The notes below the pieces were generated by a model. That model searched no databases. It had not been told where the DNA came from and saw only the letters and a list, made by a program, of their open reading frames with translations. Shown here in pieces: positions 1 to 64,000 of a stretch of 64,000 nucleotides of DNA (position 1 is the stretch's first letter; each line of letters begins with the position of its first letter). The position numbers and the translations under genes are program-made. The stretch is from NCBI RefSeq assembly GCF_014842915.1, contig NZ_JACYXI010000002.1:372001-436000 (forward strand). Direction: 5' to 3'. This DNA is from Roseibium litorale (GTDB lineage: Bacteria > Pseudomonadota > Alphaproteobacteria > Rhizobiales > Stappiaceae).

Positions 1-1
1 C

Positions 2-439
2 GTCAAGACCTCCGGCCAGGGCGCATGTGCGGCCCCTCCCGGCACAGATCCGAAGGAAGCCCTGAAAACCCTCGGACAGATGGAGCTGGCGCTGAAAACC
101 GCGCCCCTGGCTGAAAACCAGAGCGCCAGCGGCCTTGCTGCGGGCGTCTTGAATGGACCGGACAAGGATCTGGATCTCACCGTCAACATCAAGCACCCCA
201 GCCATTCCGGCATGCAGATGGACCAGATCTCCCTGCTCTATATTCCCGCCCGCTTCATCGACATGCTGAACATCTCGGTCAATGGCGCGCCCTATGTGGA
301 CATCACCGGCAGCATCTCCTTGAGCGAAAACCCGCGGCTGGAATTAACCGTCCCCCCCGGTGGCCGGACCGCAGGCGTCCATATGCAGGACACGGACGGA
401 GCAACCTCCGATGCAGAAGTTACGCTTCCCGGGTATTGA
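2..439 (+). CDS. SoxYZ-like fusion carrier protein, quinoprotein-associated (5' end missing)
   Basis: The reading frame is open from base 2, so the gene begins left of the window and only about 145 C-terminal residues are visible. They start just before a Ser-Gly-Gln-Gly-Ala-Cys-Ala-Ala motif (Cys codon at 26-28), the equivalent of the cysteine carrier site of SoxY. A SoxZ-like domain follows, containing IKHPSHSGMQMDQI and a SISLSENP segment. The complete paralogue at 9978-10913 has the same layout (SGGCSAPA, then IRHPNYSGLQRDQI). The family is known as the quinoprotein dehydrogenase-associated SoxYZ-like carrier and is found next to PQQ dehydrogenase genes. Its cargo is not established. The product is probably periplasmic, but the signal peptide is outside the window. 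Confidence 0.85.
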   Translation, partial: VKTSGQGACAAPPGTDPKEALKTLGQMELALKTAPLAENQSASGLAAGVLNGPDKDLDLTVNIKHPSHSGMQMDQISLLYIPARFIDMLNISVNGAPYVDITGSISLSENPRLELTVPPGGRTAGVHMQDTDGATSDAEVTLPGY

Positions 440-837
440 TTTGTTATAATTTCGGTACTTTAAGTAAAATTTTTAAACTTATACATTAGAAATTGCCGCA
501 GGTTTCCATCAGACGGCCTGGCGCAAAGGGGCCTCTCCTTCTTCGTCCTGCCATGGCTTGACCATGGCATCCATGCCGTAACCTTGCCTTTCAGAAAAGC
601 TGTTCCTCTCGGAAACGGAACGGCATGGATCCCGCATCAAGTGCGGGATGACGACCTGAAGAAAAGCCGCGCTCCGTTTCCAGCGTTCTTGAGAACGGAG
701 ATATTGACATCGAAGCGCGGGTATCTTTTCTGCAACCTGAACAATGCAAAGGCCCGGTTTTCCACCGTGAGAAACGCACGCCAGAACAGGGGTATCAGCC
801 CAGCACGGGCACGATCAATCAACAAGAGGAACATGCC
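440..837. other. Non-coding stretch between the SoxYZ-like gene and the Imm11-like gene
   Basis: About 400 bases without a convincing gene. Bases 440-490 are strikingly AT-rich for this genome and include a TATAAT-like hexamer near 446 and an interrupted inverted repeat (AAGTAAAA...TTTAAACTT) near 464-482, which could be a promoter or a weak terminator. A REP-like palindrome lies at 629-649. Just before 838 the AGAGGA at about 823-828 can serve as ribosome-binding site for the next gene. Open frames on either strand here show no domain or plausible translation signal. Confidence 0.6.
629..649. repeat. REP-like palindrome (ATCCCGCA-TCAAG-TGCGGGAT)
   Basis: An 8-bp perfect inverted repeat with a TCAAG loop, followed by GACG. 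The layout GGATCCCG(N)TCAAG(N)CGGGATGACG is the common short intergenic palindrome of alphaproteobacterial genomes. Only one copy was noticed in this window. It lies in the gap before the Imm11-like gene. Confidence 0.7.
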
Positions 838-1446
838 ATGTCTGAAGGTGTCGTATATAGTTTCGGGTTTACGGACGTGGCGCCCCATATCATCGGCGCT
901 CCCCCCCTTGATGGGAATATCGACAAGATCGAATACATCGATACGTCTGTCGATCCGGGACTTAGTCCGTTGTTCGAGCCGGGTGATTTGTACGCTGGAC
1001 GTGCTGTCAAGCCGGAGAATATTCCGACACGGGTGGAGTGGCAGAGCAAGCGATACAAGCCCTACGATGTCTTCATGAGCGGGGGCCTCATTCTCGTCTC
1101 CGGCGCGTTTAAGGATATCATCGAAAACCATGAGCCGGGCGTGCATCAGTTCTTTCCGATAGAAGTTGTCTATCGGGACGGGACTTTTGCCCGGCAGATG
1201 TATTTCTTCAACATCTGCAACCGCCTTGACACCATGGATCGCGATCGCGCCACGGCAAAATTTCAGAACGTATCCTTTGATCCCCGCACCGGGGCCTTCG
1301 TCTTCAGTCTGGAAAAGATCGGCAGTGCGCATGCCTGGAAAGACAAGCATGTTCATCCGGGCCGTTTTTTATCCAGTGCCGTTGTTGACGGCATAAAGCA
1401 AGCCGGCCTGACCGGCATTGCCTTTCATTCCTATCCGGCATTTTAA
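838..1446 (+). CDS. Imm11/DUF1629-like protein (orphan immunity-type gene)
   Basis: A 202-residue soluble protein without signal peptide or membrane segment. The central segment ending in EPGVHQFFPIEVVYRDG, followed by a stretch rich in aromatic and charged residues, matches my memory of the DUF1629/Imm11 family. Members act as immunity proteins for polymorphic or contact-dependent toxins, or occur as stand-alone paralogues. The ATG at 838 is preceded by AGAGGA at useful spacing. The gene converges on the CXXCW gene and stands alone: no toxin, VgrG, Hcp or PAAR gene is visible in the first 16 kb. The family call is from motif memory; a function in immunity is inference. Confidence 0.65.
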   Translation: MSEGVVYSFGFTDVAPHIIGAPPLDGNIDKIEYIDTSVDPGLSPLFEPGDLYAGRAVKPENIPTRVEWQSKRYKPYDVFMSGGLILVSGAFKDIIENHEPGVHQFFPIEVVYRDGTFARQMYFFNICNRLDTMDRDRATAKFQNVSFDPRTGAFVFSLEKIGSAHAWKDKHVHPGRFLSSAVVDGIKQAGLTGIAFHSYPAF

Positions 1447-1483
1447 AGTTCGCTGTGGCTCACCAAGCCCCCGGTCCGGCGCA

Positions 1484-2107
1484 TCACCCGGGAAACGCCT
1501 CCGGCTTCAGATCTTCCACCGGCTGATCGTCAAAGGTCCAGCCGTCCGTGCCTTCCGGATACCAGTAGACGTGGGTGTAGCCATAGGTGAGCGCGCGTTT
1601 CGCCGCGTTCCAGGACATCCAGCACTCGTCCAGACAGAAGAACAGCACCGGGTGGTCCGGGTTGCCCTCGGTGGCCTTGGCCAAGCCCGTCTTGAAATAG
1701 GTCTCGGTCACCGGTGCAAGACGGCCATAGCCGACATTCGGAAGCCAGATCGCTCCCGGAATGGAATGGCGCGGCTTGTCGCGCCAGATGGTGCCTTTGG
1801 GGAGATTTTCGGGCTTCGGTGCCTGCGGCAGCACATCGATGAAGGCGGTCTTGCCCTCCTTCCAGAGCCGCACCGCCTCCGGTGTGCCGACGACCACCGC
1901 GCCTTTGAGCGTCTCCGGGACCGGTCCGCGGTATTCCTCCTCGCGGTAGTTTGGCGGCTCGGCAACGCCATCCGCGCGGACCACCTGCGGGACGGCAATG
2001 ACGGCAACAACAACGGTGAGAAAAGCGGCAAGCGCCCTGCGGGCAGCAGAACCGGACCGGGCCGCATAAGCCACCTCTTCAGACTGCCGCATCCTCAGCC
2101 TTTGCAT
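1484..2107 (-). CDS. PQQ-dependent catabolism-associated CXXCW-motif protein
   Basis: A 207-residue exported protein with a hydrophobic N-terminal helix (about residues 25-45) ending in Ala-Asp-Gly. Near the C-terminus it has the sequence VLFFCLDECWMSWNAAKRAL, that is Cys-X3-Cys-Trp, in a rhodanese-like fold. This matches the family known as PQQ-dependent catabolism-associated CXXCW-motif protein, which co-occurs with quinoprotein dehydrogenases and has no settled biochemical role. It is the last gene of the leftward run frmA-fghA-xoxF-xoxG-xoxJ, 71 bases after xoxJ. AAAGG just before the ATG supports the start. The spacing between the two cysteines is three residues, not two. Confidence 0.82.
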   Translation of the reverse strand: MQRLRMRQSEEVAYAARSGSAARRALAAFLTVVVAVIAVPQVVRADGVAEPPNYREEEYRGPVPETLKGAVVVGTPEAVRLWKEGKTAFIDVLPQAPKPENLPKGTIWRDKPRHSIPGAIWLPNVGYGRLAPVTETYFKTGLAKATEGNPDHPVLFFCLDECWMSWNAAKRALTYGYTHVYWYPEGTDGWTFDDQPVEDLKPEAFPG

Positions 2108-2178
2108 TGCTGCTGCCTTTCTGCCCCCCGCTGCGGCGGTTCAAACGCCTTCCGCCGCACGGGCATATGGACGGCTTA

Positions 2179-3042
2179 TCAGTTCGTCGCCTCCAGCGGG
2201 CCGGTCCCCATGTCGTTGAGCAAGGGAACGCCCGCCTCCTGCAGGATCTGGTTGATCTGCGCCTTGTTGCGCCGGATCAGGGAATTGAGCTTACGCTCCC
2301 AGACCTTCTCGCCTTGCCGCACGCCCATGGTGATCCGATAGAACAGACGCGGCGGCAGGGTCTCCTGGGTCAGCGGAATGACCTTGAACCCCGGATAGCC
2401 TTGCTTCACCAGGGGACCGCCAATCGGTCCCCAGAGAATGGCCGCGTCGAGTTCCCCAGTCTTGAGATCCTTGAGCATGTCGACGGCAGGTGATTCAAAC
2501 CGCCTGTCGACCACGAGATGATAGGGCCTTGCCTTCATCATCAGACCGTTTCGGGCCATGTGCGTTGCCGGCGGCGAGCCTGCGATAATCCCGATCGTCT
2601 TGCCCTTCAGGGCAGGATCCGCCAGGGCGGTGACAGCCGCAAGAGGGCCGGTCTCCGGAACAATCAGCGTATAAGAGGAGGTCATGTAATGATTGGTGTT
2701 GAGCACCATTTCGTGGCCCTGGGCATAGCCCATCACCAGATCGCACCGGTTTGCCCTGAGCGTGTTGCGGATGAACCCGGTCGCCATCGGATACCAGGTG
2801 TATTCCACCGGCAGGCCAAGCCGGTCCGCAATCAGCTCCGCCAGCTTGTTTTCATAACCTTCCCCCGCCTCATTCGACATGGGCAGGTTGGCGGGATCCG
2901 CGCAGACCCGCAAGGCTGTACGGGACACAAGATCCGAGGTCTGCGCCAAGGCACCGGCGGCCATTCCGGAAAGGAGGGCCAACGCCAGCCCTCCGGCCCG
3001 GACAAGCCTTTTGCCAGTTTCTCTATTCGCCCATGCAGGCAT
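2179..3042 (-). CDS. xoxJ: XoxJ-like periplasmic binding protein, quinoprotein dehydrogenase-associated
   Basis: A 287-residue periplasmic solute-binding-protein fold. After a signal peptide ending near AGALAQ come LRVCADPANLPMSNEAGEGY and CDLVMGYAQGHEMVL, then DAAILWGPIGGP, typical of the MoxJ/XoxJ group encoded beside methanol dehydrogenases. Related proteins are thought to assist activation or assembly of the dehydrogenase rather than serve an ABC importer, and no permease or ATPase gene is nearby. The ATG at 3042 is chosen because it overlaps the end of xoxG by 20 bases, as expected for coupled genes. A longer upstream extension would run deep into xoxG and has no signal peptide at its start. 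Confidence 0.88.
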   Translation of the reverse strand: MPAWANRETGKRLVRAGGLALALLSGMAAGALAQTSDLVSRTALRVCADPANLPMSNEAGEGYENKLAELIADRLGLPVEYTWYPMATGFIRNTLRANRCDLVMGYAQGHEMVLNTNHYMTSSYTLIVPETGPLAAVTALADPALKGKTIGIIAGSPPATHMARNGLMMKARPYHLVVDRRFESPAVDMLKDLKTGELDAAILWGPIGGPLVKQGYPGFKVIPLTQETLPPRLFYRITMGVRQGEKVWERKLNSLIRRNKAQINQILQEAGVPLLNDMGTGPLEATN

Positions 3043-3547
3043 TTTCGTTCTCGGTAAAGGCTTCAGATTTCTTCTCCTTCTTAGCCGGGCGTCCGCGTCC
3101 CAGATCACCTGTGCCGCGGGCACGAAGGTAGGAGTAGATATCGTCGAGATAGCACATGACGTTCTTGTTCTCGCCGAGCGCCGGCATGACCAGGTTCTGG
3201 GCTGCATTCACCTCCTGCTTACCGTTCACCACCGTTTCGTAAAACTTGTAGTAGTCGATATTCATGACGGACGTCGCAAGAGCCGGAGCATAGGAACCGC
3301 CCGCGCCGTCTGGACCATGACACTGGAAGCATTCCGCATTGTAGCGGCGGAAGCCTGAGAATGTCGGCCAGTCTACAGTGCCGTCCTCGGCAATCTTATA
3401 GGTCGGGATATCGTCGGACGTGTACCAGCGGCCATTTTCCTCATGATCCGCCTTGGTGTTCTTGATCAGCTCTGCATCATCCGCAAGACCCGGCTGCCCG
3501 GTTGCCAGCAGCATCCCCATTGCGAGCAGCAATACCGAATTTCGCAT
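3023..3547 (-). CDS. xoxG: c-type cytochrome, methanol dehydrogenase electron acceptor (XoxG-like)
   Basis: A 174-residue exported monohaem cytochrome. The signal peptide (MRNSVLLLAMGMLLATG...) is followed by haem motif CFQCH (Cys73, Cys76, His77) and a candidate axial Met at MPAL (Met121). Two further cysteines (132 and 171) give four in all, as in the four-cysteine methanol-metabolism cytochrome family. It should take electrons from the reduced PQQ of XoxF in the periplasm and pass them to the terminal oxidase chain. It lies 66 bases downstream of xoxF, and its end overlaps xoxJ. The Lys/Glu-rich C-terminal tail (about residues 152-170) is of unknown significance. Confidence 0.9.
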   Translation of the reverse strand: MRNSVLLLAMGMLLATGQPGLADDAELIKNTKADHEENGRWYTSDDIPTYKIAEDGTVDWPTFSGFRRYNAECFQCHGPDGAGGSYAPALATSVMNIDYYKFYETVVNGKQEVNAAQNLVMPALGENKNVMCYLDDIYSYLRARGTGDLGRGRPAKKEKKSEAFTENENACMGE

Positions 3548-3616
3548 TGAATTTCCTTCTCTGGATGAAAGACTGGCGCAGAAGCCCGCGCCAGTCTGCC
3601 CCGTAGGGAAGCCCGC

Positions 3617-5416
3617 TTAGTTCGGGAGCTTGAAGACCGTCAGCTGGCCACCCAGAGCGGTGTAGTCACTGAGAGCGGCATAACCGCCCACGGCGCCCAG
3701 ACCGTCGTTCGGGTTGGTCAGACCGGCTGCAAGGCCGATCCCGGCCCAGCCGCCGACACCCGAAAGGATCGCCACATACTGCTTGCCGTCAGAGGTGTAG
3801 GTCATCACGTTGCCGATGATGCCTGACGGGGTCTTGAAGCGGTAAAGCTCGTCACCCGTATTGGCGTCCACAGCCTTCAGATAGCCCTCCAGGGTGCCGT
3901 AGAAGACCACGCCGCCAGCCGTTGCCAGAGCGCCGGACCAGACAGAGAACTGCTCGGGGATCGACCACTTGATCTCACCCTTCTTGCCGTCCCAGGCAAT
4001 GAAGTTGCCCATGCCGCCATGGCTGTCCGGAGCCGGATACATGGCAAGGGTTGCGCCCACATAGGGCTGACCCGCCGTGTAGCTGACGCGGAACGGTTCA
4101 TAGTCCATGCAGACGTGGTTGGTCGGCACGTAGAACAGTTCCGTTTCCGGCGAGTAGGATGCCGGCTGCTGGTCCTTGGAGCCAAGTGCCGCCGGGCAGA
4201 TGCCGGTGGAGTTGACGTCCTCACCATTCTGCTCGGTGGAGTATTCAGCCACCACCTGTGGACGGCCATACTGATCCGAGTTCGGGTCCATAACAACTTC
4301 GGTTGCCCAGTTCACTGCCGGGTCGTATTTCTCTGCAACAAGAAGCTCACCGCTCACGCGGTCAAGCGTATAGCCGAAGCCGTTCCGGTCGAAGTGGGTC
4401 AGCAGCTTGCGGGTCTTGCCATCAATTTCCTGCTCCGTAAGGATCATTTCATTGATGCCGTCATAGTCCCACTCGTCGTGCGGGGTCATCTGGTAGAACC
4501 ATTTGGCCACACCGGTATCCGCGTCGCGGGCCATGATGGTCATGGACCAGCGGTTGTCGCCCGGGCGCTGTGCCGGGTTCCAGGTGGAGGGGTTCCCTGT
4601 TCCGTAATAGATCAGGTTTTCTTCCGCATCATAGGAATACCAGCCCCAGGTGGTGCCGCCGCCAATCTTCCACTGGTCGCCTTCCCAGGTGTTGGTACCG
4701 GAATCCTTGCCGACCGGCTTGCCCAGGTGGGTGGTCTTTTCCGGATCAACCAGGATGTCCTCGTCCGGACCCATGGAATAAGCCCGCCAGGCTTTGGAGC
4801 CGTCCTTGATGTTGTAGGCGGTCACAGAACCGCGCACACCGAATTCACCACCGGAAATCCCGACGATGACCTTGTCCTTGACCGGCATGACGGTCGCGGT
4901 GTTGGTTTCGCCCTTGGACGGGTCGCCGTTCACCACGCTCCAGACCTCTGCGCCGGTCTTGGCATCCAGCGCGACCAGCTTGGTGTCAGCCTGATGCAGG
5001 AAGATCTTGCCGTCGGCAAAGGCCAGACCACGGTTGACCGTGTCGCAGCACATCACCGGAATGACGTTCGGATCCTGCTTGGGCTCATATTTCCAGAGGA
5101 TCTTGCCATCGTTCTTGAGGTCAAGCGCATAGACGATGTTCGGGAACGGGGTATGGACGTACATCACGTCACCAATCACCAGCGGCGAGCCTTCATGGCC
5201 GCGCAGAACACCGGTGGAGAAGGTCCAGGCGACCTGGAGATCCTTCACATTGTCCTTGGTGATCTGATCCAGCTTGGAATAGCGCTGGTTCTTGTAATCG
5301 CCGGTCTGGATCACCCACTGGTTCGGGTCATCCATCATCTTCTGCAATTCGGCATCTGCCATTGCATTGCCAGCGCACAGGGCCAGCATACCTACGGCGG
5401 TCAGTAACCTTTTCAT
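3617..5416 (-). CDS. xoxF: Lanthanide-dependent PQQ methanol dehydrogenase XoxF
   Basis: A 599-residue periplasmic eight-bladed quinoprotein that oxidises methanol (EC 1.1.2.10 type). Numbered from the upstream GTG at 5422, it shows the vicinal disulfide Cys-Cys at 125-126 (PVMCCDT), metal ligands Glu193 (GGEFG) and Asn277 (GTGNPS), catalytic Asp319 and Asp321 in HDEWDYDG. The second Asp of DYD is the extra ligand that marks lanthanide-type XoxF; calcium-type MxaF has Ala there. No MxaF or MxaI is seen. I chose the ATG at 5416 because GGGAGG ends five bases before it, whereas that sequence would overlap the GTG. The signal peptide runs to about residue 22. It is the central gene of the frmA-fghA-xoxFGJ run. 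Confidence 0.95.
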
Positions 5417-5889
5417 CTCCACCTCCCATGGTGATAAGACGGTTTGAAAAACAGCTGTCGGAATGCGCTCAGAAGCCCCCCTGACGGATCCACACTCTCT
5501 CCCGGATCAAGCGCCACGCGGAACCAGCATTCCAAAGCCCGTTGCAGTCCTTCGGCTCGTTCCTCCCTCTTCCGGTTGACGCCAGGCCCCTCATTGCACC
5601 AGCGTAAAATCTAAAAGACCGCAGCGATTGGATCCGGAGTGTCCAGGATCCCGTCAGCTTCCCTGTCAGGACATCGCCTGAAGGAGATCATCAGCAGCTT
5701 TGACCAGGTTCATGACCAATCTGCGTTCATCCCCTCAGTCTTGCTCCAGGTGCCTGTCTGGCTCTTGACGCTGCACCCGTTCGAGCCGGCAACTCTGCCC
5801 TTGCGGCGGTTCCACTCTGCCTGTGCGGCAGAACGGCGAAAAGACCAACTTAGGTAGGTAGGCATTTTCTGATAGATACCCTTCCTCTA
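5417..5889 (-). promoter_or_regulatory. Long intergenic leader region upstream of xoxF
   Basis: The 473 bases between fghA and xoxF hold no convincing gene. Read on the minus strand the sequence can form several hairpins, for example CCAG-ACAGGCAC-CTGG around 5742-5757 and TCAGG-CGATGT-CCTGA around 5667-5682. A very short minus-strand frame begins at the ATG near 5712 (MNLVKAADD...) and stops after 15 codons. Fragments resemble pieces of TPP and cobalamin riboswitches, but the conserved cores are missing. It is probably the xoxF promoter plus a 5' leader; regulation, for instance by lanthanides, cannot be read from the sequence. Confidence 0.4.
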
Positions 5890-6729
5890 CTAGGCGCGGC
5901 CAGCGTTATGGAGCCGTTCAGCGTGCCAGCGGACATGATCTCCGGCAAACGTGGACACGAAGAAATAGCTATGATCGTAGCCCTCCTGCAGACGCACGAC
6001 ACCCGGCTGGCGGCGGCTGGCCATCGCCTCTGCCAGCGCCTGTGGACGCAACAGGTCGATGAATTGGTCGCTCGTTCCCTGATCGATCAGGATGTCGCCC
6101 TTCCAGCCCTTCTCACCCAGGAGGATCGTCGCGTCATAATCCGCCCAGACCGCCTCGTCATCGCCCAGATAGGCCGAAAACTGTTTTCGCCCCCAGTCTG
6201 ACTGGGTTGGATTGGCGATCGGTGCGAAGGCAGACAACGAGTGGAAAAGCCCGGGATTGCGCAGGGCAATCGTCAAAGCCCCGTGCCCGCCCATCGAATG
6301 CCCTGTAATGCCATGGGCACCGCTGAAAGGCTGAACCTTTGGCAGCTCTTGCCGCAGTTCATCGACCACATAGTCATACATGCGGAAATGCGGTTTCCAG
6401 GGAGCCTGCGTGGCATTCACATAGAATCCCGCGCCCTGCCCCAGATCATAGGCCTCGTCGTTGGCAACCTCTTCACCGCGCGGGCTGGTATCAGGAAACA
6501 CCAGCGCCAGGCCATATTCCGCTGCATGCTCCTGAAACCCGCCCTTGGTCATGGCGTTCTCATGGGTGCAGGTCAGGCCCGACAGGTACCAGAGCACCGG
6601 CACAGGACCCTCTTCTGCGTCGGGCGGAAGATAGACCGCGAAAGTCATATCCACGCCGCAGGTGGCCGACCGGTGCTTGTAGACGGTCTGAACACCGCCG
6701 AAACACCTGTTCTCCGAGACAACATCCAT
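5890..6729 (-). CDS. fghA: S-formylglutathione hydrolase
   Basis: A 279-residue cytosolic alpha/beta hydrolase that cleaves S-formylglutathione to formate and glutathione (EC 3.1.2.12), the step after FrmA. It begins MDVVSENRCFGGVQ, the usual family start, and has the nucleophile motif GHSMGG (Ser145) and the C-terminal catalytic His in YDHSYFF (about residue 256). The ATG at 6729 is chosen over one 60 bases upstream because it gives the normal family length and has GGAGGGG at good spacing; the longer version would overlap frmA. It lies 22 bases after frmA, so the two are probably co-transcribed. Confidence 0.95.
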   Translation of the reverse strand: MDVVSENRCFGGVQTVYKHRSATCGVDMTFAVYLPPDAEEGPVPVLWYLSGLTCTHENAMTKGGFQEHAAEYGLALVFPDTSPRGEEVANDEAYDLGQGAGFYVNATQAPWKPHFRMYDYVVDELRQELPKVQPFSGAHGITGHSMGGHGALTIALRNPGLFHSLSAFAPIANPTQSDWGRKQFSAYLGDDEAVWADYDATILLGEKGWKGDILIDQGTSDQFIDLLRPQALAEAMASRRQPGVVRLQEGYDHSYFFVSTFAGDHVRWHAERLHNAGRA

Positions 6730-6751
6730 TGCTCTTGCCCCTCCAAAAGCG

Positions 6752-7864
<1,113 letters not shown>

Positions 7865-7928
7865 CAAAAAACTCCGGGTTTCCTCCGTCCGCCGCTACGT
7901 AATCCGGTGCAGCAGATCTGTTCTTCCG

Positions 7929-7956
7929 ACTATAAGAGCGGGGTCAAAGCGGACAA
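7929..7956 (-). promoter_or_regulatory. Candidate promoter for the frmA-fghA-xox run
   Basis: On the minus strand, TTGTCC (7956-7951) is separated by 16 bases from TATAGT (7934-7929), which matches the sigma-70 -10 box in five of six positions. It points to frmA, whose ATG is at 7864. The same 170-base gap also carries the start region of the rightward gene at 8035, so regulation could be shared. Confidence 0.5.
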
Positions 7957-8034
7957 TTGCGACCTTGGTGTGGGTTTTGCCCCGTGCTCACCCGGTTCAA
8001 AATCCCTTCAGCCAGTCACGGGAGGTTAATGACA

Positions 8035-8655
8035 ATGGCGCGCATGCTCCTCAATGCTCTGACCGCCGCCGCCCTCTTTGGCGCGGTCATACCGCAAGGC
8101 GTTCACGCTGCTGACTTTTCTGATCCCGGCTGGCCCTGCCAGCAGCGCAAGGTCGAGCGTTTGTCGCCTGGCCTGATGTGGCCTGGACTTATCCAGACAG
8201 AACCAAGTGGCAAGCTGAGTGAGGACGCGAAAACGCTGGCGGAAAAGCTGGCCCTGCGCCGGATCTCCGTTGAGGAGGCAGCCCCCCTTGTTGATGCTTT
8301 CCGCCTTGCCCATCCGGATGCGGATGAAGCGCTCATGACCCAGATCTTTCTGACTGTGTTCCAGAAACTCTCCGGTGACCGCAGCCGGATTATGTCGGGG
8401 ATCGAGCGCTATTCGAAGAAACAGATCGCCTTGTCGGAGCGAATCGAAAAGGCACGCACGGAAATGTCGGCCTTGATGGCAAAGCCCGAACCGGATTATG
8501 ACGCGGTCGACAAGCTCGAAGTTCAGATCGACTGGGACGAGCGCGTCTATACGGACCGCACCAAATCGCTGACCTATGTCTGTGAAACACCTGTTCTTCT
8601 GGAAAAGCGCCTCTATGCCCTGTCGAAATTGCTTCAGGAGCCGGCAGCCAACTGA
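8035..8655 (+). CDS. Exported protein of unknown function beside the xox genes
   Basis: A 206-residue protein with a clear signal peptide (about residues 1-26, ending GVHAADF). After it come only a few cysteines (PGWPCQQRK near the mature N-terminus and YVCETP near the end), so one disulfide is possible. The rest is helical and charged with coiled-coil potential around RIEKARTEMSAL. I recognise no family. It starts 170 bases from and divergent to frmA, and converges on the metallohydrolase gene. GGGAGG lies nine bases before the ATG at 8035; the ATG at 8029 is too close to it. Location suggests a periplasmic role in methanol or quinoprotein metabolism, which is inference. Confidence 0.75.
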   Translation: MARMLLNALTAAALFGAVIPQGVHAADFSDPGWPCQQRKVERLSPGLMWPGLIQTEPSGKLSEDAKTLAEKLALRRISVEEAAPLVDAFRLAHPDADEALMTQIFLTVFQKLSGDRSRIMSGIERYSKKQIALSERIEKARTEMSALMAKPEPDYDAVDKLEVQIDWDERVYTDRTKSLTYVCETPVLLEKRLYALSKLLQEPAAN

Positions 8656-8673
8656 TTGCACTGCTTTGGCAGC

Positions 8674-9774
8674 CTATTCCCATTCCAGCTCGGAATAGGC
8701 CGCCGTTGCATTGCGCGGATTGTAGAGGTCGAAGAGCGCCCAGTTGGGCGCCTCGCTGCCGCCAATGTGCTGGGCAGCTGTGCTCAAGGGTTCCCCTGCC
8801 GCAATGGCCTTCCGGGTGTCACTGGCAAGCACGTCCAGATACCGGTGCAAGGGCTCAATCCCTCCCGGAGACCTCAACACCGGACCACCATGGCCCGGCA
8901 CGAGGACAGAGACGGGTTCCCCCGCCAGCTCATCCAGAGCCTGCAGCCAGCCCTTGAGCGATCCATCCAGCGCAGGCGCGTGACGGTCGAACAACAGATC
9001 GCCGGTGAAAAGCGTTCCGGACGCACTCTCCAGAACGGTCAGGTCAGTGGGGCTATGCGCCAGAGGCCAGGCTTTCAGCTGGAGCTTCATCCCCCCCAGA
9101 TCGATGTCCGGCAGAGAATCAAGTGCCGCTTCATCGGGCAGGATCACCCGCGTTCCAATGAAAGCAGGATCGCCAGTCAAACGCCCGAAAGAGGCAAGAT
9201 AGGATCCGGCCCGGTCCTCAAACGCCCGGGCGAGGCCAGGATGGCCGACCACGCGGGCGCCAGCCTCCCGGAACACGGACGCGCCCAGAACATGGTCGGG
9301 ATGCATATGCGTCAGAATCAGATGACTGACCGGCAAGTCCGTATGTTGCCGCAGGGCGCGGTAAAGCTGTTCGCCAGCCTGCCGGGAACCACCGGAATCA
9401 ATCACCGCGACCGAGCTCTTCCCGATTACAAAACCGCTGTTGGACACATCACCAGCGTTGCCCGGTCCAGGTTCAGCAATAGCTCCCTCATGAACGAAAA
9501 CACCGGGAGAAATTTCCGTCACATCAAGCGCTTTGCCCAAAGGGGCACAGACAGGTTCCCCCCGGACCTCCTGACGGCCTTCCGCAAAGATGCCCTCCGG
9601 CCAGATGGATGGAAGCTCCAACGCACGGGCAGCAGTCTCACAGGCCTTGAGATCGAGGGCCTCATGGCCGGGCAACAGAACCTGTCTGCAGACCGGTTCT
9701 TCCGCTTTTGCCGGGGCGGACGGGCCGTTTGCAGGCATAGAGGCAAGGCAGAGCATCACCACAATCTCAAACAT
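8674..9774 (-). CDS. Quinoprotein relay-type zinc metallohydrolase (SoxH-like MBL fold)
   Basis: A 366-residue exported metallo-beta-lactamase-fold protein. The N-terminus is hydrophobic (signal peptide about 1-24). The zinc motif HMHPDH is at His156, His158, Asp160 and His161, with further fold landmarks at TGDLLFDRHAP and VPGHGGPV. It matches the SoxH-related hydrolases that co-occur with PQQ dehydrogenases, CXXCW proteins and SoxYZ-like carriers, all present here. The natural substrate is unknown. One reading is hydrolysis of something bound to the SoxYZ-like cysteine. It is divergent from the complete SoxYZ-like gene. Extra N-terminal cysteines (29, 45, 76) are seen. Confidence 0.85.
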   Translation of the reverse strand: MFEIVVMLCLASMPANGPSAPAKAEEPVCRQVLLPGHEALDLKACETAARALELPSIWPEGIFAEGRQEVRGEPVCAPLGKALDVTEISPGVFVHEGAIAEPGPGNAGDVSNSGFVIGKSSVAVIDSGGSRQAGEQLYRALRQHTDLPVSHLILTHMHPDHVLGASVFREAGARVVGHPGLARAFEDRAGSYLASFGRLTGDPAFIGTRVILPDEAALDSLPDIDLGGMKLQLKAWPLAHSPTDLTVLESASGTLFTGDLLFDRHAPALDGSLKGWLQALDELAGEPVSVLVPGHGGPVLRSPGGIEPLHRYLDVLASDTRKAIAAGEPLSTAAQHIGGSEAPNWALFDLYNPRNATAAYSELEWE

Positions 9775-9977
9775 GGCCGCCTAGCTCCCGTCCTTGCGCA
9801 TCCTGCCTGTTCGGATCCCAACTTCCCGCTCCGGGGCAGCACAGGCAACATATCCGGAAGGCTGTATTCCCGTAGCGTCAACTTGGGCGTAGACTTCAGT
9901 GCTTAAAATGCATGCATTGGCTGGCAAAGGGCAGGCTCTGTCCCCGTGGGGTCTGCCCCCGCCAGGGGAGAATTCTC

Positions 9978-10913
9978 ATGTCCAGATCATCGTCCGCGAT
10001 CCTCCGCGCTGCCAAACCGCCTCTCATGCGGGCTGCCGCTGCTGCGGTCATTGTGCCAGCCCTCATGGCTGCGTCCGGCCTGGCGCTGGCTGAGACGAAG
10101 ACACCTGCCGCCGGCAAATTATCAGCCATCCCTGCCGCCAAACAGGAGCCCGCAGCGCCACCTCTTCAACCCGGCAGCACCTGGGAGGATCTGAAGGCGG
10201 ATATCCTGGGAGACCAGGCTCCGGCAGACGGCAGTGGTATCATTTCGGTCGGCGCCCCCTACCGTGCCAATGATGCAGCAACAGTTCCCATCGTGCTGTC
10301 CCAGCCCAGCGCTGCCGCCCCGCGTATTCTGTCCGCCAAGCTGATCATCGACGAGAATCCTGCGCCGGTTGCTGCCACCTTGACCTTCGGCGCCGCCATG
10401 CATCCTCTGGACATGGAGCTCAGGGTGCGGGTCAACCAGTATTCCAATGTGCGCCTTGTTGCCGATACGGAACAGGGACCGGTGATGACCGGCCGTTTCG
10501 TCAAGGCGTCCGGCGGATGTTCCGCGCCTGCGACACGCGATCCGCAGCTTGCCTTGTCGACGATGGGCGAAATCCGCGTCCGCAACTTCCCGCAGGCCGG
10601 AACGGCCGCAGCCATGTCCACACCAGAGGGACAGCGGCGGGAAACCCAGGTCATGATCCGGCACCCGAACTACTCGGGACTGCAGAGGGATCAGATCACC
10701 CAGCTCTTCATCGCCGCCCATTTCATCGACAAGCTGGACGTCTATCAGGGCGACGACTTGCTGTTCTCCATGGAGGGCGGCATTTCGATCAGCGAGAACC
10801 CGGTTTTCCGGTTCAGCTACACCGACAACGGCTCACCTGACCTGAAGGTCCATGTGGAAGATACGGAAGGCAACAGCTGGGAGAAGACACTGCCCAAGCA
10901 GGTTGAAGGATAA
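9978..10913 (+). CDS. SoxYZ-like fusion carrier protein, quinoprotein-associated
   Basis: A 311-residue exported protein joining a SoxY-like and a SoxZ-like domain. The signal region is about residues 1-39 (ends LALAETK). The SoxY-like part covers roughly 65-185 and ends in the carrier-type cysteine ASGGCSAPA (Cys181); the SoxZ-like part covers 205-311 with IRHPNYSGLQRDQI and SISENPVF. In thiosulfate oxidation SoxY carries sulfur intermediates on a C-terminal Cys. Here the Cys is internal, and the family is linked to PQQ dehydrogenases rather than Sox enzymes. AGGGGAG seven bases before ATG 9978 fixes the start; an earlier in-frame ATG lacks a signal peptide. Second copy in the window (see 2-439). 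Confidence 0.88.
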   Translation: MSRSSSAILRAAKPPLMRAAAAAVIVPALMAASGLALAETKTPAAGKLSAIPAAKQEPAAPPLQPGSTWEDLKADILGDQAPADGSGIISVGAPYRANDAATVPIVLSQPSAAAPRILSAKLIIDENPAPVAATLTFGAAMHPLDMELRVRVNQYSNVRLVADTEQGPVMTGRFVKASGGCSAPATRDPQLALSTMGEIRVRNFPQAGTAAAMSTPEGQRRETQVMIRHPNYSGLQRDQITQLFIAAHFIDKLDVYQGDDLLFSMEGGISISENPVFRFSYTDNGSPDLKVHVEDTEGNSWEKTLPKQVEG

Positions 10914-10997
10914 CGCCAAGGCACCGGGGCTAAACCCGGGTTCCGCACCAGACCGCTCGGCACTCGTGTCCGCCAGAACCGGCTGACGGACAGAAAC

Positions 10998-11459
10998 TCA
11001 AAAACAGACGATATCCGCTTCGGCCTGAGCGCGCCGCAGGTTGGCGACCAGTTCCTTCGCGCTTGCAGCCTGGGAGAAGATTGCCATGCGTTCGCCTCCG
11101 GTCTGGCGCATGGAAAGCACCGTCGCTGCCTCCACGTATTTGTCATAGGGCAGGATGGACGCGATCACATCGATGGAGCAGGAACAGCGGCGCAGCACAT
11201 CACTGCTTTGCCCGTTGGTCGCCATGCAGCCGAAGACGTAGTCTGCCCGCGCTTCGGTTGGATAGTCATTCAGTTGATCCGCGACGGACGGTTTGGGCCC
11301 CGCAGCCAAGACGGCGGGTGTGTGAAGCATCACGAGGGAGACGAGCCCAGCGCCCAGCACCCTTCGCGTCCAAGCTGCCGTGTAGAAGCTCCCCCTAGCA
11401 GAATAGCTCCGCCGGGCAGAATGCCCGGCCGGAAGACCTAGTTTGCGGAGAACCCTCAT
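10998..11459 (-). CDS. Small exported cysteine-containing protein of unknown function
   Basis: A 153-residue protein with a basic N-terminus, a hydrophobic segment (about 33-52, LGAGLVSLVMLHTPAVLAAG) and four cysteines in the mature part: FGCMATN, RRCSCSID and a final Cys-Phe. That pattern suggests disulfides or a metal or haem site, but there is no CXXCH. It overlaps the upstream gene by four bases (ATGA), so the two are translated together. I know no family name. The position, between the SoxYZ-like carrier and the regulatory genes, suggests it belongs to the same quinoprotein-associated set. Confidence 0.75.
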   Translation of the reverse strand: MRVLRKLGLPAGHSARRSYSARGSFYTAAWTRRVLGAGLVSLVMLHTPAVLAAGPKPSVADQLNDYPTEARADYVFGCMATNGQSSDVLRRCSCSIDVIASILPYDKYVEAATVLSMRQTGGERMAIFSQAASAKELVANLRRAQAEADIVCF

Positions 11460-12193
11460 TGCGTTGCCTCCTGTTTCACGGGGGTATCAGAGACGCCCTC
11501 GCCCTCCAGATGCAGGACCATGCTATAGACCGGCTCTTCCCCTCCGGTTGCAGGTGCTGTGGCGGAAAGGTCCAGATACCAGCCTGGCACGTCCTTTGAG
11601 ACCGTCACCGTCAGGGCCAGATCTGCGAACCCCTGCATCCGGTCCCGGTTGGGATCCGACTTGAAAGGCCTCAGGGTCAGTTTCTGAACGTCGATATCCT
11701 TCCCCTGATAGGACTGGCTTGCCGTCTCAACCGGCACGGTCTCCAGGAGGGAGGCCTTGACCCTGTTGCGGATATAATAGGGGCTGCCGCCAGCTGTCGC
11801 TGCCATGTCACGCACAACAGTCTCGACGAAATAGAGGATCAGTGGATTGCCCACGGATGCAGGGAACTCTGCCAGCGTCCGGAACCGGCCGCTCTCCTCT
11901 CCCTTGGAAGCAAAGCGCAGCTCGGCCATATTGTCCGGCGCGAAAGCCAGACGGATGGTGCCGGAAGTCTTTTCACCGATGTCGGGCCGCCCCTTGGCCT
12001 CCGCCTGCTTGCTATAAGTCAGCATGACATTCCGGTCCAGGCCGTCGAGCGTCCCTTCCTTGAAGATCAGGTCATAAGTGGTGGTGTCCTTGACTTTATC
12101 ACTGGACCCGGCCTGAAGCGGCCCGGCCATGACCCCAAGAACCAGGGAAAGACCGGCGAGACCGGCCAGAAGTTGGCGCGTCACACGGCGCAT
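11456..12193 (-). CDS. Exported protein of unknown function, coupled to the small Cys-rich protein
   Basis: A 245-residue protein with a signal peptide (MRRVTRQLLAGLAGLSL..., cleavage near LQAGSS) and a beta-rich mature part containing TYDLIFKEGTLDG, KTSGTIRLAFAPDN, GNPLILYFVETVVRDM and VPGWYLDLSAT. It has no cysteines or membrane segment after the signal peptide. No family is recognised. The ATG at 12193 has GGGAGGAT upstream. The stop overlaps the next ATG (ATGA) of the 153-residue protein, so the pair is an operon and the products may act together in the periplasm. The upstream neighbour is the kinase gene at 12338, 144 bases away. Confidence 0.75.
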   Translation of the reverse strand: MRRVTRQLLAGLAGLSLVLGVMAGPLQAGSSDKVKDTTTYDLIFKEGTLDGLDRNVMLTYSKQAEAKGRPDIGEKTSGTIRLAFAPDNMAELRFASKGEESGRFRTLAEFPASVGNPLILYFVETVVRDMAATAGGSPYYIRNRVKASLLETVPVETASQSYQGKDIDVQKLTLRPFKSDPNRDRMQGFADLALTVTVSKDVPGWYLDLSATAPATGGEEPVYSMVLHLEGEGVSDTPVKQEATQ

Positions 12194-12337
12194 GATAGCA
12201 AATCCTCCCAGATGCATCTGGCACGGCGGCAAGGCCTCCCCCTTGCAAGCCATCGCCTGTCTGCCCAGTTCCGAGCCTATCCCCGCTGGTCCTTCTGTCA
12301 CCGCAGACAAAGGTCGGCGTTGCAGGCCAGATGCAGG

Positions 12338-14617
12338 TCAAGCGGACTCTTCCTCGTCCTCTTCCTCTTCGCCCCTCTGGGAGGCTTTGCTGGTTTTCCA
12401 GTCGATCAGCGGCCTCAGGCGCGAGAGTTGCACCGGTTTGGTGAGAATGGTGAAATCATGCCGTTTGCTGTCTGCGGCAAGCGTTTCCTCACGGCTCGCG
12501 GTGATCATGATTGCGGGAATGTGGGCGCCGGTTTCCCGGCGCAGCGACAAAATAGTCTTGATGCCACTATCATCACCGTCGAGCTGATAGTCGGCCAGGA
12601 TGATATCCGGCGCCATCCCCAGTTCACTGACCTGCGCCAGGGCCTCTGCTGTGGAGGACGCGGTCAAGACGCTGGCGCCCCAGCTTTCGACCTTTCGCGT
12701 GGTGGCAAAGAGAACATCCGGATTGTTCTCGACAATCAAGACAATGAGATCCAGGTCCTCCGCAGGTGAATCACTCTGATCAAGATCGCAGCAAGCATCC
12801 GGTTTTTCCTGAACCACCATCGGCAAGGTGATCGAGAAAACTGAGCCGATACCGGGCTTTGACCGCACGGACACGGGATGCCCGAGACGGCGGCAAGCCC
12901 GGTCGACGATCGACAGGCCCAGCCCCATGCCGAAGCCGGCACCGTCGGACGTGACGCGGGTAAATTCGGAAAAGACGCGGCGCTGATCCTTCTTGGAAAT
13001 GCCGATCCCTGTGTCCCAGACCTCCAGAACAACCTTGTCCCCCCTGCGGCGGCAGCCAACCAGCACCCGGCCTCTCGAAGTGTACTGAATGGCATTGACG
13101 ACGAGATTCTGGATCGACCGGCTTAGATACCGCTGGTCGCTGCGCACCCAAAGGCTGCTTGTAACGACATCGAGACGAAGGCCCTTTTCCTCCGCCAGTC
13201 CCGCATAGGCTTCCCGTGCTCCCGTCAGGAGGTCCCCGAGGCAGAAGTTCCCGATCGACATTTCCGTGCCAGTCGAATCCAGCCGCGAGATATCCAGAAG
13301 CGCCTGCAAGAGGCTCTCGATGGAGACGAATGAGCGGTCAAGCCGTTTGACAGTATCCCCGATCTGCAGATCTCCGGCATATTCGGAAAGATTTGAAATC
13401 AGGAGCTTAGCCGCATTGATGGGCTGAAGCAGATCATGACTGGCCGCAGCAAAAAACCGGGTCTTGGAACGCATCGCGTCTTCCGCCTGCTCCTTCGCGA
13501 TCCGCAGTTGCTCATCAACACGCGCCTGCTCTTCATTCTTACGCTTCAGCCTCTCGTTGGCGCGCGTAAGTGCCAGGGTGCGCTCCTTCACTCTCTGTTC
13601 CAGGATATGGGTCGTATGGATCTCGGCGGTGATATCCATGACGTTCATGATGTAGCCCTTGTCGGGCAGCGCATGGATTTGAATATCCAGCGTTTCGCCG
13701 CTGAGATGCCGGAATTGCCTTCTCAAACCCTGGCCGGATTTGATTTGCTCCTCCCAAGCTCTTAATTCCAGGGGCTCGACAATGCTCGACAGCATATTGT
13801 TGCGGAAAATGAAGTCCAGGATCTGTGCAACGGCTGTTCCCTTCCGGACCAGCTGCACTGGCAAACGCAACAATTCCCTGAAACGGTCATTGTGGATGAG
13901 AAGAGATCCCTGTGCGGAGAAGGTGCAGACCCCCTGGGTCATGTGATCGAAGGCAGCCTGAACGAAGCGGGTCTGCTCGTCAATCAGCCGGTCCTTTTCA
14001 AAGCGGTTCTGACGGACGACGCTGGTGATCTCCGTGGAAAGGAGCACCATCTTGCGCTCGCTCGCCCGCTTGTGCGTGATCTGGAACCAGCGGTCGCCGC
14101 GCAACCCGAATACAGGCGGCACGATGGATCCATCCGCCCGCTCAACACCCATTCCCCGTGTCGCAGCCGGGCCTCCTGCAGAGGGATCCCAGATCACATC
14201 CTTGCTCTGATAGAGAGCCCCGAGATACTCTTCAATCCGGAGGCCGGGCACGATCATATCGGTGAGGTCAGGTACCAGATGCTTGAACTGGTCATTGCAG
14301 ATCTCAAGTTCTGAATCGGAAAACAGCGCAAAGCCGCCTTCCATCGCCTCCATCGCATCGGCCAGATTGCGCTGTGTCTGTTCCCGGGCAAACTCGGCGA
14401 TCCGGAGTTGATTGCTTGCCCGTCCAAGCGTATCCAGCGCCCGTTCCAGTTCCCGGTTTTTCTCCCAGACTTCCCCTTGCAGAGCGATGGCAGACTGGAA
14501 CAGGGAATAGGCCGAGCCGCCGATATCATCTTCGCGCGTGGCCCGTTGGATCAGAGCATCGATGATCTTCGCCTGCCGCTCTATCTGAACTTCAAGTGGC
14601 TCCTGCGGATCAATCAA
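12338..14617 (-). CDS. Soluble PAS hybrid histidine kinase/response regulator (NahK/ErcS'-like)
   Basis: A 759-residue cytosolic hybrid kinase without membrane segments. An N-terminal coiled coil (about 1-90) is followed by PAS-like domains (about 85-200 and 220-335), a second coiled coil (335-385), the H-box FFAAASHDLLQPI with His394, an ATPase domain with N-box NAIQY and G-boxes DTGIGI and GMGLGLSI, and a receiver with phospho-acceptor Asp676 in ILADYQLDG. The tail is acidic. The SHDLLQP H-box is typical of the NahK/ErcS' class that governs quinoprotein ethanol oxidation or answers a NO sensor. TTG is the start: AGGAGGGGG sits just before it. It overlaps the FIST gene by 8 bases, so the two are probably coupled. 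Confidence 0.9.
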   Translation of the reverse strand: MIDPQEPLEVQIERQAKIIDALIQRATREDDIGGSAYSLFQSAIALQGEVWEKNRELERALDTLGRASNQLRIAEFAREQTQRNLADAMEAMEGGFALFSDSELEICNDQFKHLVPDLTDMIVPGLRIEEYLGALYQSKDVIWDPSAGGPAATRGMGVERADGSIVPPVFGLRGDRWFQITHKRASERKMVLLSTEITSVVRQNRFEKDRLIDEQTRFVQAAFDHMTQGVCTFSAQGSLLIHNDRFRELLRLPVQLVRKGTAVAQILDFIFRNNMLSSIVEPLELRAWEEQIKSGQGLRRQFRHLSGETLDIQIHALPDKGYIMNVMDITAEIHTTHILEQRVKERTLALTRANERLKRKNEEQARVDEQLRIAKEQAEDAMRSKTRFFAAASHDLLQPINAAKLLISNLSEYAGDLQIGDTVKRLDRSFVSIESLLQALLDISRLDSTGTEMSIGNFCLGDLLTGAREAYAGLAEEKGLRLDVVTSSLWVRSDQRYLSRSIQNLVVNAIQYTSRGRVLVGCRRRGDKVVLEVWDTGIGISKKDQRRVFSEFTRVTSDGAGFGMGLGLSIVDRACRRLGHPVSVRSKPGIGSVFSITLPMVVQEKPDACCDLDQSDSPAEDLDLIVLIVENNPDVLFATTRKVESWGASVLTASSTAEALAQVSELGMAPDIILADYQLDGDDSGIKTILSLRRETGAHIPAIMITASREETLAADSKRHDFTILTKPVQLSRLRPLIDWKTSKASQRGEEEEDEEESA

Positions 14618-15812
14618 GACCCCCTCCTGAAACCGGCGGGTAGAAAGCTACTCCGACAAAGGTCTGGTTCACATGCACGCCCAGGTGCTGCTCGCCATAG
14701 GTATTGAAGCCCAGCACACTGTGCTTGCGCAAGATCTGAGAGGCATCCTCCACCAGATCATTCAGCTCGATCTCAAGCTTGCGCAGGAAACAATCGAAGC
14801 CGAGAATGAAATCAGGCTCCCGTCCCATCGAGGACGCCTGGCGCAGGCCGCTATCCAGCATCGAGAGGATTTCCGTGCCCTGGCCGAGGGTCAGGACAAG
14901 ACCGTCGTCGATGGCTGAAAAGAACCACAGGCCTCCGCCCTCTTCCACCTGCTGGATCGCCCGTACATGCCAGCTGTTGCCGTTGCGCACGAGCACCGGA
15001 TTTTCCGCAAAGATCTTAGGTGACAGGTCCTCGATCTTGCGGCCGACGCAACGGGCGTATTCCCTGGCCGCAGGCGCGCCATTGATCTCCAGAACCAGCC
15101 GCTCCTCAGGAACAGACCGCGTCACGACCATCCGGATCGGTGTCGGCACGAAGTGATCAAAGCCAAGCCCGCAGAACTCCAGGTTGGTTTCCAGCAGAAG
15201 CAGCAGCCCGGCATTCGTATGGGCTGCACCTCCGTGCAGAACAAAGGTCTCATCAAAGGCCAGACCGTGCCCGGCAGATCCGCCAAAGACCGGAATATTG
15301 GCAAGGCCCGCTTCCAGGGCAGAGACGAGAAGATCTTCCTGTTTGGAGAGGCCATCCGCGAAGACCAGCGCGACCCTTTTCCAATTTGCCGTTGGCCGGA
15401 AGCGAGCGGACAGGCACCGGGCCTGATTGGCAGCCTTCTCGATCGAGACCGGCTTCAACGGCTTGAACAGCGCCGACGAGCAACGGAAATGCTTCTTTGG
15501 AAAGGCAATGACAAACAGGGCTGAACTCTCGTAGCCCTTGCACGTGATCTGACCGGCGGTGCTGCACCCGAACACGGTAGTCCGGGGCAGCTGGAGGGCA
15601 AATTCTGCAGCGACATCCCGCGGATCCAGACTGTCCGGTACAAACACAAGCAGGAAACAAGCGGCAAGAGCATCCATGCCAGATGCGGCTTCAGCCACCG
15701 CCTCTGCCGCCGTTACGGCATAGGAAACCCCTACCTGCACCGTTTCCGGCGCAGCGCCCTGGCCGGTGTTGCCGGAGCGCGGCAGCCCCGGAGGAAAGAG
15801 GTTCATGTTCAT
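14610..15812 (-). CDS. FIST-domain sensory protein (NosP-like)
   Basis: A 400-residue cytosolic protein with an N-terminal FIST part (VFGCSTAGQITCKGYESSAL, then VFGGSAGHGLAF) and a FIST-C part (about residues 215-380) containing LGFNTYGEQHLGVHVNQTFVG at the end. FIST domains bind small ligands. The Pseudomonas FIST protein NosP binds NO through haem and controls the kinase encoded next to it. Here the gene lies directly upstream of, and overlaps, a NahK-like kinase, and its start is 10 bases after the response-regulator stop, giving the order regulator-FIST-kinase. Ligand and haem binding are inference. The ribosome-binding site is weak, and either ATG 15812 or ATG 15806 could be used. Confidence 0.88.
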   Translation of the reverse strand: MNMNLFPPGLPRSGNTGQGAAPETVQVGVSYAVTAAEAVAEAASGMDALAACFLLVFVPDSLDPRDVAAEFALQLPRTTVFGCSTAGQITCKGYESSALFVIAFPKKHFRCSSALFKPLKPVSIEKAANQARCLSARFRPTANWKRVALVFADGLSKQEDLLVSALEAGLANIPVFGGSAGHGLAFDETFVLHGGAAHTNAGLLLLLETNLEFCGLGFDHFVPTPIRMVVTRSVPEERLVLEINGAPAAREYARCVGRKIEDLSPKIFAENPVLVRNGNSWHVRAIQQVEEGGGLWFFSAIDDGLVLTLGQGTEILSMLDSGLRQASSMGREPDFILGFDCFLRKLEIELNDLVEDASQILRKHSVLGFNTYGEQHLGVHVNQTFVGVAFYPPVSGGGLD

Positions 15813-15822
15813 ACCAGCTTTA

Positions 15823-16548
15823 CTAGCTCAGCAACGCACGGGCGTCGGACTCCGACATGGCAGGAAGCCCCGCCGAAAGGCTGGCGCTGCGGACAAGGAC
15901 CGCCGCCTGGGTGCGGTTGTTGACCCCAAGACGCCGCAACAGAGCCGTGATGTGCGCCTTGACCGTCGCCTCGGCCAGAGACAGCTCATAGGCGATCTGC
16001 TTGTTGGGCTTGCCAGCGCAGATCAGCTTCATGATGCGGTTCTGCTGAGGGGTCAGTTCCGCAATCTTGTGAGCCACCTGCTGGGACGTCATTTCCTGGG
16101 CCGTGGTGCGCTTCGACGGGGTAAACCCTGGCGGCAGGAACCTGCGCCCTTCCCTCACATCCAGCAGCGCCTGCTGCAGGATTTTGTGGGTCGCGTCCTT
16201 GGGAATGAACCCCGCGGCTCCTGCGGACAGCAGTGCGCTAATGGTCTCGTCTGATGATTCCGCCGAAATCACCAGCACCGGCACGTCTGGCAGTTTACTG
16301 CGGACCTTCAGGAAGCCGCTCAGCCCCGTCACGTCAGGCAGCTTGAGGTCAAGCATGACAAGATCAGGCTGGAACCGTGTTCCCACCAGCCGCAGCCCTT
16401 CCTTCAGGGATGTGGCGGTTTTCACAGAACGCGAGCGGAACAGTTTCTCCAGCGTCGCGGCCAGCGCATCGCAATAAAGTGGATGGTCATCAATGACCAG
16501 AATGGACTTGATCACAAGCTGGTCTTGCGGATCGCCTTTTGTGCTCAT
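15823..16548 (-). CDS. LuxR-family response regulator (ErbR/AgmR-like)
   Basis: A 241-residue regulator. The receiver domain (about 14-130) has acidic pair Asp20-Asp21, phospho-acceptor Asp67 in DLVMLDLKLP and the switch Thr/Ser-Lys region VISAESS...GFIPKDA. The C-terminal LuxR-type helix-turn-helix (about 170-235) has LTPQQNRIMKLICAGKPNKQ and LSLAEATVKAHITALLRRLG. AGGAGA precedes the ATG. It is first in a leftward run with the FIST gene and hybrid kinase and so is the likely DNA-binding output of that pair. Relatives (AgmR, ErbR, ExaE type) activate PQQ-dependent alcohol oxidation; targets in the xox island are inferred from location. Confidence 0.9.
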   Translation of the reverse strand: MSTKGDPQDQLVIKSILVIDDHPLYCDALAATLEKLFRSRSVKTATSLKEGLRLVGTRFQPDLVMLDLKLPDVTGLSGFLKVRSKLPDVPVLVISAESSDETISALLSAGAAGFIPKDATHKILQQALLDVREGRRFLPPGFTPSKRTTAQEMTSQQVAHKIAELTPQQNRIMKLICAGKPNKQIAYELSLAEATVKAHITALLRRLGVNNRTQAAVLVRSASLSAGLPAMSESDARALLS

Positions 16549-17051
16549 CCGACGTCTCCTCCCTAGAGATCAAGGAGAGTAGCAAGCCAGAAAGGCAACG
16601 ATCAAGACAAACCATTGAGACAACTATAGACGCGCGCGATAATTGCACGGAATATAATACCTTTGAATTAGCACCTCTTGCAGCGCACAAGAAAAACAGC
16701 GCTAATGCGAGATGGCATCAAAGTCCGGAAGCAAATAACTTTTCGAATACAAAACAAACAGATATCAAGACAGGCACAAAAAACCGCGGCATAATTCCAC
16801 TTTGGATGGGGAAAGAAATTCGCAATCGCAGCAATTGTGGGATTTTTTGTCCCCCCTGATCATGCCGCCAGTCTGCCGCACATGCATTCCTGCGAAGACT
16901 TCGGATCAGGAAACTTCCGGGAAGTGTTTTCCAGGAATCTTGCAGGAGGACCCGCCGGGGCCTTCGGCTTACCAATTCACCTTCCCGCCAGTGCCATGCC
17001 TGTTGCGGACGGCGGCGTTTCCCGCCGCCCGCTTTCGATGATCTTTTCGGA
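16549..17051. other. Non-coding AT-rich stretch between the regulator operon and ridA
   Basis: About 500 bases without a supported gene. Bases 16600-16850 are much more AT-rich than the flanks and presumably contain the promoter of the response-regulator run; a TATTAT-like element lies on the minus strand around 16656. At 17011-17029 a GGCGGC/GCCGCC hairpin follows the end of ridA (minus strand) but has no U-tract, so it is at best a weak terminator. Nothing else is recognised. Confidence 0.5.
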
Positions 17052-17405
17052 TCAGTCCTTCAAGGCCGCGACCACAATGATCTCGACCTTATAGTCCGGC
17101 GTTGCCAGAGCGGATTCGCCGGTTGCACGGGCCGGAGCGTTCTGCGGATCGACCCAGGCGTCCCAAACAGCATTCATCTCGGCAAAATCGCCCATATCGG
17201 CCAGCCAGATGGTGGCGTTCAGCAGACGGGATTTGTCGGTACCGGCGCGGGCCAGAAGAGCGTCAATGTTCGCCAGCACGGCCTTGGTCTGCTCGGTCAC
17301 GCTTTCGCCCGGCGCTCCGACCTGGCCTGCCAGCCAGACCAGGCCGCCATGGATCACGGCCTGGCTCATGCGCGGGCCCTTGTCGAGACGGGTGATTTCA
17401 GTCAT
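17052..17405 (-). CDS. RidA family (YjgF/YER057c/UK114) deaminase-type protein
   Basis: A 117-residue single-domain protein of the RidA superfamily. Motifs are AVIHGGLVWLAGQVG near residue 16, TEQTKAVLANIDALLARAG, and the end region FAEMNAVWDAWV with NAPARATGESALATPDYKVEIIVVA, which holds the Arg of the RidA active site. RidA proteins hydrolyse reactive enamine/imine intermediates, though many paralogues have other substrates. AGGAAAGGA lies before ATG 17405; a longer start has no support. It is divergent from a LysR regulator at 17624, so that regulator may control it. The exact subgroup is not clear, hence no symbol. Confidence 0.9.
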   Translation of the reverse strand: MTEITRLDKGPRMSQAVIHGGLVWLAGQVGAPGESVTEQTKAVLANIDALLARAGTDKSRLLNATIWLADMGDFAEMNAVWDAWVDPQNAPARATGESALATPDYKVEIIVVAALKD

Positions 17406-17623
17406 TGGGAATCCTTTCCTGTCGGGAGGTCTGACCCGTCTGGCCAGACACGCCTCAGTCCGGCTTGATAGCCTTGGCGGCAAGAGAACGCCATCGGGAT
17501 TTTGTCTTTTCAAGCCGCCCGGGAACCGGACCAGACCCTCCCCAAGCGCTGCCCGCCTTCCCCAAACGGGGCCACAAGTGCTACCAGCAGCAGGACGATC
17601 CCACTCACCGGAAACAGGCAGTC

Positions 17624-18514
17624 ATGGCTGACAGACCCCGCTCAAGGCTGACATTGGCCCAGTTGCAGGCTCTCAATGCGGTTGTTGAGACCTCCAGCTT
17701 TTCCCTGGCCGCAAAGGCGCTGGGCATCGCGCAACCGTCCGTCTCCAATCACATCCAGGCGCTTGAAAACCGGTTCAAGGCCCGTTTGATTGTCCGTGAT
17801 GGGCATAGTGCCCGGCCCTCTCCCGCTCTCTCGGCCTTACTGCCGCGGATCAGGGCCTTGCTGAGCCTTGCCAATGACCTTGAGGCTGAGCTTCTGGACC
17901 AGAGCCAGGGCAGCAAGGGGCAGCTGCGGATCGGCTACTCCGCCTTCCAGCTTGCCATCCCTCAAATCTCCGCTTTCATGAATGACTATCCGGGGATCTC
18001 CATTGAGGCGCTGTCGGCGGCGAGTGCCGATCTCCTGATCATGCTGGAGGCCGGCAAGATCGACGTCGCTTTCATCACCGCCCGCGCGCTGCCAACCGGC
18101 CTGTCTGGCTTGAAGCTGTGCGCCACCAAAGTCGTTCTGGCCGTGCCAACGGACCATGACCTTGCGCTGCAGCCGTTTCTCGACTGGAAGACTGTGGCGG
18201 GCCTGCCCCTGATCCAGCGGGAAAAATCTTCGGGCACGCGCCAGATCTTTGAGGCAGCGGCAACAGTTGCCGGTGTTGAGCCGGAAACGATTCTGTCTCT
18301 CGGCTCCTGGGAATCCATCTGCGCCATGATCGCAAGCGGCCTGGGTTTCGGGGTGGTTCTGGACGTGGAGCTTTCTCCCGCAGATCCTTTCAAGGGCATT
18401 CCAATTCCCGACTCCAATCTGGCCGCGGCCCATTATGCGGTCTGCCTGCCGGATATGGCCAAGGTCGCAGCTGTGGAAGCGTTCCTGTCACATCTGCCGA
18501 GGGCGGAGAGTTAA
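17624..18514 (+). CDS. LysR-family transcriptional regulator
   Basis: A 296-residue LysR regulator. The winged helix-turn-helix is at about 8-66 (LQALNAVVETSSFSLAAKAL, then QPSVSNHIQALE) and a type-2 periplasmic-binding effector domain at about 92-290 (GQLRIGYSAFQLAIPQIS; GSWESICAMIASGLGFGVVL). The ATG at 17624 starts right before the conserved HTH; a longer reading frame upstream adds nothing recognisable. Divergent to ridA with 218 bases between, the usual layout for a LysR regulator acting on its neighbour. The effector cannot be inferred. The downstream ParDE and TRAP genes are separated by gaps. Confidence 0.92.
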   Translation: MADRPRSRLTLAQLQALNAVVETSSFSLAAKALGIAQPSVSNHIQALENRFKARLIVRDGHSARPSPALSALLPRIRALLSLANDLEAELLDQSQGSKGQLRIGYSAFQLAIPQISAFMNDYPGISIEALSAASADLLIMLEAGKIDVAFITARALPTGLSGLKLCATKVVLAVPTDHDLALQPFLDWKTVAGLPLIQREKSSGTRQIFEAAATVAGVEPETILSLGSWESICAMIASGLGFGVVLDVELSPADPFKGIPIPDSNLAAAHYAVCLPDMAKVAAVEAFLSHLPRAES

Positions 18515-18644
18515 GACGCCGTTCAAACCCTTCTCTCATTGATCGAGCAGTTTGCAAGCCGGTGGGAAATCACCGCGGATAGACGGTATTGGTTCGTGTC
18601 TTCTTGGCCGCACTAAAACAAGCACCTGCAAACCTTAATGTAAG

Positions 18645-18680
18645 TTGACAGTCTTTGCCAATTTCTGTCATCCTAATGAG
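18645..18680 (+). promoter_or_regulatory. Candidate promoter/operator of the parDE pair
   Basis: A consensus TTGACA (18645-18650) lies about 45 bases before the parD ATG, with -10-like choices around 18668-18676. Overlapping it, GACAG (18647-18651) and CTGTC (18665-18669) form a 5-bp inverted repeat with centres 18 bases apart. That is the kind of site an RHH antitoxin would bind for autorepression. AAGGAG precedes the ATG. Confidence 0.5.
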
Positions 18681-18694
18681 AAGGAGATAGAGCC

Positions 18695-18955
18695 ATGGCA
18701 ACAATGAATGTGTCCTTGCCCGATCCGATGAAGGACTGGGTGGAAGCACAAACGGCAACAGGGCGTTACGCAAACGCGAGCGATTATGTCCGCGATCTGA
18801 TCCGCCGCGATCAGGAACGTGCTGACAAGATTTCGGCTCTGCAGAAGCTGGTGGCCGAAGGACTTGAAAGCGGCATAAGCGATCGGTCGATGACCGATAT
18901 TTTGATGGCTGTCCGCGCGCAGACAGGAACCGCCCGCTCTTCAGATGACATATAA
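18695..18955 (+). CDS. parD: ParD-family antitoxin
   Basis: An 86-residue protein with an N-terminal ribbon-helix-helix (MNVSLPDPMKDWVEAQ, then GRYANASDYVRDLIRRDQ) and an acidic or flexible C-terminal tail, typical of the ParD/CC2985 family. It should bind ParE through the tail and repress the pair's own promoter through the RHH domain. AAGGAG lies upstream of the ATG. The stop overlaps the start of the toxin gene by 11 bases, as in classical type II modules. It sits alone between a LysR gene and a TRAP transporter, without other mobile-DNA genes. Confidence 0.93.
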   Translation: MATMNVSLPDPMKDWVEAQTATGRYANASDYVRDLIRRDQERADKISALQKLVAEGLESGISDRSMTDILMAVRAQTGTARSSDDI

Positions 18956-19241
18956 ACTGTCCCGGAAAGCGGCTGAAGATATTGCAAACATCTATATCGA
19001 AGGTGTTGCCGCCTTCGGTCTTGCCCAAGCTGAAAAATATCATGCGGAGATGGAAACAACATTCGAGCTGCTGGCTGACAATCCGCAAATTGCCCGCCAC
19101 CGGCACGAGATTGACCCGCCCGTCCGTATTCATCCGTTCAGGTCACATATCGTCATTTACTTGATTGATGAGGAAGGTGATGTACTGATCGTCCGCGTTC
19201 GCCACGGCCGCGAAGATTGGCAGGAGAGCCCGGCAGACTAG
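18945..19241 (+). CDS. parE: ParE-family toxin (RelE/ParE superfamily)
   Basis: A 98-residue basic protein: KLSRKAAEDIANIYIEGVAAFG at the N-terminus and HPFRSHIVIYLIDEEGDVLIVRVRHGREDWQE at the C-terminus, the characteristic ParE strand-rich end. ParE toxins poison DNA gyrase; RelE-like members cleave mRNA. The GLAQAEKYHAEME helix and the RVRHGREDW end favour ParE. The gene is full length and intact, overlaps parD by 11 bases and is followed by a 126-base gap. Target assignment is family knowledge, not shown here. Confidence 0.92.
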   Translation: MTYKLSRKAAEDIANIYIEGVAAFGLAQAEKYHAEMETTFELLADNPQIARHRHEIDPPVRIHPFRSHIVIYLIDEEGDVLIVRVRHGREDWQESPAD

Positions 19242-19367
19242 CCAGACGCGATCCACTCTGTCCTGCCCCGTCCACCGGCAGACCTGATGATGACCGCGGA
19301 GGAACCTCTGCACCGCTTAGCTGCCTGATCCCCGCCTCTGAACACATCGTTTCCGGATCTTCCGCCC

Positions 19368-19901
19368 ATGACCGACCAGCTTCCGGACCAGCCCCCCTCT
19401 GTTCAATGCGCCAAAGGCCGCTTTGCCCGGCTTTCCGGCGCTCTTGAGAGCGTGGCAGCCGCCCTTCTGATCGCGCTGCTTCTGTTTCAGGTCCTGGTCG
19501 TGGCGCTGCGCTATGTCTTTTCCTATGGCACACCCTGGGCCCTGGATCTTCTCACCTACCTGTTCTTTCTGGCAACCATTGCCCCGGCCCCGGCTCTCCT
19601 GATCGCTGACGGCAGCGTGCGGGTGGATGTGTTCTACGCCAGATGGAGTGATCAGCACCGGGCCCTTGCCGACCGCATTGCTCTTCTGTTTCTGCTTTTT
19701 CCGGCCATGGCATGGGCCACCTGGGTGTCGCTGCCGGAAACCATCAGCTCCTTCAAGGTGCTGGAAGCCTCGCCAAGCGTGGGCGGACTGCCCGGCTATT
19801 TCCTGCTGAAGGGGGCCATGACCGCCTTCTTCGCCAGCCTCGCCCTGACCGCGCTCGTCCTTGGCCTCAAGCGGCGTCCCTACCGGCGGGAAGCGCCATG
19901 A
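19368..19901 (+). CDS. TRAP transporter small membrane subunit DctQ
   Basis: A 177-residue inner-membrane protein with four hydrophobic segments (about 25-50, 60-80, 100-120, 143-163). It shows the DctQ-type signature around residues 45-80, including LRYVFSYGTPWALDLLTYLF and VRVDVFYARW. It partners the large permease encoded next, whose ATG overlaps its stop (ATGA). In TRAP systems both work with a periplasmic binding protein to import organic acids or similar solutes using a sodium gradient. No binding-protein gene is adjacent, so the substrate cannot be assigned. Confidence 0.92.
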   Translation: MTDQLPDQPPSVQCAKGRFARLSGALESVAAALLIALLLFQVLVVALRYVFSYGTPWALDLLTYLFFLATIAPAPALLIADGSVRVDVFYARWSDQHRALADRIALLFLLFPAMAWATWVSLPETISSFKVLEASPSVGGLPGYFLLKGAMTAFFASLALTALVLGLKRRPYRREAP

Positions 19902-21457
19902 GCAGCGCGCTCCTGATCTTTCTCGGCGTGCTTTTGACCGGCGGCATTCTCTCCGGCGCGCCGGTGGGTTTCGTCCTTTTGGGCGCGCCGGTTCTGACGG
20001 CCTGCCTCGGTGCCATGCTTGGCCATTTCGACATGGCCTTTCTTGCCGCCTTTCCCGCGCGGGCCTTCGGTGTCCTGGTCAATCCCATCTTCATGGCCCT
20101 GCCGCTGTTCGTGCTGATGGGCGGGCTCCTGGAACGCTCGGACATGGCAAAGCGGATGATGCTGGCGGCAGGGGCTCTTTTTGGCGAGCGCCGGGGCGGC
20201 ATCGCCTATGCGGTGATCATTGTCGGGGCGCTGCTCGCCGCCTCCACCGGGGTTATCGGTGCCACCATCTTCATGCTCGGGCTGATCGCCCTGCCCGCCA
20301 TGTCGGATGCGGGCTATTCGCCGCGCCTGTCCGCAGGCGTCATCTGCGCGTCGGGGTCTCTCGGCCAGATCATTCCACCGTCGATCCTGCTGATCCTGCT
20401 GACCGATCAGGTCTCCAACGCCTATCAGGCCGGGCAAAGGGCGGCAGGCGCCTTTTCACCCGAACCGGTGTCCACTGGCGCAGTCTTTGCCGGAGCGATC
20501 CTGCCCGGGCTCGTGCTGGTGCTGTTCTATCTGGCTTATACGGCGGTCAATGCCTGGCTGAACCCTGAAACCTGCCCGCCGGTGCCGCGGCAAACCCTTT
20601 CAACCCAGCAGGAAGGCCCTGTTTCAGGCCCGGCAAACCTCAAGCCCCTGCTGCTTCCGCTGGTTTTGATCCTGCTGGTCCTCGGCTCCATTCTCGGCGG
20701 CGTGGCAACGGCTACCGAAAGCGCGGCACTGGGGGCTGCCGGTGCACTGATCATGGTGGCGCTCGACCGGGGCGGACAGGCCCGCTGGCAAAGACATTTG
20801 CTTCAGTCGGCGATCCCAGCCGCCGTGGCCCTTGTTCTTCTGAAATTCCATGGCGGCTCTGGCGCCATGCCCCGGCTGTTCGGCCTTGGCGCTTCCGCCT
20901 TCGCCATTCTGTGCGCGGGCATCAGTCTCGCGGTCTGGCAGGAACTGCGCCGGGGCGATCTTCTGGCGGTCTCCCGCGACACGGCCCGGATGGTCACAAT
21001 GATGATCCTGATCGTTCTGGGAGCGGCCATGCTGTCGCTGGTGTTCCGCGGTCTTGAGGGCGACCGGATGGTGGAGGATTTACTGCAGGGGTTGCCCGGA
21101 GGAAGCGGCACCGCGCTTCTCGCCGTCATGGCGGTCATCTTCCTGCTCGGCTTCATCATCGAATACGTCGAGATCATCTTCATCGTCGTGCCGGTCGCCG
21201 GGCCGCCGTTGATGGCCGCCGGTATCGATCCCGTCTGGTTCGCGATCCTGATCAGCATGAACCTGCAGATGAGCTTCCTGACACCGCCCTTCGGCTATGC
21301 CCTGTTCTATTTCCGCAAGGTCGCCCCGCCGGAACTGAAAACCTCCGCGATCTACGCCGGCATCCTGCCCTTCATCCTGCTGCAAATGGCCGCCCTCGGC
21401 CTCGTCGCCCTCTTCCCCGGCCTCGCCACCTTTCTGCCCAAGCTGCTTTACGGCTAG
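19898..21457 (+). CDS. TRAP transporter large permease DctM
   Basis: A 519-residue polytopic membrane protein with the DctM signature SGAPVGFVLLGAP at the N-terminus, FVLMGGLLERSDMAKR, and GIDPVWFAILISMNLQMSFL near the end. It is longer than the 430-residue DctM prototype, with an extra region around residues 225-380 that includes a Pro/Gln/Ser-rich linker. This resembles the long mannitol/chloroaromatic-type permeases. The ATG at 19898 overlaps the DctQ stop (ATGA), so the two are coupled; a longer start lies inside dctQ. The binding protein must be encoded elsewhere if the system is functional. Confidence 0.93.
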   Translation: MSSALLIFLGVLLTGGILSGAPVGFVLLGAPVLTACLGAMLGHFDMAFLAAFPARAFGVLVNPIFMALPLFVLMGGLLERSDMAKRMMLAAGALFGERRGGIAYAVIIVGALLAASTGVIGATIFMLGLIALPAMSDAGYSPRLSAGVICASGSLGQIIPPSILLILLTDQVSNAYQAGQRAAGAFSPEPVSTGAVFAGAILPGLVLVLFYLAYTAVNAWLNPETCPPVPRQTLSTQQEGPVSGPANLKPLLLPLVLILLVLGSILGGVATATESAALGAAGALIMVALDRGGQARWQRHLLQSAIPAAVALVLLKFHGGSGAMPRLFGLGASAFAILCAGISLAVWQELRRGDLLAVSRDTARMVTMMILIVLGAAMLSLVFRGLEGDRMVEDLLQGLPGGSGTALLAVMAVIFLLGFIIEYVEIIFIVVPVAGPPLMAAGIDPVWFAILISMNLQMSFLTPPFGYALFYFRKVAPPELKTSAIYAGILPFILLQMAALGLVALFPGLATFLPKLLYG

Positions 21458-22144
21458 GCATCCAAGCTGCCATTTGTGGTGCGGGAGCAGGAGGTGGGCA
21501 AAGTCCTCGCGGTCCTATCCGCGAATTAGCGGGACCTCGCAGTTTTGATGATCTTGAGCCAGATCTGCAGCCACGCAGCGCGAGGCCCCGAGACCGGACA
21601 TCTATCCTCCGCGAAGAGTGCAGATTGGCGGTGGCTATCGTTGGGCGATGGCTGTTTCGGCTTTAGAAACTAGCGAAACGGACATCCGCAGTTAATGCGG
21701 CGCAAAGTCGCTTCCGTGACAGCTGCGCGTTATGCAGCTATTAGCTGCAAAAGGAAGCGCGCGGCGGCTAAATCTTACGCGGACTGCCCACAGCGTAGAT
21801 TTCCGGCGGAACGGCTCCTGGCAGGGGCATTGTTATGGCCATTGTTTGCCCGGAAAGGCTATCATTTTGGGCAGCTCACAATGCTCCAAAATCGAGTCCC
21901 CAATCCCACCTTGCCGTCTTGCCGGGCAGCTGATCTGTTTTCGGATCCAGGCTGAAAACGGCGCGGCCAAGGGCTTGGCGGCGCTGGTATCTTGATCAAG
22001 GCACCAGAGCGTCTCTGTTTGGCGGCAAACGCCCGGTTTTTCCTCTGCCCCGCCGCCGTTTTCCGTGTTCTCCGCTCCCTCTCGGTCAGTTCGCCACCAC
22101 TGGGACCAAAGGCGAACACTCGAAAGAAACCCTTAACGCTTGTA
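21458..22144. other. Non-coding stretch upstream of lexA
   Basis: About 690 bases in which I see no gene: the open frames are short, Arg/Ala/Cys-rich and lack domain signals. Around 21640-21790 the DNA is rich in short inverted repeats, including GCAGCT-ATT-AGCTGC at 21734-21748. There are also short phrases like GAAACGGACATCCGCAGTTAATGCGG that resemble decayed repeats seen between genes in marine alphaproteobacteria. It may be the remnant of a lost gene or mobile element, but no end repeats or target duplications are visible. Confidence 0.4.
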
Positions 22145-22185
22145 GAACACACTGTGAACAGGTATGGTACGTTCCTGATTTGTAC
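22145..22185 (+). promoter_or_regulatory. SOS (LexA) box upstream of lexA
   Basis: GAAC-N7-GAAC at 22145-22159 is the alphaproteobacterial LexA operator. A second, imperfect direct repeat, GTTC-N7-GTAC, follows at 22171-22185 with one mismatch to GTTC-N7-GTTC. They lie 26-67 bases before the lexA ATG, as expected for autorepression. Confidence 0.85.
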
Positions 22186-22211
22186 TATCGCCGCAGTGGA
22201 GATCACCGGGC

Positions 22212-22928
22212 ATGCTGACGCGCAAGCAATACGAACTGCTGATGTTCATTCATGAGAGATTAAAGGAAACCGGCGTGCCGCCGTCCTTTGATGAAATGAA
22301 GGACGCGCTCGATCTCAGATCCAAGTCCGGCATTCACCGGTTGATCACCGCCCTGGAAGAGCGTGGCTTCATCAAGCGCCTGCCGAACCGGGCCCGCGCG
22401 ATGGAAGTGATCCGCCTGCCGGACTCCATTGCCCCTGGCCTTGCCACACCGCCCGCCCGCGGCTCCTTCTCTCCTGAGGTCATCGAAGGGGATCTTGGCA
22501 AGGCGCCTGCCAAGACACCGCCCCCGCCGCCGGTCGAGGTGTCCTCGGGTGTTGAGATTCCAGTCATGGGCCGCATTGCCGCCGGTGTTCCGATCGAGGC
22601 GATCCAGACCCACAGCCATTCCATCACCGTTCCGCCGGAACTCATCGGCAAGGGCGAGCACTACGCCCTTGAAGTGCGCGGCGATTCCATGATCGAGGCC
22701 GGTATTCTGGATGGGGACACGGTTCTGATCCGCCGCACGGACACCGCCGACAGCGGCGATATCGTCGTGGCGCTGGTCGATGGCGAGGAAGCCACCTTGA
22801 AGCGCCTGCGCAAGAAAGGGGCCTCCATCGCCCTGGAAGCTGCCAACCCGGCCTATGAAACCCGCATATTCGGTCCCGGCCGTGTGCGCGTTCAGGGCCG
22901 TCTCGTCGCCCTGTTCCGCCAATACTGA
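22212..22928 (+). CDS. lexA: SOS-response repressor LexA
   Basis: A 238-residue repressor and self-cleaving protease (EC 3.4.21.88). The N-terminal winged helix (about 1-65) starts [20 protein letters not shown] Pro-rich linker spans about 75-112. The peptidase S24 domain has the Ala124-Gly125 cleavage bond (IAAGVP), catalytic Ser159 (RGDSM) and Lys197 (ATLKRL). The linker is longer than in E. coli LexA, as is usual in alphaproteobacteria. It is preceded by its own SOS box. The stop codon lies in a 14-bp tandem duplication (22916-22943). Confidence 0.97.
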
Positions 22929-22943
22929 TCCGCCAATACTGAT
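22916..22943. repeat. 14-bp tandem duplication at the lexA stop codon
   Basis: CCGCCAATACTGAT occurs twice back to back (22916-22929 and 22930-22943). The first copy encodes the end of LexA (Arg-Gln-Tyr-stop); the second lies after the stop and changes nothing in the protein. It looks like a recent slippage or duplication event. Confidence 0.9.
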
Positions 22944-23017
22944 CCTCTGTACCGGGCAGTTGCTCCCGGGCACCTCAAGAATGAGCGGCCGGGAGCTGCG
23001 CCATCATCAGATGCCTC

Positions 23018-25708
23018 TCATCTGTGCCATGGGCGCGGTGGCCTCGTCTTGGCTCCGGTCCAGGCTGAGAGAGTGGTTTTCACCCGCAAAGGCCGCTCCC
23101 CGCCAGTGGCAGGACCTGCGCCCAATGCCGGATCTTTTTGTGTATTTTCGCGGGCACCGGTCACGCCTCCGGGCCGCTCCAGGCTGTCTGTAACCTGTGA
23201 GTCTTTGAGCCAGAAAGACAGTGCCCCAATTTCGAGCCGGTCAGAGCCGCCGATCACCAGCGGGACGGCGCAGTCAGACGGAACATCCAGCGCCGTCACG
23301 ATGATATCCGCAAACAGGCAATCGAGTTCCAGCGCCTCCGGCGTTTTCGGCAAGGCCACTCGCAAGGGCTGCCGCAAAACCAAATCCGATTCGGAATCTG
23401 AAGAAGCCGGATTAGACCGCTGTTTTCGAACGTTTATTCTACCCACCCCCTCCCCCTGTCCTGAAACGCCTGGTCCAATCCCGAACAGCGACATAAGCAT
23501 GCCGCCCCAGTTCCGTTCCGGACCCGTGGGATCAGGCCCATAGGCCAGATAGACACAGCCCGTCTCATCGCAGGCGGCCTGATCCGCTGCCATCTTTCGT
23601 GATTTCAGCCCCTCGGGCGATACTCCTTCTGCCTGAAGCCACATCTCTCCGGCAAAGCTCGCCCTTACCGACGATAATCTCAGAACGCCTTCCGCATCTC
23701 TTGCGGCAATCACCCCGCCAAGGTCCGCAATTTGTATGTCCGCCGGCCTTTCCCATGAGAGCCCCACCCACCCGGCGCAAATAAGTGCAACAGCACCAAA
23801 ACGCCACCTGCCACGTGTCAGCAGCAGCCAGAACAGACCAGTGGTCAGGAACAGGGTCGCCAGGGCCCCGGGCGGTATCAGGGCGCCTTTGCCGTCATCC
23901 AGCGCCTCAGTCCAGGCCGCCACGGCCAGCAGCATGGAGAGGCCCTTGTCCATGACGAAGAGCGGCAGCGCGGAGAGGCCGAACGGCATCAGCACCAGCG
24001 AAAGAACGCCCATGGGCATGATGACAAGCGACACCAGCGGCATGCCAAGGAGGTTGCCGATCATTCCATAGGACGCAATCCGCCCGAAGTGATGCGCGCC
24101 GATGATGCCGGTCGCAAGGCCCGCTATGGCCGTTGTCGCCAGAACCCCGCCGCCCCAGAGAAGCGGCGTCAGCGCCAGCCTCACCGCAAGGCTTGTCTCA
24201 TGTGCGTGCCCTGTTCTCATCAGGGTCCGGAGCCGGCTTTCCGACCAGCGGCCATAAACGGCAATCAGGCAGATCACCGAAGCGAAGGACATCTGGAAAC
24301 CTGGATGGAACAATTGCTCCGGCCGGGCCAGGAGCAGTGTGATGCCCGCAAGAGCGACACTGTGCAGGGTCAGCCCGCGCCGGGCGGTGAGAATGCCGAT
24401 GAACACCAGCGAGATCATGATAAAGGCCCGCTGGGTGGAGACGGACGCCCCGGACAGAAGCAGATAGAATGCCGCAGCCATAAGCGCGGCACTAGCCGCA
24501 ATCTTGTGTAAGGGAAGCCGTAGCGCCAGCGGCTCGAACAAGGCCAGCAGCAAGAGCAGAGCCGTATAGGCCCCTCCGGCGAACAGAGCCATGTGAAGGC
24601 CCGAGATGGCCAGCACATGGGCCAGCCCGGCGGCCCTCAGGCTCTCCTCTGCCTGTTCTGACAGACCTGCCCGTTCCCCCACAAGCAGAGCGACCGCCAG
24701 TTCCGCAGGGTCGCCCGGCGGCAATGTGCGGCGGATTTTTGCGGCGAGCAATTGCCTCAGGTCATCCAGCTCCCGCCGGAAACCGAAACCTGCCTGTTGC
24801 GCCTCAATCTCCGGCTTGCCATAGGAAAATCCGGTCGCGCCGATCCCGGAAAAATAGGCGGTGAAGGAAAAGTCGTAGCCCCCCGGACGGATGGGAGAGG
24901 ACGGCGGGAAGAGACGGGCCTTCAGCCGCACATGATCCCCCGCCCTGGCGCCGCTCTCTTGCGGAGCGGAGACACGGATCCGCGCTGGAATGACCGGGCC
25001 GCGACGCTGAGGCCCTGGCGGCGCCATGCGCCCGCGATTACCCGCCTGAAGAACATCGATGATCAGGCGGGGGCCGGAAGCGGCCTGTTCGCGTTCCGCG
25101 ACGATGCCGCTGATCTCCAGGGTCCGGGCCGCCTCCAGCTTCGGCGCGGCCACAAGAGCGGTGCGCAGAGTTCCCGCAGTAAAGCCTGCGGCAAACCAGA
25201 GACTGAGCACCACCGCAAGGCTGAAACCCCGCGAGCGGTCACGCCAGGCAGCCCAGAGGCCAAGCGCCAGCGCGGCGCCTATAACCGCCAGCGCGGACGG
25301 CTCTTCGGGCAAGGAGAAATAAGCCAGTATTCCGGATGCCAGAGCGAAACCACCCCAGAGCAGCCCCTGCTCTTCCCTGAGCCGTCCTTCCCGCAAAGCC
25401 TTAGGCGCGCGATAGGGGGCGTTCTCATGGTCCCGCTTTGCTGGCGCAAAGCCGTAAGCCTCCGGACGGGTCCAGTTCGGCCGTTCAAAACCAAGCCGTG
25501 TCTCTTTCCCGCGGGCTATTAAAGTTCCGGTATCAGAAGTTGAGACCGCGCCAGCTGACGGCGTGTCATCTTTGGGGCCTTGCGCTGCTCCGGCGGACGC
25601 TGGGGTATCAGGCTCCTGCCTGCCCTTGCGTCCCAGTCCCCGGCCCGCCCGCTGCCCCGGCTCCTTCCGATCAGGTCCCGATCCGGACCTGTCCCCCGTG
25701 CCGGCCAA
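23018..25708 (-). CDS. comEC: ComEC/Rec2-family DNA-uptake channel protein
   Basis: A protein of up to 896 residues. After a long hydrophilic N-terminus (about 1-115) come a first hydrophobic block, an OB-like DUF4131 region (about 180-300) and the Competence domain with [16 protein letters not shown] and many membrane helices (about 370-660). The C-terminal soluble part (665-896) recalls the degenerate metallo-beta-lactamase portion, but I find no HXHXDH motif. ComEC forms the inner-membrane channel for single-stranded DNA in natural transformation. The start is uncertain: the only start-like codon before the membrane part is a TTG at 25708 without a clear ribosome-binding site. Convergent with lexA, divergent from gltX. 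Confidence 0.88.
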
Positions 25709-25819
25709 GGCGAAAACCCTCCCCGGGTCTTTGGAGTTTGGCGCTGCTATGCTAAGACCGCGCCAACCCGGCGGTTTCCCGCCAAGGCATCATTCTGGCA
25801 GAGACAATCAAGAACCACC

Positions 25820-27244
25820 ATGGCCAATAACGTCATCACGCGCTTTGCGCCTTCCCCCACCGGTTTCCTTCACATCGGCGGCGCCCGCACGGCTCTCTTC
25901 AACTGGCTGTTTGCCAAACACCACGGCGGCAAGATGCTGCTGCGCATTGAGGACACGGACCGGACCCGTTCCACACAGGAAGCGGTTGACGCGATTCTGG
26001 ATGGCCTGACCTGGCTCGGGCTTGATTGGGACGGTGAACCGGTCTCACAGTTTGCCCGTGTCGCCCGCCATCAGGAAGTGGTCGAAGCCATGCTTGCCAA
26101 TGGCACAGCCTACCGCTGCTACTGCACCCCGGAAGAGCTGACCGAAATGCGGGAGAAGGCCCGCGCTGAAGGCCGCCCGCCGCGATATGACGGCACCTGG
26201 CGTGACCGCGACGCATCCGAAGCCCCGGAAGGCATTGCCCCGGCGATCCGTCTTCGCGCACCGCTGGAAGGCGAAACCGTGGTTGACGATCTGGTGCAGG
26301 GACGTGTTGTCTTTCCGAACAAGGATCTGGACGATCTGGTGCTGATGCGGTCTGACGGCGTGCCAACCTATATGCTGGCTGTGGTGGTGGACGACCATGA
26401 CATGGGCGTGACCCACATCATCCGCGGTGACGACCACCTGACCAATGCAGCCCGGCAGACCCTGATTTTCCAGGCCATGGGCTGGGACGTGCCGGAGATG
26501 TCGCACATTCCGCTGATCCACGGCCCGGACGGAGCAAAGCTCTCAAAGCGTCACGGCGCAACCGGTGCGGAGGCCTACCGCGCCATGGGCTACCTGCCGG
26601 CGGCCATGCGCAACTATCTCGCCCGTCTTGGCTGGAGCCACGGCGACGAGGAAATCATGTCAACGGAAGACATGATCAAGTGGTTCGGCACGGATGCCAT
26701 CGGAAAGTCTCCCTCCCGCTTCGATTTCAAGAAGCTGGAGAACCTGAACGGCCACTACATGCGCTCCACGGACGATGCGGAGCTCCTGGAGCACTGGAAG
26801 GCTTGCCTTGCTCATCGCGAGGACGGCAAGGCGGTGCTCGACTGGATGGCAACAGGTGACAACACCGCCACCGTTCTGACCGCCCTTCCCGGCCTCAAGG
26901 AACGCGCCAAGACGCTTGTCGAGCTGACCGAGAGCGCCTCTTATCTGTGGCGCCAGCGCCCGCTGGACGTGGACGAGAAAGCAGCCAAGATCCTTGACGC
27001 GGAAGCCAAGGCGATCCTTGCAGACCTGCACAAGCTCCTGAGCGGAGCGAATCTCTGGGAAGCCGGGGCACTGGAAACAGCCGTTAAGGCCTATGCGGAA
27101 GAAAAGGAACTGAAGCTTGGCAAGGTCGCCCAGCCGCTGCGCGCCGCGCTGACCGGCCGGGGCACATCTCCGGGCATTTATGACGTTCTCATTGCCCTCG
27201 GACGCGACGAGAGCCTCGCCCGTATCGCGGACCAGGCATCCTGA
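25820..27244 (+). CDS. gltX: Glutamyl-tRNA synthetase
   Basis: A 474-residue class I aminoacyl-tRNA synthetase (EC 6.1.1.17). It shows the HIGH-type motif in [18 protein letters not shown] at the N-terminus and the KMSKS-type motif AKLSKRHG near residue 240. It charges tRNA-Glu, and in organisms with GatCAB also tRNA-Gln. The ATG at 25820 directly precedes the conserved Asn-Val-Ile-Thr-Arg-Phe-Ala-Pro-Ser start; longer frames upstream read through the non-coding region next to comEC. Followed by an 11-bp hairpin at 27254 and then gltA. Confidence 0.97.
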
Positions 27245-27253
27245 CGAAATATA

Positions 27254-27281
27254 CCGCAGGGCAGCATCGCCTGCCCTGCGG
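27254..27281 (+). terminator. Hairpin after gltX
   Basis: CCGCAGGGCAG (27254-27264) pairs perfectly with CTGCCCTGCGG (27271-27281) across a six-base loop, ten bases after the gltX stop. There is no run of T afterwards, so it may act as an mRNA 3'-stabilising stem or a partial terminator. Confidence 0.55.
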
Positions 27282-27304
27282 CGCAAAATTCCGGCAACGG
27301 ATTT

Positions 27305-27322
27305 GACCAAAGCGGTATGGTC
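27305..27322. promoter_or_regulatory. Inverted repeat upstream of gltA
   Basis: GACCA-N8-TGGTC lies about 150 bases before the gltA ATG and overlaps a TTGACC -35-like hexamer (27303-27308). It is a candidate operator or promoter element; the binding protein is unknown. Confidence 0.3.
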
Positions 27323-27473
27323 CTGCGCTTGCGGCCCCGCAACAAATGGGCTACGCAAGAGCCGACCATTCCTCCAGCACCCTCAGGCTGGGTCTCTGTC
27401 CGGCCCTCATCCGGGCAATTCCTGCATTCACGCCGGGGGCTGCGGCGAGTTTCTGACATAGGAGGTTATCTGA

Positions 27474-28766
27474 ATGGCTGACAAGAACGCCAAGCTGACC
27501 GTAGGCGGCGGCGAACATGGTTTCGACGTCCTGGACGGAACCATCGGGCCGTCTGTGGTGAACATCTCGTCCGTGTACAAGGACACCGGCATGTTCACAT
27601 ACGACCCGGGCTTCACCTCCACGGCGTCCTGCGAATCCAAGATCACCTATATCGATGGTGACGAGGGCACGCTGCTCTACCGCGGTTATCCGATCGAACA
27701 GCTTGCAGACCATGGCGACTTCCTGGAATCCTGCTACCTGCTGCTTTACGGCGACCTGCCGACCAAGCCGGAAAAGGAAGACTTCGTGAGCCGTGTGACC
27801 TATCACACGATGATCCACGAGCAGATGTCGCGCTTCTTCTCCGGCTTCCGCCGCGACGCACACCCGATGGCCGTCATGTGCGGTGTCGTTGGCGCCCTGT
27901 CCGCCTTCTACCACGACAGCACCGACATCTCCGATCCGCGCCAGCGCATGATTGCGTCGCTGCGCATGATCGCGAAGATGCCGACCATCGCAGCCATGGC
28001 CTATAAGTACCACGTCGGTCAGCCGTTCGTTTATCCGCGCAACGACCTGAACTACGCGGCAAACTTCCTGCACATGTGCTTTGCGGTTCCTTGCGAGGAA
28101 TACAAGGTGAACCCGGTTCTGGCCCGCGCCATGGACCGTATCTTCATCCTGCACGCCGACCACGAGCAGAACGCTTCCACCTCGACCGTTCGTCTCGCCG
28201 GGTCTTCCGGGGCGAACCCGTTCGCTTGTATCGCAGCTGGCATTGCCTGCCTCTGGGGCCCGGCACACGGCGGCGCCAACGAAGCAGCGCTCAACATGCT
28301 GTCCGAAATCGGTTCCGTTGACCGCATTCCGGAATTCGTTGCCCGCGCCAAGGACAAGAACGATCCGTTCCGTCTCATGGGCTTCGGTCACCGGGTCTAC
28401 AAGAACTATGACCCGCGCGCCAAGATCATGCAGAAGACCTGTCACGAGGTTCTCGGCGAGCTTGGTATCAAGGACGATCCGCTCCTCGACATCGCGATGG
28501 AACTGGAAAAGATCGCTCTCAACGATCCCTATTTCGTCGAGAAAAAGCTCTATCCGAACATCGACTTCTACTCCGGCATCACCCTGCGTGCCCTGGGCTT
28601 CCCGACCAACATGTTCACCGTGCTGTTCGCTCTTGCCCGCACCGTGGGCTGGATCGCCCAGTGGAAGGAAATGGTGGAAGATCCGTCCCAGCGCATCGGC
28701 CGTCCGCGCCAGCTCTACACCGGAGCTCCGAAGCGCGATTACGTGCCGATCGAACAGCGCCGCTAA
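27474..28766 (+). CDS. gltA: Citrate synthase
   Basis: A 430-residue type II (hexameric-type) citrate synthase, condensing oxaloacetate and acetyl-CoA (EC 2.3.3.16). It shows the catalytic His region in [14 protein letters not shown], the [10 protein letters not shown] loop, [13 protein letters not shown], and the Asp/Arg region near the end ([14 protein letters not shown]). AGGAGGTT lies before the ATG at 27474. The length and N-terminal beta-domain are as in other proteobacterial GltA. It has its own upstream region (230 bases) and a strong terminator at 28795, so it is monocistronic. Confidence 0.98.
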
Positions 28767-28794
28767 GACCGGCCGGGATCGTCATGGCAATCGG

Positions 28795-28823
28795 AACCCC
28801 CGGCTCACCGCCGGGGGTTTTTC
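28795..28823 (+). terminator. Rho-independent terminator of gltA
   Basis: AACCCCCGGC and GCCGGGGGTT form a 10-bp stem with a five-base loop, followed by a short T tract (TTTTTC). It lies 29 bases after the gltA stop. Confidence 0.93.
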
Positions 28824-28887
28824 TTATTCAGCCTCGGGAACCACCGCCTGACCTGAGGTCCGCTGAACCGTGAAGGGGAAAAAGCCT

Positions 28888-29403
28888 ATGAGCACGGGCA
28901 TCATCATCAAACGTCTGGAAGCATCCGACGTGGATGCCTTCCGCCGCATCCGCCTGGAAGCCCTTCGCGCCGAGCCTGCGAACTTTGCCAGCACTTATGA
29001 GGACTGGGCCGCTCTGTCTGAAGACGCATGGATGCAACGCCTGGATAATCCGGTATTCGCTGCATTTCTCGACCGGGAGCCCGTCGGCCTAATGGGACTG
29101 TTTCCAGAGAGCCTCGCCAAGATGGCGCATCGCGCCTCGATCATGATGGTGTATGTCCGCAAGAACCTGCGCGGAACCGGCCTGGCGCGGGAGCTTTTGG
29201 CCGCAGTCACGGATCATGCGCGAAACTGCGGCATTCTCCAGCTGGAACTCGTTGTCTCAGCGGAAAACCCGGCAGCAATGCGTTTCTATCAAAGGGAAGG
29301 TTTTGTGGAGTACGGCAGACTTCCCGGAGGCTATATCTATGACGGCAAAGAGATCGTGGATGTCCTTATGATGCGCCGTCTTACCGATCAACCTGTTCAA
29401 TAA
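28888..29403 (+). CDS. GNAT-family N-acetyltransferase
   Basis: A 171-residue acetyltransferase fold. It begins IIIKRLEASDVDAFRRIRLEAL. The acetyl-CoA-binding segment is VYVRKNLRGTGLARELLAAV (R/Q-x-x-G-x-G/A-type loop as RGTGLA), then LELVVSAENPAAMRFYQREGF. The ATG at 28888 has AAGGGGA upstream; a slightly longer GTG start is less likely. Substrate unknown. It stands alone between the gltA terminator and the end of lpxB, with which it converges. Confidence 0.9.
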   Translation: MSTGIIIKRLEASDVDAFRRIRLEALRAEPANFASTYEDWAALSEDAWMQRLDNPVFAAFLDREPVGLMGLFPESLAKMAHRASIMMVYVRKNLRGTGLARELLAAVTDHARNCGILQLELVVSAENPAAMRFYQREGFVEYGRLPGGYIYDGKEIVDVLMMRRLTDQPVQ

Positions 29404-29539
29404 CGGCAACCGTACCGAACCTCCTGGGAACGGGCAGCTGCCCGGTTGGCTACAAGCATCCTCGAAGACCTGCGGCCTTGTATTTCCGCCGTGATCCGCA
29501 AGCCCATTCAAAGATCCGGTTAGCCGCAAAGGAAAGCCC

Positions 29540-30736
29540 TCAGGTTGCCTTTCCGCGCGTCAGAACATCCATCACCACTGCCGCTGCCGCCTCGCTCTGG
29601 GAACGGCCATCCGGCAGGCGCATGATCGTGTCCAGCTCGGAGAAGGCGCTGACCTGCTCTTGCCGAACCTGTGTATCCGCCAAAAGGCTCTCAAGCACCG
29701 GCACCAGCTTTTCAGGACAGACTTCGTCGTCCAGAAACTCCGGCACGACGTTGCGGCCCAGAATGATGTTCGGCAGCACCATGGATGAGACACTGGCAAA
29801 GGGGAAGATGCGGTTGATATCCTTGAGGCGGCGGTAGAACCAGTCGAGCCGGTAGCAGATCGCCATGGGTACGCCAGAAATCGCCAGCTCAAGCGACACT
29901 GTTCCAGAAGCGGCCAGAGCCGCATGGGCCCGGCGGAAGGCGGCATGCTTGGCCGCGTTACCGGTCACGATCTCCGGCTGGACCGCCCAGCCTGCGGTCT
30001 CCGCACGGATCCGGGCTTCCATGCGCGGAACAGCCGGAAGCAGGATCTCCAGATCCGGCACGGATCTATCAAGCACTTCAAGGGTCTGGCCGAAGTCTTT
30101 CAGAAGCCGGTCGACCTCACTGCCCCGGCTTCCCGGCAGCAGGAGAAGTGTCTTGCGCCCATCGGTCAAGGCGGGACGCTCTCCTGCGCTCGACCGAAGT
30201 TCCTCAAGCCGCTCGATCAAGGGATGGCCGACATAATGGGTGCGCGGGCCGCCAAGCTTGCGGTGAACCTCCGGCTCGAACGGCAGGATGGCCAGAAGCT
30301 CGTCCACATAGACGCTCATCTTCTTCGCCCTGCCCGGCCGCCAGGCCCAGACCGACGGCGACACATAGCCGATGACCGGAATATGCGGCGCGCGCTTGCG
30401 CACCCGTTTGGCGACATTGTGAGTAAAATCCGGACTGTCGATGATCACCAGAACATCCGGATTGGCCTCGATCACCGCGTCGACCGTCTGATAGACCCGC
30501 TTCACGATCAAGGGCAGACGGGCCAGAACTGCGGTGAGCCCCATGACCGCAATGTCGGAAATGTCGAACAGGCTCTTCAAGCCCTGCTCTTCCATCCGCT
30601 CACCGCCAAGTCCGCAATAGGTAATGCGGCCTGGCAAGACCCGGTTCAGGCTTGCCATCAGCCGGGAGCCGAGCAGATCACCTGACTCTTCGCCGACCAC
30701 AAAGGCGATCTTGAACATGCGCTCCCCACCGGTCAT
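29540..30736 (-). CDS. lpxB: Lipid-A-disaccharide synthase
   Basis: A 398-residue glycosyltransferase that joins UDP-2,3-diacylglucosamine and lipid X into the tetraacyl disaccharide (EC 2.4.1.182). It shows the N-terminal FKIAFVVGEESGDLLGSRLM, then DFTHNVAKRVRKRAP and YVSPSVWAWRPGRAKKM, and the C-terminal donor-binding GTVSLELAISGVPMAICY. It is last in the leftward lipid A run. The ATG at 30736 overlaps the lpxI stop (ATGA) and is taken as start; ATG 30718, six codons later, is possible but its purine run is very close. Confidence 0.97.
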   Translation of the reverse strand: MTGGERMFKIAFVVGEESGDLLGSRLMASLNRVLPGRITYCGLGGERMEEQGLKSLFDISDIAVMGLTAVLARLPLIVKRVYQTVDAVIEANPDVLVIIDSPDFTHNVAKRVRKRAPHIPVIGYVSPSVWAWRPGRAKKMSVYVDELLAILPFEPEVHRKLGGPRTHYVGHPLIERLEELRSSAGERPALTDGRKTLLLLPGSRGSEVDRLLKDFGQTLEVLDRSVPDLEILLPAVPRMEARIRAETAGWAVQPEIVTGNAAKHAAFRRAHAALAASGTVSLELAISGVPMAICYRLDWFYRRLKDINRIFPFASVSSMVLPNIILGRNVVPEFLDDEVCPEKLVPVLESLLADTQVRQEQVSAFSELDTIMRLPDGRSQSEAAAAVVMDVLTRGKAT

Positions 30737-31638
30737 GCGTCACTCTCCGGCGCGGTTTGCGGGTCGAGACCATAGAGAAACAGACCAGCCTTGTCGGCGG
30801 CAGCGACTGTCGCTTCACGCTCGGCAATCAGCGCTCCGCCCGCCTCCACGGCGATACCGGCAAACCCGGCTGCCTGAGCCCGCTCAATGGTCATCGGGCC
30901 AACCGCCGGGAGATCAACCCGCAGGTCCTGTCCTGGCTTGACGGTCTTGACCAGAACGCCAAGACGCCCCTTTGCGCGCACCCGCCCGTTCTGGCGAAGC
31001 TCGGCGCAGCGGGCGAGCATGGCATCCGTGCCTTCCGCGCCTTCAACAGCAATCACGCGGCCGCCGAGGGCAACAGCAGCCTGGCCGATATCGAGATCCC
31101 CGAGACGGCGGGCAGCTTCAAGCGCCAGCGCCATGTCCTTCAGGTCTTCCGCCCGCGGTTTGACTTGTCCCAGGCTTCCAGGTCCCGCAAGCAGGTCCGG
31201 CGCCACATCCTTGATCCCTACCACGCGAAATCCCTCTTCCTCGATGAGGCCGATCACCTTGGTCAAAAGGCTGTCATCGCCTCCGGAAAGCGCCTTGATG
31301 ATCCGCGGCAGACGGCGCAGCGTGCCGAGGTCCCCCATGACGGAGGTGAAATCCGGGCGCTTGCTGATGCCGCCGATCAGGACGACCTCGCGGCATCCTG
31401 CCGCCGCCATAACCTTGAACAGACGGCCTATCTCGCCCCATCCCAGCTCCACGGCGGCCTGGCGCTTCAGGACTTCTTCCGCTTCGCCCTTGATGGCAAC
31501 GATGAAAGCCTGGCGTCCGGCGGCGCGAAGGCCGTTCAGAACCTGCAGCGGCAACATGCCATTGCCACAAATAAGAGCGACCGGCGCAAGGGATGCACCG
31601 GCCGTCAAAAGATCTTTGCTGTCATGGCCCCGGATCAT
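30733..31638 (-). CDS. lpxI: UDP-2,3-diacylglucosamine pyrophosphatase LpxI
   Basis: A 301-residue DUF1009-type protein that hydrolyses UDP-2,3-diacylglucosamine to lipid X (EC 3.6.1.54), replacing LpxH in alphaproteobacteria. It shows the N-terminal PVALICGNGMLPLQVLNGLR, the middle GVKPRAEDLKDMALAL-type region, and the C-terminal catalytic block VEGAEGTDAMLARCAELR with VKPGQDLRVDLPAVGP. It sits between lpxA and lpxB, ten bases after lpxA, and overlaps lpxB by four bases. Confidence 0.95.
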   Translation of the reverse strand: MIRGHDSKDLLTAGASLAPVALICGNGMLPLQVLNGLRAAGRQAFIVAIKGEAEEVLKRQAAVELGWGEIGRLFKVMAAAGCREVVLIGGISKRPDFTSVMGDLGTLRRLPRIIKALSGGDDSLLTKVIGLIEEEGFRVVGIKDVAPDLLAGPGSLGQVKPRAEDLKDMALALEAARRLGDLDIGQAAVALGGRVIAVEGAEGTDAMLARCAELRQNGRVRAKGRLGVLVKTVKPGQDLRVDLPAVGPMTIERAQAAGFAGIAVEAGGALIAEREATVAAADKAGLFLYGLDPQTAPESDA

Positions 31639-31648
31639 GACAGGTTTA

Positions 31649-32446
31649 TCACTCGGGTGCCCGCGGCGTGCAAAAACGGCGGTCTTCCTTTTCCAGGATG
31701 AAGTCCGTCACCTGACGGACGAGCGGCTGATCGGCATTGGCTTCGGCCACGGCCTGCGCCCGCTCGCGCAGAGTGCCGGTCTCGCTCTCAAACAGATCGC
31801 GATAGGCGGCCCGCAGCGCATGGATCTGCTCACGCGGGAAATTCCGGCGCTTGAGACCCACCAGATTGAGGCCGCCCAGATGCGCCCGGTTGCCTGTAAC
31901 CATTCCGAACGGAATGAGATCGTTTTCCAGACCGGCCAGACCGCCGACAAAGGCATGATCGCCAATACGGGTGAACTGGATGACGGCAGAACCGCCACCG
32001 AAGATCACATTGCTGCCGACGGTCACATGGCCTGCGATCATTACGTTGTTCGACAGAACGATGTTGTCGCCGAGATGACTGTCATGACCGACGTGAGAGT
32101 TAGCCAGGAAGGCACAGCGGTTGCCGATGGAGGTCGAGAACCCGCCGCCTTCCGTCCCCGCGTTCATGGTCACACCCTCGCGGATGAGGCAATCCTCACC
32201 GACGCGCAGGATGGCATGCTCGCCACGGTATTTCAGATCCTGCGCCTGATGCCCGATAGAGGCGAACGGGAAAATAACCGTACGGGCGCCGATTTGCGTA
32301 TCCCCGGCGACAGCGACATGAGACTTCAGCTCGACGCCATCCCCCAGAACAACCTGACTGCCCACATGACAGAAGGGACCGATGCGGACGCCTTCACCCA
32401 AGGTGGCACCATCCTCGACAATTGCACTGGGATGTATCGTTGACAT
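31649..32446 (-). CDS. lpxA: UDP-N-acetylglucosamine acyltransferase
   Basis: A 265-residue left-handed beta-helix trimer that adds the 3-O-acyl chain to UDP-GlcNAc, the first lipid A step (EC 2.3.1.129). It begins STIHPSAIVEDGATLGEGVR and runs through hexapeptide repeats; the catalytic His is in NSHVGHDSHLGDN. The C-terminal helical part includes LNLVGLKRRNFPREQIHALR. ATG 32446 has GAGG five bases upstream and lies seven bases after fabZ; a longer frame would run into fabZ without conserved sequence. Confidence 0.97.
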   Translation of the reverse strand: MSTIHPSAIVEDGATLGEGVRIGPFCHVGSQVVLGDGVELKSHVAVAGDTQIGARTVIFPFASIGHQAQDLKYRGEHAILRVGEDCLIREGVTMNAGTEGGGFSTSIGNRCAFLANSHVGHDSHLGDNIVLSNNVMIAGHVTVGSNVIFGGGSAVIQFTRIGDHAFVGGLAGLENDLIPFGMVTGNRAHLGGLNLVGLKRRNFPREQIHALRAAYRDLFESETGTLRERAQAVAEANADQPLVRQVTDFILEKEDRRFCTPRAPE

Positions 32447-32453
32447 CAGGTCC

Positions 32454-32924
32454 TCACGCATCCACCAGCATGGCGCTGATTTCCGCCTCAGCAACCTTTG
32501 CGCCATCAACCATGGCGACGGCATCAAACTTCCAGATGTTCGAACGCTGCTTGATCTTCTTCACATGGAAGTGGACCTGATCGCCCGGAACCACCGGCTT
32601 GCGGAACTTCGCCCGATCGATCGTCATGAAATAGACGAGCTGCGGAGCCGTATCCTTACCGCGGGAATGAACGCAAAGGGCACCTGCCGTCTGAGCCATC
32701 GCTTCGATCAAAAGAACACCCGGCATCACCGGCTGCTTGGGGAAATGCCCCTGGAAATGCGGCTCGTTAATAGTCACATTCTTGATGCCGATGCAGCTGT
32801 CGTCACCGTCCATTTCGATGATCTTGTCGATCAGAAGAAAAGGATAGCGGTGCGGCAGAAGTTCAAGAACTTCCATGATATCTGCGCTCGGCAAAACCTT
32901 CTTTTCAGTGTTTTCCATGTGCAT
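32454..32924 (-). CDS. fabZ: 3-hydroxyacyl-[acyl-carrier-protein] dehydratase FabZ
   Basis: A 156-residue hot-dog-fold dehydratase of fatty acid synthesis (EC 4.2.1.59). The active-site His is in [14 protein letters not shown], the hot-dog helix in [26 protein letters not shown] (family sequence with catalytic Glu). It competes with LpxA and LpxD for 3-hydroxyacyl-ACP, which explains its conserved place between those genes. ATG 32924 follows GAGGGG; a second ATG two codons later is also possible. Confidence 0.97.
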
Positions 32925-32975
32925 TCAACCCCTCGGCGCAACGCGCGCCTGAACATTCAATCAATTCCGTCCGGT

Positions 32976-34013
32976 TTACGTTGCGTTTCCACGCTCTGCA
33001 AGCTTTCGAAGCACTGCCATCTCGCGGAACCACTGTTTCACTGGCTTGGCAGGAGCGCCCCCATACCGTCCGCCTGCCGGAATATCTTCAGACACCACAC
33101 TGACAGCGGCAATCTGGGCACCCATGCCGATGGTGACATGGCCGCGCACGCCAGTCTGGCCGCCAATGGCAACGTAGTCCTCAAGGGTTGCGCTTCCAGA
33201 GATGCCAACCTGTGAAACGATGACGCAATGGCGTCCGATGACAACGTTGTGGCCGATCTGAACCTGGTTGTCGATCTTGGTCCCCTCACCAATCACTGTG
33301 TCCCGGTTTGCACCCCGGTCCACGGTGGTATTGGCCCCGATCTCGACATTGTCCTGAATGATAACGCGGCCGATCTGCGGCACCTTGATATGACCGCCCG
33401 GCCCCATCGCATAGCCAAACCCGTCCTGGCCAACACAAACGCCCGGATGGAGATAAACCTTGTTGCCAATGATCGCATGCTGAACGGAAGCATTTGCGCC
33501 GACGACACAATCCCGGCCAATACGCACGCCTTCCGCAATCACCGCATTGGCGCGGATCACAGTGCCACTGCCGATTTCAGCGCCGGCTGCGATGACCGCG
33601 CCAGCTTCCACGATGACACCAGGCTCCAGAACCGCGCCCGGATCGACAACGGCCCGGTCTGAAACAGCGGCAACGCCCTTCACCGCCGGAAACATTGCTT
33701 CCGGATAAAGTTTTGCGAGAACCAGAGCCCAGGAGCGATACGGCTCCTTGCAGACCAGCACAGCCGCACTTTCAGGAACCTTATCCTTGTGCTTGCGCGC
33801 GACGAGAACAGCCGCAGCTTCTGTGGAGGCCAGCTTGTCGAGATAGACCGTGTTGTCGAAGAAGACGAGCGTGCCTGCGAGAGCCTCTTCCACCGGACCA
33901 ACGCCGGAAATCACATGCGAAGGATCACCCCGCTCGATGTCCGCCCCTGCCCATTCGGCGATCTGGCCGAGAGTGACCGGCTCAGGCTGCTTGAAAAAAA
34001 TCGGATCGGACAT
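32976..34013 (-). CDS. lpxD: UDP-3-O-acylglucosamine N-acyltransferase
   Basis: A 345-residue acyltransferase adding the N-linked acyl chain (EC 2.3.1.191). It has an N-terminal uridine-binding domain (about 1-105), a left-handed beta-helix of hexapeptide repeats (110-300) with catalytic His in QIGHNVVIGRHCV, and a C-terminal helix. ATG 34013 is preceded by GGGAAG; upstream codons in the same frame lie in the bamA terminator hairpin and are excluded. First gene of the lpxD-fabZ-lpxA-lpxI-lpxB run. Confidence 0.97.
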   Translation of the reverse strand: MSDPIFFKQPEPVTLGQIAEWAGADIERGDPSHVISGVGPVEEALAGTLVFFDNTVYLDKLASTEAAAVLVARKHKDKVPESAAVLVCKEPYRSWALVLAKLYPEAMFPAVKGVAAVSDRAVVDPGAVLEPGVIVEAGAVIAAGAEIGSGTVIRANAVIAEGVRIGRDCVVGANASVQHAIIGNKVYLHPGVCVGQDGFGYAMGPGGHIKVPQIGRVIIQDNVEIGANTTVDRGANRDTVIGEGTKIDNQVQIGHNVVIGRHCVIVSQVGISGSATLEDYVAIGGQTGVRGHVTIGMGAQIAAVSVVSEDIPAGGRYGGAPAKPVKQWFREMAVLRKLAERGNAT

Positions 34014-34027
34014 TGCTGCTTCCCAAT

Positions 34028-34059
34028 AAAAAACGGCCGCCGGCGGTGCGGCGGCCGTT
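34028..34059 (-). terminator. Rho-independent terminator after bamA
   Basis: On the minus strand ACGGCCGCCG pairs with CGGCGGCCGT across a six-base loop and is followed by TTTTTT (from A28-A33 on the plus strand). It lies between bamA and lpxD, so part of the transcription stops there; lpxD then depends on read-through or a promoter in bamA. Confidence 0.9.
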
Positions 34060-34080
34060 CGTATCATGTCTACGGCCCAA

Positions 34081-36453
34081 TTAGAACCGCGTACCACCAC
34101 TCAGACGGAAGACCTGAACTTCGTCCTCATCTTCCTTCATGACCGGCCATGCAAAGTCTGCGCGAAGCGGGCCGAACGGAGAATCCCAACGAATACCGGC
34201 ACCGACAGACGCGCGAAGCGCGAAGTCATTGGACTGAATATTGTTCTTACCAACAACCTTCGCCAGATCGTTATCGACATCCCAGACGGTACCGGCATCA
34301 GCAAAGACGGCGCCGCTCAAGCCGAACTCTTCCGGAACACCAAAGAGCGGGAAAGTGGTTTCGACCGTTGCAGCCAGATACATGGTACCGCCGAGAGCAT
34401 CACCCGTGGTCGCATCACGAGGACCGATCCCCTGGTTTTCGAAGCCGCGAACGATATCGCCACCAACCATATACTGGTCGGAAACGCGCAGACGCTTGCT
34501 GCCCAGGGCCATGATGTGACCACCCTGGATCGCGAACTTGCCGATCACCCCGTAATCCGGCAGCAGCTCCTTGTAGACCCGGCCTTCAGCCGTGGTCTTC
34601 ATATACTGGGAATCGCCACCAATACCTGCGAACTCCTGACCGAACTGGCCATAGAGACCGTCCTTGGGGTTCATGATGTTGTCGAGTGTGCTGTAGGTCA
34701 GCGTGTAGCCCGCAGCAGACGTGATGTAGGACCCGAAGGAGTCGCAAATACCACGGGAGAATTTGGCCGTGTCACACTTGCTAATGCTGGTCGAGATATC
34801 ATCCGGATCGGACAGCTTGGTCTCGTACAGCTGATAGTAAAGACGCAGCTTCAGCTCGTCTTCACGCAGCGGCAAGGTGAAACCGAAACCGCCACCGGTC
34901 TTGCGCTCATCATAGGAGCGGTAGCTGTTCGCATCCTTTTCCCGGCGGTACAGATCCAGATCAAGCGCGATGCGGCGCCCGAGGAAGAACGGTTCGATGA
35001 AAGCGAACTCGTAGGTCTTCGTGTCCTTGCCACCACCGACGCCAAGCTTCACGTACTGGCCACGGCCCAGGAAGTTCTTTTCGGTAACAGACACATCGCC
35101 GATCACACCGTCGGCGGTGGAATAACCGACACCGAAGGAAACTTCACCCGTCGGCTTTTCGATAACTTCAACGTTGATAACGACCTTATCCGGAGCGCTA
35201 CCCTGAGACGTGGTGATATTCACACGCTCGAAGAATCCGAGATTCTTCAGACGGCGCTCTGCCTTGTCGAGAAGAGCCCGGTTGAAGGCATCACCTTCCG
35301 CCAGATCGAACTCACGGCGGATCACATATTCACGGGACCGGTCATTGCCAATCACGTTGATGCGCTCGACATAAGCACGCGGACCTTCTTCGACATAATA
35401 GGTCAGAGAGATGGTCTTGTTTTCATAGTCACGCGAAGCGCGCGGGCGGATCTGGGCAAAGGCATAGCCGTTTTCAGCAACCTTGACGGTCAGATCCTCA
35501 ACGCTCTGCTCAACACGCAGCGAATTGAACGTATCGCCTGAAGAGGTGCGCAGTTCGGACTTGAGCGCTTCCGGATCCACTTCCGAAAGAGAGGAGACAA
35601 CCTCGACATCGCCGATCTTGTACTTCTCGCCTTCATCGACCGTGAAGGTCACATGGAAGACGTTCTGCTCGCGATCCAGCTCGGCATTCGCCGAAACGAT
35701 ACGGAAATCGGCATAGCCCTTCTTGAAGTAATACTGGCGCAGCAGCTCTTCGTCGGCAGCCAGACGGTCCGGATCATAGGTATCCGTGCTGCGCAGCCAG
35801 CTCAGGAACCCGCTTTCGCGGGTGCGGATCACATCACGCAGACGGCCATCGCTGAAAGAGTTATTGCCGATGAAGGTGATGCGCTCAACGCCGGTCTTCT
35901 CGCCTTCATTGATCTCGAACACCAGATCGACGCGGTTATCCCCGCGATCAATGATCTTCGGATCAACGGAAGCGCCATAACGGCCGCCGCGGCGGTAGGC
36001 TTCCAGGATGTTCTGCACATCGGACTGGACGCGGGCGCGGGTCAGCATGGACCGCTCGGAGGACCGGACAGCGGTCTTCAGGGCGTCATCCTTGATCTTC
36101 TTGTTTCCTTCGAAGGAAACCCGGTTGATGATCGGATTTTCGCTCACGCTCACAACGAGCGATCCGCCCTGCTGATTGATCTTCACATCGGCAAAAAGGC
36201 CGGTGGCAAAGAGAGCCTTGAGCGATTCATCAATGTCTGCAGGACCATAAGAACGGCCCGGCTTGATGGTGAGGTAACTCAGAACCGTTTCTTCCTCGAT
36301 CCGGGTATTTCCCTTCACGACGATGGAACGGGCCACTGCTGCCTCGGCGGACACAGCCGGGAACAGGCTGACACTGCTGGGCAGAAGAGCACCCGTCGCC
36401 AGAACGGTTGCCGCAAGAAACACGGCGCGAGTGGATGACTGCAATCGCTGCAT
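34081..36453 (-). CDS. bamA: Outer-membrane protein assembly factor BamA
   Basis: A 790-residue Omp85 protein that inserts beta-barrels into the outer membrane. It has a signal peptide (about 1-38, ending AVSAEAA), five POTRA domains (about 40-435; landmarks VKGNTRIEEETVLSYL, VSFEGNKKIKDDALKT, ITFIGNNSFSDGRLRD, INVIGNDRSREYVIRR) and a C-terminal barrel with the lid-lock motif VRGFENQG and final Arg-Phe. ATG 36453 is chosen as it directly starts the signal peptide; the frame extends upstream only to a TTG without a ribosome-binding site. Directly downstream of rseP, a standard alphaproteobacterial pairing. Confidence 0.97.
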   Translation of the reverse strand: MQRLQSSTRAVFLAATVLATGALLPSSVSLFPAVSAEAAVARSIVVKGNTRIEEETVLSYLTIKPGRSYGPADIDESLKALFATGLFADVKINQQGGSLVVSVSENPIINRVSFEGNKKIKDDALKTAVRSSERSMLTRARVQSDVQNILEAYRRGGRYGASVDPKIIDRGDNRVDLVFEINEGEKTGVERITFIGNNSFSDGRLRDVIRTRESGFLSWLRSTDTYDPDRLAADEELLRQYYFKKGYADFRIVSANAELDREQNVFHVTFTVDEGEKYKIGDVEVVSSLSEVDPEALKSELRTSSGDTFNSLRVEQSVEDLTVKVAENGYAFAQIRPRASRDYENKTISLTYYVEEGPRAYVERINVIGNDRSREYVIRREFDLAEGDAFNRALLDKAERRLKNLGFFERVNITTSQGSAPDKVVINVEVIEKPTGEVSFGVGYSTADGVIGDVSVTEKNFLGRGQYVKLGVGGGKDTKTYEFAFIEPFFLGRRIALDLDLYRREKDANSYRSYDERKTGGGFGFTLPLREDELKLRLYYQLYETKLSDPDDISTSISKCDTAKFSRGICDSFGSYITSAAGYTLTYSTLDNIMNPKDGLYGQFGQEFAGIGGDSQYMKTTAEGRVYKELLPDYGVIGKFAIQGGHIMALGSKRLRVSDQYMVGGDIVRGFENQGIGPRDATTGDALGGTMYLAATVETTFPLFGVPEEFGLSGAVFADAGTVWDVDNDLAKVVGKNNIQSNDFALRASVGAGIRWDSPFGPLRADFAWPVMKEDEDEVQVFRLSGGTRF

Positions 36454-36628
36454 AAGTGAGCTATGCCTTTTTGTTTTAGCGCCCTTGCCAGCAGGCAAAG
36501 GGAAACCAGATTCTCAGCAACTGACCTCGTTTTACAGGCTTTTGCCGATTAGGCAACAGCCGAACAAGGCCAAAATGGTTTTCATATGAAGACGTTGCGG
36601 CAAAGCAACGCTTCACGCTCAAGCCCTT

Positions 36629-37765
36629 TCAAAGCCTCGCGATATGGAGCACATCGTTCCATGTGGCAAAGACCATGAGCAGAAGAACAATTCCAAGCCC
36701 GATCCGGAAACCGATGTCCTGAACCCCCTCGCTCAGGGGACGCCCGCGAACGGCCTCGGCCAGGTAATAGACAAGATGCCCGCCATCCAGCATGGGGATC
36801 GGCATCAAATTGATCAGACCGATCGAGATTGACAGCACAGCCGCCAGGCTCAGCAGCGGAACAATGCCCTGGGTCGCAACCTGCCCGGAGATCTGGGCAA
36901 CCCGGATCGGCCCACCCAGCTGATCGGCAGCCTCGCGGCCGGAAATCACGCCCCAGATGTAATCAACCGTCCGGGATGCGACATAGAAGGTCTCTTTCGC
37001 CCCCTGAGCAACCGCTTCCAAAGGACCATATGTCACATGAACGAGATCTTCCGGCTTCGGGCTGCGTGACACACCAAGAAGCCCGATCCGCTGCACGTTG
37101 CCAAAACGGTCTTTCAACTCCTGGAATTCCGGCGTGACAGTCAGATCAATGGTCTTGCCCTCGCGCTCCACCTGCATGTGCAGAGGCACGTCAGCACTGA
37201 CAGAAACGATCCGCTGCAGGTCAGTAAAGGTCGCGATTTCGCGGCCATCGACGGACAGAATAAGGTCCCCCGCCTTGAGACCGCCCCGCTCCGCCGCGCT
37301 TTGCGGGCGCACTTCTTCCACAACCGGCGTGGTAACAACCTGTCCGAAGGTCATGAAAATTGCCGCGAAAATCACGATAGCCAGAATGAAGTTGGCAATC
37401 GGACCGGCGGCCACCACAGCAGCGCGCTGCCAGACCGGCTTGGCGACGAAGGCCGTGCGGCGCTCAACATCGGACATGGCAGCTATCCGGTCCCGGTCAG
37501 GCACGCTTGCGGCATTGTCGTCGCCAGCAAACTTCACGTAGCCGCCAAGCGGGATCAAACAGAGCTTCCAGCGCGTGCCGTGGCGGTCGTTGCGGCCAAT
37601 GATCTCGCGGCCAAAGCCGACCGAGAAGGCATCAACCTTCACATTGCACCAGCGGGCAACAAGAAAATGGCCAAGCTCATGGAAGAAGACGACAATCGTC
37701 AGCACAAACAGGAAAGGCACGATGTAGCCAATGACAAGATCATAGGCCGATGTCAAAATTTCCAT
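36629..37765 (-). CDS. rseP: Site-2 intramembrane metalloprotease RseP
   Basis: A 378-residue inner-membrane zinc protease. The HEXXH motif is at His29-Glu30...His33 (VVFFHELGHFLVARW) in the first membrane helix, a PDZ domain at about 135-225 (VEEVRPQSAAERGGLKAGD), and the second metal motif LMPIPMLDGGHLVYY near residue 330. RseP cleaves anti-sigma factors and remnant signal peptides. The usual two PDZ domains are reduced to one, as in many alphaproteobacteria. It lies between dxr and bamA in the conserved envelope block. Confidence 0.96.
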   Translation of the reverse strand: MEILTSAYDLVIGYIVPFLFVLTIVVFFHELGHFLVARWCNVKVDAFSVGFGREIIGRNDRHGTRWKLCLIPLGGYVKFAGDDNAASVPDRDRIAAMSDVERRTAFVAKPVWQRAAVVAAGPIANFILAIVIFAAIFMTFGQVVTTPVVEEVRPQSAAERGGLKAGDLILSVDGREIATFTDLQRIVSVSADVPLHMQVEREGKTIDLTVTPEFQELKDRFGNVQRIGLLGVSRSPKPEDLVHVTYGPLEAVAQGAKETFYVASRTVDYIWGVISGREAADQLGGPIRVAQISGQVATQGIVPLLSLAAVLSISIGLINLMPIPMLDGGHLVYYLAEAVRGRPLSEGVQDIGFRIGLGIVLLLMVFATWNDVLHIARL

Positions 37766-37905
37766 TCTGCTGTCCCGTAGGTCCGAAGGCAGTGTGGTTA
37801 TTCCCGGCCATTATACGGTCAGGAATTACAACAGGGTAAAGGCTTTCGTCTTTTTTCCGGTCAAAAACGGTGTTCTGTCCGGAATCGTTGGCCAGACCAT
37901 AAGCC

Positions 37906-39165
37906 TCAGGAGGCCCTCGCCGCAATCCAGTTCCCGCAGATTGATCGCGCCTCTCGATCGAGAGCGGCGACATCCTCGATCCGTGCCGGGGCGGATCGTC
38001 CAAGGCGTGGCTCCATGGCATCAAGCGCCGCCTCAACGGAAGCCGGAATATCCATGAAGGCGATCCGGCCCGCCAGAAAGGCTGCAACAGCCGTCTCATC
38101 CGCAGCATTGAGCACAGCCGCGGCCCCGCCCCCGCGCCGCATGGCATCCCGGGCAAGCCGCAAGGCAGGAAACCGCACCAGATCAGGCGCCTCGAAGGTC
38201 AGGCTCGAAATAGCTGCCAAATCCAGCCGTTCGACAGGAACTTCCATCCGCTCCGGCCAGGCAAGGCAATGAGCGATCGGTGTGCGCATGTCAGGAGATC
38301 CAAGCTGGGCCAGAAGCGATCCATCCCGGTATTGCACAAGACCGTGGATAACCGACTGCGGATGAACCAGCACGTCCAGCTGGTCTGCCTCCAGCGGAAA
38401 CAGATGAAAGGCTTCAATCACTTCGAAGCCCTTGTTCATCATGGTAGCGCTGTCGATGGTGATCCGGCTGCCCATGTCCCAGTTGGGATGCTTCAATGCC
38501 TCGGCAACTGTTGCCTTTTGCATCGCCTCAAGCGGCCAGGTGCGGAACGGGCCGCCGGACGCGGTGAGAATGATCTTTTCCACCTGTGCAGCGTTGGCCG
38601 CCTCGAACACCTGGAAGATCGCGCTGTGCTCGCTGTCCACCGGCAGCAAGGTCACGTCGTGGCGCTCAACCTCTGACATGAAGAGATCGCCGGCACAGAC
38701 AAGACATTCCTTGTTGGCCAGCGCAAGCGCCCGGCCCGGCTTCAGCGCGCGAAGGGTCGGCTCCAGCCCGGCAAAGCCGACAATCGCTCCAAGCACGATA
38801 TCGGCGGGACGGTCGACCGCCTCCAGAACAGCCTGGTGGCCCCAGGCTGCCTCGATTCCGCTTCCGGCCAGCGCCTCCCGCAGGGCCGGGCCGTGGCTCT
38901 CGGAAGAGACAACCGCGATCTTGGCGCCAACTTGCCGCGCCAGCCTTGCCAGTCCGGCAACATTGGAATTGGCAACGAGTGCCTCAACCCCGAACCGGTC
39001 CGGATGGCGCGAAATCACATCGAGTGTGCTTTTTCCAACAGAACCGGTCGCGCCCAGAACGGTAACGCGCTGATAGGGCTTACTGGACAAAGGATCATAG
39101 CCCTCAGATCCTGCCGCCGCAGGACGGGCGTGGCCTGGCATGCTGGCATCCATTCCGGTCTCCAT
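37906..39165 (-). CDS. dxr: 1-deoxy-D-xylulose 5-phosphate reductoisomerase
   Basis: A 419-residue NADPH-dependent enzyme making 2-C-methylerythritol 4-phosphate in the MEP isoprenoid pathway (EC 1.1.1.267). It shows the nucleotide-binding VTVLGATGSVGKSTLDVI, then LANKECLVCAGDL, LLPVDSEHSAIFQ, and ITIDSATMMNKGFEVIEAFH. About 28 residues precede the conserved start; ATG 39165 is kept because it overlaps the cdsA stop (TAATG). Its product feeds UppS two genes upstream, via other enzymes. Confidence 0.96.
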   Translation of the reverse strand: METGMDASMPGHARPAAAGSEGYDPLSSKPYQRVTVLGATGSVGKSTLDVISRHPDRFGVEALVANSNVAGLARLARQVGAKIAVVSSESHGPALREALAGSGIEAAWGHQAVLEAVDRPADIVLGAIVGFAGLEPTLRALKPGRALALANKECLVCAGDLFMSEVERHDVTLLPVDSEHSAIFQVFEAANAAQVEKIILTASGGPFRTWPLEAMQKATVAEALKHPNWDMGSRITIDSATMMNKGFEVIEAFHLFPLEADQLDVLVHPQSVIHGLVQYRDGSLLAQLGSPDMRTPIAHCLAWPERMEVPVERLDLAAISSLTFEAPDLVRFPALRLARDAMRRGGGAAAVLNAADETAVAAFLAGRIAFMDIPASVEAALDAMEPRLGRSAPARIEDVAALDREARSICGNWIAARAS

Positions 39166-40025
39166 TACATCAGGCCAAGTGCGGAAACCGGATCCATCAG
39201 CTCTCCGCCGAAGGCAAGCCCCAGGAAGGCAGCAAAGACGGCCGCGGCCACAAGACCGTCCACACGGTCCATGACACCGCCATGGCCCGGAATGAGCTGG
39301 CTGGAATCCTTGACCTTGAAACGGCGCTTCAGGGCGGATTCAGCAAGATCGCCGATCTGGGAGACGATGGACAGGAGACCTGCAAGCAGCATCCAGCCCA
39401 GCGGCTCAGTCTGACCGGCGGCAAGAACAAAGCCGCCACCAAACAGGACGGCAAAGGTCAGCCCCCCAAGCGCTCCGGACCAGGTTTTGTTCGGGGACAC
39501 CCGTGTCCAAAGCTTCGGCCCGCCAAGAAAGCGGCCGACGAAATAGGCGCAGATATCGGTTGCCCAGATCACAACCAGCAGGAAAAAGATGAACACCTGC
39601 CCAAGATCACCCCGGCGCACGGCCATCAGGGCAAGCATGGAAAGCCCGGCATAAAGAACACCTTCCGCTCCCCAGCGGGCTGTCCGTGCCGCCTTGCCCA
39701 AAATGTAGCAGAGGATCATGCCAGCAAGCACCAAGCCGAAAGCCGCAATCGGCAGCCCCAGGTGATAGCTGAGCCCCGATGCCGCCAAAGCAAGAAGACC
39801 GGCAAGACCCGACGGGCTCTTGAAAATGGTCCCGGTGATGGTGAACCACTCCCACAGGATCAGCACGCCCGCAACAAGAACCAGACCGTCATAGGGCGCA
39901 CCGCCGAAGCAGCTCAGCGCCAGAACCGCTGGCCCAAGCACAAGCGCAGACAGAACCCGCGCTCTCAGATCAGCCATTTTGGACTTTCCGGCGCCCTGCC
40001 CCTGGCCGCTTGTTCCCGCCATCAT
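39165..40025 (-). CDS. cdsA: Phosphatidate cytidylyltransferase
   Basis: A 286-residue polytopic membrane enzyme that makes CDP-diacylglycerol from phosphatidate and CTP (EC 2.7.7.41). It has seven or eight hydrophobic segments and the C-terminal signature KDSSQLIPGHGGVMDRVDGL preceded by SQIGDLAESALKRRFKVKD. The stop of uppS overlaps its ATG (TGATG), and its own stop overlaps dxr. A second ATG follows immediately; either could be used. Confidence 0.96.
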   Translation of the reverse strand: MMAGTSGQGQGAGKSKMADLRARVLSALVLGPAVLALSCFGGAPYDGLVLVAGVLILWEWFTITGTIFKSPSGLAGLLALAASGLSYHLGLPIAAFGLVLAGMILCYILGKAARTARWGAEGVLYAGLSMLALMAVRRGDLGQVFIFFLLVVIWATDICAYFVGRFLGGPKLWTRVSPNKTWSGALGGLTFAVLFGGGFVLAAGQTEPLGWMLLAGLLSIVSQIGDLAESALKRRFKVKDSSQLIPGHGGVMDRVDGLVAAAVFAAFLGLAFGGELMDPVSALGLM

Positions 40026-40792
40026 CAGAAAACTTTGGCGCTGACGCCGCCGAAGCGCCGCTCACGGCCGCTGAAATCGGCAATCGCACGGTCAAACGCG
40101 GCTTCATCGAAGTCGGGCCAGTAGGTGTCGCAGAAATAGAATTCGGAATAAGCAGCCTGCCACATGAGGAAGTTGGACAGACGCTGCTCCCCGCTGGTCC
40201 GGATAATGAGATCCGGATCCGGAATTCCGGATGTGTCCAGGCGGGCGCCAATCGCCTCAGGTGTGATCTCCTCCACCTTGAGACGGCCTTCAGCCACATC
40301 CTGAGCGAGCGTTCTGACGGCGCGGGCCACTTCGTCCCGCGAGCCGTAATTGAAGGCGACAACCAGGGTCATACCGGTATTGTCCCGGGTCAGCCCCTCA
40401 GCCTCATCAAGAAGAGCCCGGATTCCGCCCTCAAGCCCCTGACGGTCCCCAATCACGCGGATCCGGACGTTGGCCTGGTGAATCTCGGACAGGTCCCGCT
40501 GCACAAACCGGCGCAGCAGGGACATGAGAAAGCTGACCTCGCCGGCTGGACGGGACCAGTTCTCCGAGGAGAAGCTGTAGATGGTAATGTAATCGAGGCC
40601 AATGCGGACACCATGACGGATGATCCGCCTCAGGGTATCGAGCCCCTGGCGATGGCCTTCCGAGCGGGGCAAGCCTCTTTCCTTGGCCCACCGGCCGTTG
40701 CCGTCCATGATCAGGGCCACGTGGCGTGGCACGCCACCCTGCCCTTGCCGGGAAGGCGGCGCCATGTCGGTACGGTCTGGACTTGCGGTCAT
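40025..40792 (-). CDS. uppS: Undecaprenyl diphosphate synthase (cis-prenyltransferase)
   Basis: A 255-residue enzyme that elongates farnesyl diphosphate to the C55 carrier lipid (EC 2.5.1.31). It shows the substrate motif HVALIMDGNGRWAKERGLPR with catalytic Asp, YSFSSENWSRP, the region VAFNYGSRDEV and the C-terminal DLIIRTSGEQRLSNFLMWQ. It overlaps cdsA by one base and lies 36 bases after frr. ATG 40792 gives about 20 residues before the conserved core. Confidence 0.97.
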   Translation of the reverse strand: MTASPDRTDMAPPSRQGQGGVPRHVALIMDGNGRWAKERGLPRSEGHRQGLDTLRRIIRHGVRIGLDYITIYSFSSENWSRPAGEVSFLMSLLRRFVQRDLSEIHQANVRIRVIGDRQGLEGGIRALLDEAEGLTRDNTGMTLVVAFNYGSRDEVARAVRTLAQDVAEGRLKVEEITPEAIGARLDTSGIPDPDLIIRTSGEQRLSNFLMWQAAYSEFYFCDTYWPDFDEAAFDRAIADFSGRERRFGGVSAKVF

Positions 40793-40828
40793 GAAGCTCC
40801 CCGCGCGGCGGTTATGCCGGAAAGGTCA

Positions 40829-41392
40829 TCAGACCTGAGAAATTTCCTGCTCTTTCTTGGCGAGCATTACATCAACCTCGGTAATCATACCATCGGTCAG
40901 CTTCTGAATCTCGTCAGAAGCAACCCGGCTGTCGTCCTGGCTGATGTCGCCGTCCTTTTCCAGCTTCTTTGCCGTATCCATACCGTCGCGGCGGACGTGA
41001 CGGATAGAGACCTTGGCGGCCTCGGCATATTTGTGAGCGACCTTGATCAGCTCCTGGCGGCGTTCCTGGTTCAGTTCCGGGATCGGCAGGCGCAGCAGCT
41101 GGCCATCGATCACCGGATTGAGGCCCAGGTTGGATTCACGGATGGCCTTTTCGACAGCCGAAACCATGCCCTTGTCCCAGACCTGAACGGCAAGCATGCG
41201 CGGCTCGGGAACGGAGACGGTCGCAACCTGGCTGACCGGCATGGACTGGCCATAGGCCTGAACAACAATGGGATCCATCATGCTGGCCGAGGCACGGCCG
41301 GTCCGCAGGCCGGCGAATTCGGTCTTCAGAACACCAAGCGCACCATTCATACGGCGCTTGAGATCGTCCATGTCCACACCTTCTACAGGCAT
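40829..41392 (-). CDS. frr: Ribosome recycling factor
   Basis: A 187-residue tRNA-shaped protein that with EF-G splits post-termination ribosomes. It shows [33 protein letters not shown] and [26 protein letters not shown] (family landmarks), then [20 protein letters not shown] 41392 has GAGG five bases upstream. Normal length (about 185). It lies downstream of pyrH in the usual tsf-pyrH-frr order. Confidence 0.97.
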
Positions 41393-41503
41393 AACTTCCT
41401 CGCTTATATCTTGCTTTGGTGGCTCAGAGAGTCACGGCCGGCGCCAAAATCGCACACTCGTGCTGAAACACAAGTCCTTGCGCCGGAGTTATTGGCAAAA
41501 GAA

Positions 41504-42223
41504 TCAGCTCCCGACAACCGTATAACGGCCGGTTTCCTGAAGCACAGCAACCAGAGCCCCCGGCTCATGGATGCGGAAAACAATCACGGGAATGTTGTTG
41601 TCGCGCGCAAGAGCGATGGCTGTGGTGTCCATGACCTTGAGATTGCGCTGGATCACATCCTCGAACCTCAGCGTATCATAGCGCTCGGCCTCCGGATTGA
41701 TCTTCGGATCTTCCGAGTAGATGCCATCGACCTGCGTGCCCTTCAGGAAGGCATCGCAGCGCATTTCGGCGGCGCGCAGGGCCGCTCCGGAATCGGTCGT
41801 GAAGAACGGGTTGCCCGTGCCGCCGGCAAAGACGATCACGTCACCATCTTCCATGTAGCGCTCGGCCACTCGCTGGGAAAAGGTTTCGCAGATGGAGGGA
41901 ACGGAAACGGCGGACAGAACACGGGCCTGAACCTTGTGGCGCCGCAGGGCGTCGGCAAGCGTCAGGGAGTTCATGATGGTCGCCAGCATACCCATATGGT
42001 CGCCGGTGACCCGGTTGCCGCCCTTGGCCGCTACAGCGACACCGCGGAAGATGTTGCCGCCACCGACAACGACCCCTACCTGACACCCCAGAGCAACCGC
42101 ATCTGCAATTTCCTTGGCGATCCGCTCCACCACCATCGGATCGATCCCGAATGACTGGCTGCCCATCAGGGCTTCACCGGAGAGCTTCAGCAGCACGCGT
42201 TTCCAGCGCAGGGGCTTGGTCAT
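41504..42223 (-). CDS. pyrH: UMP kinase
   Basis: A 239-residue amino-acid-kinase-fold enzyme phosphorylating UMP to UDP (EC 2.7.4.22). It shows RVLLKLSGEALMG at the N-terminus, VVVGGGNIFRGVA, GDHMGMLATIMNSLTLADAL and FAGGTGNPFFTTDSGAALRA. ATG 42223 precedes the conserved Lys-Pro-Leu-Arg-Trp; a longer frame reads back through the tsf terminator hairpin and is rejected. Starts 31 bases after that hairpin. Confidence 0.97.
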   Translation of the reverse strand: MTKPLRWKRVLLKLSGEALMGSQSFGIDPMVVERIAKEIADAVALGCQVGVVVGGGNIFRGVAVAAKGGNRVTGDHMGMLATIMNSLTLADALRRHKVQARVLSAVSVPSICETFSQRVAERYMEDGDVIVFAGGTGNPFFTTDSGAALRAAEMRCDAFLKGTQVDGIYSEDPKINPEAERYDTLRFEDVIQRNLKVMDTTAIALARDNNIPVIVFRIHEPGALVAVLQETGRYTVVGS

Positions 42224-42253
42224 GTCGCAACCTTCTCTTTTGTTGTTCCTTCT

Positions 42254-42285
42254 AAAAAAAAGCGCCGGACAATGCCGGCGCTTTT
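42254..42285 (-). terminator. Rho-independent terminator after tsf
   Basis: AAAAGCGCCGG pairs with CCGGCGCTTTT around a six-base loop (ACAATG). On the minus strand it is followed by eight T, so it terminates the leftward rpsB-tsf transcript. The symmetric shape could act on both strands. Confidence 0.92.
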
Positions 42286-42293
42286 CGATGGGA

Positions 42294-43217
42294 TCAGTTC
42301 CCTGCGGCTGCCGCCACTTCCGCGGCGAAGTCCGTCTCTTCCTTCTCGATCCCTTCGCCGAGAGCGAAGCGGACGAAAGCGGTGAGCTTGACCGGGGTGC
42401 CAAGTTCCTTGGCCAGGGCTTCTACAGCCTGCTCGACGGTCAGATCCGGGTTGATGACGAAAGCCTGCTTGATCAGCGTGACTTCCTCATAGAACTTGCG
42501 GATACGGCCTTCGACCATCTTTTCAATGATGTTGTCCGGCTTGCCGGATTCGCGGGCCTGCTCGATGAACACATTGCGCTCACGCTCGACAACAGCCGGA
42601 TCCAGAGAATCGGTGTTCAGAGCCAGCGGGCTGGTCGCAGCAACGTGCATGGCGATCTGACGGCCGAGAGTGTTCAGCTTGTCCTTGTCGCCTGCAGATT
42701 CCAGAGCGACCAGAACGCCGATCTTGCCGAGGCCTTCAGCAGCAGCGTTGTGGACGTAGGAAGCAACAACGCCTTCAGAAACGGTCAGCAGAGCCACGCG
42801 GCGGAGAGTCATGTTCTCGCCGATGGTCGCGATCGCGTCCTTGATGGCATCTTCAACCGGCTTGCCGGTCGGATAAGCTGCGGCAGCAACGCTTTCCAGC
42901 TGGCCGTCGGTGCCCAGAGCAACATTGGCAACATTGCGGACGAGCTCCTGGAAGCCGTCGTTGCGGGCAACGAAGTCGGTTTCGGAGTTCAGCTCGATCA
43001 CGGCAGCCTTGGCGCCTTCGGAAGCAACACCGACCAGGCCTTCAGCAGCAACGCGGCCAGCCTTCTTCGCAGCCTTTGCGAGGCCCTTGGTGCGCAGCCA
43101 GTCAATGGCAGCTTCCATGTCGCCGCCCGACTCGGTCAGGGCGGTCTTGCAGTCCATCATGCCTGCGCCAGACGTCTCGCGCAGCTCTTTTACCATTGCA
43201 GCGGTAATGGTGGTCAT
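42294..43217 (-). CDS. tsf: Elongation factor Ts
   Basis: A 307-residue nucleotide-exchange factor for EF-Tu. It begins with the UBA-like domain [24 protein letters not shown], then [17 protein letters not shown] (the TDFV motif that contacts EF-Tu) and the C-terminal dimerisation part. ATG 43217 with GAGG upstream is preferred to a longer start. It follows rpsB by 147 bases and is closed by a strong terminator. Confidence 0.98.
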
Positions 43218-43364
43218 TGATTGCCTCGTGGATAGGTTGGGGCTGGTCAGCACTTAAAGCATGAGCGCCCGCATCTTTATGACGGAGCCGTAACCGACAG
43301 GGTCCGCCCACGACAAAATTTGAAATCCTGGCCGCGGCGTCGATCCGCGGCCAGGACTGATCAA

Positions 43365-44138
43365 TCAGGCTTCAGCAGCTTCTTCGGCTAGAACTTCTTC
43401 AACCGGAGCTTCTTCAGAAGCACCGATGTCCATGCCGGAAGCGCCCTGAGCACGGGAAATCCCGTCGATGGCGGCGCGGGTGATCAGGTCGCAGTAAAGC
43501 GTGATCGCACGGCCGGCGTCATCGTTACCCGGAACCGGATAGGTGATGCCTTCCGGGTTCGAGTTGGAGTCCAGGATTGCAGCAACCGGGATACCCAGAC
43601 GGCGGGCTTCCTGGATCGCGTTTGCTTCACGGTTGGTATCGATGATGAAGATCAGGTCCGGGATACCGCCCATGTCCTTGATGCCGCCCAGGTTCCGCTC
43701 GAGCTTTTCGCGCTCGCGGTCCATGAACAGACGCTCTTTCTTGGTCAGCGACTTGGAGACGTCCGAGTTCAGGGTCTCTTCAAGCTTGCGCAGACGCTGG
43801 ATCGAGTTGGAGATGGTCTTCCAGTTGGTCAGCATGCCGCCGAGCCATCGGGCGTTGACGAAGTACTGCGCGGAGTTGCGTGCAGCTTCAGCAACAGCGT
43901 CCTGAGCCTGGCGCTTGGTGCCGACGAGCAGAACGCGTCCACCACCGGCAACGGTGTCGCTGACAGCCTTCAGAGCCTGGTGCAGCAGCGGAACGGTCTG
44001 TGCCAGATCCATGATGTGAACGTCGTTACGCACACCAAAGATGTACTGGCCCATACGCGGGTTCCAGCGGTGCTTCTGGTGACCAAAGTGAACGCCTGCT
44101 TCGAGCAGCTGACGCATGGTGAAATCGGGCAAAGCCAT
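43365..44138 (-). CDS. rpsB: 30S ribosomal protein S2
   Basis: A 257-residue small-subunit protein. It begins [20 protein letters not shown], with [30 protein letters not shown] and [20 protein letters not shown]. It has the acidic C-terminal tail ([16 protein letters not shown]) common in alphaproteobacterial S2. The promoter is at 44268-44296 with a roughly 120-base 5' leader containing a hairpin. First gene of the rpsB-tsf unit. Confidence 0.98.
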
Positions 44139-44187
44139 GGCCCAAACTCCTGATGTTTTTCCGGTTATACCTCCGCAAGAGGGAGCC

Positions 44188-44210
44188 GACGGCGGGAGAT
44201 CCCGTCCGTC
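44188..44210 (-). promoter_or_regulatory. Hairpin in the rpsB 5' leader
   Basis: GACGG-A-CGGGA and TCCCG-CCGTC on the minus strand form a ten-pair stem with one bulged A and a very short loop, about 50 bases before the rpsB ATG and inside the predicted leader. S2 autoregulates its own mRNA in other bacteria; whether this stem is that site is inference. Confidence 0.4.
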
Positions 44211-44267
44211 ACCGGATGGAGGACATGATTAAGCTCAGCCTCCGCCCCTTGCGTGTGGAATGCGCGC

Positions 44268-44296
44268 CTTATAGTGGCCGCGTCTGGCAAGTTCAA
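44268..44296 (-). promoter_or_regulatory. Sigma-70-type promoter of rpsB-tsf
   Basis: TTGAAC (44296-44291), 17-base spacer, TATAAG (44273-44268) on the minus strand, close to consensus in both boxes. The expected start is about 120 bases before the rpsB ATG. The remaining DNA between dnaE and rpsB (44139-44511) holds no gene. Confidence 0.75.
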
Positions 44297-44511
44297 GCCC
44301 AAAGGTCGATTCCACGTCCGATCAGGCCAATTGAACCCACAGCAAAGGCCCGCCAAGGGCGGACATAGCGCGGAACAGCTGTTCACCACCCCGTTTCCAG
44401 GAAAACCAAAGCGTCCGGAAGACGGCAACTACATGCTGCACCGTCTTTTCAAGGCAGGAGATTCGCGCCATGGATGCCCCAATCGGCCTGCGGCCCCTCC
44501 CGGACAGGGCG

Positions 44512-47500
44512 TCACGCCATCTGCACGTCCATAACCCCAGGAACGGTCTTCAAGGCACCGGTGATTTCCGGCGAGAGGCGGAACCTGCCAGGAAGGCGCA
44601 CCTCGACCTCGCGGGCGCCGTTTTCCAGCATCACCACAACGGTCACCTCCCCCTCACCCCGCACCTTCAGATGCCGGGCAAGGCTTGCGATCGGGCGCTC
44701 ATCACGCATGAAGATGCGCAGGCTGCGCTGAACCCTTGCGGCGGCAACTTCGATCGGGTCCACCTGCTCGATGCGGATGGAGGGCTCGTCATCGCGCAGG
44801 TCCGCCCCGACGAGCAGCACCATGGAGCGGCCCGGCTCCAGAACATCCCGGAACTGTTCCAGGCGTTCCTTGAACAGGAGCCCTTCAAATTGGCCGGTCG
44901 CATCCGAGAAGCGGACAATCCCCATCTTGGAGCCGGTCTTGGTCTTGCGCTCCTGGCGCGAGATCACCGTGCCGGCAAGACGCCCGGCAGATGCCCCCTT
45001 CTTGACCGCTTCGGCAAATTTCGCCCAGGGCTGCACGCGCATCTTTTCCAGAAGCTCGCCATATTCGTCGAGCGGATGGGACGAGAGATAAAAGCCGATG
45101 GCGGCATGCTCGCGCTGGAGCTTTTCTTCCGACGTCCAGTTGTTGCTGTCGGGCAGAACCAAAGGCTCCTCTCCGTCACTGCCGCCGAACATGTCATTCT
45201 GGCCAAGCGTCCGGTCTTCTTCCGTGCGCTGCGCGAGGCCCATGATCCGGTCCAAGCCTTCCAAAATCCGGGCGCGGTTCTTTTCAAGCTCGTCGAATGC
45301 ACCTGCGGCGATCAGGTTTTCCATGGTCCGCTTGTTGAGGACCTTGGGGCTGATGCGGCGGCCAAAGTCGCCAAGGCTCTTGAACGGTTTGCCGCCCCGG
45401 ACCTCGACAATATGCTCCACCGCCTGTTCGCCGACGCCCTTGATGGCACCCATAGCGTAGATGATTTTGCCATCCTGCACGTCGAAATGGACCATGGACC
45501 GGTTGATCGATGGCGGCACGATCTCAATCCCCATCCGCCGGGCTTCCTGGCGGAAGTCGCCGAGCTTGTCCGTGTTGCCGAGATCAAGGGTCATGGAAGC
45601 AGCCATGAACTCGACCGGGTGGTTCGCCTTCAGCCAGGCCGTATGATAGGAGACGAGCGCATAGGCTGCGGCGTGAGACTTGTTGAAGCCGTAGTTGGCG
45701 AATTTCGCCACAAGGTCAAAGATCGTCCCCGCCTGCCCCTTGTCGATGCCCCGTTCGACCGCCCCATCCACGAAGCGGGCACGCTGGATCTCCATCTCCG
45801 CGGCAATCTTCTTACCCATGGCGCGGCGCAAAAGGTCAGCTTCCCCGAGGGAGTAGCCGGACAGCACCTGGGCGATCTGCATCACCTGTTCCTGGTAGAC
45901 GATGATGCCGTTCGTCTCCATCAGGATCGGCTCGAGCAGCGGATGCAGGCAGTCCGGCTCCTGCTCGCCGTGCTTCACGGCGTTATAAACCGGAATGTTC
46001 TCCATCGGACCCGGCCGGTAGAGCGCCACCAGCGCGACGATATCCTCGAACCGGTCCGGCTTCATGCCCGCGATGGCGCGGCGCATGCCCTGGCTTTCCA
46101 ACTGGAACACGCCAAAGGTTTCGCCCCCTGCCAGAAGCTTGTAAGTGGCGGGATCGTCCAGAGGCAGCGCGGCCACATCCACCTTGATGCCCCGGCGCTC
46201 GATCAGCTTCACCGCCGTATCGATGACCGTCAGCGTCTTGAGGCCGAGGAAGTCGAATTTCACCAGCCCGGCGTCTTCCACCATCTTCATGTTGAACTGG
46301 GCAACCGGCATGTCCGAGCGCGGATCGCGGTAGAGCGGCACAAGCTGTTCGAGAGGCCGGTCGCCGATCACCACACCCGCCGCGTGGGTGGAGGCGTGCC
46401 GGTAAAGACCCTCCAGCTTCTGCGCCATCTTGAGAAGCTTGTCGACGATCTCCTCGTCCTCGGCGGCCTGACGCAAGCGCGGCTCGTCGGCGATGGCCTG
46501 GCCAAGGGTGACCGGGTTGGCGGGGTTGGCCGGTACCAGCTTGCAGAGCCGGTCGACCTGGCCATAGGGCATTTGCAGCACGCGGCCGACGTCACGCAGC
46601 ACGGCGCGGGCCTGAAGCGACCCGAAGGTGATGATCTGCGCCACCTGGCCGCGGCCATATTTCTCCTGCACATAGCGGATGACTTCTTCGCGCCGGCTCT
46701 GGCAGAAGTCGATGTCGAAGTCGGGCATCGAGACACGTTCCGGGTTGAGGAAGCGCTCGAACAGGAGGGAGAAACGCATGGGATCCAGGTCGGTGATCGT
46801 CAGCGACCAGGCCACAAGGGACCCTGCCCCGGACCCGCGGCCCGGACCCACCGGAATGTCATGGGCCTTCGCCCATTTGATGAAGTCCGCAACGATCAGG
46901 AAGTAGCCCGGAAACTTCATCCGGTCGATGATGCCGAGTTCATAGTCGAGCCGGTCCCAATAGTCCTTCTCGGTCAGGCCCGGGGCGAGGCCATGGACAT
47001 CAAGACGCATCTGCAGGCCCTCGCGGGCCTGACGGAAGAGTTCGGCAGTCTCGGCCTTTACCGCTTCTTCCGGGTCGGCATCCGCCCCGGCAAAGCGCGG
47101 CAGGATCGGATCGCGGCGCAGGGGCCGGTAGCTGCAGCGCTGCGCGATCTCGATCGTCGAGGCAACAGCCTCCGGGAGATCGGCAAACAATTCAACCATT
47201 TCCGCCCGGCTCTTGAAGTAATGCTCCGGCGTCAGACGGCGGCGGTCCGCCTCGATGAGGACACGGCCTTCGGAAATACAGATCAAGGCATCATGGGCTT
47301 CATAATCCTCCCGCTTGGGGAAGAAGGCCTCGTTCGTGGCCACCAGCGGCAGACCGAGGTCATAGGCCAGATCCAGGAACGCATCCTCGGTCTTGCGCTC
47401 GCTCTCCATACCGTGGCGCTGGATCTCGACATAACACCGCCCGGAGAACGCTCCGGCCAGTGTTGCAAGGCGCCCGCGGGCAAGATCCTTTCTCCCCACC

Positions 47501-47976
47501 AGAAGAGGCTTGCCCACCGCCCCAAGACTGCCGCCGGTCAGACAGATCAGCCCGTCCGATTTTTCAAGGAGGTAGCTGTGGGTGACATGGGGTTTCAGCC
47601 CGGTATCCGTGTCGAGATACGCCCTCGACGTAAGCTCCATCAAATTGCCATAGCTCTGCTCGTCCATGGCAAGAAGCACAAGGTCGCCAAGATCCGGTTC
47701 GCTGCGGCGTTCTTCCGGGGTCCGGTCCTCAAAGGCGACAGACAGCTGGCAGCCAATGATCGGCTGGATGCCCGATCCCCAGGCCTTGCCCGAAAATTCC
47801 TGAGCACCAAAGAGGTTTCCGCTGTCGGTGATCGCAAGGGCGGGCTGATCGTCAGCCTTGGCCAGATCCAGCAGCTTCTTGATCGGCAAGGCCCCTTCAA
47901 GAAGTGAAAGTGCCGAATGCACCCTGAGATGCACGAACCCGGCGCCGGACGGCGGAACAGTGCTTTCGGATGTCAT
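44512..47976 (-). CDS. dnaE: DNA polymerase III alpha subunit
   Basis: A 1154-residue replicative polymerase (EC 2.7.7.7). The PHP domain starts at FVHLRVHSALSLLEGALPIK, the catalytic palm has PDFDIDFCQSRREEV (about residue 417), the fingers GADLLRRAMGKKI and FVDGAVERGI, and the C-terminal OB fold (about 990-1070, AGTVISRQERKTKTGSKMG). It is the DnaE1 type, with length as expected for alphaproteobacteria. It transcribes leftward, in the direction of rpsB but separated by a 373-base gap. The ATG at 47976 directly precedes the PHP domain. Confidence 0.98.
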   Translation of the reverse strand: MTSESTVPPSGAGFVHLRVHSALSLLEGALPIKKLLDLAKADDQPALAITDSGNLFGAQEFSGKAWGSGIQPIIGCQLSVAFEDRTPEERRSEPDLGDLVLLAMDEQSYGNLMELTSRAYLDTDTGLKPHVTHSYLLEKSDGLICLTGGSLGAVGKPLLVGRKDLARGRLATLAGAFSGRCYVEIQRHGMESERKTEDAFLDLAYDLGLPLVATNEAFFPKREDYEAHDALICISEGRVLIEADRRRLTPEHYFKSRAEMVELFADLPEAVASTIEIAQRCSYRPLRRDPILPRFAGADADPEEAVKAETAELFRQAREGLQMRLDVHGLAPGLTEKDYWDRLDYELGIIDRMKFPGYFLIVADFIKWAKAHDIPVGPGRGSGAGSLVAWSLTITDLDPMRFSLLFERFLNPERVSMPDFDIDFCQSRREEVIRYVQEKYGRGQVAQIITFGSLQARAVLRDVGRVLQMPYGQVDRLCKLVPANPANPVTLGQAIADEPRLRQAAEDEEIVDKLLKMAQKLEGLYRHASTHAAGVVIGDRPLEQLVPLYRDPRSDMPVAQFNMKMVEDAGLVKFDFLGLKTLTVIDTAVKLIERRGIKVDVAALPLDDPATYKLLAGGETFGVFQLESQGMRRAIAGMKPDRFEDIVALVALYRPGPMENIPVYNAVKHGEQEPDCLHPLLEPILMETNGIIVYQEQVMQIAQVLSGYSLGEADLLRRAMGKKIAAEMEIQRARFVDGAVERGIDKGQAGTIFDLVAKFANYGFNKSHAAAYALVSYHTAWLKANHPVEFMAASMTLDLGNTDKLGDFRQEARRMGIEIVPPSINRSMVHFDVQDGKIIYAMGAIKGVGEQAVEHIVEVRGGKPFKSLGDFGRRISPKVLNKRTMENLIAAGAFDELEKNRARILEGLDRIMGLAQRTEEDRTLGQNDMFGGSDGEEPLVLPDSNNWTSEEKLQREHAAIGFYLSSHPLDEYGELLEKMRVQPWAKFAEAVKKGASAGRLAGTVISRQERKTKTGSKMGIVRFSDATGQFEGLLFKERLEQFRDVLEPGRSMVLLVGADLRDDEPSIRIEQVDPIEVAAARVQRSLRIFMRDERPIASLARHLKVRGEGEVTVVVMLENGAREVEVRLPGRFRLSPEITGALKTVPGVMDVQMA

Positions 47977-48131
47977 GGCGGGGCTCCCTCAGCGGGTGAA
48001 TAATTTCTCCATCCCACATGACCTGCCGAAGGCGCTTCTGTCGACCTTTCAAACCCAATTCCCACAAAAGGTCACAGGTCTTTACCGGCCCTTCAGGCTC
48101 TCATTCGCGGCAGCCAGAAGAACGGCGCCCC

Positions 48132-48230
48132 TCAGTTGAGCGGCATCAGCACATCGCTCCAGACCATGATGGTGGCGCAGAAGAGAACCAGGGAACCGAA
48201 GGCGGCGAAATCACGAGCCACATGAAACAT
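48132..48230 (-). CDS. 32-residue single-membrane-span micro-protein
   Basis: A very short gene with strong signals: GGAGG four bases before the ATG at 48230, 32 codons and a TGA. The product has one hydrophobic helix (FAAFGSLVLFCATIMVW, about residues 8-24) with a short charged N-terminus (His, Arg, Asp) and ends DVLMPLN. No family name is known to me. A promoter-like pair lies upstream at 48271-48299. It sits between lolD and dnaE. Its function is unknown; a small inner-membrane regulator or assembly factor is possible. Confidence 0.7.
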   Translation of the reverse strand: MFHVARDFAAFGSLVLFCATIMVWSDVLMPLN

Positions 48231-48270
48231 ACTTACCTCCTGCAAAAACCAAGAACCTCATCACCAGGAG

Positions 48271-48299
48271 AGTATGTTTTTATTTTGTTCTCTTTGCAA
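48271..48299 (-). promoter_or_regulatory. Candidate promoter of the micro-protein gene
   Basis: On the minus strand TTGCAA (48299-48294) and CATACT (48276-48271) are separated by 17 bases in a very AT-rich stretch. The predicted transcript would begin about 35 bases before the micro-protein ATG. Confidence 0.4.
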
Positions 48300-48329
48300 T
48301 CCCCTTTTGTTCTTATTTCTTGACTTTGC

Positions 48330-48343
48330 TTACCAAAAGGTAA
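48330..48343. promoter_or_regulatory. Palindrome TTACC-AAAA-GGTAA
   Basis: A 14-bp perfect inverted repeat just upstream of the candidate promoter at 48271-48299, in an AT-rich gap between lolD and the micro-protein gene. A candidate operator for an unknown regulator; only one copy was noticed. Confidence 0.4.
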
Positions 48344-48422
48344 CCACGCCATCCAGGGAATTGATTCCTAGTAGGAAATCCGCATCCGCCTTGCTGATGG
48401 AACAGCCAGTCGGCTGCAGCTT

Positions 48423-49175
48423 TTATAGGTCCACCGGGATCACCTGTCCGCCGGACAGGGTGATGCAGCGGTCCATCCGGCCGGCAAGTTCCATGTTGTG
48501 GGTTGCAAAAAGCGTTGCGACACCTGAGGCCCGGACCAGCGCCTGCAGTGCATCAAAGACGTAGTTCGCCGTCGTCGGGTCGAGATTGCCGGTCGGCTCA
48601 TCAAGAAGCAGAAGCCGCGGCGCATTGGCAACAGCGCGGGCCACAGCCACACGCTGCTGCTCGCCCCCCGACAACTCCGAAGGCCGGTGGCTGGAGCGGT
48701 TGCCCATGCGCATATAATCCAGCAATTGCTGCGCCCGCGCAGCCGCATCCTTACGGCCAAGGCCATTAATCATCTGCGGCACCATCACGTTTTCCAAAGC
48801 TGTGAACTCGGGAAGGAGATGGTGGAACTGATAGACAAAGCCCACATCGGACCGGCGGATGCGCGTGCGGGCATCGTCCCCAAGGTCGGCGCAATCCACA
48901 CCGCCAATCAGGACAGCGCCCTCGTCCGGATGCTCCAACAGGCCCGCAATATGAAGCAGCGTCGACTTCCCCGTTCCGGAGGGCGCCACCAGCGCCACCA
49001 TCTCGCCGGGATAGATGGCAAAATTCACATCACTCAGAATCTTCAGCTCGTTCTCGCCTTCGGCAAAGCTGCGCTTCACGCCACGCAGTTCCATGGCAGG
49101 AACGGTCGGTCTGGAAGAGGCGCCGGAAGGGGCGTCGGCCATGCGGGTCTCCACAGGTGTGTCTATGGGGGTCAT
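48423..49175 (-). CDS. lolD: Lipoprotein-releasing ABC transporter ATP-binding protein LolD
   Basis: A 250-residue ABC ATPase powering release of outer-membrane lipoproteins from the inner membrane. It has Walker [11 protein letters not shown]-loop [21 protein letters not shown] signature [14 protein letters not shown] and Walker [13 protein letters not shown]. The ATG overlaps the lolC stop by four bases (ATGA). About 25 non-conserved N-terminal residues precede the domain. It works with the LolC/E permease encoded upstream. Confidence 0.96.
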
Positions 49176-50467
49176 TCGTATCTGAGGGCTTCGACCGGGT
49201 CGAGGCGGGCGGCGCGCCAGGCCGGATAGACCGTGGCAATGAGAGAGAGAACAAGCGCCATCACCAGCACCATGGTCGTCTCGCCATTGTCGATTTCCGC
49301 CGGCAGCTTCGACAGGAAATAGAGCGTCGGGTCAAACAGCTGGGTTGCCGTCAGCCAGGAGACGAACTGCCGGATGCTCTCGATGTTGAGACACACCACC
49401 ATTCCCAGCAGGAACCCGGCCAAAGTGCCAACCACGCCGATGCTGGCGCCGGTTATCAGGAAGATCCGCATCACCGCACCCCGGGTCGCCCCCATGGTGC
49501 GCAGGATAGCGATGTCCCTGCCCTTGTCCTTCACCAGCATGATGAGACCGGAGATGATGTTGAGAGCCGCTACCAGAACGATCAGGGTCAGGATAATGAA
49601 CATGACGTTCCGCTCCACTTCCAGAGCGGAGAAGAAGGTCACGTTGCGCTGGCGCCAGTCGGTCACAAGCGCAGGCCGGGCAGCGGCGTCCTCGATCGGC
49701 TGGCGCATCAGGCCGACCGCATCCGGGTCGGTGACATAAAGCTCGATACCGGTCGCCTTGCCCTCCATGTTGAAAAAGGCCTGTGCCTCTTCAAAGGGCA
49801 TGAAGACGAAGGTGCCGTCATACTCGCTCATTCCGATCTCGAAGATAGCGACAACCGGATAGGCCTTGCGCCGGGGCATGATGCCCATCGGGGTCACGCT
49901 GCCGCCGGGAGAGATGATGGTGACGTTGTCGCCGAGGCTGACGCCCAGCTGCTGGGCCATGCGGGTGCCGATGGCGATGCCGTTGCTGCTGTCGAAATCA
50001 TCGAAGCTGCCCGCGCGCACATTGTCGGCAACAAGATGCAGCTTGCGCAGGCCGTCTTCCTGAACGCCGCGCACCAGCCCGCCAAGGCTGCTGCCGGGAC
50101 CGGACACCAGTGCCTGCCCTTCCACGAAGGGGATGGCGCTAACGACGCCCGGAACCCCTTCGATTCGCTGGCTGACCGCATCATAGTCCGTCAGCGGGGT
50201 GTCGATCGGCTGCACCAGCATGTGGCCGTTGATGCCGAGGATCTTGCCCAGAAGCTCTGTGCGGAAGCCGTTCATCACCGCCATGACAATGATGAGGGTG
50301 GCGACGCCGAGCATGATGCCGACAAAAGAGAAGCCCGCGATCACGGAAATGAACGTCTCCTTGCGCCGGGACCTCAGGTACCGGCTGGCGATCATCCATT
50401 CGAAGGCAGCAAACGGCGTCGTGCGGCCTGCCGCTTCCCCCATGCTGGAACTCTTGTCCGCGCTCAT
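49172..50467 (-). CDS. lolC: Lipoprotein-releasing system permease LolC/LolE
   Basis: A 431-residue FtsX-like permease. Four membrane helices: one near residue 40 ([22 protein letters not shown], family landmark) and three at about 285-420, around a large periplasmic domain with [16 protein letters not shown]. It ends with [19 protein letters not shown], the conserved coupling end. Alphaproteobacteria have a single LolC/E-type subunit forming homodimers. Located 59 bases after proS and overlapping lolD. Confidence 0.95.
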
Positions 50468-50526
50468 GCGTCGTCCACCTGCTTGTATCCCCCGCGAATC
50501 CCTCCGCCGAGGATCGGGGACTGCGG

Positions 50527-51858
50527 TTAAACCGTCAATGCCGCTTTCAGTTTGTCGAAGGTGGCTTCTGGGGACAGAAGCTCCTTCTCGCCGGTACGGC
50601 GGTCCTTCACCTCAAGCACACCGTCCTTCAGGCCGCGCGGACCTGCGACCACCTGATACGGCAGACCGATCAGATCCATGGTCGCGAACTTTGACCCGGC
50701 CCGGTTGTCGGTGTCATCGTAAAGCACCTCGATGCCCGCAGCTTCCAGCTTGGCATAAAGCGCCTCACAGGCAGCGTCAGACAGATCGTCGCCCGGCTTC
50801 AAATTGATCAGCCCAACATGGAACGGAGCAATCGACGCCGGCCAGATGATGCCGTTCTCGTCATGGTTCGCCTCGATGATGGCGCCAAGAAGACGGGAAA
50901 CACCAACGCCGTAGGACCCCATATGCACCGGAACTTCCGTGCCTTCGGAGGTCGCTACCTTCGCGCCCATCGGCTCGGAATATTTGGTGCCGAAATAGAA
51001 AGTCTGGCCGACCTCAATGCCACGGGCGGAAATGCGCTTGTCTTCGGGAACACTGCGCTCGAACTCGGCCATGTCGACAACGTCTTCCGTTGCCGCATAA
51101 TGGGAAGTCCAGTCCTTGACGATCGGTGTCAGGTCGCCGCTGAAGTCCAGATCCTCGCCCGGCACGTCCTTGGTCAGGTAATCCGCATGGCAGAACACGG
51201 CGCTTTCGCCGGTCTCCGCCAGAACGATGAACTCATGGCTGAGATCGCCGCCGATAGGGCCGGTTTCAGCCCGCATCGGAATAGCGGTCAGACCCATGCG
51301 CTTGTAGGTGCGCAAGTAAGCAACAAACATGCGGTTATAGGATTCGACCGCCTTTTCCTGATCGATATCGAAGGAATAGGCGTCCTTCATCAGGAACTCG
51401 CGTCCGCGCATGACGCCGAAACGGGGCCGCACTTCATCCCGGAATTTCCACTGGATGTGATAGAGGTTCAGCGGCAGATCCTTATAGGAGCGCACATAGG
51501 ACCGGAAAATATCCGTGATCATCTCCTCGTTGGTCGGTCCATAGAGCATGTCGCGCTCATGACGGTCCTGGATGCGCAGCATTTCCTTGCCATAGGCATC
51601 ATAGCGCCCACTTTCGCGCCACAGATCGGCGGATTGCAGGGTCGGCATCAAAAGCTGGATCGCCCCGGCGCGCGCCTGCTCTTCCTCGACGATTCGCTCG
51701 ATCTTGCGCAGGATGCGGTGCCCTAGAGGAAGCCAGGAGTAGATCCCCGCAGACTGCTGGCGGATCATGCCGGCACGAAGCATCAGGCGGTGCGAAACGA
51801 TTTCCGCTTCCTTGGGCGTTTCCTTCAAAATGGGCAGGAAATAGCGGGACAGGCGCAT
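50527..51858 (-). CDS. proS: Prolyl-tRNA synthetase (short alphaproteobacterial type)
   Basis: A 443-residue class II synthetase charging tRNA-Pro (EC 6.1.1.15). It shows [21 protein letters not shown]-type motif 1 (seen as [16 protein letters not shown]), [20 protein letters not shown] (motif 2), and [16 protein letters not shown] (motif 3), then a C-terminal anticodon domain. The roughly 180-residue editing insertion of the E. coli enzyme is absent, as usual in this group. First gene of a run with lolC-lolD. Confidence 0.97.
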
Positions 51859-52107
51859 ATGGGGTCTCTCAGGTCAGAACTTGGGCCGCAAAATGCGGCG
51901 CGTGGCGCAGTGAAACCGCAAGCCCGCGGCAAAAACAAGTCCGAAGCATGCGAAGCTTGCAGAAATCCGCGAAAAAGCCCGTCAGTCTTCAATGATTGAA
52001 ACCCAAACGAAAACAAAGCGAAGCTGCCTCCCTTACCGGCAAGCAAAAAGTTTGTGCTGACACGCACAAATAGATGACAAGCTGATTTCATTCAGCTAGT
52101 GTCCGTC
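51859..52107. other. Upstream region of proS with inverted repeats
   Basis: No gene is seen. It should hold the proS promoter (minus strand). TTTGTGC-N6-GCACAAA (52051-52070) and AGCTGA-N6-TCAGCT (52080-52097) are perfect inverted repeats. On the plus strand ATGACA (52074-52079), 17 bases, TAGTGT (52097-52102) form a plausible promoter for the candidate RNA that follows. Confidence 0.5.
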
Positions 52108-52305
52108 TGCATAAGAACAAGGGCTCTGGTTAGTTCTACTGATTGGCAGCCCGTTACAGGCATCGCGGTCTGAGTCTTGGGAGGAAGATCTCTCTGGCGC
52201 ACCGTAAGGTTCGCAGCCGCCCCATGAGTGTCAAAGCTTGATGAGGGATGAGAGGTAATTAGACGCGGAACTAAATTGGCAGGGCTTCGGCTCTGCTTTT
52301 TTTTT
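52108..52305 (+). ncRNA. Candidate small RNA of about 200 nt with its own terminator
   Basis: There is no coding frame on the plus strand, yet the stretch ends with a strong intrinsic terminator and starts after a promoter-like pair (52074-52102). The interior can fold: GGGCT...AGCCC (about 52121-52152) encloses TTAGT-TCT-ACTGA; GCG-ACC-GTAA-GGT-CGC forms another hairpin around 52197-52214; and TCCGTCT near 52102 can pair with AGACGCGGA near 52261, closing the molecule. Size and closed-rod shape would suit 6S RNA, but I cannot confirm a family. A leader for the protein on the other strand is excluded by orientation. Confidence 0.45.
52279..52305 (+). terminator. Strong intrinsic terminator of the candidate small RNA
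   Basis: GCAGGGC-TTCG-GCTCTGC stem with a UUCG tetraloop followed by nine T. It is oriented rightward, although no rightward protein gene precedes it; the nearest genes on both sides run leftward. Confidence 0.9.
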
Positions 52306-52464
52306 GAATTCTTCAGGTGTTCTACAAAACGGATTTGTCCGGCGCGCGCCTTTCCACGCTGCCCTGCAAGTCTCCCGCGTCACCGCCTAATATTCAGCCA
52401 CGCATCCGGGAACGGCCCGTCAACCTGCAAGCTGTCTACCCATGGATGAGGGTCGGCTGGCAGC

Positions 52465-53019
52465 CTAGCGAAGATGCCTCCGCAGGGCAAAAACCAGCAA
52501 GACCAGAAGCAGAAGACCACCAAAGGCAAAGGGAAAGACGGCGGCCCCAGCCTCCGGACTGAAGGCAACGCTCCAGACGGACTTCAAAGCCGCGCCTGCA
52601 GCGGCAGCGATTAGACCCAGCTTCCACGAGTGTTTCCAGAACGCGGCTGCCAGCGCCGCGCAATAGAGCACGACGGCCACCGCTCCCCAGATGTTCTCCA
52701 GCGACCAGCCCGACGAGAGCAGCTCCCGCTCCATCGCCAGAAAGCGCAAGACATCCGGTCTCGGCTCAGCGGGAACCGGAAACCAGAACATGGACGACAG
52801 AATGGCCAGCACGCTTGCCATTATCCCGGCAAGCGAACGCTTCCATGCGAAGAAACAAAAGGGAATCACGAGCAGCGGACGCGCCACCCAGGACGCCGTG
52901 TTCTGGTGCCTTTCAAAGGCCCATGCGAAGAACGCAGCGTTGGAAAAGAAGACCACCAGAAGACAGAGGATGGCGCCGGTAAAGAACATGGCGCCCGCAA
53001 GATCCATTTTCCGCGTCAT
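52465..53019 (-). CDS. Integral membrane protein of unknown function
   Basis: A 184-residue protein with about five or six hydrophobic helices: roughly 9-33, 44-58, 62-80, 108-126, 131-148 and 158-178. A charged loop (PAEPRPDVLRFLAMERELLS) lies between helices 3 and 4. No family is recognised. It lies between DUF1467/mce and proS, a place where alphaproteobacteria usually have no gene, so it may be an accessory insertion. It is 199 bases downstream of the DUF1467 gene and in the same direction. Base composition is similar to its neighbours. Confidence 0.8.
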   Translation of the reverse strand: MTRKMDLAGAMFFTGAILCLLVVFFSNAAFFAWAFERHQNTASWVARPLLVIPFCFFAWKRSLAGIMASVLAILSSMFWFPVPAEPRPDVLRFLAMERELLSSGWSLENIWGAVAVVLYCAALAAAFWKHSWKLGLIAAAAGAALKSVWSVAFSPEAGAAVFPFAFGGLLLLVLLVFALRRHLR

Positions 53020-53218
53020 GAGGCAGGAAGTCCTTGTGAGCTCGAACGGTCAGCGGCAAGACCAAGGCATCCCCTGCCCCTTGCGACACAAGCATAAGAG
53101 GCATCAAGAGTGTTCACAAGCAATGGAGGCGGATTTTACCGCTCTGACTTTTCCAAACTGAGAGCATCGAGCAGAATGGAAAAATCCCGGTTTACGCAGG
53201 CAGGTTCAGCGAGGGCGG

Positions 53219-53500
53219 TCAGCCGCCGTAGGCCTTTCCGGGCGGACTCGGCAAAGGAATGTCTTCCAGTGTAATCCCGGACTGGCGCAGCCAGAGGAAA
53301 CCCGCAAAGATCAGCGTTGCCGTGATGGTCGTCGCAATGATGACGCGCCGGAAACGCGGGTGCTCCGGTGCGCTTGGCTCTGAGCCCGGAACCACTTCCC
53401 CTGCCTCTTCCTGGGTCCGCCGCATGCCAAAGGGCAGAATGGCGAACAGAATGATCCACCAGATCATGAAATAGGTCGCGAGCGCGAAGGGAATGGACAT
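53219..53500 (-). CDS. DUF1467 family small membrane protein
   Basis: A 93-residue protein with two membrane helices (about 7-25 ATYFMIWWIILFAILPFG, and 53-73 VIIATTITATLIFAGFLWL). The sequence after the first helix (MRRTQEEAGEVVPGSEPSAP) is the DUF1467 signature. The family is conserved in alphaproteobacteria between mce and proS; its function is unknown. ATG 53500 gives the usual 90-residue length; a longer start is not supported. Confidence 0.88.
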   Translation of the reverse strand: MSIPFALATYFMIWWIILFAILPFGMRRTQEEAGEVVPGSEPSAPEHPRFRRVIIATTITATLIFAGFLWLRQSGITLEDIPLPSPPGKAYGG

Positions 53501-53616
53501 CGGTCTGAGCCTCAGGCTGGAAACGGGCGCTTGACCTGCGCCCGCTGTCATCTGGAATAGTCACGGCCGGATTTCGAAGGGAATGCAATTCCCATCACCT
53601 GGAAACGAACCAGGTA

Positions 53617-54021
53617 TCAGGCCTGTTCGAGCTCCGTCAAAGTACCCAGAAAATCCTTGGGATGCAGGAACAGCACCGGCTTACCGTGGGCACCAATCTT
53701 GGGCTCTCCGTCACCCAATACCCGCGCGCCTTGGGCAAGCAGCTTGTCGCGGGCAGCCAGGATATCGTCCACCTCGTAACAGAGGTGGTGGATTCCGCCG
53801 GACGGGTTCTTTTCCAGGAACTTGAGGATCGGAGAATTTTCTCCAAGCGGCTCAAGCAGTTCGATCTTCGTGTTGGGAAGGTTGATGAAGACCGTGCTGA
53901 CGCCATGGTCCGGCTGGGCAACCTTTTCAGAGACGTCCGCTCCAAGTGTGCCGCGATAGACCGCCACAGCTGCTTCCATATCGGAAACCGCAATGGCCAC
54001 GTGGTTCAAACGTCCGATCAT
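53617..54021 (-). CDS. mce: Methylmalonyl-CoA epimerase
   Basis: A 134-residue vicinal-oxygen-chelate protein interconverting (R)- and (S)-methylmalonyl-CoA (EC 5.1.99.1) in propionyl-CoA metabolism. It shows RLNHVAIAVSDMEAAVAVY with metal His, the middle NTKIELLEPLGENSPI with metal Glu, and GGIHHLCYEVDD with the second His. ATG 54021 has GGGAGG upstream; a longer frame overlaps rnj. It is 58 bases downstream of the ribonuclease gene. Confidence 0.95.
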   Translation of the reverse strand: MIGRLNHVAIAVSDMEAAVAVYRGTLGADVSEKVAQPDHGVSTVFINLPNTKIELLEPLGENSPILKFLEKNPSGGIHHLCYEVDDILAARDKLLAQGARVLGDGEPKIGAHGKPVLFLHPKDFLGTLTELEQA

Positions 54022-54079
54022 TGCCTCAACCTCCCAATCTCTTGCGGCCATGATCTCACCGGATCTAGCCACCTGCTTC

Positions 54080-55747
54080 TCATATGCGCGTGACAAGCAC
54101 CTGGCAAAGCGTCTTTTTGCCCCAGACCTCGACCACCGCGGCACGGGCAGCCCTGCGGGCCGCTTCGCCGATCAGATCCTTGTCCTTGCGGCGGGCCTTG
54201 GGAATGCTGGTCACCGCGCCGATCACGGCCTTGGAGATCACATTCTCCATCGGCTCGCCCTCGTCATCCGTGTCCGGCAGGCCCATCAGCGCCATTTCCG
54301 GATCGTCCAGCAGTTCGCCTGCCTTGTTGATCACCAGCGACACCACCAGCGCCCCGGCATAGGACAGCTTGCGCCGTTCCTTGACGCCGGTGACCTCCGG
54401 ATCATCCAGGATCAGACCATCCTTGACGAGGATACCGGACGGCGCTTCGTCGATGATGCCGGCGCTCCCGGCGTTCAGCCGCATGATGTCGCCATTCTTG
54501 CCCCGGATCACTTCCCGCACGCCCAAGGAGCGGGCAAAGCGGGCGTGTGCGGCAAGATGCAACGGTTCGCCATGAACAGGAACCGCAACTTTGGGCGAAA
54601 GCAGCTTGTAGAGCTGCTCAAGCTCGCCCCGGCGCGGGTGGCCGGACACATGCACCAGCGCATCCCGGTCGGTGACGATGGTCACGTCGGACTTGGACAG
54701 GTTGTTCTGAACCGCGCCGACGGCCTTTTCATTGCCCGGAATGGTGCGGGACGAGAATATGACCGTATCGCCCTGAGAAAGTGCAATGTTCCGGTGATCG
54801 CCGGAGGCAATGCGCGCCATGGCCGCCCGCTCCTCGCCTTGGGATCCGGTGCACAAAAGCACGGTCTTGTCGCGCGGCAGATAGCCATAGGCTTCTTCAT
54901 CATGGAACGGCTTCAACCCGTCCAGATATCCAAGCTCACCGGCAATATCGATCACCCGGCGCATGGAGCGGCCGACAACCACCACGTCCCTGTCATTGGC
55001 TTCCGCAGCTTCGGCAATCGCCCGGATACGGGCAACGTTGGAGGCGAAGGTAGTGATCGCCACCCGGTGCGGCGCGTTCTTGATGACTTTTTTGAGCTCG
55101 ACTGCAACATCGCCTTCGCTCGGGCTGACGCCGTCGCGAATGGCATTGGTGCTGTCGCAGATCAGAGCCATCACCCCTTCCCGGCCAAGCTCCGCCAGCC
55201 GGTCCAGGTCGATCGGCTTGCCGACACCCGGCGTCATGTCGATCTTCCAGTCGCCCGTGTGCACCACGAGCCCGGCCTCAGTGCGGATCGCCAGAGCGCA
55301 GGGCTCCGGGATCGAATGGGTCATGGTGACGAACTCGACATTGAATGGGCCAATGTCGATCCGGTCGCCCTGCTTGACCACGGTCACCGGCACCTTCTCG
55401 GCGCCAGGCTCGCTGTCGGCCTTGGTTTCAAGAAGACCGGCAGTAAAGGCGGTCGCATAGACCGGCACCTTCAGATAGGGCCACAGGTGAATGATACCGC
55501 CGTAATGATCCTCATGAGCATGGGTGATGACCATGCCAGCGATCCGGTCGGCTTCCTCTTCAAGGAATTTGATGTCCGGGAACACAAGATCGATGCCCGG
55601 AAGCTCCGGACCGGCAAAAGACACGCCGCAATCCACCATCAACCAGGAGCGGTCATGCTCCGGGCCAATGCCGTAAAGGGCCATGTTCATTCCAATTTCA
55701 CCAACGCCGCCGAGCGGCAGAAATACTAAGTCCTTGGCAGATGCCAT
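54080..55747 (-). CDS. rnj: Ribonuclease J
   Basis: A 555-residue beta-CASP metallo-ribonuclease with 5'-exo and endonuclease activity in mRNA decay and rRNA maturation. The zinc motif HAHEDH is at His76, His78, Asp80, His81. The beta-CASP part shows LLCTGSQGEERAAMARIA and VHVSGHPRRGELEQLYKLL, and the C-terminal domain lies after about residue 440. ATG 55747 (GGAG upstream) opens the conserved ASAKDLVFLPLGGVGEIGMN. In alphaproteobacteria rnj usually follows nuoN and birA, as here. Confidence 0.96.
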   Translation of the reverse strand: MASAKDLVFLPLGGVGEIGMNMALYGIGPEHDRSWLMVDCGVSFAGPELPGIDLVFPDIKFLEEEADRIAGMVITHAHEDHYGGIIHLWPYLKVPVYATAFTAGLLETKADSEPGAEKVPVTVVKQGDRIDIGPFNVEFVTMTHSIPEPCALAIRTEAGLVVHTGDWKIDMTPGVGKPIDLDRLAELGREGVMALICDSTNAIRDGVSPSEGDVAVELKKVIKNAPHRVAITTFASNVARIRAIAEAAEANDRDVVVVGRSMRRVIDIAGELGYLDGLKPFHDEEAYGYLPRDKTVLLCTGSQGEERAAMARIASGDHRNIALSQGDTVIFSSRTIPGNEKAVGAVQNNLSKSDVTIVTDRDALVHVSGHPRRGELEQLYKLLSPKVAVPVHGEPLHLAAHARFARSLGVREVIRGKNGDIMRLNAGSAGIIDEAPSGILVKDGLILDDPEVTGVKERRKLSYAGALVVSLVINKAGELLDDPEMALMGLPDTDDEGEPMENVISKAVIGAVTSIPKARRKDKDLIGEAARRAARAAVVEVWGKKTLCQVLVTRI

Positions 55748-55867
55748 ATAGCGAAGCTCCAATGCCTCCTGATCAGCGGGCCGGGCGCCAGAAGCGGCGA
55801 ATGCCCACACGCTGATCGATGTTTAGTGTAAGACCATCTCGATGCGTCTTATCCAACGCGAAATGCT

Positions 55868-56659
55868 CTACGGGATTGAGGGCGAGCCTTCCGGCTGCGA
55901 GCCCTGCGGAAAAACGTCACCGGCAAAGATGGTTTGCCGGCTTCCGTTATCAAGGCCGAGGATCAGATGTCCCCGGCTGTCGAGATCAACAAAGGTTCCG
56001 GTCTGTTCCCGGTCCCCGTTGCGCACGGTAATCGTCTTACCCAGATGCACCGCGCGCGAAAGCCAGGCTTTCCGGACAGCGTCAAAGCCTCCCGGACGGC
56101 GCCAGGCGCCCAGCCTTGCGGCAAGTATACGGGCAAGATGCCCGTGCAGTTCATTCGCCTCGACCCTAAAGCCAAGGCTCATCAGGTCGGTCGACCTGTA
56201 AAGCGACAGCTCCGGATGAGCCGCGCAGTTCACACCAAAACCAAGGACAACAGCCAGGCGGCCGTCCTGAAGGGTTTCAGCTTCAAGCAGAATACCGGAC
56301 AGCTTGGCCCCTTCGACCAAGAGGTCGTTGGGCCATTTCAGACCGGCAAGCTGATGGGTTCCCGCAGCAGCGTCCACCGCCTCGGCCAGGGAAACAGCCG
56401 CCACAAGCGGCAATTCGCCAAGCCGGTCCCGGTCTGCCGGATCGATCAGAAGCAGGCTGGCGAACAGATTGCCCTTGAGCGAGAACCAGTCCCTGCCCCG
56501 CCGTCCGCGGCCAAGGGTCTGCTCACCGGCCACGACCCAGAGATTGCCCGGATCACCATCGCGCGCATGCTCAAAAGCCAACGTGTTGGTGGAGCCGACA
56601 CTCTCATGCCATTCAATGCGGAAACCCGGCGCGGGAGGCGCCGGGTTCGCATGTCTCAT
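55868..56659 (-). CDS. birA: Biotin-[acetyl-CoA-carboxylase] ligase
   Basis: A 263-residue biotin protein ligase (EC 6.3.4.15), class I: no DNA-binding domain before the catalytic part. It shows ESVGSTNTLAFEHA, the biotinyl-AMP loop EQTLGRGRRGRDWFS, and LAGLKWPNDLLVEGAKLSGIL (landmark KWPNDL), then a small SH3-like C-terminal domain. It starts 17 bases after nuoN and is part of the nuo-birA-rnj-mce run. Confidence 0.95.
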   Translation of the reverse strand: MRHANPAPPAPGFRIEWHESVGSTNTLAFEHARDGDPGNLWVVAGEQTLGRGRRGRDWFSLKGNLFASLLLIDPADRDRLGELPLVAAVSLAEAVDAAAGTHQLAGLKWPNDLLVEGAKLSGILLEAETLQDGRLAVVLGFGVNCAAHPELSLYRSTDLMSLGFRVEANELHGHLARILAARLGAWRRPGGFDAVRKAWLSRAVHLGKTITVRNGDREQTGTFVDLDSRGHLILGLDNGSRQTIFAGDVFPQGSQPEGSPSIP

Positions 56660-56676
56660 ATCGGGGTTGGGCCGGG

Positions 56677-58119
56677 TCAGAACAAGGCCCCCGCTGCTGC
56701 GGCAGCTCCCTGAACGATCGGACCCGGCATCAGAGCGAAGAAGATGACCACAAGGCTGGACAGGCCGAGCACGACCCGGAGTTCCACGGGCATCTTTTCA
56801 AAGGCTTCTGCCGGCTCATCAAAGAACATGACCTTGATGACACGCAGGTAGTAGTAGGCACCGACAACCGAGAGCACGACACCGATCACGGCCAGCGGGT
56901 AAAGGCCTGCCTCGACAGCTGCCGAGAAGACATACCACTTGGCGAAGAAACCGGCGAAGGGCGGGATACCGGCGAGCGACCACATCAGGATCGCGAGCAG
57001 GATCGCCATCGGCAGGTTGGTGCGCGACAGGCCGGCGAGATCATTGATCTCTTCGACCATGCCGGTCTTGCGGCGCATGGAAAGGATGCAGGCAAAGACG
57101 CCGAGGGTCATGGCAAGGTAGATTGCCATGTACACGATCACGCCTTCGACACCCTTCTCAGTGCCGGCTGCCAGACCGACCAGGGCATAGCCCATGTGAC
57201 CGATCGAGGAATAGGCAATCAGGCGCTTGATGTTGGTCTGGCCGATCGCTGCGAACGCGCCAAGAGCCATCGATGCCAGTGCCACGAAGACGATGACCTG
57301 CTGCCACTCATGGGTGACCGGCTGGAAGCCTTCGATCACGACACGGACCAGCAGGCCCATGGCAGCAACCTTCGGAGCAGCCGCCAGGAAGGCTGTGACC
57401 GGGGTCGGCGCGCCTTCATAGACGTCCGGCGTCCACATGTGGAATGGAACCGCGGAGATCTTGAAGCACAGGCCAGCCAGAACAAAGGTGAGGCCGATCA
57501 CGAGACCGATAGATGCGCCTCCATGGGACAGGGCTTCGGAGATCGCGTTGAAGCCGATGTGGCCGGTGAAACCATAGACCAGGGACATGCCGTAGAGCAG
57601 CATGCCGGAGGACAGGGCGCCGAGCACGAAGTACTTCAGGCCTGCTTCCGTGGATCGCACGGAATCCCGGTTGATGGCAGCGACCACATAGAGCGCAAGG
57701 CTCTGAAGTTCGAGGCCCAGGTACAAGGTGATCATGTCGCCCGCAGACAGCATGAGCATCATGCCGACGGTGGCCAGCACGATCAGAACCGGATACTCGA
57801 ACTTGTCGAAGGACTGGCTCTTCGCATAGGCCCAGGACATGGCGATGGCGAAGAACGAACCGGTCAAAACCAGAAGCTTGAGGAAATAGGCATATTCGTC
57901 GAGGACGAAGGAGCCGCCGAAGGTTTCCCCGAGCCTGGCACCGAAAGGCAGGACAAAGAGCGCGTCAACCGCGATCAGGCCCATGGCGATGCCGTTCACC
58001 GGCGCGCTGGACCGCGGACCGCCGAAGACGCCGATCATCAGCAGAACCATCGCGCCGGCAGCCAGGAACAATTCCGGCAGCACGGGCATGAGATCTGGCA
58101 AGTGTGTCATCTCGGACAT
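56677..58119 (-). CDS. nuoN: NADH-quinone oxidoreductase subunit N
   Basis: A 480-residue antiporter-like membrane subunit of complex I (EC 7.1.1.2), about 14 helices. Landmarks: [20 protein letters not shown] (proton-path Glu), [20 protein letters not shown] (broken helix with Lys) and [18 protein letters not shown]. Last of the nuo genes, 24 bases after nuoM. Normal length. Confidence 0.98.
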
Positions 58120-58143
58120 TGGCTTTCTCTCGCCTTCGGTACG

Positions 58144-59664
58144 TTAGTGCACGGCCGTTGCGGCATGGGACACCTGTCCGGCTGCCTCAAGCGCTGCGTG
58201 ATAATGGGTGATCAGGTTGTCGACGGCACCCTGGGTCACATCGAGGATCGCCATCGGATAGACACCGAAGAAGATCGTCAGGATGATCATGGGAACCAGG
58301 ATGACCTTCTCGCGCAGATCCAGATCCAGGATCGACTTCAGGCTTTCCTTCTCCAGCGCACCGAAGACGACGCGGCGGTAGAGGAAGAGCGCATAGGCTG
58401 CCGAGAGGATCACGCCGGAGGTCGCGAAGAACGCCACCCAGGTGTTGACTTCGAACGCACCCATGAGGGTCAGGATTTCACCGACGAACCCGGAGGTGCC
58501 CGGCAGGCCGACATTGGCCATGGTGAAGATCAGGAACGCCACCGCGTATTTCGGCATCCGGTTAACCAGACCGCCATAGGCCGCAATGTCACGGGTGTGC
58601 ATCCGGTCATAGATCACGCCAACGCAAAGGAACAGCGCGCTGGCCACGATCCCGTGGGACAGCATCTGGAAGACGCCGCCCTGCACACCCTGCGGGGTCA
58701 GGGTGAAAATCCCCATGGTCACGTAGCCCATGTGGGCGACGGACGAATAGGCGATCAGCTTCTTGATGTCTTCCTGAGCCAATGCCACCAGCGAGGTGTA
58801 GATGATGGCGATGACGGACAGGGTGTAGATCATCGGCGCGAACATGTCGGAGGCCAGCGGGAACATCGGCAGCGAGAAGCGCAGGAAGCCATAGCCGCCG
58901 AGCTTCAGCAGGATACCTGCCAGGATGACCGAACCGGCGGTCGGTGCTTCCACGTGCGCATCCGGCAACCATGTGTGGACCGGCCACATCGGCATCTTCA
59001 CCGCGAAGGAGGCGAAGAAGGCGATCCAGAGCCAGGTCTGCATGGAGGCCGGGAAGTCATGCTGCAGCAGAACCGTGATGTCCGTGGTGCCGGCTTCCCA
59101 GTACATGGCCATGATGGCGACCAGCATCAGCACGGAGCCGAGCAGCGTGTAGAGGAAGAACTTGTAGGACGCATAGACGCGGCGCGCGCCACCCCAGACA
59201 CCGATGATCAGGAACATCGGGATCAGACCAGCCTCAAAGAACACGTAGAAGGCAACCAGATCCAGGGCACAGAAGACGCCGATCATCAGCGTTTCCAGGA
59301 TCAGGAAGGCAATCATGTATTCCTTCACCCGCTTCTGCACGCTTTCCCAGGAGGCAAGGATACAAAAGGGCATGAGGAAGGTGGACAGGATGACGAAGAG
59401 CACCGAAATGCCGTCAACGCCCATCTTGTAGTTGATGGAACCGCCCAGCCATTCGCTGGTCTCGACCATCTGGAAGCCCGGGTTCGCATAGTCGAACCCG
59501 CCCCAGATGAACAGGGACAGAACGAAGGTGAAGACCGTGGTCATCAGAGCCACGAACCGGATGCGGCGCTTGTCGTCCGCTGTCTCCTCAGGCACCAGCA
59601 AGATCGCCAGCACCCCTGCCAGCGGCAGGAAGGTCGTGGTGGTTAGGATTGGCCAGTCGATCAT
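58144..59664 (-). CDS. nuoM: NADH-quinone oxidoreductase subunit M
   Basis: A 506-residue antiporter-like subunit. Landmarks: [20 protein letters not shown] (key Glu), [20 protein letters not shown] (Lys) and [19 protein letters not shown]. The ATG at 59664 overlaps the nuoL stop by one base (TGATG); longer frames upstream lie inside nuoL and are excluded. Confidence 0.98.
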
Positions 59665-61688
59665 CAGTGAGCTCCCCCGACGGTGCCGGCCCCGGTGAAC
59701 ATCGACCAGGTGATGAGGGCCGCCACACCGATCAGCATCGCGAAGGCATAGTGGTAGAGGTATCCGGTCTGGAGCTTGACGACCCAGGTCGTGACATTCT
59801 GAACGCGAGCGGCGACGCCGTTCGGGCCGTAACCGTCGATCACCACGCCATCGCCCTTCTTCCAGAGCTGACGGCCGATCCACAGAGCCGGGCGGACGAA
59901 CAGGAAGTCGTAGAGCTCATCGAAATACCACTTGTTGAGCAGGAACTGGTAGAGACCAGAGAAGTCCTCGGCCAGCTTCTTCGGCGTTTCCGGCGAGCGG
60001 ATGTAGAACTGGTACGCAACCAGGAACCCGCCAACCATCATGACGAAGGGAGAGACCTTCACCCAGCCCGGCACTTCATGCATCGCATGGAGAACATGGC
60101 TGGCCTCAAAGGACGGCAGAGCGCCCTTCCAGAAGGCATCGTAGCCTTCGCCGTAGAACGATCCGAAGAAGACCATCCCTGCGAGCGTTGCGCCGACGGC
60201 CAGGATGTAGAGCGGAGCCGTCATCACCAGCGGCGATTCATGCACATGCTTCATCACGTCGACGGAAGCGCGCGGCTTGCCGTGGAAGGTCATGAACGTC
60301 AGGCGCCAGGAGTAGAACGAGGTCAGGCCGGCAGCGAAGACGGTCAGCCAGAAGCCGTACTGGGCCATGGCATTGTGACCGGCATAGGCAGCTTCGATGA
60401 CCGCATCCTTGGAGATGAAGCCGGCAAAACCGATATGGGTGAACGGAATGCCGACACCGGTCAGGGCCACGGTTCCGATGAACATGGTCCAGTAGGTGAC
60501 CGGAATATGCTTCCGCAACCCGCCCATCTTGCGCATGTCCTGCTCGTCGGAAACGGCGTGAATGACCGAACCGGCGCAAAGGAACAGAAGCGCCTTGAAG
60601 AAGGCGTGCGTGAACAGGTGGAACACGGCGACGGAATAGGCACCGACCCCCAGAGCCACGAACATATAGCCGAGCTGCGAACAGGTCGAATAGGCGATCA
60701 CCCGCTTGATGTCGTTCTGCACCAGACCGACGGTCGCGGCGAAGAAGGCCGTTGTTGCACCGAAGAAGGTGATAACCGTCAGCGCAGTGTGGGACAGTTC
60801 GAACAGCGGCGACAGACGGGCGACCATGAAGACACCCGCGGTCACCATCGTTGCGGCGTGGATCAGAGCCGACACAGGCGTCGGGCCTTCCATCGCGTCC
60901 GGCAGCCAGGTGTGCAGCAGGAACTGCGCCGACTTACCCATGGCACCCATGAACAGCAGCAGACAGACGACCGTCATCGCGCTGTGGGAGTCCAGATGGT
61001 AGCCGAGGAAGTTCAGAACGGTTGCACCGTGTTCGGCAGCGGCTTCCGCACCATGTTCACCGGCAGCGCCGATAACGGCAGGAGCCTTGGCGAAGATGGT
61101 GCTGAGGTCGATGCTGTCGAACAGAACGAAGACACCGAAGATGCCAAGGGCGAAGCCAAAGTCACCAACGCGGTTGACGACGAAGGCCTTCATGGCGGCA
61201 GCGTTTGCGGAAGGCTTCTGGAACCAGAAGCCGATCAGCAGATACGAGGCTAGACCCACGCCTTCCCAGCCGAAGAACATCTGCAGCAGGTTGTCGGAGG
61301 TCACCAGCGACAGCATCGCGAAAGTGAAGAGCGACAGATAGGCGAAGAACCGCGGACGGTGCGGATCGTGGTGCATGTAGCCGATGGAGTAGATGTGAAC
61401 CAGGGCCGAGACCGAGTTCACCACCACCAGCATGACCACTGTAAGTGTGTCGATGCGCAGGGACCAGGAAACATCAAGCGCGCCGATGGTGATCCACCGC
61501 AGCACCTCGACCTGAACAAGGTTGGTTTCGCCGTACCCGATGGAGAAGAACGCGACCCAGGACAGAAGCGCGGCGACGACAACGAGGCCGCTGGTGATGA
61601 ATTCGCATGCCTTGGCACCGAGCGCCCGGCCGAACAGGCCTGCGATCAGAAAGCCGATCAGAGGCAGGAATACGATTGCGGAGTACAT
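59664..61688 (-). CDS. nuoL: NADH-quinone oxidoreductase subunit L
   Basis: A 674-residue antiporter-like subunit with the long C-terminal lateral helix. Landmarks: [20 protein letters not shown] (key Glu), [20 protein letters not shown] (Lys) and [20 protein letters not shown]. The end, after about residue 520, carries the amphipathic helix that spans NuoM and NuoN. Located six bases after nuoK. Confidence 0.98.
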
Positions 61689-61694
61689 TCGCCC

Positions 61695-62003
61695 CTAGCC
61701 TTTCATCATGTTGATGTCTTCCACGGCAATGGAGCCGCGGTTTCGGTGGAAGACCACCAGGATCGCGAGGCCGATGGCTGCTTCAGCCGCAGCCACGGTC
61801 AGAACCAGCATCGTGAAGATCTGGCCCATGAGATCGCCGAGGAATGAAGAGAAGGCGACGAAGTTGATGTTGACGGCAAGGAGCAGCAGCTCCACCGACA
61901 TCAGGATGACAATCACGTTTTTCCTGTTCAGGAAGATCCCGAAGATCCCGATCGTGAACAGAATGGCCGCGACCGACAGATAGTGCGACAGACCGATTTC
62001 CAT
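61695..62003 (-). CDS. nuoK: NADH-quinone oxidoreductase subunit K
   Basis: A 102-residue three-helix subunit. It starts [20 protein letters not shown], with the conserved Glu in [19 protein letters not shown] and a second in [17 protein letters not shown]; both belong to the proton path. ATG 62003 gives the family length; a longer frame through the nuoJ-nuoK gap is not supported. Confidence 0.98.
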
Positions 62004-62100
62004 GGGCGCCTCGCCGTGCTCCCCCTCGTTTAACCTCACCCGGCAACGGCGCGGAGTAACCGCCGCTGCCCGGACTTCATGACTTTGAGCGCTTGACCGC

Positions 62101-62715
62101 TCAGATACCCTTGCCCGATTCCACCTTGCGGACCTCGATGGAGGTCGAGGGGTTGCGGGCAACCTGCGCGGCAATGCTCTGCCGCTTGACATATTCCTTG
62201 TGGCGCAGGGTCAGCACGATGGCACCGATCATGGCCACCAGCAGAACCAGGCCAGCCACCTGGAAGAAGAAGATGTATTTCGTGTAGAGCACGCTGCCGA
62301 TGGCCTCGATGTTGGACATCTCGGTCAAGGCGGGCGTGGGCTCTGCGCCGTGGTTCAGAACATCCGGAGCGATGACCCAGGCGCCGAGCCCCATGAGCAG
62401 CTCAACCAGCAGAATGATGCCGACCAGAGCGCCGACCGGCAGATACTGAAGGAAACCCTGGCGCAGCTCGACGAAGTCGACGTCGAGCATCATCACCACG
62501 AACAGGAAGAGAACCGCGACCGCGCCCACGTAGACGACGACCAGCAGCATGGCCAGATATTCGGCACCGAGCATGACAAAGAGCCCGGCGGAGTTACAGA
62601 ACGCGAGGATCAGAAACAGCACCGAATGGACCGGGTTGCGCGAGGCAATGACCATGAAGGCCGATGCCACCGTCACCCCGGCAAACAGATAGAAGAAAAG
62701 CGCGTTCAGGATCAT
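62101..62715 (-). CDS. nuoJ: NADH-quinone oxidoreductase subunit J
   Basis: A 204-residue membrane subunit with five helices. Landmarks: [41 protein letters not shown] (the helix with the pi-bulge Tyr) and the C-terminal [16 protein letters not shown]. It is separated from nuoK by 97 bases, a longer gap than elsewhere in the run. Confidence 0.98.
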
Positions 62716-62806
62716 GGGTAGACCTGCCTGTCGTCTGGCCGTTTCCGGCCGGGATCAGGACCTCTGGCCGAATTGCCGGAAGCCCTAGAAAAGTTGCGTC
62801 AAGCTC

Positions 62807-63295
62807 CTAGCGGTAAGGAGCATCCATTTCAATGTTGCGGGCGATTTCACGCTCCCAACGGTCACCGTTCGCGAGCAGCTTCTCTTTCGAGTAGTACAGC
62901 TCTTCACGGGTCTCGGTGGCGAACTCGAAGTTCGGCCCTTCGACAATGGCGTCCACCGGGCAGGCTTCCTGACAGAAACCGCAGTAGATGCACTTCACCA
63001 TGTCGATGTCGTAACGGGTGGTGCGGCGCGTGCCATCGTTGCGGCGCGGGCCAGCTTCAATGGTGATCGCCTGTGCCGGGCAGATGGCCTCGCACAGCTT
63101 GCACGCAATGCAGCGTTCTTCCCCGTTCGGATAGCGGCGCAGCGCATGTTCACCGCGGAACCGCGGACTCACCTGCCCCTTTTCGAACGGGTAGTTGATC
63201 GTCGGCTTCGGCCTGAAGAAGTAGCGCATGGCCAGGAAGAACGCCGAGACGAACTCCTTCAAGAACAGCGATTTGGCGGCCTGATCGAGTCCCAT
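62807..63295 (-). CDS. nuoI: NADH-quinone oxidoreductase subunit I (two [4Fe-4S] ferredoxin)
   Basis: A 162-residue peripheral subunit carrying clusters N6a and N6b. The two binding motifs are [12 protein letters not shown] and [12 protein letters not shown]. It starts [19 protein letters not shown], a membrane-contacting N-terminal helix. ATG 63295 gives the family length. The gene upstream is not nuoH but two small membrane-protein genes. Confidence 0.98.
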
Positions 63296-63318
63296 CGCCT
63301 TGTTGCCTTCCTTATCCC

Positions 63319-63555
63319 TCAACCGGCCAGCTGACTGCCGGCCAGATACCCGATCACTGGAAATCCAATGATCGGAATTACGAATACAAGTCCCCGCAGG
63401 AGAGCGCCGTACCGGGCCACAAGGCCACCGTCGCCGCCTGCGCGTCTGTTCTTTTCCTCGACCGCCTGAAGCACCCCTTTCAGGATCTTCCAGTCGAGCC
63501 AGCCGAGGTATCCCCCCAGAGCCGCCCCGACCAGTCCGGAGATCGAAACACTCAT
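63319..63555 (-). CDS. Small membrane protein inside the nuo run (copy 2)
   Basis: A 78-residue protein with a Gly-rich N-terminal hydrophobic segment ([20 protein letters not shown]), a charged centre ([14 protein letters not shown]) and a C-terminal hydrophobic hairpin-like end ([21 protein letters not shown]). It lies 23 bases before nuoI and 36 after the similar 89-residue gene, all in the same direction. The two share layout and the ending Ala-Gly-X-Gln-Leu, so they look like tandem paralogues. Family and function unknown; co-transcription with complex I suggests an accessory or assembly role, which is inference. Confidence 0.75.
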
Positions 63556-63591
63556 CTCTTATCCACTCTCAGGTTCTGAGGAAGCTTCTAG

Positions 63592-63861
63592 CTAGGAAAG
63601 AAGTTGATTCCCAGCTATCGCCCCGACGAAACCAAACAGCACAGGCATGAACCATTGGTAGAGAAATCGAGTTGCCTTTTGAGCTGTCTCCAAATCCCAC
63701 CTTATGGGCCCAAGCCCTATACCTGCATCCAGCCCCCGTTTACGGCGCTCTTCAGCAAGCTTTGCCTGCAAACGCAGCACATTGGGGAGGACCAGTACTC
63801 GGCCTAACAGAGCGACTACAACGCCCAAACCAGCACCGAGTACAATCCCCATTACACTCAC
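63592..63861 (-). CDS. Small membrane protein inside the nuo run (copy 1)
   Basis: An 89-residue protein with an N-terminal Gly-rich helix ([20 protein letters not shown]), a charged amphipathic middle ([17 protein letters not shown]) and a C-terminal helix ([20 protein letters not shown]). GTG 63861 overlaps the nuoH stop (GTGA); ATG 63852 is the alternative. Its base composition is visibly less GC-rich and its codon use less biased than the flanking nuo genes, so it may be a later arrival. It resembles the 78-residue neighbour in layout and ending. Confidence 0.75.
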
Positions 63862-64000
63862 GGCGCCCAGCCCATGACCATCAGCACGGCGGCCACGATC
63901 ACGACCATTGCCAGCGACAGCGGCAGGAACACTTTCCAGCCCAGGCGCATCAGCTGGTCATAGCGGTAGCGCGGGACCATCGCCTTGACCATCGCGAACA
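63858..64000 (-). CDS. nuoH: NADH-quinone oxidoreductase subunit H (3' end only)
   Basis: The last 46 or so codons of a gene that continues beyond the right edge. The visible end reads [20 protein letters not shown], then [19 protein letters not shown] and Trp-Ala-Pro-stop, the typical C-terminus of NuoH with the [11 protein letters not shown] signature at the quinone-site side. It forms the quinone-binding membrane subunit of complex I. The stop overlaps the next small gene by four bases. Confidence 0.95.

Follow-up and report, generated by a model that had tools for sequence, protein, structure and literature searches.

Formaldehyde regulators of the FlhRS, AfdRS and RfdRS type have been described in alphaproteobacteria. 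According to the accessible part of PMC4776306, an open reading frame intervenes between the R and S genes in all three systems, AfdRS activates adhI in response to formaldehyde, and the means by which AfdRS and RfdRS sense formaldehyde are described as not known. That part of the paper gives no known role for the T gene of afdR-T-S and rfdR-T-S, and reports that an R. sphaeroides rfdT mutant left the expression of adhI with formaldehyde unaltered. Control of adhI and flhA by systems of the AfdRS and FlhRS type is described in the accessible parts of PMC4776306 and PMC8879981.

A similar gene arrangement is found in systems that contain NosP, a FIST protein. In the NosP-NahK and NosP-NosK systems of Pseudomonas and Burkholderia, the FIST gene adjoins a gene for a NahK/ErcS-type kinase. 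The available text of PMC12570481 describes NosP as binding a kinase without a recognised sensor domain and controlling its autophosphorylation. The outputs described for the NosP systems are HptB/RsmA or an HD-GYP protein. In the ped/exa cluster of P. putida (PP_2663-PedS1-AgmR; nosP-nahK-erbR in PAO1), a FIST protein, a hybrid kinase and a LuxR-type regulator are encoded next to a PQQ alcohol dehydrogenase (PMC12997753, which in its available part deals with NosP in the ped cluster).

Our literature search, outside which most subscription papers lay, found no paper with both a FIST domain and methanol dehydrogenase. Among the matches listed, afdT, rfdT, afdS and afdR were used as names of these genes only in PMC4776306, and nothing connected FIST or NosP with formaldehyde regulators. 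Term searches of the accessible text of two papers that deal with xoxF of rhizobia and roseobacters returned no FIST, regulator or histidine kinase in one (PMC12628762) and no regulator, histidine or two-component in the other (PMC5934484). Here we compare these systems with a locus in a 64,000-nucleotide stretch of the Roseibium litorale genome (the window).

Results

Gene content and family relationships

The open reading frames of the window place a response regulator (RR), a FIST protein and a soluble hybrid histidine kinase (HK; solubility judged by eye) in a single leftward run adjoining an island of XoxF and glutathione-formaldehyde genes (Table 1). There are 10 bases between the RR stop and the FIST start, and the FIST stop overlaps the HK start by 8 bases (ttgattga). 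This arrangement had been reported in the preliminary description, and both reading frames and domains agree with it. Using Pfam, we detected Response_reg (2.1e-20) and GerE (1.7e-18) in the RR, FIST (6.3e-36) and FIST_C (1.2e-15) in the FIST protein, and PAS_7 (84 bits), HisKA, HATPase_c and Response_reg in the HK. The HK consists of a conserved N-terminal segment, PAS, HisKA with H394, HATPase and REC with D676. Conservation within the N-terminal segment peaks at I18, L22, R25, F40, A43 and L46. The Pfam FIST model detects only one FIST gene in the genome.

Table 1. Positions of the module, its island neighbours and the candidate promoter elements in the window.
Feature	Positions	Strand	Details
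LuxR/NarL-type response regulator, RR (FlhR/AfdR-like)	15823-16548	-	241 aa; phospho-acceptor D67
Clade A protein of the NosP superfamily with FIST N and FIST C	14610-15812	-	400 aa
Hybrid histidine kinase, HK (FlhS/AfdS-like, NahK/ErcS-related)	12338-14617	-	759 aa; TTG start
Possible weaker second operator between HK and hyp1	12293-12322	-	PWM 11.0, above 99% control of 4.4
hyp1, conserved gene after HK	11456-12310	-	Start resembles a signal peptide; actual start probably close to 12193 (by eye)
hyp2, small Cys-containing, secreted-looking protein	10998-11459	-	Matched in 76 of 80 named loci
Quinoprotein dehydrogenase-associated SoxYZ-like carrier	9912-10913	+	TIGR04557, 259 bits (cut-off 140)
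Quinoprotein relay system zinc metallohydrolase 2 (MBL)	8674-9774	-	TIGR04559, 363 bits (cut-off 280)
Candidate RR operator, 30 bp, 5' of FDH	7948-7977	-	PWM score 28.8
TTATAGT, likely -10 element of FDH promoter	7929-7935	-	TATAGT/CATACT recurs nearby in relatives
Glutathione-dependent formaldehyde dehydrogenase (FDH)	6752-7867	-	TIGR02818, 597 bits (cut-off 544)
S-formylglutathione hydrolase (FGH)	5890-6789	-	72-73% identity to annotated fghA of S. meliloti/Mameliella at the equivalent position
XoxF-type PQQ methanol dehydrogenase	3617-5422	-	TIGR03075, 783 bits (cut-off 480)

The annotated methanol/ethanol dehydrogenase on S. meliloti pSymB shares 84% identity with the XoxF of the window. 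Searches of hyp1 and hyp2 against Pfam and NCBIfam at E 0.001 gave no family, and no Rfam family reached its gathering score in the window or in three further loci.

All three module proteins scored against NCBIfam models of the NosP systems: the FIST protein against NosP (NF041558; 336.5 bits, 336.6 on repeat, cut-off 450), the HK against near_NosP_CTERM (NF041832; 348.9 bits, cut-off 400) and NahK (NF041831; 397.6 bits, cut-off 1500), and the RR against ErdR (NF041830; 156.7 bits, cut-off 390). Judged by sequence, they are relatives of the NosP, NahK/near_NosP_CTERM and ErdR families that lie beneath the naming cut-offs. The family likeness to NosP and NahK in the preliminary description, which had called the module NosP/NahK/ErbR-like, thus stands, but none of the names is reached. 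In a tree of FIST proteins (midpoint root as a drawing aid only; experimentally studied NosP sequences absent), clades A and C lie opposite branch B and NosP with a split support of 100/99. The FIST protein of the window is placed by its sequence in the NosP superfamily yet outside the NosP branch. This is one half of a refuting condition given in the preliminary description; for the other half, the lack of a haem ligand, the His and Cys residues invariant in NosP are kept (see Discussion). It clusters with FIST proteins from other xox islands, including that of Cereibacter sphaeroides 2.4.1 near gfa-adhI-xoxF. Clade C, the sister of clade A, holds the xox-side FIST proteins of C. sphaeroides and Paracoccus aestuarii, and alphaproteobacterial modules that neighbour an ethanol dehydrogenase gene belong to branch B, apart from the module of the window.

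The predicted model of the FIST protein (pLDDT 86.8) shares its fold with the FIST domain of FBXO22 (Z 18.9, rmsd 3.5, 255 aligned) and with the Toblerone enzymes chorismatase and cyanuric acid hydrolase (Z 11.0-12.6), at sequence identities of 7-17%; the context in the window, in contrast, is bacterial signalling. A sequence search of solved structures gave no convincing FIST match, only two weak ones (E 0.014 and 0.02, 44 residues).

Comparison with the formaldehyde regulators

We recognised the C. sphaeroides 2.4.1 genome through 12 kb that match its plasmid at 100%. It carries two RR-FIST-HK sets, one of them 10 kb from xoxF and near gfa and adhI. By gene order, the two sets appear to match the published afdR-T-S and rfdR-T-S as a pair. 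Both middle reading frames encode FIST proteins, one of them in clade C, and may correspond to AfdT and RfdT. AfdR-T-S, RfdR-T-S and, going by its description in the accessible literature, FlhR-Orf2-FlhS of Paracoccus denitrificans share with the window the order RR, middle reading frame, HK and the linkage to glutathione-formaldehyde genes. The C. sphaeroides and P. aestuarii loci differ from the window in that the xox-side HK lacks PAS domains, the FIST protein belongs to clade C, and the operator described below was not found. As for the other systems, the LuxR-type regulator of the window lies near C1 genes, unlike the outputs of the NosP systems, and its quinoprotein is XoxF with the glutathione pathway, whereas the P. 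putida cluster has ethanol-type quinoproteins. The closest known systems appear to be FlhRS, AfdRS and RfdRS, rather than ErbR as first proposed.

Distribution of the module and its association with xoxF

The gene order of the window recurs in many of 80 named loci. RR was matched in 78, HK in 79, hyp1 in 77, hyp2 in 76, SoxYZ in 69 and MBL in 64; FDH (48) and XoxF above 700 bits (23) were often lost at a flank or contig end. In 78 of the 80, the gene immediately upstream of FIST encodes an RR. S. meliloti pSymB keeps the order RR-FIST-HK-hyp1-hyp2-SoxYZ-MBL-hyp3-FDH-FGH-..-XoxF, Mameliella has a near-identical one, and the synteny spans Rhizobiaceae and Rhodobacterales. Because other genera keep the identical order, the adjacency of RR, FIST and HK exceeds chance.

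We counted co-occurrence as raw numbers of genomes, ignoring kinship. Within the genus, XoxF was present in 11 of 37 genomes, and a clade A FIST was found in all 11 and in none of the 26 others. All 22 Rhodobacterales genomes with a clade A FIST have XoxF, compared to 45 of 292 overall, and these 22 are among the 45 XoxF genomes. Among the genomes sampled from the window's order, where XoxF was defined as a match of at least 62% identity (79 genomes by hand count), 76 of 79 XoxF genomes lacked a clade A FIST and three had one. A threshold of E 1e-150 gave 91 genomes there; we set aside 12 that match at only ~50-54% and may represent other PQQ dehydrogenases. In eight genomes without XoxF at the fetched module locus (two loci incomplete), XoxF was found elsewhere (8/8). 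Co-occurrence with xoxF, proposed as a check in the preliminary description, thus holds strongly in one direction: in the genus and in Rhodobacterales every genome with a clade A FIST has xoxF, but the module is not a constant partner of xoxF in the window's order. FIST-HK modules of the three branches lie beside alcohol or aldehyde oxidation genes in 81/84, 15/19 and 53/76 loci (controls, 0/20), and the fallback offered earlier, a switch for quinoproteins in general with a ligand other than NO, is the version that fits best.

A candidate operator upstream of FDH

We scanned the window with a position weight matrix (PWM) built on 52 sites, among them that of the window. The site upstream of FDH had the highest score, compared to 11.0 at the runner-up place and 5.6 in the shuffled window. 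No other place in the genome fits the consensus pattern, which was written to include this site, without a mismatch. With one mismatch there were 40 places versus 12 for the reversed control, and we therefore used the zero-mismatch result alone. In the genus, the operator was present at all five island FDH genes examined (two of them in the PWM; two further island copies outside the sample) and at none of 25 other FDH copies.

Scores above the 95% control were obtained for 28 of 38 gfa promoters and 30 of 68 SoxYZ/MBL promoters. At the same threshold there was no excess before xoxF (2/34), FGH (0/45) or hyp1 (0/49), and just 8 of 85 RR promoters scored, so control of xoxF and autoregulation are unsupported. 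The second operator in Table 1 is doubtful because none of the 49 loci passes even the 95% control before hyp1. Neither the fetched C. sphaeroides adhI region nor the Paracoccus loci or other clade C loci showed the operator, and we therefore claim it for clade A alone. We propose FDH as the main target of the RR.

Two other signals were rejected as regulatory sites. A motif ~265 bases 5' of FDH (ACCTTGCG...CAGGGCCA, 49/52) is hyp3 coding sequence (PGWPC.QRK, by eye), and motif counts before xoxF came mostly from coding sequence of the upstream gene (by eye).

Discussion

We consider it reasonably probable that the module is a three-protein switch of the FlhRS/AfdRS type that responds to formaldehyde or C1 metabolism, in which the FIST protein is likely the auxiliary sensor. 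The cytoplasmic FIST protein, the equivalent of AfdT, RfdT or Orf2, would bind a small molecule arising in methanol oxidation, for which formaldehyde and S-hydroxymethylglutathione are the likeliest candidates. Docked at the conserved N-terminal segment of the HK, the FIST protein would set the autophosphorylation of the kinase, and the signal would pass to the RR directly or via an Hpt protein. The RR would then bind the ACCA-type site and switch on the island FDH, and in relatives also gfa and the genes for SoxYZ and the metallohydrolase, which would let formaldehyde removal match the pace of XoxF.

A different role for the FIST protein would be that of a true NosP-like haem protein coupling methanol oxidation to NO, a tie that the preliminary description had suggested as one possibility. 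The NosP superfamily score, the published NosP-NahK logic (PMC12570481, accessible part) and four residues speak for it: C83, H220, C341 and H380, chosen by their invariance in 23 over-cut-off NosP sequences and not as established haem ligands, are kept at 100% in clade A. Since branch B likewise keeps C83, C341 and H380 at 98-100%, these residues are little proof of haem. Together with the position outside the NosP branch and below its cut-off, the C1 and quinoprotein neighbours and the FBXO22/Toblerone fold, this makes an NO switch very unlikely; no link to NO metabolism was seen, although without a systematic search. The sensor could instead be the PAS domains of the HK, reading redox state, quinone or another metabolite, with FIST as an accessory. 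The PAS_7 domain of the window HK and the rfdT mutant, which argues against our switch, favour this reading, and in branch B kinases the PAS regions (conservation 0.61 and 0.56) come close to the N-terminal segment (0.61). In clade A kinases, however, the N-terminal segment (0.73) is more conserved than the PAS regions (0.61 and 0.60), and kinases without PAS are still paired with FIST in 32 of 172 pairs (Pfam run on three). There is no space for PAS in any of the 18 clade C kinases scored or in 11 branch B kinases from the window's genus, with FIST still adjacent, and we regard a PAS sensor as unlikely.

The module might also govern general methanol or PQQ physiology, such as lanthanide or PQQ status, and not formaldehyde. 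There are pqq genes within 20 of 84 clade A and 11 of 19 clade C loci, and in one genome (G014) the module adjoins pqqBCE with the XoxF island on a separate contig. Against this stand the operator at FDH and gfa promoters and its lack of excess before xoxF (pqq promoters were outside the scan), leaving this reading quite unlikely. The many xoxF genomes of the window's order without the module would fit RR, FIST and HK being chance neighbours of the island. Given the synteny across Rhizobiaceae and Rhodobacterales, and a co-occurrence with XoxF that persists even when the two are unlinked, chance has next to no probability.

The formaldehyde switch can be extended to a broader proposal, which we offer tentatively as a possibility. 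The FIST protein may be an aldehyde receptor of Toblerone fold that works without haem, docked on the N-terminal segment of the HK and reading formaldehyde in alphaproteobacteria and perhaps acetaldehyde in branch B. NO sensing by NosP would then be a single branch within an older family of alcohol/aldehyde sensors.

The analysis joins two separate literatures, those on NosP and NO in biofilm signalling and on C1 metabolism, and its results suggest a wide association of FIST-kinase pairs with alcohol and aldehyde oxidation. Kinases that have lost PAS and kept FIST provide a natural experiment, and the promoter site offers a target for tests. The ignored middle gene of AfdRS/RfdRS-type operons would encode a FIST protein of the NosP superfamily, giving a concrete candidate receptor for formaldehyde.

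Organization of the module and its island

The response regulator (RR), FIST protein and hybrid kinase (HK) genes form a single run: RR and FIST are 10 bases apart, and FIST overlaps HK by 8 bases. The ORF map and domain search of the window confirmed the arrangement and domains given in the preliminary description. In NCBIfam the proteins lie near ErdR, NosP and NahK/ErcS, respectively, all three below the cut-offs. Downstream are two family-less genes (hyp1, hyp2), a SoxYZ-like carrier, a quinoprotein-relay metallohydrolase (MBL), glutathione-dependent formaldehyde dehydrogenase (FDH), S-formylglutathione hydrolase (FGH) and XoxF. The genome has one FIST gene. The products of hyp1 and hyp2 look secreted; both genes also follow the kinase in C. 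sphaeroides, where a Cys-containing motif of hyp2 is kept.

Positions of features in the window
Feature	Position	Strand	Remark
RR	15823-16548	-	first gene of the run
FIST	14610-15812	-	middle gene of the run
HK	12338-14617	-	last gene of the run
hyp1, hyp2	10998-12310		after the kinase
RidA/YjgF-like	17052-17513	-	just upstream of RR
Candidate 30-base site	7948-7977		PWM 28.8

The same order is found on S. meliloti pSymB (RR-FIST-HK-hyp1-hyp2-SoxYZ-MBL-hyp3-FDH-FGH-cyt-XoxF-XoxG-XoxJ), and Mameliella and Salipiger plasmids carry nearly this order or a shortened one. We scanned named genomes with a FIST-clade alignment and kept the best 80 of 152 loci, mostly from Rhodobacterales, which were favoured because the first query row came from Mameliella. 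Within these 80, RR immediately precedes FIST in 78 and HK immediately follows it in 79, with matches to hyp1 in 77, hyp2 in 76, SoxYZ in 69 and MBL in 64. FDH (48/80) and XoxF (23/80, at >700 bits) were often lost to the 10-kb flank or a contig end; XoxF was present elsewhere in the genome in 8/8 cases whose module locus showed none (six with 10 kb downstream, two shorter). Rhodobacterales draft contigs L060, L068, L070, L071, L073, L093, L094, L096, L098, L109 and L116 end ~6.1-6.4 kb past the FIST gene, near the expected FDH start, which suggests that repeated FDH sequence breaks the assemblies. Locus L082, from a record titled Enemella evansiae TN21-6 (an actinobacterium), has a typical Rhodobacterales xox-type module; because its FIST protein groups within the roseobacters of the tree, the record is likely to be contaminated or mislabelled.

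Co-occurrence with XoxF

In the window's genus, 11 of 37 genomes have both XoxF and a FIST protein of this clade (60% identity or more), and the other 26 have neither (Fisher 1.2e-9, kinship ignored). In 6 of the 11 the two share a contig, 8.7-9.2 kb from each other, and in G022, G013 and G019 their positions fit a contig break within the island. In genus member G014 (loci L179, L180), RR-FIST-HK lies beside pqqBCE and the xox island is on another contig; that island, apart from the module, retains hyp1-hyp2 and the candidate FDH operator. Among 292 Rhodobacterales genomes (the order of G576, the genome of locus L102, Roseovarius tolerans; centre genome included, clade called at 50% identity or more), the FIST clade was found in 22, every one of them among the 45 with XoxF. 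Any FIST protein was found in 44/45 of the genomes with XoxF versus 92/247 of those without. In a sample of 297 genomes of the window's order, the FIST clade was present in only 3 of 79 genomes with XoxF (at least 62% identity; 91 genomes at E 1e-150). Thus, the module predicts XoxF and XoxF does not predict the module: the co-occurrence named earlier as a check holds for module genomes (11/11 in the genus, 22/22 in Rhodobacterales) but not for XoxF genomes of the window's order.

The FIST protein lies outside the NosP branch

In a tree of 103 FIST proteins, a 100/99 split separated clade A (the window, S. meliloti and most sampled Rhodobacterales islands) and its sister clade C (the xox-side FIST of C. 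sphaeroides, Paracoccus and others) from branch B and NosP, the latter being sequences over the NCBI cut-off, with no experimentally studied NosP in the tree. That cut-off (450) was reached in 23/299 genomes of the phylum sample; the window FIST scored 336.6. Because the split puts clade A opposite NosP, the window FIST belongs, by sequence, to the NosP superfamily but not to the NosP branch.

Four residues (C83, H220, C341 and H380, window numbering) are 100% invariant in the 23 NosP sequences, and clade A retains each of them at 100%. In branch B, H220 is present in just 51%, and C52 and C111 are features of clade A. The predicted structure (pLDDT 86.8) resembles the FBXO22 FIST domain (Z 18.9) and the Toblerone-fold chorismatase and cyanuric acid hydrolase (Z 11.0-12.6); residues 375-381, including H380, form a low-confidence loop. 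The gene just upstream of RR encodes a RidA/YjgF-like protein (recognised by eye), and Toblerone-fold enzymes are RidA-like; this pairing of neighbour and fold is probably coincidence.

Kinases that lack PAS domains

Among the kinases of 172 FIST-HK pairs (artefact L095 removed; 21 without a recognisable H-box left unscored), 32 have the H-box at most 150 residues from the start, too close for a PAS domain to fit, and a Pfam search of three of these confirmed that PAS is absent. The 32 comprise 18 clade C loci (all those scored), 11 copies from branch B in the window's genus and three others. More than one loss of PAS is therefore probable, with the FIST gene retained next to the kinase. The kinases share a short N-terminal segment (I18 0.99, L22 1.00, F40 0.98, A43 0.98, L46 0.99). 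Its conservation exceeds that of the PAS regions in clade A kinases (0.73 versus 0.61 and 0.60) and is not above them in branch B (0.61 versus 0.61 and 0.56). In B. pseudomallei, NosP binds NosK and inhibits its autophosphorylation, and NosK has "no recognized sensory domain" (PMC12570481, in part). PAS loss with FIST kept, the conserved segment and the NosP-NosK precedent together make it likely that the FIST protein is the input and would feed its signal to the kinase by docking on the N-terminal segment.

A candidate regulatory site upstream of FDH

A 30-base site emerged from alignment of the DNA just upstream of island FDH genes. Its consensus is aATACccACCAttGTct-aaTTGtt, and in the rows shown it is followed after ~12-16 bases by a -10-like element (CATACT/TATAGT). 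The matrix (PWM) was built from 52 loci, whose matches therefore hold by construction. The next best score in the window after the site itself was 11.0, and the shuffled window gave 5.6. The consensus occurred once in the genome with zero mismatches and 40 times with one mismatch, versus 12 in the control; a second FDH copy, 100% identical over 370 residues, had no consensus match nearby among the genome matches listed. For 30 FDH loci of the genus, the five island copies (two of them in the PWM; those of G033 and G016 left out) scored 28.8-36.1, and none of the other 25 exceeded 1.7; of these 25, 21 come from genomes where the FIST clade was not found, three from genomes without that check, and one is a copy outside the island of a genome that has the module. 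Scores above the 95% PWM control were obtained for 28/38 gfa and 30/68 SoxYZ/MBL promoters, and for only 8/85 upstream regions of RR, 2/34 of xoxF, 0/45 of FGH and 0/49 of hyp1. Since the divergent member L261, which has the island order, carries the site (29.9) and the clade C and branch B loci among L242-L281 all scored 10 or less, the candidate site follows the clade A regulator. We infer that RR is the factor binding it.

In Rhodobacterales, a hairpin whose stem varies and whose GGAGG-rich loop is conserved lies ~100-120 bases upstream of xoxF (L037, L042, L045, L047, L049, L066, L080, L106, L107 and others). Stems of at least 7 pairs were found in 19/34 loci versus 3.0 expected from shuffles, and an Rfam search of the window and three loci gave no match. 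The window leader has only a weak hairpin.

Comparison with formaldehyde regulators

According to part of PMC4776306, R. sphaeroides carries afdR-afdT-afdS and rfdR-rfdT-rfdS, and a similar ORF sits between flhR and flhS in P. denitrificans. AfdRS activates adhI with formaldehyde, an rfdT mutant leaves adhI unaffected, and the formaldehyde sensing mode of both R. sphaeroides systems is stated as unknown (PMC4776306, in part). The window likewise has its FIST gene between RR and HK. C. sphaeroides 2.4.1 (G673; 12 kb of one contig are 100% identical to the strain's plasmid) holds two RR-FIST-HK sets. One (L243) is followed by hyp1-hyp2, with gfa-adhI-cytochrome-xoxF ~10 kb away; the other (L244), elsewhere in the genome, adjoins a molybdenum aldehyde-oxidase type gene. 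In Paracoccus aestuarii (G633), RR-FIST-HK-hyp1-hyp2 is next to pqq genes. Because both species show this order, the middle ORF of Afd/Rfd-type systems is very probably a FIST protein.

Alcohol/aldehyde-type genes (quinoprotein, aldehyde dehydrogenase, PQQ, GSH-formaldehyde, SoxYZ, molybdenum aldehyde-oxidase type) were found in 81/84 clade A, 15/19 clade C and 53/76 branch B loci versus 0/20 control stretches, for which 20 branch B genomes were used; the queries were drawn from the same groups' loci, so that a few loci self-match, and the clade A count is inflated by relatedness. None of the query genes was found in 23 branch B and four clade C loci. A molybdenum aldehyde/xanthine oxidase type gene lies beside the FIST-kinase pair in 18/76 branch B loci (for example L131, L133, L138, L171 and L174-L176), as in L244; L174 also carries CoxG. 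The wider FIST-kinase setting points to alcohol/aldehyde metabolism. The preliminary interpretation is supported in part: the quinoprotein link in the proposed likeness to NosP/NahK/ErbR is real, and stronger than the preliminary description could know, but the formaldehyde switches are the better comparison, and nothing found in this analysis speaks for NO. Given these neighbours, we favour formaldehyde or its glutathione adduct as the ligand in clades A and C, with perhaps an even chance of being correct. The module is best compared to an FlhRS/AfdRS-like formaldehyde switch with a FIST auxiliary sensor.
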